From Craspedostauros australis (lineage: Eukaryota; Bacillariophyta; Bacillariophyceae; Mastogloiales; Achnanthaceae), in assembly GCA_026770025.1 (NCBI GenBank), contig JAMXDE010000038.1:496001-560000 (forward strand): DNA of 64,000 nt, in the 5' to 3' direction. Within the stretch, counting starts at the first letter, position 1. Every line of letters starts with the position of its first letter. A program made the position numbers and the translations under genes. The notes under the pieces are model-generated. The model was not told the DNA's origin and ran no database searches. It was given only the letters and a program-made list of their open reading frames with translations. Shown one piece after another: positions 1-64,000 of the stretch.

Positions 1-925
1 CTACAATATCTTCCATGTCTCACGGCAAACATCACTGCGAGGTCGCACGCTCTCCTAACATGCATGGCGGACCCCGGTGGAGCCTTTCTATCTCCGCAGT
101 GTCTCAATGCCGCACTCTCCGAGTGCAATACGATAGGATGAAAGAGGCCAGGCGTCAGGATGACGATATTACTACCTCCAGGTCGCAGTTGATGCACTCA
201 CGATAACACTAGTTGTGGAGTTTTGGCCCCTTGTTGTCACTGGTTTGCTTGCTTTTGGGAGAAACGGCGATTGGATATTTAGAGCTATTGTGTGTTTGCT
301 CTCGCTGATCCGTCTTCTACGTCACAGGGAACGTATTCCACGTCATGAGAAACGAGTCACAACAGAGGAAGAGACATCGTGTGACTCTTCCTCCGCAAGA
401 CAAGATGATGACTGCGCGCGGCGACAACAGAATGTGCCAGGCCAGGACAGCCAACAACACTCCACGTTGACCAGTCTCACAATGGAAACCAGCAACATCC
501 AATCGTCTCGGAATACAACGAAGCGCATTGGCAATCTGTACGACGCAGACGACAGTGCTTCGCCAATCACCACAACATCGTCTTCACCTCGGCTGCCAAT
601 CCTGTGAATGATGCATGCACAGCTCAGCCAATCCACATTCTTGCCACTGTTGCTGTTTCCATTTTTCTTCTCCGATAACATGCGGTGCGCACATGATCAA
701 CGTGGTACGGTATGCATCCTGCGCAACCGTGCAGCACGATCCTCCTGCATGAACGCCAAGGCGCAAGGGACGACATCAACACAACCGAAAGTACCGATCC
801 AGCCACGAGTGTGAAGGAGCCTCGAAGCAAATACGAGCAATAGTAAACCGCTTGTCCGAATTCGAGAGGAAAGAAACAGCATTCCAGCAAACCACAACCA
901 AGCAAAGATCACGTGGAAACCGAAG
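1..925. other. Gene-free left edge
   Basis: I see no supportable gene. Open frames here overlap on both strands and have no recognisable protein character. The only clear structure is the left copy of the 48-bp inverted repeat at 174-221, described separately. Confidence 0.5.
174..221 (+). repeat. 48-bp inverted repeat, left copy
   Basis: Bases 174-221 are the exact reverse complement of 9703-9750. The match runs 48 bp without a mismatch and stops abruptly on both sides. The pair brackets 9.48 kb holding the broken PT-repeat gene and the mariner-type transposase. I could not find a matching target-site duplication next to either copy, so it is uncertain whether these are ends of one transposon or two separate repeat copies. 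Confidence 0.85.
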
Positions 926-3648
926 ATGCTCAACTTCAAGGCAGTTACCATCACGGCGATCTTGCTCGCCAAATGCAAGACGATCGATGCCATCCTTCGC
1001 GGCCATAGATTGATTGACCCAACCAACGAACTTCATGTTGCGATGCAGGCAACCAGACTGCTGAAGGGCGACGGCGGTTTCATTCCAAAGAACGTCAAGG
1101 GTAACAAACAGACGGGAGCACCGTCCAACAATCCAAGCAGCAATCCCAGTGTGGCACCAACCAGTTCGCCTACCAGCTCTCCTACATTGGCACCAACTGC
1201 GTTGGCCTGAATAATGACGACAACACCGACTTCTACACCAACCTTGCCACCAACTGGGGCACCAACTTCAAGGCCAACTGGGCGGCCAGTTGCCTTGCCG
1301 ACCAGCAATCCAACCCTGAGGCCTACCTCATCACCGACTGACCAGCCAACAGGCGGAGCAACCAGCATGCCGACATCAGGGCCTACATCTGCACCGACAA
1401 CCATCTCGTTTGCATTTGATTCCAGCATCTCCGTGGCCTGCGAGCCAGATGTTGCGCCGCCATGCTTTCTGCCGGAGGCATCCGAGCCAAAGACCATCAT
1501 CTGCAATCCATCCAAGACATCGTACCGCAAGGCCGTCACTGCTGTTCGAAGCACACCAGGATTGCAGAATTACTTTGCATGCGCTGGCCTCTTGACCGAG
1601 GGGGATGCGCACAAGCTATTCAACCGATATGCGTCCAGCCCCTTGCTAGCTGAGGAGCTGAAGCTATTGTCCGCCGCCGGCACCACTCTGCTCACAGCTC
1701 TCGGTGGCGAGGACATCTACTACATGTGCCAGGACGCTGGGGCTCCAAGCTGTGCAGAGAAGTATCACTGTACCAGCGCCGACGGTTACAGTTTCATGAC
1801 CATTGCCACCACTGCCTGCATTGGGTCTGGATCTTGCGACAGGATGGGACGAAACACATTGGTCCTGGCTTCATCCTGTACCAGCAAAGGGGTATGCGCC
1901 GGCATGAACTCTCTTTATGTTTCCAATTGCTATGGTCCTCACCCAACATACGGTGTCACCTTCATTGGTCAACTGGCCTGCACTGATTATCTTTCCTGCG
2001 TCCTTGCTGGCACATACTCCTACAGAGACGCCATCATACAAAGCGGCGCCTGCGTTGGACCCTACGCCTGTGCGAGCGTTGGCTACCGCGTTGAACAGTA
2101 CGGGCCCAGCCGTTCCCAGAGCCACGTCAGAATTGGGTTCAACGCATGCCTTGGTGAATATGCATGCACCGCAGCACATGCGAGCGGTTACTACGACTGC
2201 ACATGCACATCGTTGCCATCACCTGCGAAGATTCAGGGCAGCTTGAGCATCGGCGACAATGCCTGCGCCGCAGCCTACGCTTGCCCGGGATTGGGATTCG
2301 GTGACTCAGTGACAACTGACATCATTGTGCCAGACTATGGCTGTGACAGCAGCGGCGCATGCTACGAATGCATGACAAAAACCAACTGCGACAGCGACGA
2401 AGTCTTCATTATCTACGATGCTGCCGTCGCCTGCCCCAAAGACGTCGATGGCGACCCAACCAGTGAAAAGGGTCGATCAATTCTGCATCAACAAAGACCA
2501 ACGCCCAACAGATTGCCCAACTTTCGCCCCCTTCTCCGCTGGCAAGCGATACCCCAACGATGATTCCGACAGAGCAGCCATCCGATCTGTCAACTTTTGT
2601 TCCAACAAACTCCCCAACCATCAACAAGACCACCCTGCAGACCCTTTGCTTGAATGAGGCTGGGGAGGTTACTGCGGGCTTCACCTCCAGACAAGTCGTC
2701 CTCTGCGATGATGATGTGGGCACATGCGCACAATTCGTCAACAACAACGAGTCTCTCCCAACGAACAAGGACAGGTTCGTGAAAAGCATCTTCGGATGCG
2801 ATGACGACCAAGGCAGCCGGACGTCGCAGCAACAGGCGCAGGTACGATTTGATCGCATCAAGAATGACCCCCAAGCAATCGCAGCCATCCTCACTGCTCT
2901 CGAAGGCGATGGCATCCTTCTCACTGCGAACGCCGCAAGCCTATCCACGAGATGCGGTGCTGTGGGCGGGGCCTGCCGCTGAGGAACTCTCGGTTGGACT
3001 CTCAGGGGCGACATCATCATCACCCTGGACTCATGTGCAAGTGATAGTTCCTGCGAAGAGGTTTCGAAGGATGCCATCATCCTCAGCAGCTGTCTGGGAC
3101 CAAAATCCTGCAAGAATCTTGGATCTTTTTCCAGCCCTCCCAGTGCCACGGCCACCATTGGCTACCAGATCATCGGGCCAGCCGCATGAACCAGCACAAA
3201 CAGCTGCGAGAATCTTGGGCAGAACATCTATGGTAACATCTGGACCCAACACGCAGGATGAAATGGCGGGGACGGCTGCAAAGGCCTTGGAATTTGCGCC
3301 GACCAGTCTCCCAGTATCGCCACACCTACGCTTGCCAACATCGACGTGGGGATGAACGCTTGTGAGGGACAACGCGCTAGTCAGAATGTTCACGCTGACC
3401 CGTTCAAGACTCTCGGTTGTATCACCATCGGCAGTGGCACATGCTTGTCACAAGACAGCTGTAACGGTGTTGCAAACTCCAACTTGGCGGTTGATGATCT
3501 GGTCGTGGCGGCGAACACCTGCGCGGCTCCAAGCAACTGTCAGGACTGCATGGCGACAGACATGTGCAGCGGCTCTCCTGGCTGGACCTACACCATCGAC
3601 AGCCCATCCAACGACTGCCCTGGACAAAATAACGATGCATGCTCTTGA
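926..3648 (+). pseudogene. Broken secreted PT-repeat / Cys-rich protein gene
   Basis: The frame opens at ATG 926 with a hydrophobic signal-like start (MLNFKAVTITAILLAKC) and runs into a Pro-Thr repeat linker (APTSSPTSSPTLAPT). A TGA at 1208-1210 interrupts it, yet the same frame continues with more PT repeats to about residue 155. A Cys-rich region follows in which short units of the form IG..AC.G..AC recur at least six times up to 2400. The frame shifts near 2450-2550, where PT repeats resume (SDTPTMIP, FVPTNSPT), and further stops or shifts fall at 2980 and between 3180 and 3350. The Cys-rich character persists to 3648. Such modular secreted or cell-surface proteins are common in diatoms and other ochrophytes; their role is generally unknown. 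Several lesions suggest a decaying gene, although unrecognised introns or assembly errors could explain some. Confidence 0.7.
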
Positions 3649-4980
3649 AAAATGAAATGGCTGACCGCACTCTCAGGGCGCGAACAGGAGTGGGAGTACA
3701 AACATCACAACGTATCCACATGTACGCCCATGCTCATACGGTCGCATCTTCCGCAGCGGCAAGACAGCATGGATGCGATCCATATTCAGAACGAATGGCT
3801 CAACTCAACTCCATCGTTGCATATGGCACGATGATCGAAGAATAGAATACATGTTACAATACAGTCATGGAACAATCGTTTGCATCCTGTGCTGTGCTGC
3901 GCCTTGCCAGTTGTGCATTCTCGTACTTCCATGTGCTAGTATAGCATGATATGGTACCTTTGCCCATGACTTCAAGGGAGCATATCCGAAGATGAACCAC
4001 ACAACTTGACTACAGTTTCAACCACTCCGTCCAGACATCCATACGAGTGCACTTGCGTTCTTGTCGTACAACTCGTCGAGTATTCTAAACTTGTCTTGTT
4101 CGAGGCCAGCTCAGCGAGGAAACGTTATGTGCGAACTAAAACGAAGACTCGGTGATGCCACGTTTGGTTACCCAGAACGTCTGTATCTGCAGAAGGGGGC
4201 ATCCTGCGTGTTCGTCTTCAGCACGCAGACGACGGAATAGCTCATCGAATGTAACATATTATAGGAGCTGCACTAGCACATCACAACATAGCATAGTATA
4301 GCATATGAGCATGGTATGGTGTGGATTCGTTGCGCTCTACTCTACTCTACTCTACTCTACCAATACATGACGATTGTGCTAGTGGCAGCGCCGTCGGCAG
4401 GGCACGAGCAGAGATGAATGATCAGAGGATGCATCGTTGGTGCTCCAGTGACGAGTACAGACGCTTGGACTTGATGGCAGCAACGATCGCGAGGGTTGCA
4501 CATGTGTGATGAAGAGAAAGCGGAATACTGGCATGGCACGATGTGGTACAGATGTACGAGTGCGGTACCAACCAAGAGGAGGCTTTGCCATTCGATTGGT
4601 TTGTGCGACACACACCGATTGTGCTGGCGCTCCGATCGACGCAGTTGAGGCCTTGGAGCGTTTTTGTGTGTGGTTCGGATGGAAATTTTCCGACCAGAAC
4701 GGCACAACACAACGTGCCGGCTCCACGACGCGATGGCTCCACGACGCACACCATTCACGACACAAAAATACGGTCCGCGTCACACAATTCACACCACTCG
4801 TCACAAAACACAAAACAAACATCACACACCACACCACACCACACCACACCACACCACACCACACCACACACCACACATCACACATCACAATCCTCCATGC
4901 CATCAAACAGACGATGTGCACACAGGCACTCCAATCACAGGTGTGCCTATAACATATAATACTACTACTTTGATTTGCAG
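3649..4980. other. Low-complexity intergenic stretch
   Basis: No gene is supportable. The stretch holds short microsatellites: a ctcta array around 4336-4360 and a long cacac-type (ccaca)n array at about 4829-4875. Open frames over these arrays are compositional artefacts. Confidence 0.5.
4829..4875. repeat. (CCACA)n microsatellite
   Basis: About nine consecutive copies of a 5-bp unit (caccacacca phase) are visible, followed by imperfect copies to about 4890. It lies just 3' of the transposase frame. Confidence 0.85.
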
Positions 4981-7527
4981 CTACATCTCTGCTGTGTTGG
5001 TATCCTGCTCTGCTTTGCTGTGATGCTCGTCCTTGCCAACGAACATGGCCACTTCGAATGTGTTCATGGTGGGTGCTGCTTTGGCTTTGCTGTTGTTGTT
5101 GCAAGGCTCAATGATGTCGGCTTTGCTCTTGCTGGGTTGCTTCTTTCTCTTCTCGTCTTTCTTCTGTTGCTCAGCCTCCTCGTTGGCTCTGGTTGTCGCA
5201 ACGATTTGCTTCTCCAGCAACGGAATGAGGCTGCTGGTTGTTGGCAGATTCGTTTTCAGGCACTGCAGTCCACTGACAGCCATCACCTTGAGCGCATCAT
5301 CGTACATACCTTTGATGTCGGGCTTGGCGTATTTGAAGTCAGCTGATTTGCCTTTGTTGTCTGTTGCAGTTGGTTTGTTGGTGGTCGCGCGGGTAGCCTC
5401 ATCCTCCTCCAACACGAAGTCCGTGTGAGACACGGTAACGCCGATCTTGTTGCCCTCTTTGTCGAATTCCGTGGACGTTTGTTTCCGCACATTCATGTGC
5501 AGTCCCTTGCGCTCCGTCACAAATTCGTCACCTCCTTTTGCAGCACAAATTGCGTAGGCAATCTGATGGTGGCGAACATACGCGCTAGCCACCTTGTCCA
5601 GCTTGAATTGTTTCCAACAGGTTCCACAAGCATTCCACAATGCCTCAGTGGTAAGCAATCGGCTTCCATGGTGCTCACCTTGATATGCTGACACGTGTTT
5701 TGACATCGCTGGGAATATCGCATCGTCTTTCACATTCGTGATGGGAGAATTTGGTGGTTGCAGTCGTAAGTGCCATCCGCGACTGTCGAACTCCTTGTTG
5801 ATGAATCTAAGTAGCTCCGTGTCTCTGTGTGGCCCTGCGCCATCCATCTGGTACCGAATCACCACGTTCTTTCCGGTTTCGGCCTTGATTTTGCTGGCGA
5901 GCGAATCCAGTGCGGGGAGTTCTTTTTCGCGGAAGAATTTCTTGAGGCTGTACTTCGGCTTGGGCTTAACACGATGACCATCTGTTTCCTTGCTGCCCGT
6001 GATTTCCAGTGGTTGGAAGTACAGTTCACCCTTCTTGCGAGAGATTTTCTCGGGATCAGGAAGGTGCTTGTACTTGGTCGGCGAGACCCAAGTTCGCTTG
6101 TACGTGGTCTTCTGCGCTCGGACCATGCGCCCAACACGTTCGAAGTTCACCTTATACGCCTTTCCTCCTTTCGCAAAACAGTTATTTGTTGGGGCAAATG
6201 CTGTTGATGCAATTGCCATGGTCTTGTCAATGTGACACTTGTGATGCACAGTCTGCTTCACAGGCTTAACTCCCATCTGGGGCACATGTTTCAGATGCAT
6301 GCGAGCGACAATGGAGTAGAACCACTTTTCGTCCATGTGGACAAGGACAACTTGCGTATTCTCAAACAGCTCAGCTGATTCCCAGAACACACAGAAGTCC
6401 TGAGCCCAGATGTCGCGCTTTGCTGTAGTGGTGCCATTGATCAGAGGGAGTATTGTTGTAGAACGGTACTCACTGCCTTCCAATCCCATGACGAATTTGC
6501 GAATACACTTCGGACCAACGACTTGCGGGTTTCCGCTGCCTGCCAGTTTCCATGCAATTCTGTCCCACGAGATTGCGCCATTGCACCGTCGCAACACATC
6601 CTGGAGCTCAAATTGCAGGAAGGGACCACGCTCCAACCACAAATCAGCCAGCGCTTTTGCGGATGCCAGCTCTTCCAGCGAAGCAGAGGCATAGGCAGAA
6701 GCAATTTCGTCGTTCTTGAACTGTTGCTCTGGATGTCGAAGACGTAGTTGTTTCTCAAAGGCTGCGCGCTGCGTGAAGTACTGTCGTTGCTTGATGGGGC
6801 AGGTGAAGATGCTGCTGCCTGCGTCACTTCGCTTCTTGCATTCGAGCGTCTCCGTTTGGAATTTCACAATGTTGCGCCCCACTGTGGTGCGGTTGATACC
6901 CCATGCATGGGCGATCAACTCTGCATGTTCAGGAATCCCACCCAAATTGAAATAGAGAACAGTGTAGTTCCGATTGTCTTCTTTGTCAAGGCGCTTGCTA
7001 GGATTACCAGGCTTAGCAATACTATGCCCTCCATCCTTTCGCAACCATCCTTTTGTTTTCGCGCCTTTCTTCATCTGGTTCGTGAGCTGGGCGATTGCTG
7101 TTGCTTTCTGACGCCGCGAGACCTCGAGAAAAGCGGCGATTTTGGCTTCTTGCGATTCTGTGGTAGTTGGGGATGGTGTGGGGGGCTTAGCCTTGTTGTT
7201 GACACGCGTGGCAGCGACGGAGTGATGCTGGGGAGAAAGGAGGGAAGGCTTAGCAAGGCCTCCAGCAGTGCGAGTCCGTGCGAAGGTAGCGAGGCTGTGT
7301 GGTGTGCACAGATCCTCGCGAACAACATACATTCGGCTCTGCCCCATCACTGGGGTCACCATGACCATTGCCACCTCTCCTGGTGCAAGAGGCCCATTGC
7401 GTTTGACTGTAGCGCCGTCCGTGGTCTGCTTCATTGCAAAATCAACATGACATACGCCCAGGTCATGGACCCTGCCGCTTGAGCTCTGGTGGGATGCCAC
7501 CTTCACACAGTCACCAGCGCGCAGCAT
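4981..7527 (-). mobile_element. Mariner-type DDE transposase (DD38/39D-like)
   Basis: This is a single uninterrupted frame of 848 aa starting at ATG 7527. A helix-turn-helix-like segment (IPEHAELIAHAWGINRTTVG) sits near residues 198-217. The catalytic core shows the three mariner landmarks: VHMDEKWFY (D399), YQMDGAGPH (D562) and PPNSPITNVKDDAIF (D601). The spacing resembles plant-type mariner transposases. The usual SPD before the third acid is SPI here, but the aspartate that aligns with the catalytic third acid (D601) is kept. About 180 N-terminal residues precede the HTH and are not recognised; this is longer than usual for the family. No close terminal inverted repeats were found around the frame, only the distant 48-bp pair at 174 and 9703. 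The intact frame suggests recent activity or recent insertion. Confidence 0.85.
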
Positions 7528-7795
7528 GCTTGCGAGGTGAAGAGTTCAGTGGTTGCGGGATGATACAACTACGTCCAATGTTGGTGAAGGTTGATAGAAC
7601 TGTGTTATTGTGTGTGCTTGTTTGAAGTGATGGTTTACAAAGTTAAGTTTGTTGAGATTATGAGCTCATCAATAAGAGCTCATCATCTTCCTGTTTTCTA
7701 CTTCTTGGCTCCACTAATGGTGCTATTCACCATTGTCCATCGTGTTGTAACCATGCCAAACTTCTGGTTACTCTTGCTAATTAGTGTATCTGTGT

Positions 7796-7823
7796 CCAAA
7801 CATGTGCAATGACACATGTTTGG
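7796..7823. repeat. Perfect 11-bp stem hairpin
   Basis: CCAAACATGTG at 7796-7806 pairs exactly with CACATGTTTGG at 7813-7823 across a 6-nt loop. It lies about 270 bp upstream of the transposase start and could be a subterminal transposase site, but that is only inference. Confidence 0.7.
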
Positions 7824-8111
7824 AGGTCTAATAGAGTCTCTTTGATCCTCTTGGATCATCTTCCTAATTTTGTCTTGGGTCTGAAACCCGCATCACATTT
7901 TCCGAATTCTATCGAGTAGTTTTCTTGGATCTTTCGAAACGAAGTGTGACTGACACAAAGGACTCAAAACTCGAACAACGATTGGATTGATTCAGCACAC
8001 ATGGTCTAACAACAAGGGAACTCATGGTGAATACTAGCTGTGTGTCAATAGAGGTTGCAAGCTGATTGTACGAGATTGGCTGGTCGCGACGCACACCAGG
8101 CACACAAGGAG

Positions 8112-8147
8112 AACAGCACAGCACAGCACAGCACAGCACAGCACCAG
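8112..8147. repeat. (AGCAC)n microsatellite
   Basis: A short run of agcac units (seven or so copies) is visible, with no surrounding coding signal. Confidence 0.75.
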
Positions 8148-9702
8148 TCATTGACGCGCAGCACGGCGCAGCGCACCACAGAACGGCATGAACAACACAG
8201 GAGGATGGTCACAAGGTGCCTTGTACCATCCACTCTTTCCTTTGTGGGAAGGTCACAGTCATTCTACATTCTGTGTAAGCTATGACTACAAGCAGCAGAG
8301 AATCAACAGCAGCTCGTCGCAGATGCGCAATGTTTCCGTTGTCCATTTTGTGAGGAGGATTTTGTGCCTTCGCTGTGTCGTTGTGGAATGGAGGTGCAAT
8401 TCGGGACTCGCAAAGTGTTCTCATTGATGGGCGCATTTGGTAGAATTGTGATTAATCTCCATGGCCCCCAACAGCAAAAACTGTTTGAGAACACCAAACA
8501 CAACACAACAACACGACAATGGAGAAACACAACAAAACTCCACAAGCGCTGTCGAATGGCATCGACGGCACTGCCACAACCAGCGGTCCAGTGCAAGATC
8601 TGAGGGCATAGGCGGAACCGCCATGGAAAGTTTGGTGGATGAGCGAGAGCGGGATGTCATCTTGGCTTATTTGGGGCCGTGGCAGGCCCACGCGCACACG
8701 GCACGATTCGGAGGAAAATATGCTCATTGGATATGGTCTCTGCCTGGAATGCACAGGCCATTCCAACGACCATGGATGGGCAAGACGTATCCAAGAGGAT
8801 ACGGTGAAGATGCACACGAAGTTTGAGGGTCGGGGGTGGCCTGGAAGGTGCCCTCCGCAAGAAACAAGTGGCGGGCAAGAGTTTTTTGGCGGGTGGCGGC
8901 GGACACATCACGTGACTTCGCTGGTGATGGGTGCCATTGAAAAGTCACCCATATCGCCAAACCACCCATTCAAGATGTGTTAGGAATCAACTCAAGATGG
9001 CCATGGCGAAGTATCCTGCGCAGATACGGTCTGGAAGAGGCTGCAGCCTGGGATGCACACGAAAGGGATTTTTTTGGGTGTCGGAAAAACATCATGACGG
9101 CATCATCACATGGAGGTGCACCTTTGGAGGTATGAGCGCCCCACCCATTCTGAACACATCAGTGTGTCGCCAGAGAATGTGGGAACGCATGAGGGGCATG
9201 TGAAGGAGCTGCAAGGATCGTATCGACGAGATACGGATCCAAATCCGAACGGCATCCGTGTCGGAATCGGGTGTTCGAAAATTCTGCGTTTCAGTGCAGG
9301 GACAGTTTGGAGTATGAGATGCGGCTATCTGCGCAGGATCTTCATGGAGTGGATAGATGGGGGGTATCCGGAGCCAGTGTGGTGCGCAGATTGTGAAAAT
9401 GCCAGGGATGATAATGATGATCATGGGTGCTGAAGGTAGGGCAGCATGGTGCCATCGAGAATTTTTTGCACCCACCACCTGACAGACAGCAAGCCAAAAC
9501 GACATTAAAAATAAAGTTCATACAAATTTAACTAAGATATTCAGAATAAACGATAGCCAAGCGTCCGAATGAACTGTCTAGTTTTAATTTTAAATGGTGC
9601 GTTGTTGAGATATAACATCATAAGCAGTTGTTTGGATGGTTTTGGGTGTGCTCTAATTTAGTCTACTTTATCACGACTCATCACGAGTAAAACTCAAAAA
9701 AC

Positions 9703-9750
9703 ACTCCACAACTAGTGTTATCGTGAGTGCATCAACTGCGACCTGGAGGT
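9703..9750 (-). repeat. 48-bp inverted repeat, right copy
   Basis: Exact reverse complement of 174-221. Just beyond it, a 17-bp unit (ctatcatcatgttcata) is tandemly duplicated at about 9770-9804. A further imperfect duplication (tggaatgccagacatcac and tggaataccaaacatcgc) lies at about 9880-9950. Confidence 0.85.
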
Positions 9751-10602
9751 CGTACTCTGCCCACGTCGTGCTATCATCATGTTCATACTATCATCATGTT
9801 CATACGAATGGAGTGGCTCGCAGGCCGGGTCTCAACACGAACTGGCGCGGACTCTGGAGAGATGCCACTCAGTGTGGAATGCCAGACATCACTGCTCGTG
9901 GCCGTTGGAGTGATAGCGCTCGGTCTGGAATACCAAACATCGCTACCCATCTACCACTCTCCGCTCTACCGAAGACCGGTTCCACAACAGTGACAGGCGA
10001 ATTGCCATTGGGAACGATGAGCAATTGCACCGGAGAAGCTTGTGCGAGGTTCATGGAACATGCTTCAACCGGGTTCGTCGCGAACACCAATGCAGTGTCC
10101 ACGAAACAAGGGGCACCAAAAAATCCCTTCTGTGCATGATTCGCCACTGATTCAAACGGCGTAGTGACAACAAGGAATTCGCGGAGAGGGGTGCAGAACA
10201 GAGAGCAAGGAAAACCGGAGAAGAAAAAGAATGAAAGAGAACGTGTCGCGGTGTATAACTTCAATGTGTGTTGTGTTGTTTGTGCAGAGGGCCTGCCACG
10301 AACGGCATTAGCATTGCAATGCGATACACTCCAGCGCTATTCGCCATCGTGGACCATGATATAATACATCGCAGCTATACTCAACAAAGAACAGTCTCAC
10401 CAGTTTACCTCCATACCTGCGGAGACATGGAACACAGTTCTCCTCCTTTCCTTTCAAGGGAGCGACGACTGGGTCAACCATGTAAGTGGTGATTGGGTAT
10501 TTCAGCAGATCATTGTGGAGCCTATGCGGCTTGCGTACTCTACTAATCTGCCATACGCTCTATGCTGTGGCGTTTCCCATCGTATAGTATAATAGTTCTG
10601 CT

Positions 10603-11917
10603 TTAGATCTCCATGTTGGTGATGGTCTGGGTCTCGACCTGGGACACTCCTGGGATGGCCTTGATTTTCTCCAAGAAGGCGGCTTCTGGGGCGTAACCGC
10701 TGCGGAGAATGAATGAATGAATGTGCCACACAGAGAGGCGATGAACGGAATGAGTATGTTAGCGCGGTTCGCGTGTGATTCGTATGTATGTGGACGCGCA
10801 TCGGTGAAAGTGAGGCAATGATCAAGCAATGATTTCACACGTAATGCGCAACCAACACAATTAGTCGCGTGGAAACGAATGGCATACGAATACGACCACA
10901 GCCTGCAGAGTGCCATACGTACCTCTCCTCCCATGGACCAAAGTCATCGAGTGGAACGGTGGTCATGAGCTTGAAGTCCAAGCAGCCTCCGCTGTGGTTG
11001 GATTCATGCGATAATGGTGGATTACAGGTGAACGCGCATGTCAGTTGTCGTTGTTGCCATTTCCGAAAGGTTGTGTAGAGTGGTACGGAATGAAATGAAC
11101 AATTGGAAAACAAGGTGAGCAGAGAGTCTTCTTGCTTCGCAACGCAGTCGGCTTGGCTGCATCCACTTCTTCTGATTCCACCTCTCAATGGCGGAAGATG
11201 GAACCGGCGGAATTCCATAGACCGATGGCACATTTCGCGACATCGCACCAAACGTCATCCAAATGTCTCCACTCATACGAGCTCGTACGGGTAGTGCTAC
11301 ATTCTACCCATCCGTGCTCGAGCCATGCTCGATTCCCATCTTTCCTCACGGCCCCACACAATCATCATCTTGTCAGTCATCATCGTCGCCATCATCGAAC
11401 GAACGCGAATCCTGATTCTGCATCCATCACACGAATGCAGAAAATACAGCCGCGCAGAATGACAACGCACCACACCAAACGGTTGACGGTGACACCATCG
11501 GAGAGCTTCTTGAGCTCTGGAAGGTACTCGTCGACGACCTTGGAGATGGCTTCGAGGCTCTCGGAGGTGCCCTTGTCGCCCTCGTACTTGCATCGCCATT
11601 CGCGGCAGACCCGGTTGAAGGACATGGCACCGTTGGCCAGCGGGACATCCTCGGCGCGGATGGCTGTGGATGGGCGCTGCGCCTGGTTGAGCGGGGCGAA
11701 GGCCTATGTTGAGAGAATGCCAGGAAAAGGGGAAGAGGTGAGATGGCAGCGGCGGGAGGCAATGTGGCATCGGTATGTGCTGTCGAACGAATCGAATCGC
11801 ACGTCATCCAATTGGACTGCATTGCATCAAAGACCATTGTCGCAACCAGGTGAACGACAACGAGCAACTCACGGAGGCGGAAGCCAGGAGGGTGACGAGG
11901 AAAGCGGCGGTCTTCAT
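10603..11917 (-). CDS. Small predicted plastid protein, four exons, function unknown
   Basis: My model joins 11917-11873, 11703-11474, 10991-10923 and 10699-10603 on the minus strand, giving 146 aa. Every junction has GT and AG ends with consistent phase. The protein begins [15 protein letters not shown] and the first junction creates ASAFAP, the signal-peptide cleavage and phenylalanine motif of heterokont plastid preproteins. The mature part has [10 protein letters not shown] near residue 50, a helical middle, then [14 protein letters not shown] and FGPWEE, and ends with [15 protein letters not shown] recall similar uncharacterised plastid proteins in chromalveolate algae, but this is memory and not a search result. 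Introns are about 169, 482 and 223 bp; the second intron is long. No catalytic motif is visible; several cysteines are present. Confidence 0.8.
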
Positions 11918-12793
11918 GATGATCGTTGGATTGAGTGTTCGTTTGTTCGTTTGGTGGGTACTTGTGTAGGATCGATGTTGTGTTTGTGATGACGCCAACA
12001 AGAAGAAAGATCTTTTGCTTGGAAACCTGCTGCTGCTGCTGCTGCTGCTGCTGCAAGTGATGATGATGCGGTGGAGCGCACGATGGCAGTTGGTGGTTGA
12101 TGGCTTTTCTGTTCTTGTTGTCAACGTGCCAACAACACATCAACAAGGAAAGATTCGTTGTTGGATTGTTGAAAACCGTGCTCACTGACGTCACGAAAGA
12201 TACAGGGAAACTGTGTGACGCTGTAGGCTGAATGAGTCAACGTAGTCGAAGACAAGCACGCGGGCCAGATGAAATGAACGAAATAGCCTAGTTAGAGCTA
12301 ATGGCCTACCATAGAAAATATTGAGACACCCTATTGATTTTAATCAAAGGGGTCCAAAATGTCGTGGTTGATACCTTCTGTGCAGTCTTGTGTTTTGCAC
12401 GGACGAAAACTGACCATCGACATCACAATTGTGTTAGCGTGGGAATTAAACCAAGACTGCCCAATGTGATCTTCCACCTCCATGCAGGAAAGCCAAGATA
12501 CACCTCCTTTATGTATGCAACGTGCTACTGTCAAGACATACTAACTGATGCATGCCACAGGATTCCAACATTGCCCTGTGCTAACATCACATTTCTCATC
12601 CAAGACCAATTGCATGCCTGCATCATCAAACAAAGATCTCCCAAGACCTCTGGTCTTGGCATGAGTGGACAGGCATGGAAAACACACCTGTGGGCGATGC
12701 ATTGCATGAAACAACTTGTCGAAACAGGCACAATCGATCATCGAACATCCTGAAGTCATGTGGGATTGCATGGTGAAAATGTGTACTACATTA
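11918..12793. other. 5' flank and gene-free stretch
   Basis: This holds the upstream region of the small plastid protein. A CAG/CTG-type run (ctgctgctg, about 12028-12053) lies about 110 bp upstream of its ATG. An open frame at 12334-12753 on the plus strand has no features I recognise and is not called as a gene. Confidence 0.45.
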
Positions 12794-13891
12794 GAGGCCT
12801 ATCGCATTTCACATTGGGAGTCCCACGGTACAAAATAACCTGATAATGACATTTTTAGAGGGGCAACATGCGAACTTCCCCCTCGGAAAGTGAAACTCGA
12901 TTGCGTTTTAGGAGCCAAAAACACAATTGAGTTTCACATTGCAGTCCCGGCAATCCAACCTTCCACGTGTTGGAACGAAAACAATGGCCAATCATTTCTC
13001 TTCATTTGCAGAAATGTTGAGTCGTCCTTGTCGTGACAATGATATTTTTTGAGATGCTAGTGATGATGAAACTAGAATTCCGAATGAGAGGTGCACGGAG
13101 CGATAGAGAGCGATTACGATGTCGAATGTGCCTGTAAGCTTCACATATAGTATCTGCGCGCAAATATAAAGCGACCCCTTCATGATCCAGCTGAGGAATA
13201 TTTGCTCATATCCTATTTCACCCGATACAACATCCGCGGCGTGTTCCTGATGCTCTGAGGACTGGTGTAGTCAGATACGACCAGGGACTTCGACCAACGC
13301 GCATTTTGCATCTTTTGGAGATCCTGACTGCCATATTGGAAGTCGTTGTTGGTCTCCAACCAACCCAACGCGCAATCGCAATAGTTCTGTGTAGACTGTG
13401 TGGAGACCTTCTATTGGACAACAAACTGCTGATCCATCTCCATGATACAGTGATCAAGAGGTCTCTGTCATCGACATTGGCAACAGAGCCTTGAATAGGT
13501 TATGAATCAGCAGGGACAAAGTGCTTGCGCATATGTTACCGGACCTCTGTTAGTAGCAAAGTTGAGACAGAAGAGATGGCAGCGAAACTCTCAGAACACG
13601 AAGCCCCCACGAGAAGAAAGAGAGATGTGCGTTGCGTGCAACTCAGAGCACACCCATTAATGATCCTATCAACCTTTGGTCTCAACAAGTGATGCGATAA
13701 CATGCAAGGAGCATTCATATCAGAGCAGTCTAAACTAGAGCTCTATTCTACAGAAGAGAAGCCGATTCAGTCATGTTGGTCGTCTTTCTGTATAGGTCAC
13801 GAACGAGTCACGAGTACCAATGTGAAATCCGAACGTGAGTGCCACATGTGACATGAACACAGGGGTGTGAATGTGAAATGCGATAGGCCTC
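12794..13891. mobile_element. TA-flanked non-autonomous DNA element (MITE-like)
   Basis: GAGGCCTATCGCATTTCACA begins the left end at 12794. Its reverse complement closes the right end at 13891, a 22-bp perfect terminal inverted repeat. Both ends are flanked by TA (12792-12793 and 13892-13893), the target preference of Tc1/mariner elements. The 1.1-kb interior carries no credible coding frame, so the element would depend on a transposase in trans. Whether the transposase at 4981-7527 serves it is unknown, because its own ends were not identified. Confidence 0.7.
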
Positions 13892-13979
13892 TATTGCCAT
13901 TCACGCTGTTCATTCTGCTCCCATTCATTCGGATGATCCATCAATAACCATAAAATCACAAAGCTTTCACTTTACAACC

Positions 13980-14015
13980 AAATACTATAACAAACAAACA
14001 AACAAACAAACAAAC
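13980..14015. repeat. (CAAA)n microsatellite
   Basis: About six copies of an acaa/caaa unit form a short simple-sequence tract just outside the MITE-like element. Confidence 0.75.
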
Positions 14016-14509
14016 TTCCTTTCCACCTATGTTTCTCCTTGTACACCTCGACGTCACACGATTTCCTCTTGAAGTCGGTCCAGGTTGCAACTTTAGAGAG
14101 TTATTGCTTGTAACTTTAAGCCATCCCCTGAACCTGTCGATGTGACACGGATTTGGGAGCCTCCCCAAAGCTTCACTGTGACATTGAATCTTGGAAGGAC
14201 CAAAATAAATCATAGTTATCATATGATGACGTCATCTAGACTGTCTAGCCTTATCTATGCTGTTGAGAAGCCTTCCTTGGTGGAAGACTATGACAATAGG
14301 AAGTTCGTTCTTATCTACTTGTTGTTCCCATTCACAGCAAACAAAAATGAATGCTCAGCGCTTCCACATGCCTGTTTGTGCTTGTTGGTATCGTTGCCTC
14401 CTACTCCGTTCCAGTGTTTCTGGCAGGCAGGTCACATGTAGCACTTGCCTTGCATGTGTTCTCACTCTAGACTTCTCCCAACCACAGCCTCAACCCTCCT
14501 CCATCCCCA

Positions 14510-14850
14510 GGCCGCCGCCAGCCCATCCACTGGCAGGCAAAGGTGACCCACGAGCGATGGCACATGGCGCTGCAACAGCGGTCTAGTCGGAACCACGCGC
14601 TTTGCGAGGAAGGAGAGCGCGATGTGATGTCCCAGCACATGCGATTCTACTGCCAAGCCCTCCAAGAGCTGCTGCCATGGCCCGTCCCCACCCACCTTCG
14701 CCAGCTCGCCCAGCAGGTCCCAACGTCGGAACCATGACAAGCAGAATGGCTCCTCACTCTGCTAAATGCCATACCCCACATCGCAGCCATCATTCCCCTG
14801 GCGCAAATAGCGTGGATGCGTCATCGCGTCTCCTAGCCCGCGAGCTGGAG
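14510..14850 (+). pseudogene. Possible protein-coding fragment, unidentified
   Basis: A GC-rich island in AT-richer surroundings encodes a frame with protein-like composition (HERWHMALQQRSSRNHALCE, LQELLPWPVPTHLRQLAQQV). It is cut by a TGA near 14735, but the same frame continues with WLLTLLNAIPHIAAIIPLAQ up to about 14830. A polypyrimidine stretch ending in ccccag precedes it at about 14505-14511 and could be an acceptor. I do not recognise the family. It could be a gene relic, a retroelement fragment or chance. Confidence 0.3.
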
Positions 14851-15981
14851 CCCTGCAGCTGACCGCATGAGCGCCGCCCTGTCTCCTTCCATTGACGTCC
14901 AGTGACGCTTAGCGTACCGTGCATGCTCTAACTACGCCTCCACTATCTCATGCACACTATCTAATACACCACAAGGACAGCGACCTACCCAACATCATTC
15001 ATTCCCGCTGGACGACTCATGTAGAATAAGCGAGGTGGCACAAAAGCACCTACAGCGAATAGTTAAAGACTATAATTTAGATGGTACAACACCAACTACA
15101 AATTTCTCCAAACCATGTCTTGACATGTGTGGAATTGCCTGTCTGAGCGTGAGGCTTGCGCAGACGCAAGGCCAGCTTCGCACATGCTGCAACTTGGCTG
15201 ACTCGAACCATTCACATCGACTATAGTCTATGGAAGAAACAAGTAAATCCAAGAACAACGAAGATGCGAATATAGTGAAAGTGTGCGTCTATGATTGGGT
15301 AAGAAATTGTCAACACCCATTTCTTCCGCGTGGAGATCTCATTTGGCGGGACTGTTGGAGTTACCTGGCATGTGAAATAGCAAAGTTGAGCGAAACTGTT
15401 CGATCCAACCAGGACTCTCTACTACACACTATTACACGGAACTACCTAAAATCCAACTAGCCTTGTCCGATTGATCCACTGGATCACAAATGCGGCGAAG
15501 GGAATCGAACGATTGTTGTTTGCAACGGATCTTTGTGCACAACACCGCAACGCACAAACGAAACGAAACGAGAAAAAAACGCACCACACACCATCCACCA
15601 TCCACAACCACAAAACAAACAAGATTGGAGAGGTCGCTCGCAGCTCATCACATCCGGTCGCGCCATCTCTTGTGCCCAACCAGACCTACTTTGCATTACC
15701 CGAGATCAAGCATCGAAGGTACTCCTATTATCCACAAGGAGCGTCAGTAGAGCACCAGGAACGGCAGTCGGCCATACCGTAGCAGAGTATCGGCAGTTTG
15801 AATAAGGGGGCCACCGCACCGGACCATCCAGCAGCAGAGCATCCATTGAGAGTTGTGATCTGTAATCTTTGATCAGCATTATATTGGTTCGCAAGCAGAT
15901 TGTGCGAAAAGTGTGGACAGCACGGATCAAGAAAGAGCCGACCAAGTGGCGTTCGAGCAGACAACGAGCATCCACCCAACA
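14851..15981. other. Gene-free stretch upstream of STT3
   Basis: No supportable gene. It presumably includes the STT3 promoter and 5' leader near its right edge. A sequence resembling a T-loop (gaatcgaac, about 15500-15510) was examined as a tRNA and does not fold. Confidence 0.4.
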
Positions 15982-18900
15982 ATGCCAGCCACCAAGATCA
16001 CAAAGACGACGACGATCCGTGGAGGATCCACCTCCACCAAGACGTCGGCGCCGGCATCCTCGTCCATCTCCGGCTTCCTCTTTGGATCCGTCTGGTTCGG
16101 CATCGCGGCGTACGCGGCCACGATCATCGTCCAGAATGCATACCAGATCCGTTTGGGTGCCATCAAGGAGTTCGGACCTGTCATCCATGAATTCGATCCT
16201 TACTTCAACTACCGTGCCACCGAGGTGAGTCATTCATTGCATTGTCTATTGTATTGTCTATTGCATGGTCCATGGGATTGTTGGGGACATGTCGTTGAAG
16301 GACTCAATGGAATCCATTCATTGCAATAATGACCCGCACAACATCATCTCACAATGTCCCGCATCCCATCTCTCATTCAAATCTTACGGCACCTATTATG
16401 CTCCAATGGCTTAATTCACACGCAACGCCCATCTTTCTATCTCTCCCTGTATGTCTCCCACACACATATCCAAACTCATATCCATACCCACACGCAACAG
16501 TACTTGTACGAACACGGGGCAAAGGAATTCTTCCAGTGGTTCGACTACATGTCCTGGTATCCGCTGGGACGCCCTGTGGGAACCACCATCTACCCTGGAA
16601 TGCAATTCACGGCCGTCTACATCAAGCGCTACCTCCTCACGGACTGGCCTCTCAATGATGTTTGCTGCTACATCCCTGCGTGGTTTGGTGCCATCGCGAC
16701 CGTCTTCGTCGGTCTCATCGCTTACGAATGCTCCGTCCCGATCAACTCCTCCAATCTGGCGCAGTGGGCCTGGGACCTCATCCAGGGAAAGAATATCGTC
16801 GAAACGCCATGCACAACACCGCCCGTCATCCTGGGTCTGCACACTCCCGCGCTGGAGAGCTGCATCTTCGCCATGGCCATGATGTCCATCGTCCCGGCAC
16901 ATCTCATGCGCAGCGTCGGTGGCGGATACGACAACGAGTCCGTCGCCGTCACGGCCATGGTCTCCACCTTCTACTTCTGGGTGCGCAGCTTGCGCAACGA
17001 ATCATCCGCGTGGATCGGCGCCATCTGCGGCCTGGCGTACTTCTACATGGTCGCCGCCTGGGGTGGCTACGTCTTCGTCCTCAACTTGATCGGTCTGCAC
17101 GCCACCATGCTCGTCCTCACGGGCCGCTTCTCCAAAAAGATATGGATGTCCTATTCCCTCTTCTACGTCGTCGGCACGTCCTTGGCGATCCAAATCCCGG
17201 TTGTGGGATGGACCCCCTTGAAGAGCCTGGAGCAGCTCGGCCCCTGCGCCGTGTTCCTGGGATACCAGCTGCTCTACTTCTGCGAGGTGGTGCGCAAGCG
17301 CAAGGAGCTGTCGCGCAAGGATGCGTGGAAGCTGCGCGTCCAGGTCTTCGGAGGAGCCTTCGTGGCGTTCTGTCTCGTCACCGCTACCGTCGCACCGAAG
17401 GGATACTTCGGACCCATCTCCTCGCGTGTGCGCGGTCTCTTCGTCAAGCACACGAAGACCGGAAACCCGTTGGTCGACAGCGTCGCCGAGCATCAACCGG
17501 CATCGTCGCAGGCCTACTTCCAGTACTTGCATCATGTCTGCTCCTTGGCGCCGATCGGGTTCCTCATGGTCATGGCCAACTTGTCGGATTCGTCGTCATT
17601 CTTGCTCATCTGGGGTTCCCTCACCTACTTCTTTTCTCACAGAATGGTGCGGCTCATCCTCCTCACAGCTCCCATCGGATCCACGTTGGGAGGTCTTGCG
17701 GCTGGTCGTCTCTTCGCATGGGCTCTCAAGCAGTGGTGGGAGAGCGACTCGGAGAATGCGGGTGACGCATCGTCGTCCAATGCAGCATCCGACGCCGCGG
17801 CAGATGAACCCACCATGACCAAGAAGCAGCGCAAGGCCGCCAAGGCCAAGCAGGTGGGCATGTCCAAGGCGAATGCCTCCAAGGGCAAGGATGATAGCCT
17901 CGAATCGCTCCAAACCGCCGTCACCGATGCCTTGGGCAGCAGCGAAGGATTGTTCGCCAAGCGCAGCGTCGCACTCCTCCTCGTCGTGTTGGGTTACATC
18001 CTCGGTGCCAACTTCAACTTCTATTGCTGGCGCATCAGCCAGGACCTCATGAACCCAACCATCATCATCAAGGCGCGCCTGCGCGACGGCACCGTCATCA
18101 AGGTCGACGACTACCGCGAGGCCTACTGGTACCTGCGCGACAACACGCCACCGGATGCCCGCATCATGGCATGGTGGGATTACGGATACCAAATCACGGC
18201 CATCGCCAACCGCACCACCCTGGCCGATGGCAACACCTGGAATCACGAGCACATCGCCTTGTTGGGCAAGGCCCTTACTGCCGAAATCAAAGAGGGGCAC
18301 GAAATCGCACGCCATCTGGCGGATTACGTCCTCATCTGGGGTGGCGGAGGTGGCGACGATCTGGCCAAGAGTCCCCACTTGGCTCGCATCGCCAATTCGG
18401 TCTACCGTGATCATTGTCCGGCAGGCGATCCGACCTGTCGCGCATTTGGTTTCGTCGTAAGTGGTTTGTAGAATTGTGTGGTGCGCAATTGTGTGGAGTT
18501 GGTGATTGGGTTGGACTGGACTGTATTGGTTGTTACCAATATTCCCTCTGTTTTGAAATCATCGTGGATCATCCTCGTGGCAGGACTCTCACCAACCTCA
18601 ATTTGCTTCGTTTGTTGCTTGTTGCTCCTCCCACTCTCAAACACAACACTCTGCATTTCTTCAACACGCTGCTCTAACACGTCTTTGAACATACTTGGAC
18701 CGAATTCGAAACCGAAAACCTGCATATTCCAATGCGTACCTACACGCTGCTATGATATCCACAGGATCGTCAAGGAACACCGTCCCCCATGATGGAGCGG
18801 TCGTTGTTGTACCAGCTCCATGGAAATCAAATCAAGCCAGGTGTCGAGGTCGACGAACGCCTCTTCCACGAGGTGTTCCGTTCCAAGTACGGCAAGGTCC

Positions 18901-19502
18901 GCGTCTACAAGATCTCCAACGTCTCGCAAGAGTCCAGAGCTTGGGTGGAGGACCCGGCCAACAGGGTCTGCGACGTGCCAGGCAGCTGGTTCTGCCCTGG
19001 AAAGTACCCACCGGGCCTTTCCGACATCCTGCAGCGTAAGAAGGACTTTGCGCAGCTCGAAGATTTCAACCGCGCCGATGCCGACGAGGAGTATCAGAAG
19101 CAATACTTCGAGGCGCTCAACAATCCGCAGAAGGCAGCCCAGCGTGCCAGAGACTTGGAGCGGGAGACAAAGCGGAAGGAGGATGACGTCAACAGCGCCG
19201 AATCTGCAGCGCAGCAGAAGAAGGACGTTGACACCATCTACAACACGTGGGAGGACACGGAGTACACCACGAAGATGTGGCAGCTCATCTCGTCCAACCA
19301 GGTCGAGGAGCTCCGACTGTGGCTGAAGGACGATCCAACCGTCGCCTTCATCCGCAGTCAGGATGGACGCGGGCCGATGTGGTGGGCGTTCGAACAGCGC
19401 AACGAAGACATCACCAAACTGCTCATGAAGTCTGGTGTCCCGCACACCGACCGAGATGCCAAGGGTCTCACGCCGGTCGACTTGCTGGAGGGAAACAAGT
19501 AG
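15982..19502 (+). CDS. STT3: Oligosaccharyltransferase catalytic subunit STT3, with ankyrin-like tail
   Basis: STT3 moves the lipid-linked glycan onto Asn-X-Ser/Thr sites in the ER membrane. I join exons 15982-16224, 16501-18456 and 18765-19502 (all phase 0), giving 978 aa. Start ATG 15982 is the first in-frame ATG. The acidic metal/glycan motif HEFDPYFNYRAT includes D72. The catalytic signature AWWDYGYQI lies at residues 638-646 (WWDYG at 639-643). Multiple membrane spans fill residues 40-560, interrupted by a Lys/Ala-rich loop (KKQRKAAKAK). Exon 3 carries the lumenal end (GSWFCPGKYPPGL, then KKDFAQLEDF). An unusual C-terminal extension follows: a charged helical stretch, then about 70 residues that read like ankyrin repeats (GPMWWAFEQRNEDITKLLMK, DRDAKGLTPVDLLE). 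The gene ends tail-to-tail with NOL6, 262 bp away. Confidence 0.93.
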
Positions 19503-19764
19503 AGCTTCCCCAGTGGCATGCCGGTCGTACAAGACAGATTGCGATGTGGTTCTCAAGTTAAATCGATCCATTGAGCTTACTAGTGCTTTACTCCAACCAC
19601 GTCAGACTCGTACGACGTTGAGATAGGGTGTAATCACATGGAATTCGATGCTGTCTATGTATGGTACTTGTGTGGCGATGCATGCGTATCACAGTCAAAG
19701 TTCAGCAGCTATTTAGCTTTGTACTGTCCATGTACACGTCCACGTACATAGCTCCATGAGAGTC

Positions 19765-22700
19765 TCACCGCTTCTGACGTTTGGGAGACTTGCTGTGTGC
19801 TCGCTTCTTACTGGTCTTGGCTGCGCCGCCATCGCCATCGCTGTCGTCGGAATCAGAATCGTCAGATGCAACATTCTTCTTCGATTTGTTCGGAGTCACC
19901 TCCGGTGTCGAATCTTCCACCATGACCTTCACCGTCGTCACGATGTTGTTGTAGTACTGCTTCATGTCACGCAGGATGTCGGACTGGCTCCGCTTGATCA
20001 TCGTGTCGGACTTCCATTCGTAAGACACCGGGTGCGCGTACTCCGATGCCATGACGGAGAATCGTTGCGATTCCGTGATCACCTTGGGACGCCACACAAC
20101 ACCAATGACTTCCGGCGACAGGTAGTTGCAAAAGAACAGCGCCAGATGTCCGAACTCGTCTTGCAGCTTGGTCATCAACTCTTCGATCGGCGTCCAATGC
20201 AGAAGGATCGTCGCGTCGTTTTGCAAATTGCGATAGCAGTTCTTCCTCAGTGGCTTGGGACCTATCAAGCATCTTGCCTGGAGACTACGCGTATACGCAG
20301 ATGCCATCGCGGTCGTTGCCGACTCTGACGGGACCAATCCCAAGGACTCTCCACCCGTCGACGAGGATACCTTGTCGAAGACAAAGTCCGGATCCACACG
20401 CATCAGGGCGCTGTAGGATTGGAACGAGGATGCCGACTCGTGGAAGATGGATTCCCATGCCGACTGTGATTCCAACGATTTCAAGCTGTTCTGCATGAGG
20501 AAGTTGTGGGATCGCTGCGCTAATGCCCTGGCACGGTACAAGACGACCCATTCCGGCGATTTGATGCTCGGAGTCCATTGGTCCTTGTTCTTTTGCTTGT
20601 CGTTGCTGCCATTGCCACTGCCACCAGCATTGGCATTGCCGGTGACATTGCCGACGTTGTTGTCATCGTCGTCCCCGTCCGCCTTGCGAATTGGTCGGTT
20701 GAAGGGCGCGATGATGTACATGGGAAGGCCAGATGGGGTGTCGGACGAAGAGTCGCCTCGGATTCTGTGGAATTGCGTCACGATGTCATCGGCATCATCC
20801 TCCGAGATGTATTCACGTGGATCCACAATCAACGGACTCTTCTCCCAATCGTGCTTCGCCAGCAGTCGCAGCCACTGCAGGAATCCCGTCGCGGCCGATG
20901 ATGGCGGTCCCAATGGTGACATGGGGTTGTCGGAGTACACCTTTGCTGCGATCAGCTCGATGATTTCGATGGAGATATGGCCGGAAAGCAAGTGTCCTGC
21001 CACCCAACGTTGCGCCAGCCGCACGACGGCGCTCGCTGACGGATGCAAGGTGTGCACGGAATGGATGGTGGCATGATGCAGCGAGGCGACGATGTGCTTC
21101 TGCTGCAGATGCAGCAAGGTGGACAGTGCTTCGGGAGTTGGCTGATAGAGATTCTGAAGGACGTTCATTTCTTGATCGGCACGCACGATCGTGCGGAAGC
21201 AGTATCCCTTGTACCCGAATTCAAAGTAGCTCGGTGTGACGACATTGTGCCCCGAAAAGCCCGGTGCGTTGCTGTCCTCAATGCCCTTGGCGACTTGCAA
21301 CAGCATGGCCGTCTTCGCAGCCCCCATCGCCTTGAAATCCGTGGGCCATTTAGATGAAGCGCCGAATCGGATCTGGATCAGAATGGGATTCGACGTGACG
21401 GCGCCGCTTACTTTCTTCTGCCCGAACGACTGTCCGCCCAAGAATGGATGAGGGAGCGGCGGGAATAGCTCGGAATACCGCAGGGCGGGAGACAGAGGTT
21501 GCACCGCGTTGATAGGAAGTGGCAAGCCTAGCGAATTGCCAGGACCTCGCTCACCTGGCAACGCCGGCTGCGAATTCTTCTTCAAGTACTCCGCCAGCGT
21601 TTCGAACGTCTTCATGAGGTTGCGGTGCGCGGAGATCGGATCGCTGTAAGGCACTTCCGTTTTGACGGTCGTCTTGACGCCATCGATGGCCGACAGGAGC
21701 TGCGGGAATGAGAATTGCACATCCGATTTGGTGTAATGCGTCTTGACGATGTGACGCACGATGCGCTGCACGATAGAACCTTGCAGTTTGTCCTCGTTTT
21801 GGTACGCGTTCGCACCACTCTCCGTCCAAATGACGGCCTGGACGATCGCGCCGTCCTTGAATCGACGCAGCTGCGCCATGTCACCCCACAGCGACACGAA
21901 GTCCTGCACCTGTTCGATTTGATCCGACGGTGGACCCCGGTCGACCAATCGTTGGCTCGTTTCCGGATCCAACGCCAATCCCAAGATGATGGAATCGGTG
22001 GCCGTTGGCGAGCGATGATAATCGACGGCATGTTTGCTTCCCTTGTTGACGGCGAACGTTGGAATGCTATCGGCGATATCCATGCTGCCATCGTTGTTGG
22101 ACGCTGCCGCACCCTTATCAAGATCACCATTCCCGGTGCTGAGCACCCGCATGCCGCGCACACGATTGTTCAATGCCCGCCGCAAGGTCCGCAGCAACCG
22201 CCGTGTCGATGCCTCCCACGTCGTCGCCTTTTGCTTGTTGCATGGAATGCGCACGTAGACATCCCACTGCTGCCAAAATCGCGATGGCGTCAAGAAGAGA
22301 CGCGTGAATGCATTCTTGGTCTGGATGTACTGCAGACTGTGCTGGGCATGCAGTTGCAGCGTGCGCATGTAGTTGGGCGAGACGAAACCCAAGTAATTGT
22401 ATGTCATTGTGGGATCCAAAAAGACCGGTCCGAGATGGTACGTGGCGGTGGATGCGTAGGCCTGCAACAACGTCTTGGGATCGTTGTCGGTCAATGGTGA
22501 TTCCTTCGTCTGCTGCTGGTACGTAGCCGCCAGCTTGGATTTGCGGATGGTCTGCTGTTCCGTCATTCCACCATCCAACGGAAGGACCAGGACGGTTCGT
22601 TTGCTGTCGCGTTCCATCTCGTGCTTGATCTCATTTTGGGAAGCGCGGAATCGATCGTCGGATTGTTGTTTGTTGTTGTTGCTGTTGGAACTGCCGAGCC

Positions 22701-23999
22701 AGCTGGTGGAGACGAGAAACTGGAGCACGATCGTCATGATCTGGACCGGCGTCATGCGGGCGTTCAAATGATGGGTGCGCAGGAGGTAGACGAGGAGCAC
22801 GCCGAAGCTTTCCTTGGACCATCCGTCATGATTCCTCCACAGACCACGTTGCAGACACCACACCTGCAGCAGAATGAGCGTCTTTGCGAGCGCGAGATGA
22901 TCCCCGAGCTCCGACAAGTTGCGATCGAGGAAGCGATGACGTGCCTGATGCGCCAATTCATGATTGTACATTTGCGATGCGAAGAGCGAGGAGAATCTGC
23001 AGGTGTCGCTGGGATTGTTGGTGATGGATGCCTTGATGTTGCATCTGTTGGGCACGAGACGCAGCTGGGGTTGGATCCAATCGATGGACTCCATGCCGAA
23101 ATGGAGGTGGATCTGAAATTTCGATCGCTTCGTGGATGATGACGATGATGGTTTGCGTTTCTTCTTCTTCTTTTCGCTGCTGTTGTTGGCATTGGGAACG
23201 AGTTGAAGGTAGGGTGCGTTGCGTCCATCGGACCCTTGTTGGAATGTGATGGTACCGAGCTGCTTTGCATGCTTTGCGAGATGCTTCGCCACCGAGTCTC
23301 TCACAATTTGGCATTTCTGCGAGTGAGAATGGAGGTGATGGGTAGATGTCGTGGTAGGAACGGAGGAGGTGGACGACGTCAGAAGCTTGCATTGGCGTGG
23401 AGCTTGCGATTCATGTTCCTTCAACAATGGTCAGGGGCGGAGTGGTGTGTTCTGCAGCAGCTTGAATAGGATTGTTGCCTGCACTCCATTCCATTTCATC
23501 CCATTTCATTCAAATGTACAGAGTCGCACAAATACTACTGCATTTCTCCACTTACATCAAAGTAGCGATGATTGAGATAATCCTTGGCACCGAACAGAGC
23601 CGATGGCAATTTGACGAAGAACGTGAAGGTCGGCAGCACATGCGCATCGCCGGACGGCTTCGTCCATCCTGCCGGTGTCTTCGTCAAGCCAAACGGCTCC
23701 ACGAGCAGCTGCTTGGCCTGCAGCTGCACGTCCATCATCTTATCGGCCTGATGCTGGCGATTGGCGCATCGAATATCGGGCATCTTGCCGATAACAGCCA
23801 GCAGCGTCTGAATGTAGGTCTGCGCATCGGCGGACCATTTGGTATCGGCCAGATGGATGTGGCATTCCGTCAGCAATTCATCGACCTGCAATCGCATCAA
23901 ATTGGATTTGTGCAGATCCACCGTGTTGGAGGCATCGATGACCTCCAGCAGATCGGCGTCGTCCGCGATGGAGCGCGGGTGTTTGGCCGTTGTCGTCAT
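19765..23999 (-). CDS. NOL6: Nucleolar protein 6 / Utp22 (Nrap family)
   Basis: This SSU-processome component acts in nucleolar pre-18S rRNA processing. The model joins 23999-23556 and 23316-19765, 1331 aa, with a 239-bp intron. The junction reads NHRYFD then KCQIVRDSVAKHLAKH, matching the conserved Nrap segment after the KDYLNHRYF motif. The start MTTTAKHPRSIADDADLLEV precedes the family N-terminal helical region (QVDELLTECHIHL). Later Nrap features include FLDPTMTYNYLGFVSPNYM, LGLALDPETSQRLVDRGPPS, SFPQLLSAIDGVKTT and LALFFCNYLSPEVIGVVWRP near the C-terminus. The C-terminus is Lys/Arg-rich (SKKRAHSKSPKRQKR), consistent with nuclear localisation. Length is close to other eukaryotic homologues. 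The open frame extends about 110 bp upstream of the acceptor as translated intron, so I do not use the apparent start at 23427. Confidence 0.92.
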
Positions 24000-24548
24000 G
24001 GTGGTAATCTACTATACTCTGCACGTATCTGTGTATCTGTATCGTATCTGTATCTGTGTTGATGATCCGTCAAGAGGACTCTTCCCATGATGATGTTGCC
24101 AACGATGTTGCCAACGATGTCGTCAACAATGTCGTGAATGACGATGATGATGATGGCGATGGATGGAACAACCCAATTTGTGATGAGGTGAATTTGGTTC
24201 CTGTTTCTTGTTTTGATTTTGTTGGTTTGCAAGCAATCCAACGAGTCGACAGGCCGGTTTTGCCATGTCGTCCGTCCATGCCACCGACATTCCTTCTCTT
24301 TGCATCGCATGACTGGATCCGACCAAACCACAACCACAGCATGACCCACACCGAAACACATGGAAGAAAAGAGTTCGCGATGGCGGCATCATCGCCAAAC
24401 AGCCGATGAAGAAGAGAAGCAGGCTCGGGTGCAAGTCCAACAAAACACCACCACACATAGCACATCATAGAATAGCATAACATAGCATACCATAGCATAA
24501 CATTGCGCAGAGTAAAAGAGACGACGAAAGCAACAAAGGACGAAGACA
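24000..24548. promoter_or_regulatory. Shared head-to-head promoter region of NOL6 and TIM17
   Basis: Only 549 bp separate the two divergent start codons. The stretch has an imperfect 12-bp tandem motif (gatgttgccaac and variants, about 24092-24140) and no credible gene. Shared regulation is inference from the arrangement. Confidence 0.5.
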
Positions 24549-25229
24549 ATGCCGCGACAATCCGGATTGGCCGACAGAGAACCATGCCCGTGGCGCATCG
24601 TGGATGATGTGGGCGGCGCGTTCTGCATGGGCAACATCGGCGGCGGCATCTGGCACTCCATCAAGGGCGCCCGCTTGGCCCCCAGCGGCGCGCGGCTCAG
24701 CGGTTCCCTGAGCGCCGTCCAGGCCCGCGCCCCCGTGCTGGGCGGACAGTTCGCCGTCTGGGGCGGCCTCTTCGCGTGCTGCGATTGCTCGTTGACGGCC
24801 ATCCGGCAGAAGGAGGATCCGTGGAACTCCATCGTGAGCGGCGCCGCGACGGGCGGCATTCTGGCGGGTCGCGCGGGTCCTCGCGCCATGGCCAGCGCGG
24901 CCGTCGTGGGCGGCGTGCTGCTGGCGTTGATCGAAGGCATGGGCATCATGATGACGCGCATGATGGCGCCGCCGTCGGCCGATGATATGCTGGCGTCGCA
25001 GCGGATGGATCCGACGGCGCCGCCCACGGCCGGTGGGTTGTTTCCGTCGTCCGGGGGTGGTGCTCGCGGGTTGCCGCCACCACCGTCGTCGCCACCGCCA
25101 TCGTCGTCGGGTGGATTTGATCCGTACGCGACGGAGACCACATTCTCCACGGAAGGATCTTCGTCGAGCGCATCGTCGCCGCAGCAGCAGTCGGGATCGT
25201 CGTGGTGGCCATTTGGATCAAGTTCGTAG
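24549..25229 (+). CDS. TIM17: Mitochondrial inner-membrane translocase subunit Tim17
   Basis: Tim17 forms part of the TIM23 presequence translocase. The single-exon 226-aa protein opens [20 protein letters not shown], the invariant Tim17 start with the conserved acidic residues. The family core continues through [30 protein letters not shown]-like [11 protein letters not shown] and [18 protein letters not shown], with four predicted membrane spans in residues 17-140. The C-terminal 80 residues are a low-complexity Pro/Ser/Gly tail, somewhat longer than in yeast. Two cysteines lie in the expected intermembrane-space positions. Confidence 0.95.
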
Positions 25230-25454
25230 ATGTATGGTATAATAATTGGTTGTACAATACAATACAATACAATATACTCATATAATAGAACTATGGAACT
25301 TTTGAACGAAAGATATAATAGGATGGGATGTGCAGATATGATACACATCAGTGCTGTGAAGTATGGCGCTCTGCGCTTGTGGATGGAGCGTCCCTGCCAC
25401 ACATGCTAGTACGATTCGAGTACATTGCTTGGCATAGGTAGCGCGTGTATGGGA

Positions 25455-25460
25455 AAGGAA
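25455..25460. repeat. Target-site duplication, left, of foldback element
   Basis: AAGGAA directly abuts the left terminus; the same 6 bp (7 bp if the terminal A is counted) abut the right terminus at 27257-27262. Confidence 0.75.
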
Positions 25461-27256
25461 TCGAGCAAATTCACTAACCAGGTCGTTTTTGAGGCCAAAG
25501 TTCACTAACCAGGTCGTTTTGGTGCCTGGCACGATGATTGGATCAATGAAATGGCCGGCGTATCACTGCGACAGACTCGAAAATAATAATTTAGCCACGA
25601 AGTCGACACATCAACCATTTCCCTGTTGGACAGCGTAGAGTACTCTAGTTCATGATGCTGTTGATGAATCCTGTTGAGCAGAGGGTCGGACCTGCTATAT
25701 TGCATACTGACATCAGCCATTGGCATGTCCCTACCTTGAACATTCTACATCCAACTGGAAGGAGATTCAGATCACATGTAGTCAGTTCCTGTGATACCAT
25801 TCGGTCGCAGTGTGTATTGTGTTGGTTCTATGTGCATGCAAAAGGTCAAGCATACTTGATTCTACCAACCGCATCACTCCAAGCACACTCCAAAGGGTAC
25901 GGCCACGAAGTTTGAGGTCTCTAATCCGTCTGGAAGGTACTCATATCGATGGATCTGGATATCATGTGATCCTGTGTGTGGCAGTACTGTGAGCTACGCA
26001 TCAAACTGTACAGTAACTCGACCATTTGTGCATGTAAAATGTCAATTGCGATCCAATCCAACACTACCACCACTCCAAGCACACTCCAAAGGGTACGGCT
26101 ATGGAATTTGAAGTCTAGACTCTGGTTGGAAAGGATCGAAATCTACGGATGCAGATATCAAATGGAAATGACTGGCGCCGTTCATCTGCGCGCATGCCAA
26201 TACCCCTTTCTGATGGATCCAAGACCTCAAACTCCATAGCCGTACTCTTTGGAGTGTGCTTGGAGTGGTGGTAGTGTTGGATTGGATCGAAACTGACATT
26301 TTATATGCACAGATGGTCGAGTTACTGTGCAGTTTGATGCGTAGCTCACAGTACCGCCCTCACAGCATCACATGACATCCTGATCTGTAGATTTCGATCC
26401 TTTCCACATAGATATATCACTTCGACCTCCATATCCGTATCTTTTGGAGGGGGTTTGGAGTCATCGAAGTGTTGGATTGGAATATGATTGACTTTTTGTA
26501 TGCACACATTCTCAGAACGCTGTACAGCGCGATACGCACCGTTCAGTACTGCTTGGTATCAGCATCTGTAGAATTGGATCCCTTCTAAACGGATCTAGGA
26601 CTTCAAACTCGGCGACCGTACTCTTTGGGGTGCGCTTGGAGTAGTCCAGCTGGTTGGATATCTGAAAATGGCCTGTGCAATACATCGATATGCATAATAC
26701 TGCACAAGGCGATGCATACCGTGCAGTCTCGTCTGACGCAGTACTGCGTGGTATCAGCATCCGTAGATTTCGATAACTTCCAGACGGCTCTAACACTACA
26801 GACTCCATGGCCGTACTCTTGGGAGTGTGCTTGGAGTGGTGCCGTTGGTATCATCAAATATGCTTGACCTTTTGTATGCACAGCACACACAGTGACTGAA
26901 CGGTATCGCAGGATTGGACTACATGTAATCTGAAACTCTTCGCAGTTGGGTCTGGACCATCCCAAAGTAGGTACATGCCAATGGCTGATGTCAGTATGCA
27001 ATATAGTTGGTTGAACCCTCTACTCGTATTCCACAGAACAGGATTCATCACCAGCATTATAAACTTGTCTCGTCTACTCTACTCAACTCTACTGGGAAAC
27101 GGTTGACATGTGTATTTCGCGGCTAAATTAATATTTTCGTCATTGTCGCAAGGACGCGCCTGTCAACAGTCCGGCCATTGTGATTGGTCAGGCACCAAAA
27201 CGACCTGGTTAGTGAACTTTGGCCCCAAAAACGACCTGGTTAGTGAATTTGCTCGA
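25461..27256. mobile_element. 1.8-kb foldback (long inverted repeat) element
   Basis: The ends are near-perfect inverted repeats: TCGAGCAAATTCACTAACCA at 25461 is mirrored at 27237-27256. Each end holds two direct copies of TTCACTAACCAGGTCGTTTT. Homology between the arms continues inward for hundreds of bases (for example the shared CATCAGCCATTGGCATGT, plus at about 25709 and minus at about 26975). Inside are units of about 185-196 bp marked by CACACTCCAAAGGGTACGGC: two on the plus strand (from 25876 and 26072) and four inverted (near 26233, 26428, 26612 and 26803). The innermost pair, 26049-26105 and 26233-26289, is almost perfectly complementary and leaves a 127-nt loop. AAGGAA flanks both sides (25455-25460 and 27257-27262), a target-site duplication. 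No coding frame is credible. Confidence 0.88.
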
Positions 27257-28670
27257 AAGGAATCTCATTGTGATGGCGGTCCGCAGTGTCAGACTGCCGA
27301 TCAATGGCGTATCACAGAATGGTGCTCTTGGGTTTGCAGAATTCTCCAGTCTGCGGATCGAGAGATCCAATCCATCCATCCGTCCGTTGCACAGTGGAAC
27401 ACTAATCCGATCCCACCAACAACTTGTGAGATCTTCGAGCTCTTCACCGACACGCATAGAGAGTGCCCTGCTTGAAGATCCTCCCTGGCACACTGCCATA
27501 CGAATACTGAGCATTAAGTGCACATCACTCGTCTGTATCCTGTGACGATGATACTCGCCATCTGTCTGTACGAGACCTGAATGTGAAGGTTCGTCGCATC
27601 CAAACGAACGAACTCGTGATCAGCTCCTGCGTGGATCGAAGCAGTGCGTTTGATGGGTGGCAGTGAGCGTTGGTTGCGTTTGATGTTGCTTGCGTGATAC
27701 GTTTGATGTTGGTTGGGACTGCGAGAAGATCCATGTTTGCAAGTATGGTGATTAATTGTGGAGTCGAGTGGGGTGGAGTGGAGTGGAGTGGAGTGCGGTA
27801 CATACTCTGCGATAGTTGCGAGTGTGGAGAGTGATGCAATGCAGTCTCCTGTGATCTACTCTGAGCGTGTTAGTATGGTTGAATGACGATGGTGGTGGCG
27901 ACCACGAACGTGGAGACGTGACACGAGCACGATTTTGTGAGGCGAAATTGTGTCACAATCCATGGTTAGGAGGCTTATGGAGTTTAAATTGGGTAATTAA
28001 GAAGTCGTGGAATGATAGAAGCATTGCATGTCTGCGTCGCGCGTGTTCCGAAGGCTCTTAAATGGAGGGCTTCTGTGAATGGCGCAGCTGCAGGGACCAC
28101 GCACGAAGCTGCCATTACCGCGTGGTAGCACGGGAAGTGCAAGTAGCGCACATCAAGTACGAAAGACGACGAGAGACGGAAGTCGAAGCCGAACACCAAA
28201 AACAAACAAAACAAGGGCGGAAGAACTCCAACGACAACGGCAACGAAGATCACAACGAGGACTTCAACGATAACCTTGTTACTGTGCTTTGCCTTGTTTC
28301 AACGCCCACATTCAAAACTACGATCACTTTCTCCACCACTCTCCGCATTTTGCATTGTTTGGCCTGTTTTGTTTGCTTGTGTGGCTGGTTTGTTTGCTTG
28401 TCGACAAACACAATCACAACCACAATCAGAGTGAGCAACCATTGTTGTCATCACCATCATACCTTCATCATCACCATCATCACTATCATCACCTTCAACG
28501 TTGTAACACACAAGCAACACACAACGCACCAAGTGTTGTGAAACATCATCCATAACCCATAACCGTCGAGATCCAAGAGAGGGGAGAGCAGCGCATTGAA
28601 GCGAAGATCTCAGACTTGCCGCCCACATTCACTCAGCTGAGCATCCTCAACAGATACAGTAGATACAACA
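27257..28670. other. Gene-free stretch
   Basis: No supportable gene. It holds gtgga-type simple repeats near 27770-27795 and a catcaccat-type tract near 28447-28495. It includes the probable promoter and leader of the next gene. Confidence 0.45.
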
Positions 28671-30251
28671 ATGAGACTCCTGGGCAAACAAGCATCCCAA
28701 TCCGCAAGCAGCCGCTCGCTGATGACGGACACGCAGTCCAGCTCGCGCAGCCTGATGGGCGTGATGCGTCCGCGCCGCAAGCCCCTGCGCTCCACGTCCG
28801 TTCCTTCTCAGGATCGCTTGATCGAGCTGGAGACGCAGGTCGGCAAGCAGACGGAGGTCATCGACGGCCTGCTCGACGAGATCCGCATCCGCGATGATGA
28901 CATTGCAGCGCAGCGCGAGGAGAACCAGCGCTGCCAGATGGCGCATGAGCAGCTGCAGCAGAACCACGCGACGCTGCAGACGCATTACCAGAGCCTGCGC
29001 ACGTGGAGCGTGTCCGTCAACGAAACCTTTCAGACGGAGGCGTCCAAGCTCTGCACGCAGTACATGGAGCTGCAGACGATGTACAACGAGCTGCTGGCGG
29101 ACCACACGCAGTTGCTGCAGCAGAAGGAGCAGCAGCACCACCAGTCTCCGCAGCAGCAGAGGAAGCAACACAAGCCACATCAGCAGAAACGAAGCACAAA
29201 GAAGAAAAAGAAGAAGGCTTCAGCTGATGGCTTCCTGGGATCCTTCCTCTCCAAGAACCAGCAGATGGCAGAGTCCAACGCCAAGAACTTCAGCAGCAGC
29301 AGCTCCATCGGCTCCGCCACGGCCACCACCATGCACTCCACGGCCTTCCTGCCGCCCAACAACAACTCCGAGGTCGATTCCAACGACATCCTCAAGGCCT
29401 TCTTCACTCCTGAGCAGATCGCCGAGTCCTCCAACCTGGCCAGCATGGCGGAGAGCATCGCGGAGGGCAGCGGTTCCATCGACTACGCCACGGACGACGG
29501 TGTGGACGACGACCTTGACAATGACATTGACAACGACATTGACAATGACCTTGACAACGACCTTGACAACGGCAACGACTTTGGCACCGGTGCAGGCGCC
29601 AACCGCTCCAGCACGGCACCCACCAACACCTCCGTCTGCTCCGGCATCACGCTGCAGTCCGACGCGCCCTCCAAGCACACCGTCTCCATGCAGACCAAGA
29701 GCCCCCGATTGCCACCGCTGGCGTCATCGCCCACGGAGACGCCCGTCAGCAGCGACAGCGACAGCGAAGCCTCCAGGTCTTACACCCTGCGCGACACCTC
29801 CCAGGATGAGGGCTTCGACACGGCGCATCGCAAGACATACACTCCCACCTCCTCCTCGTCCGACGACAGCTCCGGCAACTCCTTCTTCTCCGACAACCAC
29901 CGGGAAGACGTATCGCAGAGAGACCGCCTCACGCCGCAGCCGGATCCGGAAGACAAGCCCAAGAAGCTGCGATCCAACCTCTCCAACCGCAACCTCTTGC
30001 CCACCAGCACGCACAGCCTGGGCCGCAAGAGCCGCAGCAACAGCACGACCGATCACACGCCATCCACATCCAAGCTCAACAGTCTCAGATCGCGCCGCCT
30101 GCAGAAGGAGCAGAGTCTCACGTCCCTCTTTGGACAGATATCATCATCGCATGGCCGCGAGACCAACGAACTGCTCTCGCCGCAGACCGTGCCGGGCGTT
30201 CTGCCCTCCATGACCAAGAAGGCCATCATCGAAGAGTCGTTGCCATTGTAA
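28671..30251 (+). CDS. Unrecognised coiled-coil, low-complexity protein
   Basis: This is a single-exon 526-aa protein that starts MRLLGKQASQSASSRSLMTD. Residues about 45-160 form a strong coiled coil (RLIELETQVGKQTEVIDGLL, then Gln-rich heptads). A basic stretch (RSTKKKKKKASADGFLGSFL) follows. The remainder is disordered and Ser/Thr-rich, with an acidic run of repeated D-N-D-I/L units near residues 279-302 encoded by a 12-bp gacattgacaac-type repeat. Codon use is GC-rich and consistent along the frame, which supports it as coding. The opposite and +2 frames are also open because of composition. A nuclear or cytoskeletal scaffold is possible, but nothing identifies it. Confidence 0.75.
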   Translation: MRLLGKQASQSASSRSLMTDTQSSSRSLMGVMRPRRKPLRSTSVPSQDRLIELETQVGKQTEVIDGLLDEIRIRDDDIAAQREENQRCQMAHEQLQQNHATLQTHYQSLRTWSVSVNETFQTEASKLCTQYMELQTMYNELLADHTQLLQQKEQQHHQSPQQQRKQHKPHQQKRSTKKKKKKASADGFLGSFLSKNQQMAESNAKNFSSSSSIGSATATTMHSTAFLPPNNNSEVDSNDILKAFFTPEQIAESSNLASMAESIAEGSGSIDYATDDGVDDDLDNDIDNDIDNDLDNDLDNGNDFGTGAGANRSSTAPTNTSVCSGITLQSDAPSKHTVSMQTKSPRLPPLASSPTETPVSSDSDSEASRSYTLRDTSQDEGFDTAHRKTYTPTSSSSDDSSGNSFFSDNHREDVSQRDRLTPQPDPEDKPKKLRSNLSNRNLLPTSTHSLGRKSRSNSTTDHTPSTSKLNSLRSRRLQKEQSLTSLFGQISSSHGRETNELLSPQTVPGVLPSMTKKAIIEESLPL

Positions 30252-30338
30252 CCAAAAGCAGTACAGTGGAACATATAGTACTATCCTCTCGCTCTCTATC
30301 TCTCTATCCATCCATCTATCCATCTAGAAGATGTAACA

Positions 30339-31235
30339 CTAGACACGAAATGATTCGATCTGCTCCGTTGTGGCGGGTATGCTGGCACCGCGTATCATGA
30401 CGACCGCACCGCCCATGGCGCAACCCCACTGCAGTCCACGTCGTATGGATTCCATCGACGCGTAATCGCCTTGACAGCCATGCAGAAATCCTGCCGCGAA
30501 GGCATCGCCGGCGCCAGTCGGATCGAGCGGTTCCACGCTGCGTGATGCTTGCCGCGCGATCTCTTCACCACCACGATACGCCACGGCGCCGTTCTTGCCT
30601 CTCGTCACGATGCACAGCGTGCCGGGACACGTCTCCGCAAAGTACCGTGGGGTGCCGCCGGCGCAGTGCTCGAATTCCAGCTCGTTCAAGATCACCACAT
30701 CCACCAACGGCAGCACGTCGCGCAGCCCGCCGTCCCATTCTCCCGTCGCGTCGTGCTGCACGACCAACGACGACGACGACAAATCGGCATCTCGCAAGTA
30801 ATCCCGCAGCGCGCCATTCCAAAACTTGGGCAGATTGAAGTACCCCGCGATATGCACATGCCCCGTCCTGGGCAGCGCGTCGACACCGAACTCGCGCAAA
30901 CATCCGGGATGCGTCAGGAAGGAACGTTCGCCATGCGCGACGATGGCGACGCAGTGGCCCGTCGCGGCGGTATCGTTGTTGCAATTGCGCAATTCCAAAT
31001 TGTGCTGTGCGGCATGCTGCAACAGTAACTGACCATGCGCGTCGTTGGCATTGAGAGCCGTGTGCAATGTCACGTCATCGCGCTGTTGCAGATGCGTCGC
31101 CGTGTTGAGGGCGGAGCCGCCGGCCTGCGTTGTCAGTGGTTGCCGCAATGTGGCGTCGCCGCCGACGGGTGGCCAACCGTCCTGCAGGAAGGCAAAGAAG
31201 TCGACGAAGGCGTCGCCGATGATGTGGAAGTGCAT
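30339..31235 (-). CDS. PfkB/ribokinase-family sugar kinase
   Basis: The enzyme would phosphorylate a sugar or nucleoside using ATP. The 298-aa frame begins at ATG 31235 (MHFHIIGDAFVDFFAFL), the first ATG; the frame is open further upstream but without an ATG. The first PfkB signature region, GGSALNTATHLQQRD, contains the substrate-binding GG-x-N motif. The second signature is DPTGAGDAFAAGFLHG, with the catalytic base D244. The length is normal for the family. The substrate cannot be read from the sequence; adenosine, ribose, fructose or inosine are all possible. Confidence 0.88.
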   Translation of the reverse strand: MHFHIIGDAFVDFFAFLQDGWPPVGGDATLRQPLTTQAGGSALNTATHLQQRDDVTLHTALNANDAHGQLLLQHAAQHNLELRNCNNDTAATGHCVAIVAHGERSFLTHPGCLREFGVDALPRTGHVHIAGYFNLPKFWNGALRDYLRDADLSSSSLVVQHDATGEWDGGLRDVLPLVDVVILNELEFEHCAGGTPRYFAETCPGTLCIVTRGKNGAVAYRGGEEIARQASRSVEPLDPTGAGDAFAAGFLHGCQGDYASMESIRRGLQWGCAMGGAVVMIRGASIPATTEQIESFRV

Positions 31236-31912
31236 GGTACTAGTGGTGGCAGAGTGTGGCAGACTGATAGAGTAGTATAATGGTGTAATAATAATAGTGG
31301 AATTCGACGGAAAGAACAAATTGCGGCGATCTTTTGCCAAGCGCCATGGTCGATCTTTCTCATTGGGTCCGATTGGTCAAATGGCGAACAATTCGAGAAG
31401 CGCTTCTGCCAAGACACACAAAAAGATACGCAGAACAACCGCAACATCGCATGGCGGTGCCCACGACGATCCAGCCACCTTCGGGTGTGAGAAACGTTGG
31501 CGTCTTTTCTCAAACCACACTCACAAACACATGTTGTGCCATTGGACCGCACTTTATGACACAGAGGAAGCAGTAGGTAGGTTCTCACGTTAGTACTGAA
31601 CGCAACAGTGCGAGTATCCCTGTTGTCACATCAGGTTCACTCGTAGAGTCTATAATCTTGCTGTGCTCTTGCATTCCTTGGATCAGGTCGGGTGGATGGT
31701 CAAAGCTCTCTCTCTCTCTCTCTCTGGGGCAAGATGATACGCCATCCAATCGAACAGAAACAAAACTGAGGCTGTTGCTGCATTTCTCACATGCTCTATG
31801 CTCATGTTGAGACTCACACATTCACTCCACTTGATCTGTGTGCAGACGTGATGAACAAAAACCACTGCAGCGATAGCACGGCGCAAGTAGAATCCCATTG
31901 TCAGCGACAACC
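31236..31912. other. Intergenic stretch
   Basis: No gene is seen. A short (tc)n tract lies at about 31709-31726. Confidence 0.4.
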
Positions 31913-32423
31913 ATGAAGCAAGACGCCCATCTCCACAAGAAACAAGACAAAGACGTTACACCGGGTCTCATCAGCTTTGTCCAAAGCAATATCAATGCCA
32001 ACTCCACCTTCCAGACCATCAACGAAAGTGCCCCACTGCATCTCGCCTGTCAGAGGGGCAACGTGGATGTTGTACAGAGTCTTCTGTACTCCGTGAAAAG
32101 CATCAGCAGCAGCATCTATCCCAACACGAATTTCTCCATTGCCGCCTTCAACAACTTCGTACGATTCCAACTTGCATGCAAGAATGGCCACACAGATGTT
32201 GTGGAAAGCCTGCTTTGTCTCATCAGATTCGACAGGTGTGTTCATACTCGAATCAGCTTTACAATGCAGGGCTTAAGCACATGCACACCCATGCGTCTTG
32301 CTTGTCAAAAAGGCAATGCAGTTGTTGTGGGCAAGGTCCTTTGCTTCATTGAAACCAACTGTGGCTTCCACATCAACAATGGTATATCCATTCCCACCTT
32401 CAATGACTTGGTGCCACTCCATA
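31913..32423 (+). pseudogene. Truncated ankyrin-repeat gene
   Basis: ATG 31913 opens a frame with three ankyrin-type units (SAPLHLACQRGNVDVVQSLL, FQLACKNGHTDVVESLLCLI, MRLACQKGNAVVVGKVLCFI) and then breaks inside a fourth at VPLHT. At that point the sequence switches to LTR-like DNA (from about 32424), which supplies a stop. It differs in sequence from the two large ankyrin genes downstream and is probably a third relative cut by an insertion or rearrangement. Confidence 0.65.
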
Positions 32424-33116
32424 CGTTGGAAATCTGGGGTTATGGGAAGTAAGAATCTAAACTGTTATTAGATTGTACCGTTTTAGAACTGTGAGCTCAA
32501 TCTCGCTTTCTCTTTGATTTCACTTTTTAATGTAGGCATTCACTGTGGTAGCATCGCAAAGTATCACTGCGTTCCCGGATGCTTCCCTCTGTATTCATCA
32601 TGCCATTGCTAGTGCATCTTCATATGCTTTTCTTCATGTCCTCACCTCAACATCTCATAGCCTGTGTCTGTGTGCTTGTACCCGTCTACGTTTGCATGGT
32701 ACAAGTCTGCGGTCCTGTCATATGTTTTGATCCTTGATCCTGTGGCACCTCTTCTTATGATTGGTGTCACCCTTGGTGATGTTCCAAACCTGCAGCTGTT
32801 CTTGTCCGCAGGAGGGGTGCGTGCTGCTTCCTGGATGGGGTGCAGCACTTGCCCACTGCCCTGCTGTTGTTCTGGCTGATGTTGCCGTTGACATGGCTGC
32901 CATGGTTGGTTTGGTGTTGGGACCTCCTGTTCCGCTTTTTGGTGAAGTTCTTATTATTCAAGAACAGGCTACCCTTTCTTCTTGGTAGGACTGAGATCAG
33001 TCACGTTTGTGTTTGTTCGTAGGTGTGACGAATAAGACTCAAAGGTGTGACAAATAATTATGGGAGGTGCGGCAACCATGGATATCTTGACAAAGTCGTA
33101 CCCCCGATTCCTAACA
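32424..33116 (+). repeat. LTR-like repeat, copy 1 (degenerate)
   Basis: The left edge (GTTGGAAATCTGGGG) and right edge (GGGAGGTGCGGCAA... CCCGATTCCTAACA) match those of copy 2 at 33401-34217, as does an internal AACTGTGAGCTC. The middle is much diverged and the length is shorter (about 693 against 817 bp). No target duplication is seen. Confidence 0.55.
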
Positions 33117-34828
33117 TGGGCCACCCCACAAACAGAGCAGTCCCCTCGACAAGGATGACAGTCCTGAACTCGACACTACACCAGAGCTTGGTGAGATCCA
33201 GAAACAACAGTACATGTCACTGATGGGAGCTCTCCAATGGTGTGTCACACTGGGGCGGTTTGACATCCATGTTGCGGTCATGATGCTCTCCCTATTCCGA
33301 TCTGCACCACAAAAGGGACCCCTGGATTGAGCAAAGCAAGTGTATGGGTGCCTACAAAAATGCCCTGATGCATCCATCTGATTCCACACTGGTATTCCCA
33401 TGTTGGAAATCCGGGGTGGTGTGATAGTAAAAAGCTAATCGTTTGTTAGAATCTACTTCTCTGAACTGTGAGCTCTTCATTGCTCTCAACTTCAAAGTCT
33501 GATCTCCTTCTGAGATCACCATGGGTCCCTCTGTTGGTCTAGCAGGCATCCATCTTGCATTCATCGCAAATTCATCATGGACATGCAAGCACCACCGAGT
33601 ACCCCATGTTCATGCACACAAGCACGTTGTCCTCCGCTGATAGTTTCGATGCCTTAGACATCGCCGAGTCGTAGGCATCACACAGATCGGTTCATTCGAT
33701 CAGATCACGGTCTCCCATTTGTCACGGGAGCATCTTGGTTGGGAGCTCATTCAGCTCCTCGACCATCACACATCTCCAATCATCTCCGATCACCTCCGAT
33801 GCTTCTGCTGGTTTCTTTGCCGATCACTTCACCGGCTTCCTGGATGTTCCTCATCTCAGGTTCGTTCACAGGCCATCTCACTCTTCGTGACATCGGCCTT
33901 CCTCCAGTACTCTTTTCTCATTGGTTGCGACATGGGGGCCGTAGTCGCTCGTATCGTGATGTTGGTCACGATTCCAACATCCCTGCCCCCTGCGACATTC
34001 ACGTGTGATTGGCATTCCTGCATTGAGGTCACGAACGCCAAGGTACGGTTCGCATTCGGCACGTGTCGTTCTCCATCGCAAAACACGTGCAGCTCACATT
34101 TTTCTGTCACAAAGATCCAAAGATGGGAGTTGCGGTAATGTAGCGTCTCATATCATTTGGCTCCTTACTTCTGGGAGGTGCGGCAATATGGTGTTTCAGA
34201 ACACCCGATTCCTGACATTCCCAAACACGAAGATCACTATGAAACCCCAAAACAGGACTGGGAGTACATGGTGTACAGCAACACCACAGAAGAACTCCCA
34301 TCAGACACACATGTACCACGTGGTAAAGCCATGAGGACAACCACCTTTGTGGATGCGAACTTGATGCACTGCAGGGTGTCTGGGAAGTCTGCCACTGGCG
34401 TGCTCCACCTCATCAATCAGACACCAATTGATTGGTTCTCAAAGAGACAGTCAACAGTGGAGACAGCAACCTATGAATCTGAGTTTGTGGCTGCACGCCT
34501 GGCTACCAAACAGATCATATCCCTACGCCTCACGCTCTGCAAGATGGGCATCCCCATCGACGGACCAAGCTGGATGTTTGGAGACCACCAAGGTGTTCTC
34601 TTATCATCGAACATTCCAAACAGTACCCTCCCCAAGCGGCACAATGCGCTCGCCTACCACCGTGTTCGATTTGCCATCGCTGCAGGGATCATGTACTTTG
34701 CGAAGGTCCATGGACATCAGAACGTTGCAGATGTACGCACAAAGCTCCTTCCTAGATCCATCTTCTGGGATCTGGTGCAACCGCTCCTGGTCTGGAAAGG
34801 AGACATGAACACGTCAACACATGAGTGA
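33117..34828 (+). mobile_element. Degenerate Ty1/copia retrotransposon (RT end and RNase H), interrupted
   Basis: Two pieces of one copia polyprotein remain. 33117-33400 encodes the C-terminal reverse transcriptase region (YMSLMGALQWCVTLGRFDIH, then AVMMLSLFRSAPQKGPLD with an in-frame stop). 34218-34828 encodes RNase H, with FVDANLMHCRVSGKSATGVL, DWFSKRQSTVETATYESEFV and the end KRHNALAYHRVRFAIAAGI. Between them sits the 817-bp LTR-like insert flanked by a 6-bp duplication, and the copia reading frame is continuous across the insert if it and one duplicate are ignored. The gag, integrase and N-terminal RT parts are missing. The style matches copia elements known from diatoms. Confidence 0.85.
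33401..34217 (+). mobile_element. Solo LTR inserted in copia remnant (copy 2)
   Basis: The insert begins TGTTGGAAATCCGGGG and ends CCCGATTCCTGACA, the TG...CA ends of an LTR. TTCCCA flanks it at 33395-33400 and 34218-34223. It splits the copia frame exactly between two codons' worth of duplicated target. It has no internal coding region, so a solo LTR left by recombination is the simplest reading. Confidence 0.75.
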
Positions 34829-35256
34829 AAGCCACAGAGATAAGCTTCGGGGACTATTCACATTCTGCTATATTCCGCACAGCTCTCTCTCTCTCTCGCG
34901 TGTGCCAGCTTAGTTGTGCATATGAATCGTATCCTGAACCAACACGAACCATGAAATGGTTGGAGTACAAGCGAATAGCTCTAAGAGAAACGAAAATGAA
35001 GATGTACCAATGTACTGCGTACCAGAGACAAGGTGCCACGAAACAAAGAGGATACTATGAGGTAGCTACTGACCCAAACAATTTGAACCTAAAGAAATGT
35101 AAAGATCCTATTCAATGCTTGCAGAACAGAATAATGCAAGAGCAGAGGCATGGACATGAACAAAGGTCAGAGAGTAAGCTCACAACTCTTAATTTTGTAG
35201 CAACATTCAAGCTTCCAACAGACTTCCGGTGAATGCCACCTTCTTGATCTGATCAA
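34829..35256. other. Short open frame, unrecognised
   Basis: An open frame on the plus strand (34825-35232) has charged, protein-like composition (TMKWLEYKRIALRETKMKMY) but no recognisable family. A tctctctct tract at 34883-34895 lies inside it. I do not call it as a gene. Confidence 0.3.
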
Positions 35257-35520
35257 TTGCAGAAGAACGCGTTCTCCCAACATTACAACCAGTTCTCAAG
35301 TCTAACACCACTATTCCATGAGACCAACCTTCTGACAGGCACGTTGCCTTCCACCTTTGCCTCACTGCCAAATTTGGAGGTCTTGACGATCGATGGCACT
35401 GGAATCAAGAACGTCCAGAATGTGTGCAATGCTGGGTTGGATATTCGCACCTTCGCTGTGGGCTGTCAAGAGGGCAGCGTTGAATGCGAGTGCTGCGGTC
35501 TGGATCGTTTATATGGCTGA
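35257..35520 (+). pseudogene. 3' fragment of a leucine-rich-repeat protein gene
   Basis: The frame reads NLLTGTLPSTFASLPNLEVL, a plant-type LRR, and ends with a Cys-rich cap (GSVECECCGLDRLYG) like the C-terminus of secreted or receptor-like LRR proteins in diatoms. An acceptor-like ttgcag precedes it at 35256-35261. No upstream LRR units are present, so it is either a relic or the last exon of a gene cut off by the neighbouring transposon debris. Confidence 0.6.
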
Positions 35521-36824
35521 CAATGCCAGCAGTGCGACAAACATCCGTTGAGCTGTGGGTTGCAGAGGTGATGGCTACGTGCATTGGGACAAAGTTGGAC
35601 AAATCCGCAGAGCAAGTGTGCACCGATATCATTGGAAGATTAAAGAACAGCAGTGCACTCTACTCTCAACAAAGTCTCCACTCATCGAACAGCTGCCATG
35701 CATGGCTCATGCAGGTAGCCAGGGGTTGTAAGAGATCGTGCCATTTGCCCGACCTCCATGATGGACGAAATTGAACTTCCTGTCTCAAAGTACTAGATAT
35801 GTATTTTTAGCCTATACATTAAAAGAAATAAATTGCCACTGAAATACCACTAACATTATTCTTTTTGTCTTACAAGTGGGAGTCACAAGGCTTCATCAAT
35901 AAAAATTAAATCTTTTTCAGAGTTCTTGTTTCGACATTGGGTTGGTTTCGCCCGGATGCGTCTCGGCGTTGTTGTCGCGGATGTCTGTTGACAAAAGTAG
36001 AGTCACGGGTGCGAACCAGTCCATGACTTGGGTGTCTGTGTTACGACGATGACGCTGGCGGTAGGAGGATCGCCTCCTCCGCCGGCGCCAGCAACCACTC
36101 CCGCAGGTCAGGTGAGAGGCAGGACAACAACATCGCCGTGCTGACCTGCGCGACAACTCTGCTCTCTCCATTCGATCCATTATAATAGTTGATGCATTCA
36201 GCACCGCTGTATTCTTACATCACGTGTCGCACAAGTGCAGCACAAGTACTCCGCGCGGATCTCCTTTTCGTTACCAATTCGGCCAGAGTGCATGGGTTGA
36301 AGCTCGTATGACTACGGGCCTCCATCTGGGTATTCAGCAGCAGCGCGCAACCTTGCAACCAAGTCCATCGCATCGGCTCCGCAGAGGCTTCGCCCCGAAC
36401 AGACGAGACGTCTGATCGATCGCCCCAACGAGGAGGCCATGACGGGCATTCGCACTGCCGATTTGAACGCAGGAGCGGATCGGAGAGTTGTGCTGGGCAG
36501 GTGAAGCGAGGTTGCGTTGGCGCGAAGTGAGGCGAAGTCGGGCGAAGCGAGGAAAGGCTAAGCAAAGCAAGGTTAGACCAGGTTCGCGTGGATCCTAACA
36601 GAGGTCGTACGGGTGGTGCAAGAGATAGAGCACAGATACGCATCCACCACAGCAGGTTGGACACAACCTAGAAGCTGCTGCCGCAATCAAATACATATAC
36701 TACGTATCATACGTACGAGAACAGTGGGGAGTTGAAAGGGGAGATCATTGGTTCCATCTCAGATCCTTCGAAGCCTCCCCAGCACTCTCGCAACGAACCG
36801 AAGAGAAGCGCTGTCTGGTGAATC
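35521..36824. other. Gene-free stretch
   Basis: No supportable gene. Includes degenerate gcgaag-type repeats near 36515-36560 and the upstream region of the next gene. Confidence 0.4.
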
Positions 36825-38663
36825 ATGCCACAGCGCCGACGATCTTCTGCCACTCAACATCACAACGCACATCACAACGCACATCACAACGCACATCGCG
36901 TCGACAATCACAGTCGCAGTCACAGTCACAGTCACATTCATTCTCATGGCGAGTCTGGCAGTATCTCCAACAACACCTCCAGCAGCTGCGCCGATAGTCG
37001 CCCCATTCATCATGCACGAAATGAACACTATGGGAGCAATGACAGCCTTCCAAACTTGACCTTTGGAAACAGACGACAAGGGCAGCAACTTCCACCAGGT
37101 GTACGACGCGGCGGTCTGCGTCGCCATGGGTTGGATCATGAAAGCAGGGCGAATGCCAACTCTGGCGATACGAACTCCATCTACAACTTGTCCGTCCGAG
37201 GCGACAGCAACATGAATCAAGAAACGCGGGCAAGGTTGGAGAGGAGACGGCAGATGCAGCAGACGCAGCAGCTGTACACGTCTTACAGAAACAACATCAC
37301 CATCGCATCCAAGTGGAACACGAGGAACACGGTTGTCGGTGCGTTCCAGTTGAAGCTGCCGCCGCTGCAATCCCTTTCCATCCACCACAACACGCGATGG
37401 ACGCCAAAGTCTGCCGTGGGTCACGGCCACTTCTTCAAACGCGTCATCAAGCAGCTCTGGAGGGATCTCGCACTCAAGGCATCCCTCGTCGAATACTTTC
37501 GCAAGTACCAGCACATCACGTTGCAGCATCGATTCCCCTTCCTCTCCTTCCTGCCGCGCAACAACAAGTATGTGCACCAATGCGCCTCCTACATCGCCTC
37601 CATCGCCAGCACGTCCACCTCGGTCCAAGATTTCGTCCACTACCTCAATCAAGGTGGCTGGAAGCGCCGTGTCAATCGTCTGCTGCGTCCACACGGTGTG
37701 CGGGTCGACGTCCTGTGGATCTTTCGTAGCCTCGGCGATGGGTTTGGCAACGTCAAGGGACAGTACCATTACACGGAGGAATTCCAGGACCGCATTCGAT
37801 TTTACAAGCATGATGCTTACCGTCTGCTCATTCGGTTTCATTCCTTCCGGACCTGCGTTTACGATGAGGATCATGAGCGGTTGAATCAGATGTACATGCG
37901 GTACCGGTTGCAGCGCCATCGTTGCAGCGGTGGTGGTGGTGGTGGCGAGAACGATGGTGGCTGGGAAAGTCAGGTTGGCAATGAGACTGAGCACAGCGTC
38001 ATTCTCAATGAGGTAGAGACGACCGCGAACACGCACGACGACGGTGATGATCACGGTGATCAACACAGCGATGAGTATGGACAGAAATGCGAGATACGAG
38101 AAGCGGCACAACCATCTCAGCTCGAACGGCAGAGGGATGGTCTTCCGGAAGGGGTCTTGCGCAATCCTTCCATGCAGATAGAAATGACGCCGCTGCGACA
38201 GAACGTCCCGGTCGTATCTCCATCAGCGTCACCACATCCAAGTCACACACAGCCATCACAGTCTTGCAATGAATCAAGCGTCCTCGGCAGTGCATCATCA
38301 AGCGGCCCACGCGTGATTTCCCCGCAGCACGATTATATCAAGCCGCATGCAGCGCCGACAATCGATGCCAGCATCCCGCAAACGCACAGCGCATACTCGC
38401 CAAGACGCATCCAGCGAACAGTGAGTCTGCCAGTATCCCCGAGGTCTCGACAGCAGCAGCTGCAGCCGGCCATCACGGTCTTTCGATCGACATCCTTTGC
38501 ATTGGATCGAGGCCGTCGCGTGTACCGCGCGCCGAGGCCGGCGTCAGCATCACGGCGGACCAACGGCAATCTGTCGTCGCAAAGCAGCCATGGCGCCTAT
38601 TCGGTTCTGCTGCGCCAATGGGATGGCACGCAGGACGATCGGAGACGAGAAGCATTGATGTAA
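36825..38663 (+). CDS. Unrecognised protein with His-rich start
   Basis: This is a single-exon frame of 612 aa from ATG 36825. The start is basic and His/Ser-rich: a nine-base caacgcaca-type repeat gives HHNAHHNAH, then SHSHSHIHSH. The central part, residues about 165-370, looks globular and conserved in character (FFKRVIKQLWRDLALKASLV, FPFLSFLPRNNKYVHQCASY, WIFRSLGDGFGNVKGQYHYT, FYKHDAYRLLIRFHSFRTCV). The C-terminal 240 residues are low-complexity Ser/Pro/Gln. I do not recognise the domain. An opposite-strand frame of 450 aa (36759-38111) is also open, but the plus frame has the better composition and is longer. Confidence 0.65.
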   Translation: MPQRRRSSATQHHNAHHNAHHNAHRVDNHSRSHSHSHIHSHGESGSISNNTSSSCADSRPIHHARNEHYGSNDSLPNLTFGNRRQGQQLPPGVRRGGLRRHGLDHESRANANSGDTNSIYNLSVRGDSNMNQETRARLERRRQMQQTQQLYTSYRNNITIASKWNTRNTVVGAFQLKLPPLQSLSIHHNTRWTPKSAVGHGHFFKRVIKQLWRDLALKASLVEYFRKYQHITLQHRFPFLSFLPRNNKYVHQCASYIASIASTSTSVQDFVHYLNQGGWKRRVNRLLRPHGVRVDVLWIFRSLGDGFGNVKGQYHYTEEFQDRIRFYKHDAYRLLIRFHSFRTCVYDEDHERLNQMYMRYRLQRHRCSGGGGGGENDGGWESQVGNETEHSVILNEVETTANTHDDGDDHGDQHSDEYGQKCEIREAAQPSQLERQRDGLPEGVLRNPSMQIEMTPLRQNVPVVSPSASPHPSHTQPSQSCNESSVLGSASSSGPRVISPQHDYIKPHAAPTIDASIPQTHSAYSPRRIQRTVSLPVSPRSRQQQLQPAITVFRSTSFALDRGRRVYRAPRPASASRRTNGNLSSQSSHGAYSVLLRQWDGTQDDRRREALM

Positions 38664-39093
38664 TCCGACGCTTGGTCGCGCATCCACGGCATGGTACGAC
38701 TCCGCACATGAGGGAGTTGTTGCGGACAACGCTGTTCGAATAATTTGAACATGGCATGGCACCACACGAAATGGGGGACATGGGATACAACGTGAATACA
38801 ACGCAGATTGTAGAGTGGGTAAAACATTGCTAGAATACTCTACTCCAGTAAAGTTAGCTGTGATATACTCAGAGTACTCCTGCGTTCCGGCATGGGTGGA
38901 TCCTCAACGTGAGAGGATGCTCCCTCGCCTGAACCTGGTTGGCATTCTGTAGGATGAAGCAAAGCAGCAAGAGTGTACCTTTGCGCCCTGCATCATGACC
39001 ATGTACCGCGCTTTCCAGATGACGAAGGGCGACCAAGGATGCCCCGTTGCTGGTTACGCGGAACAATCACGTCGAAGCCCCTACCCGAACGAT
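38664..39093. other. Tail-to-tail spacer
   Basis: This 430-bp region lies between the 3' ends of the unknown gene and the lipoxygenase gene. No gene is seen. Confidence 0.4.
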
Positions 39094-42000
39094 TTAAATG
39101 TCGATGGCGGCAGGGACGTTCTTTGGATTGAGGTACTCGTAGACCGGGTTGCCCGTGGCTCTGTCCTCCTCACTGCGGGCCTCAATTTCAGCGCTGATGA
39201 CGGCCAAGTTGTCCTTGAAAGTCTCGTAGGAAGCGGTTCCGATCTCAGTGAAGTACTCGTCGAGCTTGTCGATCGTGTTCTTGGATGGCAGCGTCAGGAC
39301 CTGGACGACCAGCAGTCCCTCTTGGGCCTTCTCCAGCAATGGCATGGCTTCCTCGAACATCCAGTCCTTGTCTCCCTTCATGGCTTGCTGTTGTTCTGGG
39401 GACTTGCGGAAGCCAAGTGGCTTATTTGGTTGGTACGAGTAGTACTGTACGAACACGTAGAGTATATATTGTAGTGCGGAAGAGGCAACGACAGCGACGA
39501 AAACAAAAGGTTGGAGAATGCAACGATGCATGTGGGGGAGGATTGGGCGGCGGTGAGTGCCGGTCTGCATACTTATGATATCATATCGCATATGATCATA
39601 TCAGCTCAAGCAACGCTGCATCATGCCATGCGATGGTACATTGCAGGGGACAGTTGGGACATGCACGTGTGTAGCATCAATGCAACAACAACGCTCAAGG
39701 TGGTTCGACGCGATCGAAAAAGATGACAAAACTTACATCGTACTGCGGGAAGTTGACAGCGGCGTGCAGTCCACTGCAGATCCAGAACAAGGTCTGGAGG
39801 GTACGGGCGAGCTGTACCTTCGTTGTGAAGGTTTCTGGGAATCCCTTCACAGCGGCGCGGTTCTGATCGGACGTCTCCGTGGCCCATTCCTGCAGATCTT
39901 CGTCATCGACGACGTCGCTATCGGTAGCGTAGCATTCGTCGACGTAGTCAGTGGCGAAGGTGCCGTATGCCGCCCAGAGCTTCGTCGCGTCGGTGCGGTA
40001 ACGGTAGGCTGGCATGTCCACGTTCGCGTCGAAACCACGGCTCTTGAATTCGTCGTCGACGGCGCAGGAGCCGAAGAAGTCGTAGGTCTCCCAGTACTTG
40101 AGGATGAGCTGCATGAACTGGCCGGTTCCGACGGATGTCATGTAATCACCGAAACTGTCTGGCCCGAACTCAGCCAAGGTGAGGCGAGCGGCGTAGTTGA
40201 GGAAGAGGGTGTCACGGCACATTGGCGCAAGGAACGGGTAGATCTTGTGGTTGGTTCTTTTGAGAGTGTTGTGGATGGCGACGATGTGTGGTTCCATGGT
40301 CAAGTGAGTCTTTCCCAAATGGCTGACCCACTGCTCGTATTTTCAAAACGACGGGGTGATACAATAAATGGAGTGCCGACCAGATGGCCAGATAGAGGCG
40401 TCAAGTGGAAGAAGGACGAAAATGGACAAAAAGTGGAAGGTGTGAGGAGACGATATTGTGCTGCTGCTGCATTGTGCGCGTGTCGTGCAAGCAATGCGAA
40501 TGCCTGTGAGGCGGAATCTGCTGCCCATGCAATTGTGAGCGTACCTCGTGGTATTGAGAATCGACAGTCGAAACGGTGACCTTGGCAAACAACCACGTGT
40601 CTTCATCGCAGGTGGCAGGCGTGAGGACGTCGGCGCCGGCGGTTTGCTCCAGTTGAATTCCCAGGATGTCCATGTGCTTTTCGTTGGGGGTGAGCTGGAA
40701 AAGGATGATGGGGGCGCTGAAGTAGCGTGGCTCCTTTCCGACACGGTCGAGGATTGCTTGGTTGTCGGTGTAATCTGGGTTGTTGTACGCCTCTGGGTAT
40801 GCCTGGTGCGGCATCTTGACCAGCTCGTCCAGGCCGCTGTAGTTGACGAAGAAGAGCTTGTTGGCGTCGGCCAGTGCCTGGAGGTTGACAGTTCCGTCTT
40901 CGCCGAACTTGTCAAGCATCTCAGCGCTGAGCTGGGCTGACGGGTCATTGACGGCTTCCAGCATGACTGGATTGACTCCGTCCATGTACTGGCGAGCGAA
41001 TTCGCGGTCCTCCGTCCACTTCTCAAAGATGTGGTCTGGTTGAGGGACGAGTGGGTTGGGGAATGGCCCCCACTTGAAGATCTTGTCGTAGTTCTCAACG
41101 GAGCTGGTGTCGTCGGCGTTGAGCGGGTTGATGGCGAGACCGATGCCGACGAGCAAGGCACGGGCAAGGACGCGGACGAATTTCTTGAGCGAGAACCAGT
41201 ACTCGATGGAAGGGACGCCCTCCACCATCTTCATCATGCCCTTGAGTGGGACGGTTGGGTACTGTTGTTGTTGGTGCAGTGACGCGCGGCGGGTGTCGAC
41301 GAGTGTGTGTTAGATGAAATCGGAAGGAAACGCCATGGTGTACCGCGGCAGTACGAATGTTGATGAGCTTGGTTGCACAGATGGGAGGCACTCCGGATGA
41401 TCATTTGAACATTGCAAGGCATTTCCACACCAACGCAAAATGCAACAGCAACAGCAACACCCACGACATCACAACATCATGACATCGGACACAGAATGGT
41501 GGCAGAGGCAACCAACGTGGACTGTGATGCACTACGTACCTCGGCATGCGGCGGATAGTTGTCGTAGCGCATCTTTATCTTGATGGCGGAACCCAGACTC
41601 TCGCAGATGAGGTTGTTGAGAATGGTGATGGCGCCGCTCTGGGGAATGTCGAGGACGCGCAGAACGATGTTGGCGAACACGACGGTCCCGATGAGGCGCA
41701 GCCATTCGAAGTCGACGTCGCCGGACAGAAGTTCCTTCGTGATCAAGCGGAAGGTGAGACTGATGAGCGGCGGGATGCCGCGCTCGGTCTCCTCGTCAGC
41801 CTGTTGGGAGAGCGCTTCCGGTTCGGCCTCGGCTCCGAGGTCCACGGCACCGACGTCCACGCCAGCGGGCACGGCGCCGAAGGTGGCGGTACCCACGGGC
41901 ACGGCACCGACGCTGGTGGCCTGCAAGGTGGCGTTGCTGTCGGGCTTGGCGAACTGGCCGGAGAACCGCTTGCCGGAGAGGTTGGTCTTCTTCTTGTCGA

Positions 42001-42286
42001 GCTTTTCGAATCCGCGGATGATCTGAACGAGGAGCTTGGCCTGCTCCAGATCGAGCTCCCTGTTCTCGTTGAGACCGGCGGATCCGAGCTTCTCGGACTT
42101 GGATCCGAGCTCCTTGAGGAAGGCTGGCTTCTTATCGGTCTCGGTATCCAGCGCTTGGAACAGCGGGCGAACAGCGGAGGGGCGGACGGGAGACCTGGAC
42201 AATCCCGACATGGGCGCCTGGAAGGCCGAAGCGCCGTGGCCCAGCACGACGGTGGCGGCTGCGACAGACAGAGCGGCGAACTTCAT
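39094..42286 (-). CDS. LOX: Plastid-targeted lipoxygenase
   Basis: Lipoxygenase adds O2 to polyunsaturated fatty acids and starts oxylipin synthesis. The model joins 42286-41540, 41261-40545, 40330-39737 and 39444-39094, all phase 0, giving 802 aa. Introns are 278, 214 and 292 bp with GT/AG ends. All five iron ligands are present: H492 and H497 (VSHLGKTH), H677 and N681 (LHAAVN) and the C-terminal isoleucine I802. Conserved flanks include EPHIVAIHNTL, NFPQYDYYSY across the last junction, and WLFAKVTV. The N-terminus MKFAALSVAAATVVLGHGAS leads into ASAFQAP, a bipartite plastid signal with cleavage before F22. Residues 30-240 are a lineage-specific region with a hydrophobic segment (LIGTVVFANIVLRVL) instead of a recognisable PLAT domain. 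Positional specificity cannot be read by eye. Confidence 0.92.
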
Positions 42287-43242
42287 GGTCGTTGGTCTGG
42301 TCTTTCTGTTGCTTTTGGCTGTTGCTGCTGCTGCTGCTGTTGTTGTTGCGTGAGTGTCACACGGGATTCTCACCTCAGCTTTTTATGACCTTCACGATGC
42401 CAGATTGGATCCGCTTTGGCCCATCAAGCGACTCAGTGTTGGTTCGGTGTTGTCTGCCATCCCTGCTCGACCGGGTGCGGTGCATTGTTGCGCAGCAGTC
42501 ATACCAATACCAACAGTCCGGGTATTCTCATTGCAGTCTCCGCTGCCTGCAAGATTTGCACTGCGTTGTGCGTTGTTGGCAGCGTTGATGCCGTATCTTT
42601 TGAATTTATCAAAACAGGGAATTCTGCTCAGAGGAGAAGGATCTGTCGTAAACATCATGCCATGTTCGCTTCGGTTCGTCTTCGGCGTTGCCGACCATAA
42701 ATCTCAACACAGTTGATATTTCTTTAGCTTTCAAGTGATTGCCGCCCACAGAGTCGCTTGTGGTCGTCCACAAGGGTTCCGATTGTGTGTGATGACGGAT
42801 CCCGACAAGGTGCATCTGTTTCGCATCTATCGAATTTATCGGTGTCGCGAAGTTCTCTGATGAGAAACGACAGCTGCGACTTGCGACAACGCGGACAAGG
42901 GAGAACAACGACAATCAACCAATCACACAACAAAGGAACAACAGGCTGCTCATGGTTTCGCACATGCATGTGTCTTCGTTTCTCATGTGACCAACGAACC
43001 GAATGGGGACATAGAGCCAACGGCATTCGTTCTTGTCCAGAGAGCCATTGGGTGTGCACCATACCTCCAATGCTTGCGCATGCCCAAGTACCAATATTAG
43101 TCGAGACAGAATCGGTTGCATTGGATGGTGGTCTGCATCAGGGCTTCGAAGGTCTGCGTGAGATCTTTGATGAACGGATGGGTGCGACAATGATGGATGT
43201 ATTCGTTGCCAGTGCTGCTGCATAGTCTTCATTCCATCGCGG
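42287..43242. other. Intergenic: LOX 5' flank and TM9SF 3' flank
   Basis: A CAG-type run (gctgctgctg, about 42321-42348) sits in the LOX leader, 35-60 bp upstream of its ATG. The plus-strand frame at 42758-43225 has no recognisable features and is not called. Confidence 0.4.
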
Positions 43243-45549
43243 TTACTCCGCTTTCTTCTTTGAACACAGCCGGGCGATGAACCACAACGATGCGAGGGTG
43301 CCGACGGATCCAAGGGCCAACCCCACCGCCATCGCGGCGAGCAGCACGTGGCCGTAGAACACGACTCGTGGTGCGATGGCGTGGTCCAGTCGCGAACCTC
43401 CTGCGATCGTTGTGGTGTACAGCAAGAGGACGACGCCGGTGGACGCTGGCACAACAAATGAGGGCCACCACCAGCGCTTATTGTGTGTCACAAGGCGAAA
43501 GACGACGTGCCCAATTGTCAGGACGGCGGTGGTTGCTACGGCCAAGGTGAAGACCAGCATCAACAAGCGCCAATCGGCTGCCTCGTATTGTTCATCCCCC
43601 TGAATGACCTTTATCATGAAGGTCCATTCGACATTGAGGACCGCGGATATGGCAATGGGTACAAGCAGTGTACCCACGGTCGGATGGATGCCCATGCCAT
43701 ATGGTTTTGCGATAGTCACCTCTGCTTCAGTTGGAAACGCTACGCTCGCGTCCCTCGTGCCAAAATGCGCCCCCACAAAAACGGAGGGGACGCAAATGGC
43801 AAGATGCATCAGCGCCAATCGAAGAAGCGTTGTGACGGATGTTGCCGTGGCACCGTTGGCGTGCACTGTTGCATTGATTGCGCAGAATGTGGCAAAGGCT
43901 GCACCTGGGACCAACATGGCCGTCATCCACGCGCATTGTCTGCTTGTTGATCTGTCGTGAGCGCACAGCGTCCTGTGCAGCATGCTGCTGACGTATCCGG
44001 CCACAGCACCGAACATCATGAAGGCGACTATGGCTGTCGCTGTCATCGACCCACGCCGGCTTGGGTGCAACCATCCAATCATTGCTAGAAACCCGACGGA
44101 GAAGCCTGTGCATGCCACCTGGCAGCCGTTGCCGACCAGGACGCAAAGTGCTATGGGCTTGATATTGGGTGGTTGGAAGACATCGTCACTCTGCAATCTC
44201 AATTTGGTGATTTCCGAGCCATGCAAGTTTCGTACCAGCATATTTCGGATCTCTGTTCCGGTTGTTGATTGGGTGATCTGGTGCGTGGCCTCGTCGACGT
44301 CGCCCTGCTCCTCCTCTTCCTGTTGGAGGTTGTGTTTGGCCATTCGCAGAAGACTGAAGGCCCCCACTGCGACAAGGAACATACTGTTGTAGGCACTGGA
44401 CCAGCGAATTTCGTTTGAGGGTAGTTTCGTCCTTCCAAATGGAAATAGCTGTGAGCAACCCTTCCATGGAACACGGCCTTGTTCCCAGATTACGTCGTAA
44501 GTGAACATCACGGTCGTATTGGGGATGAGTTTCTGTGAAGAGCGCACCTGATCCAGCGTTAGATGCAGTGAGGTTTTGGGGCAACTCCCAAGTCTCCCCA
44601 TCAACTTCGTCTGGTTGGGCCCAACATGTATCAACTCACTGCGTGGAATCCAGTGTTCAATGCTCACTGGATGGACTGCGATACCGTTGATTCGATACTT
44701 GGGCATGCCTTTGAGCGAACGTGTGGCCGCCGATGAAGAGGAGTCCACAGGCGGTCCCCCTCTTTCTGCTGGCAGTGACGAAGACACGAACCGTTGTCGC
44801 AGTTGCTTGTTCGCATCTACGTCGGCGCCGACAGTTTCGTAACGGACGTAGATATTGAAGTGGTTGTTGAGGTTGAAGACACCAAAGTGGTCGATGTATC
44901 CGATCGGAAAGCCGCCCACCTGCTCATAGTCGTACCTGTAGCAGCCCTTCTGTTGCTGCACGCTCTTCGACAGGCGATGAGCATACTTCCCAATGCTAGG
45001 CGGCTTGTGCACATAGCTCGATTTCTCGGACATGGCGAAAGCTGGAAGACCGTCGACGACCCAGTTGTGGTGGTAGTTGTCTTGGATGAGTCGTTCAATG
45101 CTCGCAACTTCATCATCGGTGAATTGCATCGCGCACTTGAATCCGCAGTATATGTCATATCCCACGTGAAGCTGGAAAGAGCTCCGCAGAAGCTGCCGTG
45201 CACGGATGGCCTCGCCGAAGCTCTGCGGCAAATGATCCTGCAGTTGACTCTTTGCGAAACACTGTGGGATAGCAGATGGGACCATCGCCATTTGGGTGCT
45301 CCTGGAAGTCAAGGAATCCATGAGCACAGAGATGATGTCGCCTTTTCCATGGGTACGATCCTTGGAGGTGAACGAAGTACCGAAGGCTGCGCAGCCATAT
45401 GCTGAGAGTAAGACAACCACCACCAGCGCTCTTCCCAACACACATGCCGTTGCGCGTGCTGCCAACACGAGCGCACGAGATCTCCACTTTGGCGGCGGCA
45501 TGATGCGCAGGGATGATTCAGGCATTCTGTTCAAACTATCCGCATTCAT
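43243..45549 (-). CDS. TM9SF: Transmembrane 9 superfamily protein (nonaspanin/EMP70)
   Basis: These nine-span Golgi/endosome membrane proteins help sort glycine-rich membrane proteins. The frame is uninterrupted, 768 aa, starting at ATG 45549. A signal-anchor-like segment (ALVVVVLLSAYGCAAF) is near residues 41-56. The large lumenal domain ends with FTYDVIWEQGRVPWKGCSQL, the family's WEES-like segment. After that come multiple membrane spans, with GCQVACTGFSVGFLAMIGWL and SRRGSMTATAIVAFMMFGAV matching the conserved nonaspanin core. It is longer than typical (about 600-660 aa). The C-terminus ends CSKKKAE, with a lysine-rich tail; the usual KxD/E Golgi-retention motif is only partly matched (KKKAE). 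Confidence 0.85.
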   Translation of the reverse strand: MNADSLNRMPESSLRIMPPPKWRSRALVLAARATACVLGRALVVVVLLSAYGCAAFGTSFTSKDRTHGKGDIISVLMDSLTSRSTQMAMVPSAIPQCFAKSQLQDHLPQSFGEAIRARQLLRSSFQLHVGYDIYCGFKCAMQFTDDEVASIERLIQDNYHHNWVVDGLPAFAMSEKSSYVHKPPSIGKYAHRLSKSVQQQKGCYRYDYEQVGGFPIGYIDHFGVFNLNNHFNIYVRYETVGADVDANKQLRQRFVSSSLPAERGGPPVDSSSSAATRSLKGMPKYRINGIAVHPVSIEHWIPRSELIHVGPNQTKLMGRLGSCPKTSLHLTLDQVRSSQKLIPNTTVMFTYDVIWEQGRVPWKGCSQLFPFGRTKLPSNEIRWSSAYNSMFLVAVGAFSLLRMAKHNLQQEEEEQGDVDEATHQITQSTTGTEIRNMLVRNLHGSEITKLRLQSDDVFQPPNIKPIALCVLVGNGCQVACTGFSVGFLAMIGWLHPSRRGSMTATAIVAFMMFGAVAGYVSSMLHRTLCAHDRSTSRQCAWMTAMLVPGAAFATFCAINATVHANGATATSVTTLLRLALMHLAICVPSVFVGAHFGTRDASVAFPTEAEVTIAKPYGMGIHPTVGTLLVPIAISAVLNVEWTFMIKVIQGDEQYEAADWRLLMLVFTLAVATTAVLTIGHVVFRLVTHNKRWWWPSFVVPASTGVVLLLYTTTIAGGSRLDHAIAPRVVFYGHVLLAAMAVGLALGSVGTLASLWFIARLCSKKKAE

Positions 45550-46568
45550 GGTGGTGCTGTTGCTGTCGGTGCTGCCATTTGTACTTGTGCCGCTTTGGAG
45601 ACATCATCTGTCGAATGTGACTTGATGCGATGGCGGCATGCTGCTGTGATGCATGAAGGCCGTAGCGACGATGCAGCCTCTCGCCACAGCGACGATGGCG
45701 GGGCGGTGTGTCACTGGTGCGAGCTACGGTGGGCATGGACGAGGGTCCTCTGTGCTCACTGCCCTGGTATTTGTTCTGTGGAACTTGGCTTCGCATGCAA
45801 CAACAAGAAGACCACTTTCTTTTTTGATGTCATGTACTCGCATCTTGTTTTGAATCTTCGGGTGTTCTCATTTTTCGATTCACGAACATACCCGACCGGA
45901 AATGGCAGAGACCAAAGACAAAAAAGCGAAGCCCATTTTCCACCAATCAGAGAAGCCAAAATTTGAAACCATCATCGATTTGCTGAATCCATGATAGTGA
46001 CTAATCGAATCCCACAATGCCCACGTCATGATCTCGACTGACCAATCACAAGGCGCCGTGATGACTCAACGGCCCTCGATCTGGCGAAGGGCGGACGTCT
46101 TGCGCTGTGTTCGGCCGGCGTTTGTTCGTCCGTGTTCCTCCGCCAATCCTTTGGTGCTGACGCGTTGGCAAATCTTCCGAAAGAAAATCCATCAGCGGCC
46201 GAACACGAAAAGATGATGTGTTGGATGTTCCGATGAAGAGAGATTTCATGACTGGCCGACAAAACAACAGCCCACACTGCCAACAGACCCATGGCCGAAG
46301 GATCTTCTCCTGTGCGAAACGAGAAGGCAACATGCCAACGAACCATCACATCCACACATGCCGTGCGCATAGTGCATGCAACGCTGCTGCATCTCCTCTG
46401 TCCTCTCCTCTGTTGAATCGCAAAGGACACTTTCTATCCTCGTTTGCCATCAGACATCCAACGCCTCCGTCATACTAGTTTCAGAATCTGCACCAACGCT
46501 CTCAACCATTGTGCTGCCACATCAGATCCACCAGCATTGAGAACATCGCCGTCGTCGCAGACAGCAAA
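45550..46568. promoter_or_regulatory. Head-to-head region between TM9SF and cyclopropane synthase
   Basis: This 1-kb spacer separates divergent start codons. No gene or distinctive motif was recognised. Confidence 0.35.
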
Positions 46569-49500
46569 ATGTCCAAGGAAAACGGCAAGGATGGCGCCAA
46601 ACGCAGGGTGGCCATCGTCGGCGCGGGAGTATCGGGGCTGTCCGCAGCCTGGCATCTGCATCAGAATGCCCCTGACGTCCACGTGGAGATCTTCGAGGCC
46701 GAGGATCGCCTGGGAGGACACGCATACACCATGAAGGCAGGCGACGTCGATGTCGACATCGGCTTCATGGTCTACAACGAGTCCAACTACCCCAACATGA
46801 TCCAATGGTTCGATAAGCTGGGCGTGGAAGGCGAGGATACCGACATGAGCTTCGCCGTCAGCCTCGATCAAGGCAAGACCATCGAATGGAACTCGGATGG
46901 TCTCAACGGCGTCTTCGCACGCCGATCGCAGCTGATCCAGCCATCCTTCTACACGATGATCCTCGACATGATGCGCTTCCACAAGGAGGCTTACGACATC
47001 CTCAAGCTCCATGACGATGATCCGCGCAAGGCCGTCACCGTCGGCCAATATCTGCGGGACAACGACTACTCCGAAGCTTTCGGCAAGTACTACCTCCTCC
47101 CCCTCATGGCGGCACTGTGGTCGGCCAGCATGGAAGACGTCCTCAGCTTCCCGGCGGCGCAGCTCATCGCCTTCTTTTGCAACCACAAGATGCTCAACTT
47201 CATCCAACGTCCTCAGGTAGGTTTCTTTTGATAGAGGCGTGGCGAATTCTGCTTGGCCAATCGAAAAGTTGATGGGCTGTCTGTCGTTGTCGTCGTTGTC
47301 GTCGTCGTCGTTGTTGCTGCTGTTCCTCCAATCTGACACACTTTCATCTTGCAATCCAGCACATTCAATACGTCCAATGCTCTACGCTCCCACTCGCACC
47401 CGCACATTTCATCGAATCTACCAGTGGAAAACACCCGTCAACAGGTCACAAACATACACGTTGAAATTGAAGGATTTGTTCGGAGACAGCGCACACGTCT
47501 CCTCGCCGATCGTGTCCATGAAGGAGAAATCCCCGTCGAAATCTGGGGCATCACCATCGTACGAACTCTTCACCACGAATTCCAAAAGCGTCGGCACCTT
47601 CGATGAAGTCATCTTCGCGTGCCATCCTCCCACCGCTAAGAAGATTGTGGAGTCTGCGAAATTGCCAAATGTCGCAGGCGAGGAATGGAGTTCGGCCGAT
47701 CTGCTCAAGCTCCTGGACAGCATCGAGTACGCCGACAACGTCATCTACGTCCATTCTGATCCCAACCTCATGCCCAAGCGCAAGCACGCGTGGGCGTCCT
47801 GGAACTGCCTCGGACAGTCCAAGTGGCTCGACAACTACCGCATCGGGAATGCCGACGACAAGGGCGCCATGGAAGGTGCAGAATCTGCATTCGGCAGCAA
47901 GATCGATGACAAAGCAGACGACTCCAAGCTTGAGGGCGAAAACGGACGCATGAAGGCAGTCTACGCAACCTACTGGTTGAACCGTCTGCAGAATCTCGAT
48001 ACCGACAAGGACATCTTCGTATCGTTGAATCCGCATCAACCACCGGCTGCTGACTTGACGTACAAGCGCGCCAATCTGGCACATCCGCAATTCAAGCGCT
48101 CCGTGCTCGAGGCGCGCAAGACCCTCTTCGGCGAGTACCAAGGCAAGAGGGGATTGTGGTTCTGCGGAGCATGGGGCGGCTACGGGTTCCACGAGGATGG
48201 TTGCCGCTCTGGCTTCGACGTCGCGACTAAGCTCTCTAACGTTCCGCTACCGTGGGCGGATGAGAAGACGATGGTATTGCCAGGAACCGACCTCACCCAG
48301 TTGCAACCGAAGCAGGGCCTCATCGGTGGAACCCTCGGCCGGATTAGCAAGCTCATCACCCGCGACATCCCCGTCGCTCTTTGCAAACAGTTCGTCCTGC
48401 GCTTTTTGAAGATCGCAATCAAGGGCGGATGCCTCCAATTGAAATTGAACGACGGCACCGTCTACAAGTTTGGTGATGGTGCCAAGTTCGGATGCGACAG
48501 CAGCCCCGTGACGATGCGTATCTTCGATGAATGGGTCTTTGTCAAGATCGCCTGGGAGTACGACCTGGGACTGGCACGGTCCTATGTGGCTGGCCATTTC
48601 AACGTCGAAGCACTCAACGACCCAACGCAGTACAACAGCACGTTGCGTCCACTGAATGCGCCGGACGAGACCACGACGGTTCTCGGCGACCCGATCGGTC
48701 TGACCCGCCTCTTCCTGCTCTTCCTCGCGAATCGCGATCGCCCCATGGGCGCCGTGCACAAGCCGAGAACATCTGCACGAGGGTATTCGGCAGCCAACGC
48801 CGTCAACGCAGGACTGTTGTTCTCCAAGCTGGGATCGCTCCTCAACTTCATCCGATACCGTCTCACCATGGGCAACTCGGAGCGTGGAGGAAGCGTGAAG
48901 AACATCCACGCGCACTACGACCTATCCAACGACCTGTTCACCAGCTTCCTGGACAAAGAGACCTTGATGTACTCGTCCGCCATCTACGACGCTGTCCGCT
49001 CACCCACCGCCGACGGCCTCGTCTTCCGCGGGACGCTGGAGGAAGCCCAATGGCGCAAGCTCGACACCCTGCTCGATCGTGCGCAGATCCAACCGGGCCA
49101 GACCATGCTTGATATCGGATTCGGGTGGGGCGGGCTGTCTCTGCACGCGGCCAAGAAGTACGGTTGTAAGGTCGTCGGCATCACGCTCTCCGTGGAGCAG
49201 AAGGCATTGGCGGAGAAGCGGGTTGCGCAAGAGGGCGTTGGCCACCTCGTCACGTTCGAGGTTGTCGACTATCGCACTTTCGCACGCCGCGCGGAGAACC
49301 GTGGCAAATTCGATCGCGTTCTCAGCTGCGAGATGATCGAGGCCGTGGGTCATGAACATCTCACATCCTTCTACTGGGCAGTCGAGCAGGTGCTGGCACC
49401 TGACGGCATCCTGGTGATGGAGGCCATTACCACCACCGAGGCCAGGTACGAGGGATACATCAGCTCCACCGACTTCATCAACACGATCATCTTCCCTGGC

Positions 49501-49869
49501 GGATGCGCTCCATCGTTGCACGCTTTGGTGGATGCCGCCTACAAGGGCTCCACACTTAGCCTGGAGCACATCGACAACATAGGCCTGCACTACGCTCAGA
49601 CCCTCGCCGAATGGAGGCGCCGGTTCAACGCAAATGAAGCATTCGTGCGCCAGCTTGGTTTCGACGACATCTTCCTGCGGGTGTGGAACTACTACCTGTC
49701 GTACTGCGAGGCTGGATTCTTTGCCCGCAGCGTCAACTGCTTGATCGTCGTGTTCGGTCGGCACGGGTGCAAGTCGTTGACGCCGCTGCACGAGACGCGA
49801 GCGCTGACGCAGCAACCAGCGCTGACTGATACCGAAGTATCCAACTGGATCGCGGAAGGGCAAGTGTGA
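46569..49869 (+). CDS. FAD amine-oxidase-like / cyclopropane fatty acid synthase fusion
   Basis: The C-terminal half should add a methylene from S-adenosylmethionine across a phospholipid acyl double bond. The model joins 46569-47216 and 47425-49869, 1030 aa, intron 208 bp. The N-terminal part is an FAD/NAD(P)-binding oxidase domain with RVAIVGAGVSGLSAAWHL (GxGxxG at residues 18-23), EDRLGGHAYT and the late FAD-binding stretch GLWFCGAWGGYGFHEDG. The splice joins NFIQRPQ to WKTPVN, continuous with the family (a conserved RPQW). The CFA part shows NIHAHYDLSNDLFTSFLD, LMYSSAIY, the SAM site MLDIGFGWGGLS (about residues 777-788), LSCEMIEAVGHEH and IFPGGCAPS. The same two-domain order is found in plant cyclopropane synthases. 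A 48-residue extension after the oxidase (GTLGRISKLITRDIP) links the domains. Confidence 0.92.
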
Positions 49870-50173
49870 GAGTTGCGACTGGACGCGATGATGATTTACC
49901 GCGAAGTAATTTGTGGCAGCAGATGGCCTGGGTGGGGAAACAGTTGAGAGTAACTATGCTTATGACAGAATGAAACCCTGCAGATGCGTAAAGCTACCAT
50001 CTACTAACGTGTATAGAACGTACATTCGTCCTTCGTGTTGTTGCTTCTCATCGACAGCCCATAGTACCATGTCCCCAATTCGCCTCTTCCTGATCAACAC
50101 CTTCACCTCTGCAGTCCCACCTTTGCCATCATCATCATCATCGTCACTACCCATTGGCAGGACCGACCATCTT
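49870..50173. other. Spacer sharing repeat with second ankyrin locus
   Basis: From about 50068 the sequence matches that downstream of the second ankyrin gene (from about 57248), so the duplicated unit extends beyond the stop codon. No gene is seen. Confidence 0.5.
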
Positions 50174-52533
50174 CTAGTCAAACAATGCCAACATTCTTCC
50201 ATCGCGACCTTCCTCTTGTGCACATTGCAACGGCGTATCACCACTCTTGTTCTGCATGTGCGGATCGAGCATCTCCAACGTCATCAGATACTCAACCACT
50301 TCCAAATACTCGCCTTTCACAGCACAGTGCAGCACTGTATCTCCCTCATCGTTCGCCATGTTCACATCCACGTCCACGTTGTTCGATTCGATCAACAGTT
50401 TCATCTTCTCAGCTCGCATCTTGTGATCATCACTCTCGCTCTCACTTTCACACCCATCCTCAGATACATTTCTATCTGCTCCTTTGCAAATACAGTGCAA
50501 TGCTGTATCGCCCCTGCTGTTTTGCAACGTGGCATCCACTGAGTCACATCCGATCAGATTCCGAAGGACAGAAACATCACCCTTCTTGCATGCGAGATGG
50601 AGGAGCGTGATGCCATCATGATTCTGAATGTTCGCGATTGCTGTGGCATTCTCCCTCAACCGTTGCATGATGTCCACATCACCAACGGTATCGCCATCAG
50701 CAATATCATCATGGTCGTGCTTGTTGGAGAGATGGATGAGGTTGGTTGTGGGAATGATTTGTTGTTGGATGAAATCGAAGACGTGATGAAGCCTCGCGGC
50801 ATGATTGAAGGTGAAGAACATGCCTCTGTTGAACACAATGTGAAGGGGTGTGTCACCATCTTTGTTTTGGATGTTGAGGCTTGCATCTGTCTTGCGTGAC
50901 TGTAGCAATTCCTTGATGAAACTTCGCCTCCCTTTGAAGCAAGCGAGGTGGAGAGGCGTATTCCCATGGTTGTTTTGGATGTTGAAGATGTCGTCGATGT
51001 CTGTATGGATGCCATTATCGTTGTCGTTGAACTCGTTGAAGTCCATCAAGTACCAAACGACACGCTCGGGTAGTGTTGGACGACCACACGCAAGGTGGAA
51101 TGGCGTATCACCATTGTTGTTCTGCGTGCGAAGCATGACGCGAGTGAGGATGCGATCATGGTTCATCAGATGCTCAATCGCATCCAACTCCGCCCAACGT
51201 CTGAGAATGACATGGAGCGGTGTATTCCCTTTGCTGTTTTGCATGCTCCCATTGTCGTTGCAGTTGCCGTTGATACCAAGTATGCTGTTGATATGGATAC
51301 GATCCGTTTCCATCAGACACACAATCGCATCTCTTGCCTCCTGTAGGCAGATAAGATGTAGCAGCGAATCACCACGGTGGTTTGGTCCAATCACCTCAGG
51401 ACGAACATCGAGTTCATCTAAACCCAACAAGTATGCGATCATTTCCTTGTTTCCGCGGCGACAAGCGCTGTGGAGTGGAGTGTCCCCATTGTTGTTTCGC
51501 ACGTTGACGTCGATATCGACACCAATCGCATCCGACTCCATCATGTATCTGACTACATCAATGCAACGGAACAGACATGCGACATGCAAAGGCGTGTAAC
51601 CTTCCTTGTCCTGTTTGTTGATGTAAGCGTCAACGTTGATATGACTCGATTGCACCAAGTATTCCAGCACATCGGGTCGTCTGCTCTGACATGCGTGATA
51701 AATCAATGTGGAGCCGCCATTGCCTTCCATGGTGATGGACACTCGGCCGGATTCCAATAAATACTTCGCGGTCTCAGCGTTGTTGTGTTCGCAGGCAAGA
51801 TGAAGTGCTGTCTGGCCGTCGTCGTCTTTGATATTGACATCCGCGTCGATTCGATCAGACTCCATCAGATACTCAACAATGGCTTTGCGTCCATGCGCGC
51901 AGGCAAGGTAGAATGGTGTTTGACCAATGCAGTCTTTGATGTTGACATCCACATCGATTTCCTTCGATTCCACCAAGTATTCAACGATGCTCTTGTGTCC
52001 AGACCGGCATGCATAATGAAATGGCGTGTACCCTTGGTTGATTTGGAGATTGGCGTCCACGTTGATTCGATCAGACTCCACCAGATACTTCACGATCTCC
52101 CTGGTTCCATGAGAACATGCATGATGAAACGCAGTTTCGCCGCGCTCGTTTGCCGTGTTGGAAGGGATGACTGCTCCGTCCGCATACGATTCAACCAGAT
52201 CTTGAACCTCTGTCAAATTACCATCGCGGCATGCACCGTCCACCTGTCTGATCCACTCACAGACGGCCTCGTCACTGTGTATGGTACATTGATTCCATTG
52301 TGACGAAAGAGACATATGGTTGGGAAGTCGAGGTTGAATTGGACCAGAGAAGGAAAGCACCAGCACCAGCATCAGCACCAGTGTGAGTGACAAGGACTAT
52401 CATAATAGTACAACAAGGAGGCTCATACGCGTAGTCGCATTTGTGCATGCCTCTCCAGAGATCCAGCCAAACCAAGCCAAGCCAATCCAAACCAAACCAA
52501 GACAACTCACGCTTCCAATTGACCGCTGGACAT
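50174..52533 (-). CDS. Ankyrin-repeat protein, paralogue 1
   Basis: The model is a 23-nt first exon (52533-52511, encoding MSSGQLE plus two bases) and a large exon 52274-50174, giving 707 aa. The acceptor before GACGAGGCC restores frame and yields DEAVCEWIRQV. The same structure works in the paralogue at 57351-59768, which has no usable ATG in the long frame. About 15 ankyrin units of the TPLHLACxxG type fill residues 50-700, separated by Asp/Asn-rich loops of varying length (for example DIDVNVRNNNGDTPLHSACR). No membrane segment or signal remains once the intron is removed, so an intracellular binding scaffold is likely. Partners are unknown. Confidence 0.8.
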
Positions 52534-53675
52534 GTTGATCGTTGTTCGTGTGATGCTTTTGATCCTTTGTATGCTGCTGGTTGCGTGGGTGGCGTCGATT
52601 GGATGAATCACTCTCCGATTGTGACAAGGAGTGTACCGTCCCGTACCAATGATTGTCTTCTGTTTCCTGTCTGCGTGGCGAGCTGTTTTGACAGCAGAGA
52701 CGAGATGACGAGCGATCTGAGTGTTGTCGCATACGCCACACGACAACCACCCGCCTTGATGTTGGTCGCATGGGTGTCACCACATCACCAACCATTCCTC
52801 ACTTCATCTTTGGTGTCATGATGAGAACGGAGATGACAGAACCGAATTGTCACATCATCAGAAGCACAACCACCATTTCATGTCAGTTCTCGACACCGAA
52901 GAATCCGAACATCAACAACAAAGATCCAAAACAGAAGAAGGATTTCTGTCAGTGACACTGTTCGACCCACATTGACCACCCACATTTACTCTCAACTCGT
53001 ATGTACATCTCCATCTCCACCTCCATTCGAATGGTCGCAGTCACCACCATCTAAAGCTCACTTCATGCTGCACGCTCCATCTCTGCCGTCTTCATACGCA
53101 TACGCATACGCATACGCATACGCATACGCATACTTGTCCGCCCAATCACTCAATCACTCAACCACTCAACCACTCAACCACTCAAAGATCCGGTCACCAT
53201 CTGGAACCATTCAAGACAGGGATGAATCGAATGAGCAATGACATGTCGGTGGTTGGGATTGTTGACGCGCATCATGATGTTGCTGCCATGCAACACGGGC
53301 TTTGATGGTCGCAAGGGAATGGCCAACGGTTTCCATCCCCTTAGCGGCAGCAGCACTGTTGGCAATGTTGCCAAGCCAGACACATGGATCTGCACAACTC
53401 CGTCAACTTCGGGTTTCGGTGTGATTATCCATGCAGGCGGCATCCTCCTGCGACTCCGAGCTAACAACAGAGGAAGGACACAAGCAGATCGATTCAGATG
53501 TGCAACTTCCACGCGAATTCGTGCACAGCGACGTTCTGTGGGAGAAGAGGATGGCGCACCATCACCCCAGGCGCATGATCCACTCATTCATGGAACGATG
53601 GAAGCGGGAGATGCATCAATGCAACTAAAAGAAGATGGACTTGGAATGACGAAATGAGGATGAGCACCAGTTTGG
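52534..53675. other. Spacer with microsatellites, ankyrin-1 to UTP14
   Basis: Divergent 5' region. It contains a (cgcata)n tract at about 53093-53133 and an actcaaccactca array at about 53145-53185. No gene is supported. Confidence 0.45.
53093..53133. repeat. (CATACG)n microsatellite
   Basis: About six to seven perfect copies of a 6-bp unit, followed within 15 bp by a second array of ccactcaa-type units. Confidence 0.85.
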
Positions 53676-56225
53676 ATGTACAGAAACAACTGGCCGACGA
53701 CAGCAGCGCACTTCACCGTAGCGCGCCATATTGGAGAGCAATCGACAACGAGTACATCAATCAGTTTTACAAACAGCGTGGCATCAACGGAGATGATACA
53801 AGCCTCCAAACACTCTGCGTACAAACACATGTCCCAAGTTCCAGAATCCGAATTCTCCACCTTCATCGGACAGCAGCTCATGGATGTGGCATCCGGTGAC
53901 AACGCCGCAGCCAAGACATCCTCCAAGCTCACGCTGGACCACCTCATGGCAGGCCTGCAGGACACGAAGGGCTTTTCCAATCTGCAAAAGACCATGGCCG
54001 CCGACAGTCGCAGCAGCGCCGTGCAGACCACCCTCGCTCCCATGGCGCGCGTCAAGGCCAACCGTCTGCAGCGCAAGGAGGCCTACGGACAGCAAAAGAA
54101 GGAGATGGGTGGCTGGACGCAGGCCATCCAGACCAACCGCAAGGCGGAGACCTTGGACTTCAAGGACAACACGGGTGCGCATCGTGCCGAAACCAGCGCC
54201 ACGAAGGACACCTTCGTCGACAAGTTCGAAGCGTCCAACGACTTTGAACGCGAGCTGGAGCAGGCCCTGGAGGAGCAGGCAAAGCAGCAGGAGGTTGCTG
54301 AAGGTAAGGCCGGCAAAGGAGGAGGCGATGGCTTTGATGACAACGACGCTGATGCTGACGACGATCTTGGACGAAATGAGATCACCATGGAGGAATACAA
54401 GCACCGCCACGCTCAGCTGGCGCAGGTCCGCGCCTTGCTGTCCTACCAGGAACAGAAGCATCAGTACATGAAGAAGATCAAATCCAAGACCTACCGCCGC
54501 ATCCGCAAGCGCCAGCGCGAACGCCAAAAGGAGAAGGACATGGAGGCGGCCATCGAGATCAACCCGCAGCTCGAGTTGGAGCTGCAGGAGAAGGAGGAGA
54601 TGGAGCGCATCCGGGAACACCTCATCTTGGCACACAAGAACACCAGCAAGTGGGCCAAGCGCATTCTCAAGCGTGGCAAGAACGTGGATCTGGCCACACG
54701 CCGTGCTCTGTCGGCACAGCTCAAGCGCGGCGATGAACTCCGGAACAAGATGATCGGCAAGGATGGCAGCGACGGTGACGACGATGATGATGATGATGGC
54801 AGCATGGACGAAGACGGGCTGATCGTAGCGGCCAAGCGGACGCTGCCCGAAATTGAGAATCACGATGTGGACAGCGCCATATCCAGCAAGAACAAGGGAC
54901 TCTTCAAGCTATCCTTCATGCAAGAAGGTTTGCAGAAACAACGTGAGAAGGCACAGTTGGAGGCCAGGGAGCTGCTTCAGGAACTGCAGGAAGGCGCTGC
55001 ATGTGATAGGGATGACTTTGATGACACCAACAGTGACTTTGGAGGTGGTGATGACCATCATGACGACCATGATGGTAGCGATGTTGACGATGTCGAAGAA
55101 GCCTCACAGAAACCAAAGTCCTCGTCGCCGCCGCCGTCGTCGTCGTCACAGTCCGGTGAGAAGAAACCATCGCATTCGGAAGATGGGGCCGTCTTCGAGA
55201 TCACTGCCGCAACAACATCTACGGTCGGCAACAGCGGGACAGCCGCAGCGAAAGGCAAAAACGGCAACGTCAACAAACCAAAGAAGCAACAGAAGAAGGA
55301 CGCGAACAACAGATCCACACCACCAATAGAACACAACCACAAGGACGGTGCCAGCGGTGGTGACGAGAAGGAGAATCCCTGGATGAATGCTGACACGAGT
55401 GTCAGCAACTCGACGTCCAGCAAAGTTGCTGCACGTGCAATGGCATCCATCACGGCAGCCACGACCATGGGAAGTGGCGCCAACGACAAGCAACGCAAGC
55501 CAACTGCAGTGCCGGCTATTGATGCTGACCAAAACAACGTACATCATGACGACGACAACAAGGACGGCAATGCAACGGTCGATCCAAACCCATCCAAGCA
55601 TGGCAAATCGCAGACGCAATCAACGACAGCGAAATCGATTGCCGACATGACACAAGTTGAGCTCGTCCGGCAGGCCTTCGTCACGGCGCCGCAGGACGAG
55701 GCAGTGGCAGAGTTCGAGGCCGAGCGGGAGGAAATGGAGCAGCGCAATGATCCCACCCGCAAGGCAATCGACAAGAGGGATGCCAAGCTCACCAACTCAC
55801 GCGGTTGGGGATCCTGGACTGGCGACGGCGTGAAGATGCCACCGCCCCCACCTGCCTCCAAATCCAAGCGAAACAAGAAGCGTGGCGGCAACAAGAAATC
55901 TGCCGCATTGTCCTCCATGCTGGACGGCAGCGATTCTCGCAAACGCAAACAAACACACAAACAAACACGCTCCAACGTCATCATCAACGAGAAACGAATG
56001 AAGAAGACGGCCAACGCCTTCATGCTGGGCGACGTCCCTTTCCCGTACAAATCTCGCGAGGAATACGAGCTGGCCATGGCAGGCGGCATGGGCAGGGAAT
56101 GGAACGTGGGAAGCTCCGTCAAGGACATGACGCGACCGGAAATCCTCAAGCGATCTGGCAAGATCATCCAACCAATCTCAAAGGGCAAGAAGCTTGCCAC
56201 CGCCAGAGGTCCGGCGAAGTTCTAA
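53676..56225 (+). CDS. UTP14: U3 snoRNP protein UTP14, SSU processome
   Basis: UTP14 acts in 18S rRNA maturation and activates the helicase Dhr1 in yeast. The frame gives 849 aa from ATG 53676; the first 45 residues are not family-like, so translation may start at an internal ATG such as 53796-53832 or after an unseen intron. Family marks are clear: ALLSYQEQKHQYMKKIKSKT and YRRIRKRQRERQKEKD in the middle, KNTSKWAKRILKRG, ENPWMNADTS, an RQAFVTAPQDEAVAEFEAER block, RGWGSWTGDG, and the C-terminal NVIINEKRMKKTANAFMLGD with VPFPYKSREEYELAM and GREWNVGSSV. Acidic low-complexity runs (DDDDDDDG) are typical. No intron is evident in the long frame. Confidence 0.93.
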   Translation: MYRNNWPTTAAHFTVARHIGEQSTTSTSISFTNSVASTEMIQASKHSAYKHMSQVPESEFSTFIGQQLMDVASGDNAAAKTSSKLTLDHLMAGLQDTKGFSNLQKTMAADSRSSAVQTTLAPMARVKANRLQRKEAYGQQKKEMGGWTQAIQTNRKAETLDFKDNTGAHRAETSATKDTFVDKFEASNDFERELEQALEEQAKQQEVAEGKAGKGGGDGFDDNDADADDDLGRNEITMEEYKHRHAQLAQVRALLSYQEQKHQYMKKIKSKTYRRIRKRQRERQKEKDMEAAIEINPQLELELQEKEEMERIREHLILAHKNTSKWAKRILKRGKNVDLATRRALSAQLKRGDELRNKMIGKDGSDGDDDDDDDGSMDEDGLIVAAKRTLPEIENHDVDSAISSKNKGLFKLSFMQEGLQKQREKAQLEARELLQELQEGAACDRDDFDDTNSDFGGGDDHHDDHDGSDVDDVEEASQKPKSSSPPPSSSSQSGEKKPSHSEDGAVFEITAATTSTVGNSGTAAAKGKNGNVNKPKKQQKKDANNRSTPPIEHNHKDGASGGDEKENPWMNADTSVSNSTSSKVAARAMASITAATTMGSGANDKQRKPTAVPAIDADQNNVHHDDDNKDGNATVDPNPSKHGKSQTQSTTAKSIADMTQVELVRQAFVTAPQDEAVAEFEAEREEMEQRNDPTRKAIDKRDAKLTNSRGWGSWTGDGVKMPPPPPASKSKRNKKRGGNKKSAALSSMLDGSDSRKRKQTHKQTRSNVIINEKRMKKTANAFMLGDVPFPYKSREEYELAMAGGMGREWNVGSSVKDMTRPEILKRSGKIIQPISKGKKLATARGPAKF

Positions 56226-57350
56226 ACGCATGTATGATATCACAATACTGAATTCCTCCACAATACTTGACAGAGGAGCGAGGGCACTCACACGTACGAC
56301 TATCACATGTGGTCCTCTCCACAATGAGGTTCGCGGGCACGCTTGCAGTGCTGGCCACACATACTCTTCTCTGGTCCCTCAAGATCGTGGAGGCAACCCA
56401 ACCACCAAGGCAGGACGAAGTTGGCAAGCGAGGCTTTCGAGACGTAGGTGCAGGTGACTGCGTTGGGATTCACGTCTACATCCGTCACAAATCTCCAGTT
56501 TCATGTCAGCATGACGCCCAACGACATGAAACGAAATGAAATACCACACCATCCCATGCCATCCCACATCATGGAAGAGAGAGGCGGTGAGCCATGACAA
56601 AGTCGTGGACAGCCATCGCTTCCATGGCCAACCTGTGGCGGTATCTTTGGTGTCTGTTTCATGACCAACTTGAATGTTATCCAGATCGTTGGACATCAGC
56701 ATCAACATGGACACCATCAAAGATTCAAGGATGGCTGAAGGCCAACTCTTGGTTCTGCCATGATGCTTGTGCCCAAGACGCTACTTGTACCACTCCAACT
56801 GTGAAATGCATCCACATCCGCACCCGCGCACGCAACCAGATCCACCTCTGCGCCATCGTCATTGTCAATCGGCATACCTGATAACACATGCCCCCTCATG
56901 GACATCGTGGACATCATGTGGGCACCAGAGAGGGATGGTAAATGGATCTCAATCCCCTCCGCGTGACAGAAGCAGGAGCCATGAGAGGACCTCACTCAGC
57001 CGACAAAGAAACGATGGCACACAGCGTGCGAATGAGCTGATTGGAGATGGATGAGAGCACTCAAATCAGATCAAATTGGATGTGCGGCATTCCACAATAG
57101 TGTTGCAATTCTTACCATTCGTTACCATCTTACAATGGACCATACTTCATATTATTCTAATGGAGTAGTTGAAGTGTGATGAATCTCATCAGGCCTCTTC
57201 CATCTCTCATTTGGAGCTTGGCATATTTCTCATGGGCAGTATTTCAAGTCCCCAATTCGCCTCTTCCTGCTCAACACCTTCATCTCTGCAGTCCCAGCCT
57301 GGTCGCCTTTGCCATCATCATCGTCACTACCCATTGGCAGGACCGACCAT
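56226..57350. other. Spacer, UTP14 to ankyrin-2 (tail-to-tail)
   Basis: No supportable gene. From about 57248 it matches the 3' flank of ankyrin gene 1 (about 50068), marking one edge of the duplicated unit. Confidence 0.45.
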
Positions 57351-59768
57351 CTATTCAAACAATGCCAACATCCTCCCATCGCGACCTTTCTCTTGTGCAC
57401 ATTGCAACGGCGTGTCACCACTCTTGTTCTGCATGTGCGGATCGATCATCTTCAACGTCATCAGATACCCAACCACTTCCAAATACTCGCCTTTCACAGC
57501 ACAGTGCAGCACTGTATCTCCCTCCTCGTTTGCTATGTTCACATCCACATCCACGTTGTTCGATTCGACCAACAGTTTCATCTTCTCAGCTCGAATCTTG
57601 TGATCATCGCTCTCGCTCTCACTTTCGCTTTCGCTTTCGCTCTCACTTTCATTTTCGCTTTCGCTTTCGCTCTCACACTCATGCTCAGATACATTTCTAT
57701 CTGCTCCTTTGCAAATACAGTGCAATGCTGTATCGCCGCTGCTGTTTCGCAACGTGGCATCCACTGAGTCACATCCGATCAGATCCCGAAGGACGGAAAC
57801 ATCACCCTTCTCGCATGCGAGATGGAGGAGCGTGATGCCATCATGATTCTGAATGTTCGCGATTGCTGTGGCATTCTCCCTCAACCGTTGCATGATCTCC
57901 ATATCACCAACGGTATCACCATCACCAACATCATCATGGCTGTGCTTGTTGGAGAGATGGATGAGGTTGGTTGTGGGAATGATTTGATGTTGGATGAAAT
58001 CGAAGACGTGATGAAGCCTGGCGGTGTGATTGAAGGTGAAGAACATGCCCCTGTTGAACGCAATGTGAAGGGGTGTGTCACCATGTTTGTTTTGGATGTT
58101 GAGGCTTGCATCGGTCTTGCGTGACAGGAGCAATTCCTTGATGAAGCTTCGCCTCCCTTTGAAGCAAGCGAGGTGGAGAGGCGTATTCCCATGATTGTTT
58201 TGGATGTTGAAGATGTCGTCGGTGTTGTCGATGTCTGCATGGGTGCCAATAGCATCGTTGTTGATGTTGAGCTCATTGAAGTCCATCAAGTGCGAAACGA
58301 CACGCCTGGACAGTGATGGTTGACCGCACACAAGGTGGAATGGCGTATCACTATCGTTGTTCTGGGTGCGAAGCATGATGTTGGTGAGGATGCGATCATG
58401 GTTCATCAGATACTCAACCGCGTCAAAGGCCGGCCAATCACTGAGAATGACATGAAGCGGTGTATTCCCTTCGTTGTTTTGAATGCTCCCATTGGCGGTA
58501 GCGTTGGCATTGCTGTTGCAGTTGACGTTGATACCAAGCATGCTGTTGATATCGATACGATCCGTTTCCATCAGACACACAATCGCATCTCTTGTCCCCC
58601 ATAGGCTAGCAAGATGTAGCAGCGAATTGCCATCGCAGTTTGGTCCAATCACCTCAGGACGAACATCGAGTTCATCTAAACCCAACAGATATGCGATGAT
58701 TTCCTTGTTTCCACGGTCACAAGCGCTGTGTAGTGGAGTGTCCCCATTGTTGTTTCGGACGTTGACGTCGATATCGACACCAATCTCATCCGACTCCATC
58801 ATGTATCTGACTACATCGATGTGACTTGACATACATGCGACATGCAAAGGCGTGTAACCTTCTTTGTCCTGTTTGTTGATGTAAGCGTCAACGTTGATAT
58901 GACTCGATTGCACCAAGTATTCCAGTATGTCGGGTCGTCTGCTCCAGCATGCGTAATGAATCAATGTGGAACCGTCATTGGCTTCCATGGTGATGGACAC
59001 TCGGCCAGATTCCGATAAGTACTTCGCGGTCTCAGCGTTGTCGTGTTTGCAGGCACCATGAAGCGCTGTCTCGCCGTTGCCGTCTTTGATATTGACATCC
59101 ACGTCGATTCGATCGGATTCCATCAGATACCCAACAAGGGCTTTGCGTCCACTCAAGCAAGCAAGGTAGAGTGGTGTTTGACCAATGTTGGATTTGATGT
59201 TGACATCCACATCGATTTCCTTCGATTCCACCAAGTACTCAACGATGCTCTCGTCTCCAATCTCACATGCATGATGGAATGGCGTGTACCCATGCTCGTC
59301 CTGGAGATTGACATCCACATCGATTCGGTCAGACTCCACCAGATACTTCACGATCTCCCTGGTTCCATGAGAACAGGCATGATGAAACGCAGTTTCGCCG
59401 TCCTCGTCTACCGTATTGGAAGGGATGACCGCTCCGTCCGCATACGATTCAACCAGATCTTGAACCTCTGTCAAGTTACCATCGCTGCATGCACCTTCCA
59501 CCTGTCTGATCCACTCACAGACAGCCTCGTCACTGCGTATGGTACATTGATTCCATTGCGACGAAAGAGATGTATGGTTGGGAAGTCGAGGTTGAATTGG
59601 ACCAGAGAAGGAAAGCACCGATGAAAGTGAGAAGTACGAGTAGGTGACTCATAGTCGCAGTCGCACAAACTCAGATGTGACAAATCCATTCAATCCAATC
59701 CGACCTCAGATAACTACGAAACACAAACAGAAGCATTTCAACTCACTCTTCTTCTTGATTGTTGGACA
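57351..59768 (-). CDS. Ankyrin-repeat protein, paralogue 2
   Basis: Exon 1 is 59768-59746 (MSNNQEE plus two bases) and exon 2 is 59532-57351, giving 734 aa. The 213-bp intron matches that of paralogue 1 in its last part, though both ends of the intron sit in the same relative place. The two proteins are near-identical through most ankyrin units (for example HINVDAYINKQDKEGYTPLH). Differences include an Asn/Ala-rich insertion (NCNSNANATANGS) and a long Glu-Ser run near residues 636-656 encoded by a gctttc/gctctc hexamer array at 57613-57672, where paralogue 1 has only a few units. In the long frame upstream of the acceptor there is no ATG, which supports the short first exon. Confidence 0.8.
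57607..57675. repeat. Coding (GCTTTC/GCTCTC)n hexamer array
   Basis: About eleven degenerate hexamers encode alternating Glu and Ser on the minus strand inside paralogue 2. The array is shorter in paralogue 1 (about 50425-50455), so it has expanded or contracted since duplication. Confidence 0.8.
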
Positions 59769-60416
59769 TGCTCGGTATTCTGAATGATGATGGTCTGCGA
59801 TGTACGTCTTCTGCCCTTGATGTTTGTGAGATGCGGTTGGATGAGACTTCGTTGGGATTCACGGTGAGGCCATCGTTGAGTTCCTCCGTGAAGCGAGATC
59901 CGCCATGGGTTTCGGGTTTTCTGGCAAAGATCGGGCTCCGACTCGTACTTTGACACGCCGCGCTGTGAGCCACGGCATGATCATCCATGGCCATCGCTTC
60001 CATAGTCAACCAACGAATCTCATGAAGAGGAATCTCATGCGATGCTCGATATTGTCGTTGTCGCACTCAGACCAAAGCACCATCGTGGTGTTCCACGTTC
60101 CTCTTTGTTACGCATTTCGATCTTGTTTGTGTCTGTCCGAAGAAGTCCACGATCTTGGGCACGATCTCGGACACGATCGTGGAGATGCCTCTTTGGCGAG
60201 CGCGGGAGTTAGCTTGCATCTCAGAACCAGCGTGGAGTTACCTTGTAGCACTGGTAGTTCGTTATGGTGCTCCAACAACTTGAGGCGCTCCTTTCACAGT
60301 GTCAATTAGAGAGTGCTCCATGGAAGTTGGGCAATCCCATTGTACTGTTAAATAACAAACTAACAATGAATGGCAAAATACTGAGTATGAGCACTACCGT
60401 TCTACGCGCTTAGCAC
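59769..60416. other. Spacer, ankyrin-2 5' flank to AlaRS 3' end
   Basis: No gene is supported. Short direct repeats of gatcttgggcacgatctcgg type occur near 60150-60180. Confidence 0.4.
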
Positions 60417-63336
60417 CTAAGATGCTTGCGCTGTCGATTTCTCATCTGCGAATGCCTTGGCGGCTGCCATCACTGCGTCGACATCGTCGCATTCCTTGGC
60501 CTGCCCCTGGGCGTTGCCTGGCTTGCCTCCTCCGCGTCCACCGCAGGTCTCAAGCGTGGCGCGGATCCAATCATCGGCCTTGAAACCCGTTTCCACCAAC
60601 GCTGGTGGCACCACGGCAAATGCGAGGACCTTGCCCCCGCTTCCCGCCTCCTCCTCGCTGATTCCAATGAAGGCCATCTCCGGCGCGGCCTTCTTCACGG
60701 CGTTGAGGATCTTTTGGGATGCCTTCGAGTCGGCTCCGATGTCGACGTTCAGCGCCAGCGAATTCCTGCCGTCCTCCAATGCAGCTGCAATGTCCTCCTT
60801 GACTTCGTTCAGGCAAATGTCCACCCGCTGAGCAAGCGCCGCCTTCTTGGCTTCGCTGGCCTTCTTCTGGATCTGCTCTATTCTGGCGCGCAGCTCGGCC
60901 TTGAGCGGCGCCGACACGAAGGCCTCATCGAGCTCCTTGCGGATCGCACCGGCCTGCTTGTCCAGTCCGTCGGTCTTGGCATCCAGCGTCTCTGCTTCCG
61001 CCACCTTCGATACGAAAGTCTCACCTTCCTCCATGGCCTGCTTGGCCGCGTCTCTGGTGACGGCCGTGATGCGGCGGATGCCCTTGGCGACGGCGGTCTC
61101 TTCGACCACGACAAACGCCTCGGCTTCGGCGGTGTTGGAGATGTGCGTGCCGCCGCAAAACTCGACGGAAGTATCATCGCCGACCGACACGACGCGCACC
61201 GGATCGGGGTACACTTCTCCAAACACGGCACGCACGCCGTCGATGGCCTGCGCATCGGCCAGCGCCATGGTCTTCGCCGACACCGCCTCCGCGTTGGCCA
61301 CGACCTGCTGGCAGATCTCCTCCGTGCGCTTCAGCTGCTTGGCGGTCATGGCCTTCTTGTGGCTGAAATCGAATCGCAGTTTCTCCTCGTTGCAAAGACT
61401 GCCACGCTGATCGACATCTTCCCCCAGGACGTCGCGCAAGGCGGCGTTGAGGACGTGCGTCATGGAATGGTTGGGCGCGATCTGTCGACGACGGTCGTAA
61501 TCGACTCTGCAATTCACGACGCCGCCGACGCTGAAGCTGCCGCTTTCCACAGTGCCCTTGTGCAGGAGGAATCCCCCGTAGGATTGCACGTCCTGCACCT
61601 CGAAGTTGCCAATCGCATCTCCATTGTCATCAACCAATCGCAGCACTCCCGTGTCGGCCTCCTGCCCACCAGCCTCGGCGTAGAAGCTGGACTTGTCGAG
61701 CACGAGTCCCACGTAATCTCCAGCCTCGGCGGTCTCGCCCTCCTTCAGAAATCCGTCGGCGGTGTAGACCGCCATGACGCTGCCGGGGAGCTCCGTATCC
61801 CACTTGAACTTGAAGCCATCGTCGGTGGCCAGCACACCATCGTTGGTGAGTTGTGCTGTCTGCTCGGCAACGAGCTCGAGCTGCGGTGCGCCGCCCGACT
61901 TGGCCGCGTTGCGTGCAGCACGCGAACGTTGCTTCTGCGCCTCCATCTCATCTGTGAAGCCCTGCGAGTCGACGGTCATGCCAGCCTCCTCGGCCATGAG
62001 CTCGGTGAGATCGAAGGGGAAACCCAGGGTGTCGTACAGGTAGAATGCCTTGTCACCCGTGACCTGATTGCCGCCGGCCTCCTTGACATCGGATTCGAGT
62101 TCCGTGAAGAATTTGATGCCGCGATCGAGCATGGTGGAGAATGCCGCCTCCTCCTCCTGGATGATTTCCGTGATCTTGGCCTCGTTGGCGCGCAGTTCGG
62201 GATAGGCATCGCCGAAGGTGTCGAGGACGACGGGGATGAGGGTCTGGAAGAATCCCGGTTCGGCCTTGAGGATCTGCTGTCCGTAGCGCGTGGCACGACG
62301 CAGCACACGCCGCAGAACGTAACCACGACCTTCGTTGCTGGGCACGGCGCCGTCCGCAATAGCGAAGCAGAGTGTGCGTGCGTGATCGGCGATGGCGCGG
62401 TAGGCAGTGTCACGTAGTTGCGTGTCGTCGTCACCTACGAGGCCGCCGTACGTGCCGATCTTGGAATGCTCCGCCATCTTTTCGAACAATGGCTGGAAGG
62501 CGTCGATGTCGTAATTGGAGTTATGGTTCTGCAGGATGCTGACGAGACGTTCCAATCCCATGCCCGTGTCGATGTGCTTTTGCGGCAACGAGTTGAGGCC
62601 CTTCTCATCGCGGTTGTACTGCACGAAGACGATGTTCCATATCTCGATGACATCAGGGTCGTCGGCGTTGACGAGGTCAGCGGCGTCACGGTTGCCGATG
62701 CGATCGAAGTGGATCTCGCTGCATGGTCCGCACGGGCCAGTGTCGCCCATCTGTGCAATGCATGGTGTGTAGAGTGGGGTTGCAACATGTGGAAATTGTC
62801 GATGGGAATCAAAGCTGAATGATGGGCTTGAGTCGGGTTATTTTTCGCAGAGCAGTCTTGTCCATTCTCGTGCTTGCATTGATCCGCAATGCATATCCAT
62901 ATCCACGACATGCACAACCAATTACAACAAATTCGGCATGTTGCAATGATCCGATTGAAGTGTGCAGCAGAACATAAATGAATCCTATTCAATGCCATTC
63001 AACACAATCCAATGAAATGACAGAACACACATCCACTGCCAATCGTATAGAATGTATTGCGATAAATCAATTCCAACACAACAGAACACAACACAATGCC
63101 AAATGACGTGACCGCACGCACCTCCCAAAAGTTGTCGGCAGCATCGCAGCCAATGACCCGCTCCTCCGGCAGGTACTTGAGCCAATAGCTGCGCGCCTCG
63201 AGATCTTCGTCGACATTGTCATCGCCCTGAAAGTAGGTGGCGTAGATGCGCTCGGGATCGAGCTTGTAGACGTTGGTGAGCAGATCCCACGCCATGTCGA
63301 TGGCCTCCTCCTTGAAGTAATCGCCGAAGGACCACG

Positions 63337-63367
<31 letters not shown>

Positions 63368-63877
63368 CGTATCGCGGCCGACGTCCTCAAGATCGTTGTG
63401 CTTGCCGCCGGCGCGGATGCATTTCTGAGAGTTGGTGGCGCGCTTCAAGGCCGCCAAGGGACTCGAGGGATCGACCTGTCCCAAGAAGATGGGCTTGAAC
63501 TGATTCATTCCGGCGTTGGCGAAGAGCAGGGTGGGATCGTTGACGGGAACGCAAGGCGAGCTGGGTTGCAGGAAGTGATCGCGTTCCTCAAAGAATTCGC
63601 AGAAGGTGGATCGGACCTTTGCTGTGGACCATTCGATGGAGTTGCCATCCTCTTCTGCTGTCGCGCGCAGCTGCGTGGGGGATGAAAACGCCTTGTGAAT
63701 CGCAGTTGCGGATGCCCGCTTGGCAGCGAAGGATCGCTTGGATACCAACGATGATGGCGTGTAGGCAAGCTCGAATGCCAGCGCAACGCCATGGCGAGAA
63801 CCCCGCGAGACTGCAGCCAACATCATCATCATCATCGTCGTCGCGGCTGCCGTTGGAAGCGAAAGCGTGAAGCGCAT
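60417..63877 (-). CDS. AARS: Alanyl-tRNA synthetase, organelle-targeted
   Basis: AlaRS charges tRNA-Ala and edits mischarged Ser/Gly. The model joins 63877-63122 and 62750-60417, 1029 aa, with a 371-bp intron placed inside [19 protein letters not shown], a conserved class II block. Catalytic landmarks are [34 protein letters not shown] and [18 protein letters not shown]. The editing site shows [12 protein letters not shown] (HxxxH) and [11 protein letters not shown] (the C..H part). The C-terminal [13 protein letters not shown] is the C-Ala motif. The N-terminus has a hydrophobic start ([20 protein letters not shown]) and a GVALAFEL site followed by a Ser/Ala/Lys-rich stretch, which fits a plastid (possibly dual plastid/mitochondrial) preprotein. 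The extra length over bacterial AlaRS is mostly this leader of about 85 residues. Confidence 0.93.
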
Positions 63878-64000
63878 CTCTCAATCTTCTCTCTCAATTC
63901 TCAGTCTTCCGTTTCTCTGCCCTTCTGTTTCCTTGCAGAAGTAAGTATCTGGAGTATCTGGAGTATCTTTGATTGATTTGTGATGAGGCTCCAGAATGTG

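Follow-up and report, generated by a model that had tools for sequence, protein, structure and literature searches.

Mutator-like elements (MULEs) are characterized by a MULE-type DDE transposase and by target-site duplications of 8-11 bp; long terminal inverted repeats (TIRs) are common among them but not universal. Foldback transposons that contain internal tandem units have been described before, in some cases (e.g., Tetris) without a transposase source. Among described systems, Tetris and Tm1 are the nearest in architecture to the element analyzed here. Tetris of Drosophila virilis, which was compared with our element by its architecture, is reported as a foldback element with 8-10 bp duplications and with TIRs containing ~220-bp tandem repeats in variable number (PMC4079207). 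Tm1 of root-knot nematodes is likewise similar in its composite foldback-like TIRs, its 8-10 bp duplications, and the presence of non-autonomous copies together with a MULE transposase copy, as far as its published description goes (PMC3169594). Plant MULEs with tandem TIRs are also on record (PMC3310237). No literature joining the terms diatom, Mutator-like, and foldback was found in a search that left most subscription journals outside, which is no proof of absence.

The foldback element studied here was found in a 64,000-nucleotide stretch of a diatom genome (the window, G000:C36:496001-560000), and the whole assembly (74.8 Mb, 90 contigs) was searched for its relatives. The element is very probably a non-autonomous MULE derivative that would be mobilized by a transposase of one MULE family, herein referred to as family A, and at least one array has probably been exchanged between this family and a second one, family B.

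The foldback element and its copies

The element is located between two open reading frames: a Tim17-family ORF ending at position 25229 and an ORF beginning at position 28671, for which no Pfam match above the cut-off was found. In the assembly, a domain search yielded 61 matches to the light-harvesting domain PF00504, which indicate that the host is photosynthetic. One of these proteins is most similar to four LHCI chains of a single entry and next to a fucoxanthin-chlorophyll protein; on this evidence the host is likely a chlorophyll-c alga, perhaps a diatom.

A sequence-only reading of this DNA had proposed a foldback over nearly all of the interval, paired ends with doubled 20-bp motifs, and tandem units of about 190 bp, and all three are borne out (Table 1). 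The element begins and ends with GAGCAAA...TTTGCTC. The outer 68 nt of its inverted arms are 99% complementary and a central 137-nt pair is 93% complementary; the remaining listed arm pairs reach 71-87%, and the short end motifs 96%. The 20-nt terminal motif occurs twice at each end, with a spacing of 31 nt. The unit profile has six matches in the entire window, every one inside the foldback element, and these units of ~160-195 bp are arranged as two in minus orientation inverted to four in plus orientation. The 6-bp target duplication AAGGAA of the same reading had to be corrected: the true repeat is the 10-bp GAAAGGAATC, of which AAGGAA is merely the core.

Table 1. Parts of the foldback element, in window positions.
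Feature	Positions	Strand	Remarks
Complete non-autonomous foldback element, 1,792 bp	25463..27254	.	Ends set by comparing 25 delimited copies
Target-site duplication, left, GAAAGGAATC	25453..25462	+	10 bp; boundary set by other copies
Target-site duplication, right, GAAAGGAATC	27255..27264	+	10 bp; boundary set by other copies
Terminal arm, left (outer ~66-68 bp a near-perfect inverted repeat, diverged inward)	25463..25763	+	
Terminal arm, right	26933..27254	-	
Terminal motif TTCACTAACCAGGTCGTTTT, copy 1	25470..25489	+	
Terminal motif, copy 2, offset 31 bp from copy 1	25501..25520	+	
Terminal motif, inner copy at right end	27197..27216	-	
Terminal motif, outer copy at right end	27228..27247	-	
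Unit 1, 195-bp type	25764..25936	-	Profile match 112.3 bits
Unit 2, 195-bp type	25942..26129	-	Profile match 168.0 bits
Spacer where the inverted array turns	26130..26205	.	Separates units 2 and 3
Unit 3, 195-bp type	26206..26395	+	Profile match 182.2 bits
Unit 4, 195-bp type	26402..26577	+	Profile match 121.2 bits
Unit 5, 195-bp type	26582..26771	+	Profile match 120.6 bits
Unit 6, 195-bp type	26777..26932	+	Profile match 91.2 bits

The genome search for further copies that had been suggested did not leave the element as a single copy. The terminus pattern GAGCAAATTCACTAACCAGGTC, with at most 3 mismatches, matched 80 places in the genome, and the reversed pattern, used as a control, matched 0. 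A full-length copy on C34 is 98.7% identical to the window element over 1,793 aligned columns; its left end has three terminal motifs versus two in the window element. Copies on C1, C2, C19, and C6 are 90-95% identical, and others can be aligned piecewise. In total, 25 elements were delimited, with GAGC ends or the variants GAGG, GAGA, CAGC, and TAGG. Exact target duplications were found at 16 of these elements (eleven of 10 bp and five of 9 bp), and near-exact ones, off by one mismatch or displaced by one base, at two further elements. No duplication was found at 7 of the 25; of these seven, four are palindromic, nearly identical to each other, and have common flanks. With left and right flanks taken from different elements and the same no-shift rule applied, the frequency was 1/600. 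The 18 exact and near-exact duplications have an A+T content of 75%; for eight elements, the 200-bp flanks contain 53% A+T, and the window as a whole contains 47%. Multiple copies, exact ends, target duplications, and a variable number of units support the mobile unit that had been proposed.

No empty site for the window element was found in the assembly, since a search with the joined flanks matched only the two flanks in the window. This absence would fit a local palindrome without mobility or an artefact of the assembly. Such an origin is nevertheless scarcely conceivable for an element that has a 98.7% identical full-length copy on C34 and 80 dispersed termini and is flanked by a perfect 10-bp duplication. 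Moreover, the two arms have ~76% identity (~24% different) across their outer 500 bp and hence are not one sequence assembled twice.

Two groups of copies were considered as larger elements and rejected, because their similarity passes the ends into common flanks. In the first group (L018-L021 and L024), the palindrome runs ~230 bp past the GAGC ends (e.g., L020:747-2461), and the arms of L019-L021 are ~760 bp long and 98-99.9% identical. These copies are probably nested in another repeat. Members of the second group (L017, L022, L023, L025, L027, and L049-L052) have one recognizable end and at most ~3.4 kb in common including the flanks; they look as if another repeat carried them. L024 was additionally rejected as an autonomous copy, its extra length containing a copia-type reverse transcriptase (RVT_2). 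This copia-type retrotransposon lies within the foldback copy at L024:939-8127, with an RVT_2 match in one of the two pieces searched.

Transposase-bearing relatives and classification

The MULE domain PF10551 was found at nine places in the genome. One of these is an 8,015-bp relative on C5, which has ends of the window type and a 10-bp duplication AACATTTTTT. Its open 643-aa ORF (L038:6900-8831) matches PF10551 (MULE, E 4e-10) and PF00872 (Transposase_mut, E 6.4e-7), both above the cut-offs, and a SWIM match is just under its cut-off. The left 598 bp of the window element are collinear with C5 at 81.8% identity, and the ends of C5 form an inverted repeat of 159 bp at 80%. The C5 array consists of 25 units, 14 minus and 11 plus, partial units included; in a transposase-bearing element, the inverted array is located between the gene and one end. 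A further place, on C12, encodes a protein 95% identical to that of C5 with one stop in the domain frame; no unit matches were found there.

The seven other places constitute family B, in which the left 1,025 bp (the end and the start of the gene) are 92.5-94.8% identical to L044. Open 644-aa ORFs were found at four of the seven, with mutual identity of 96-99%, dN of ~0.005-0.019, dS of ~0.036-0.108, and, calculated from the printed values, dN/dS of ~0.13-0.18. In an alignment assessed by eye, the residues taken to be the D, D, and E of the transposase are kept, with one of five ORFs departing at the third; among the four open family B ORFs, the presumed third acidic residue is altered in one. 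Exact duplications of 9 and 10 bp were found at two of the three transposase-bearing B elements checked, and the inverted ends of L047 extend over ~350 bp at 90%. The end pattern of family B has 75 matches in the genome, at least two of them at places that are also among the 80 window-type termini. Ten of 25 end pairs chosen by eye measure 2,268-2,274 bp (e.g., G000:C13:504393-506664, C16:1384865-1387133, and C24:77561-79833); these end-pair lengths alone suggest the spread of a compact family B derivative. One B element of 11,253 bp (G000:C39:587575-598827) combines an open ORF for the transposase with a perfect 10-bp duplication and an inverted array of ~7.7 kb.

Since an open MULE transposase gene was found in a relative with window-type ends, the window copy is considered a non-autonomous Mutator-like foldback element. 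Membership in the MULE superfamily is indicated by the transposase domains of C5, the 9-10 bp duplications, and the long terminal inverted repeats, and membership in the foldback (FB-like) class by the long inverted arms with a variable number of tandem units. The N-terminal FLYWCH finger that marks Phantom-type elements and the PHD finger that marks Rehavkus both had no match in the C5 protein up to E 1. The earlier statement that the element could not be assigned to a named family holds at the level of the family, which was matched to none, but not at that of the superfamily, which is Mutator-like and has a transposase-bearing relative in this very genome. The unusual feature of this foldback-type MULE is the array common to two families.

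Under the proposed mechanism, a family-A transposase like that of C5 would act on the terminal sequence, most likely on the doubled 20-bp motif, and the elements would move by cut-and-paste with insertion at AT-rich sites. The arrays would enlarge and homogenize through unequal exchange, and at least one exchange of the array between families A and B would have followed the divergence of their transposases. The window lineage would have lost the transposase gene and retained a short, frozen array. Among the observations that count against this explanation, the right arm of the window element matches the right end of C5 over only 139 bp, seven of the 25 delimited elements have no duplication, no empty site was found in the assembly, and only one of the nine MULE matches is an open family-A transposase. 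Given this single open gene, the true partner may be missing from the assembly.

A long hairpin RNA from the element, envisaged in the sequence-only reading, is plausible according to the folding model. The RNA fold of the element is predicted at -1039 kcal/mol versus -535 +/- 11 for 12 dinucleotide shuffles, and mirrored positions account for 369 of the 712 predicted pairs. This strong predicted fold and the two genomic places with Piwi-domain matches would agree with an element whose chief role is to supply long hairpin RNA for small-RNA silencing of the MULE families; a precedent is Mu killer of maize, for which silencing of MuDR through a hairpin has been proposed (PMC3440606). However, we regard this role as very improbable, since the units and arms of the window element are ~65-82% identical to C5 and ~66-76% to the B element L047, so that small RNAs would be poor matches to both. 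The ~76% identity of the arms across their outer 500 bp likewise limits the idea. Furthermore, copies L019-L021, with their ~760-bp arms of 98-99.9% identity, would be better sources.

The 195-bp arrays of families A and B

Units were found at 35 of the 38 loci searched, many of which are copies of each other and hence not independent events; the minus-then-plus order fits all 35. Both unit directions occur at 33 loci, the one-sided ones being L057 and L044 (cut by the stretch end). Array size ranges between a few and more than 20 units, with a single direction change wherever both directions occur. Within an array, the units are on average 83-94% identical at the six loci that have both a transposase and an array, compared with 65% in the window. 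Window-type elements have six diverged units that are fixed by position; those of the window match the units at the corresponding positions of other copies, with identities of up to 100% to C34. At L054-L056, which have no transposase match, short arrays of 3-5 near-full units are 83-88% alike internally; thus, short arrays are not always diverged, and homogeneity does not simply follow length. Within the C5 array (L038:1545-4149), the first half fits a 391-bp period with 91% matches versus 88% for 196 bp, a hint of a two-unit higher-order repeat that is not seen in the second half, where the values are 86% and 88%. A transposase-binding site in the unit, considered after a visual ACCAGGT...TTT match, was rejected: for nine motif-unit pairs, shuffles equalled the score in 174-998 of 1,000 cases. 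The terminal motif in the units is therefore not above shuffled expectation, and a binding role for the units is unsupported.

The transposases of C5 and family B are 64% identical in protein, and the genes 68% in DNA. Identity at fourfold sites is 42-44% (random, 25%), corresponding to about one change per site by a hand calculation (Jukes-Cantor). Five pieces of C5 were searched against four B elements, with the best match per pair taken at E 1e-5. The C5 array matched the four elements at 81-85% identity across 1.4-3.4 kb, and both C5 ends and the interval between array and gene had no match in them at this threshold. Over their left 350 bp, C5 and L047 have a global identity of 0.70, no better than the 0.74 of the shuffled control, values inflated by the method.

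Among 191 unit columns, 49 are variable within C5 and 97 within B. No fixed differences between C5 and the pooled B units were found in these columns at three thresholds; compared with single B loci, there are 5 for L044, 1 for L047, and 0 for L043, L045, and L046. In 41 of 42 jointly variable columns, two alleles are common to C5 and B. Window units evolve under a different regime, so an array comparison against them is not clean. C5 was also profiled in 60-base steps at element positions 1-900 and 4561-5220. Its first 360 bases are like the window family and unlike B, and the array from ~481 is nearer B; at ~4921-5100, C5 is again nearer the window family, and farther on it resembles neither. 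At both array edges, C5 passes from sequence like that of family A to sequence like that of B within ~60-180 bases. The outermost partial units of C5 are 70-73% identical to its own interior and 80-82% to the first unit of the window element; for L044 and L046, the outermost units on the left side have 89-90% identity to B interiors.

From these comparisons we infer that ectopic recombination or conversion has transferred an array between families A and B at least once. An intermixed placement of the C5 and B units was also considered, as the FastTree order looked mixed, but was not retained, because with a second tree the AU test did not reject one C5 clade (p 0.546). Repeated mixing is therefore not claimed, and one transfer suffices. 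Strong selection on the unit, e.g., as a binding site or chromatin signal, could also keep the A and B units alike, in line with the columns conserved in all three unit groups, the diverged window type included, and with the single C5 clade allowed by the AU test. Selection seems rather unlikely as the explanation, however, because so many columns vary within C5 and within B and yet none is fixed between C5 and the pooled B units, with nearly all jointly variable columns having alleles in common. In addition, window-type copies have spread although their units are only ~65% alike, and C5 switches within ~60-180 bases at the array edges. Exchange is preferred: on balance, the inverted 195-bp array is probably an exchangeable satellite cassette passed between long-diverged MULE families, which would make the transposon a mosaic whose array has a separate history.

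Comparison with described systems

One assembly offers a series from elements that encode a transposase and have long, internally homogeneous inverted arrays to short non-coding derivatives with frozen arrays. With this series, the growth of satellite-like arrays, the maintenance of their homogeneity, and their passage between transposon families can be tested directly.

MULE-Diatoms and Rehavkus were compared by their survey description (PMC6446971). According to the survey entries, MULE-Diatoms share stramenopile hosts, a single ORF, and a SWIM finger (under its cut-off here); in contrast, their TIRs are 123-124 bp and their duplication is given as 'No TSD and not indicated', whereas duplications are clear here. 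The Rehavkus entry is similar in its 9-bp duplication and a minisatellite listed 'in Cterm' and differs in the PHD finger, which has no match here. Galileo of Drosophila mojavensis is reported to have long TIRs, ~210-bp tandem repeats in one subfamily, and chimeric copies attributed to exchange between subfamilies (PMC3573991). Unlike our elements, it is assigned there to the P superfamily with 7-bp duplications, and the exchange described is among subfamilies of one transposon, whereas here it concerns families with 64% identical transposases.

Tm1 differs, by its description, in an internal motif of ~14 bp versus the ~195-bp units found here and in a transposase of the Phantom type, a class marked by the FLYWCH finger that has no match here (PMC3169594). 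For Tetris, long-array repeats are reported to be more similar to each other than repeats inside complete elements, a likeness to our elements in which only within-element arrays were compared. In contrast, no transposase copy is given for Tetris in that account (PMC4079207), whereas here a transposase-bearing element is known, and the inverted array lies between its gene and one end and is common to two families.
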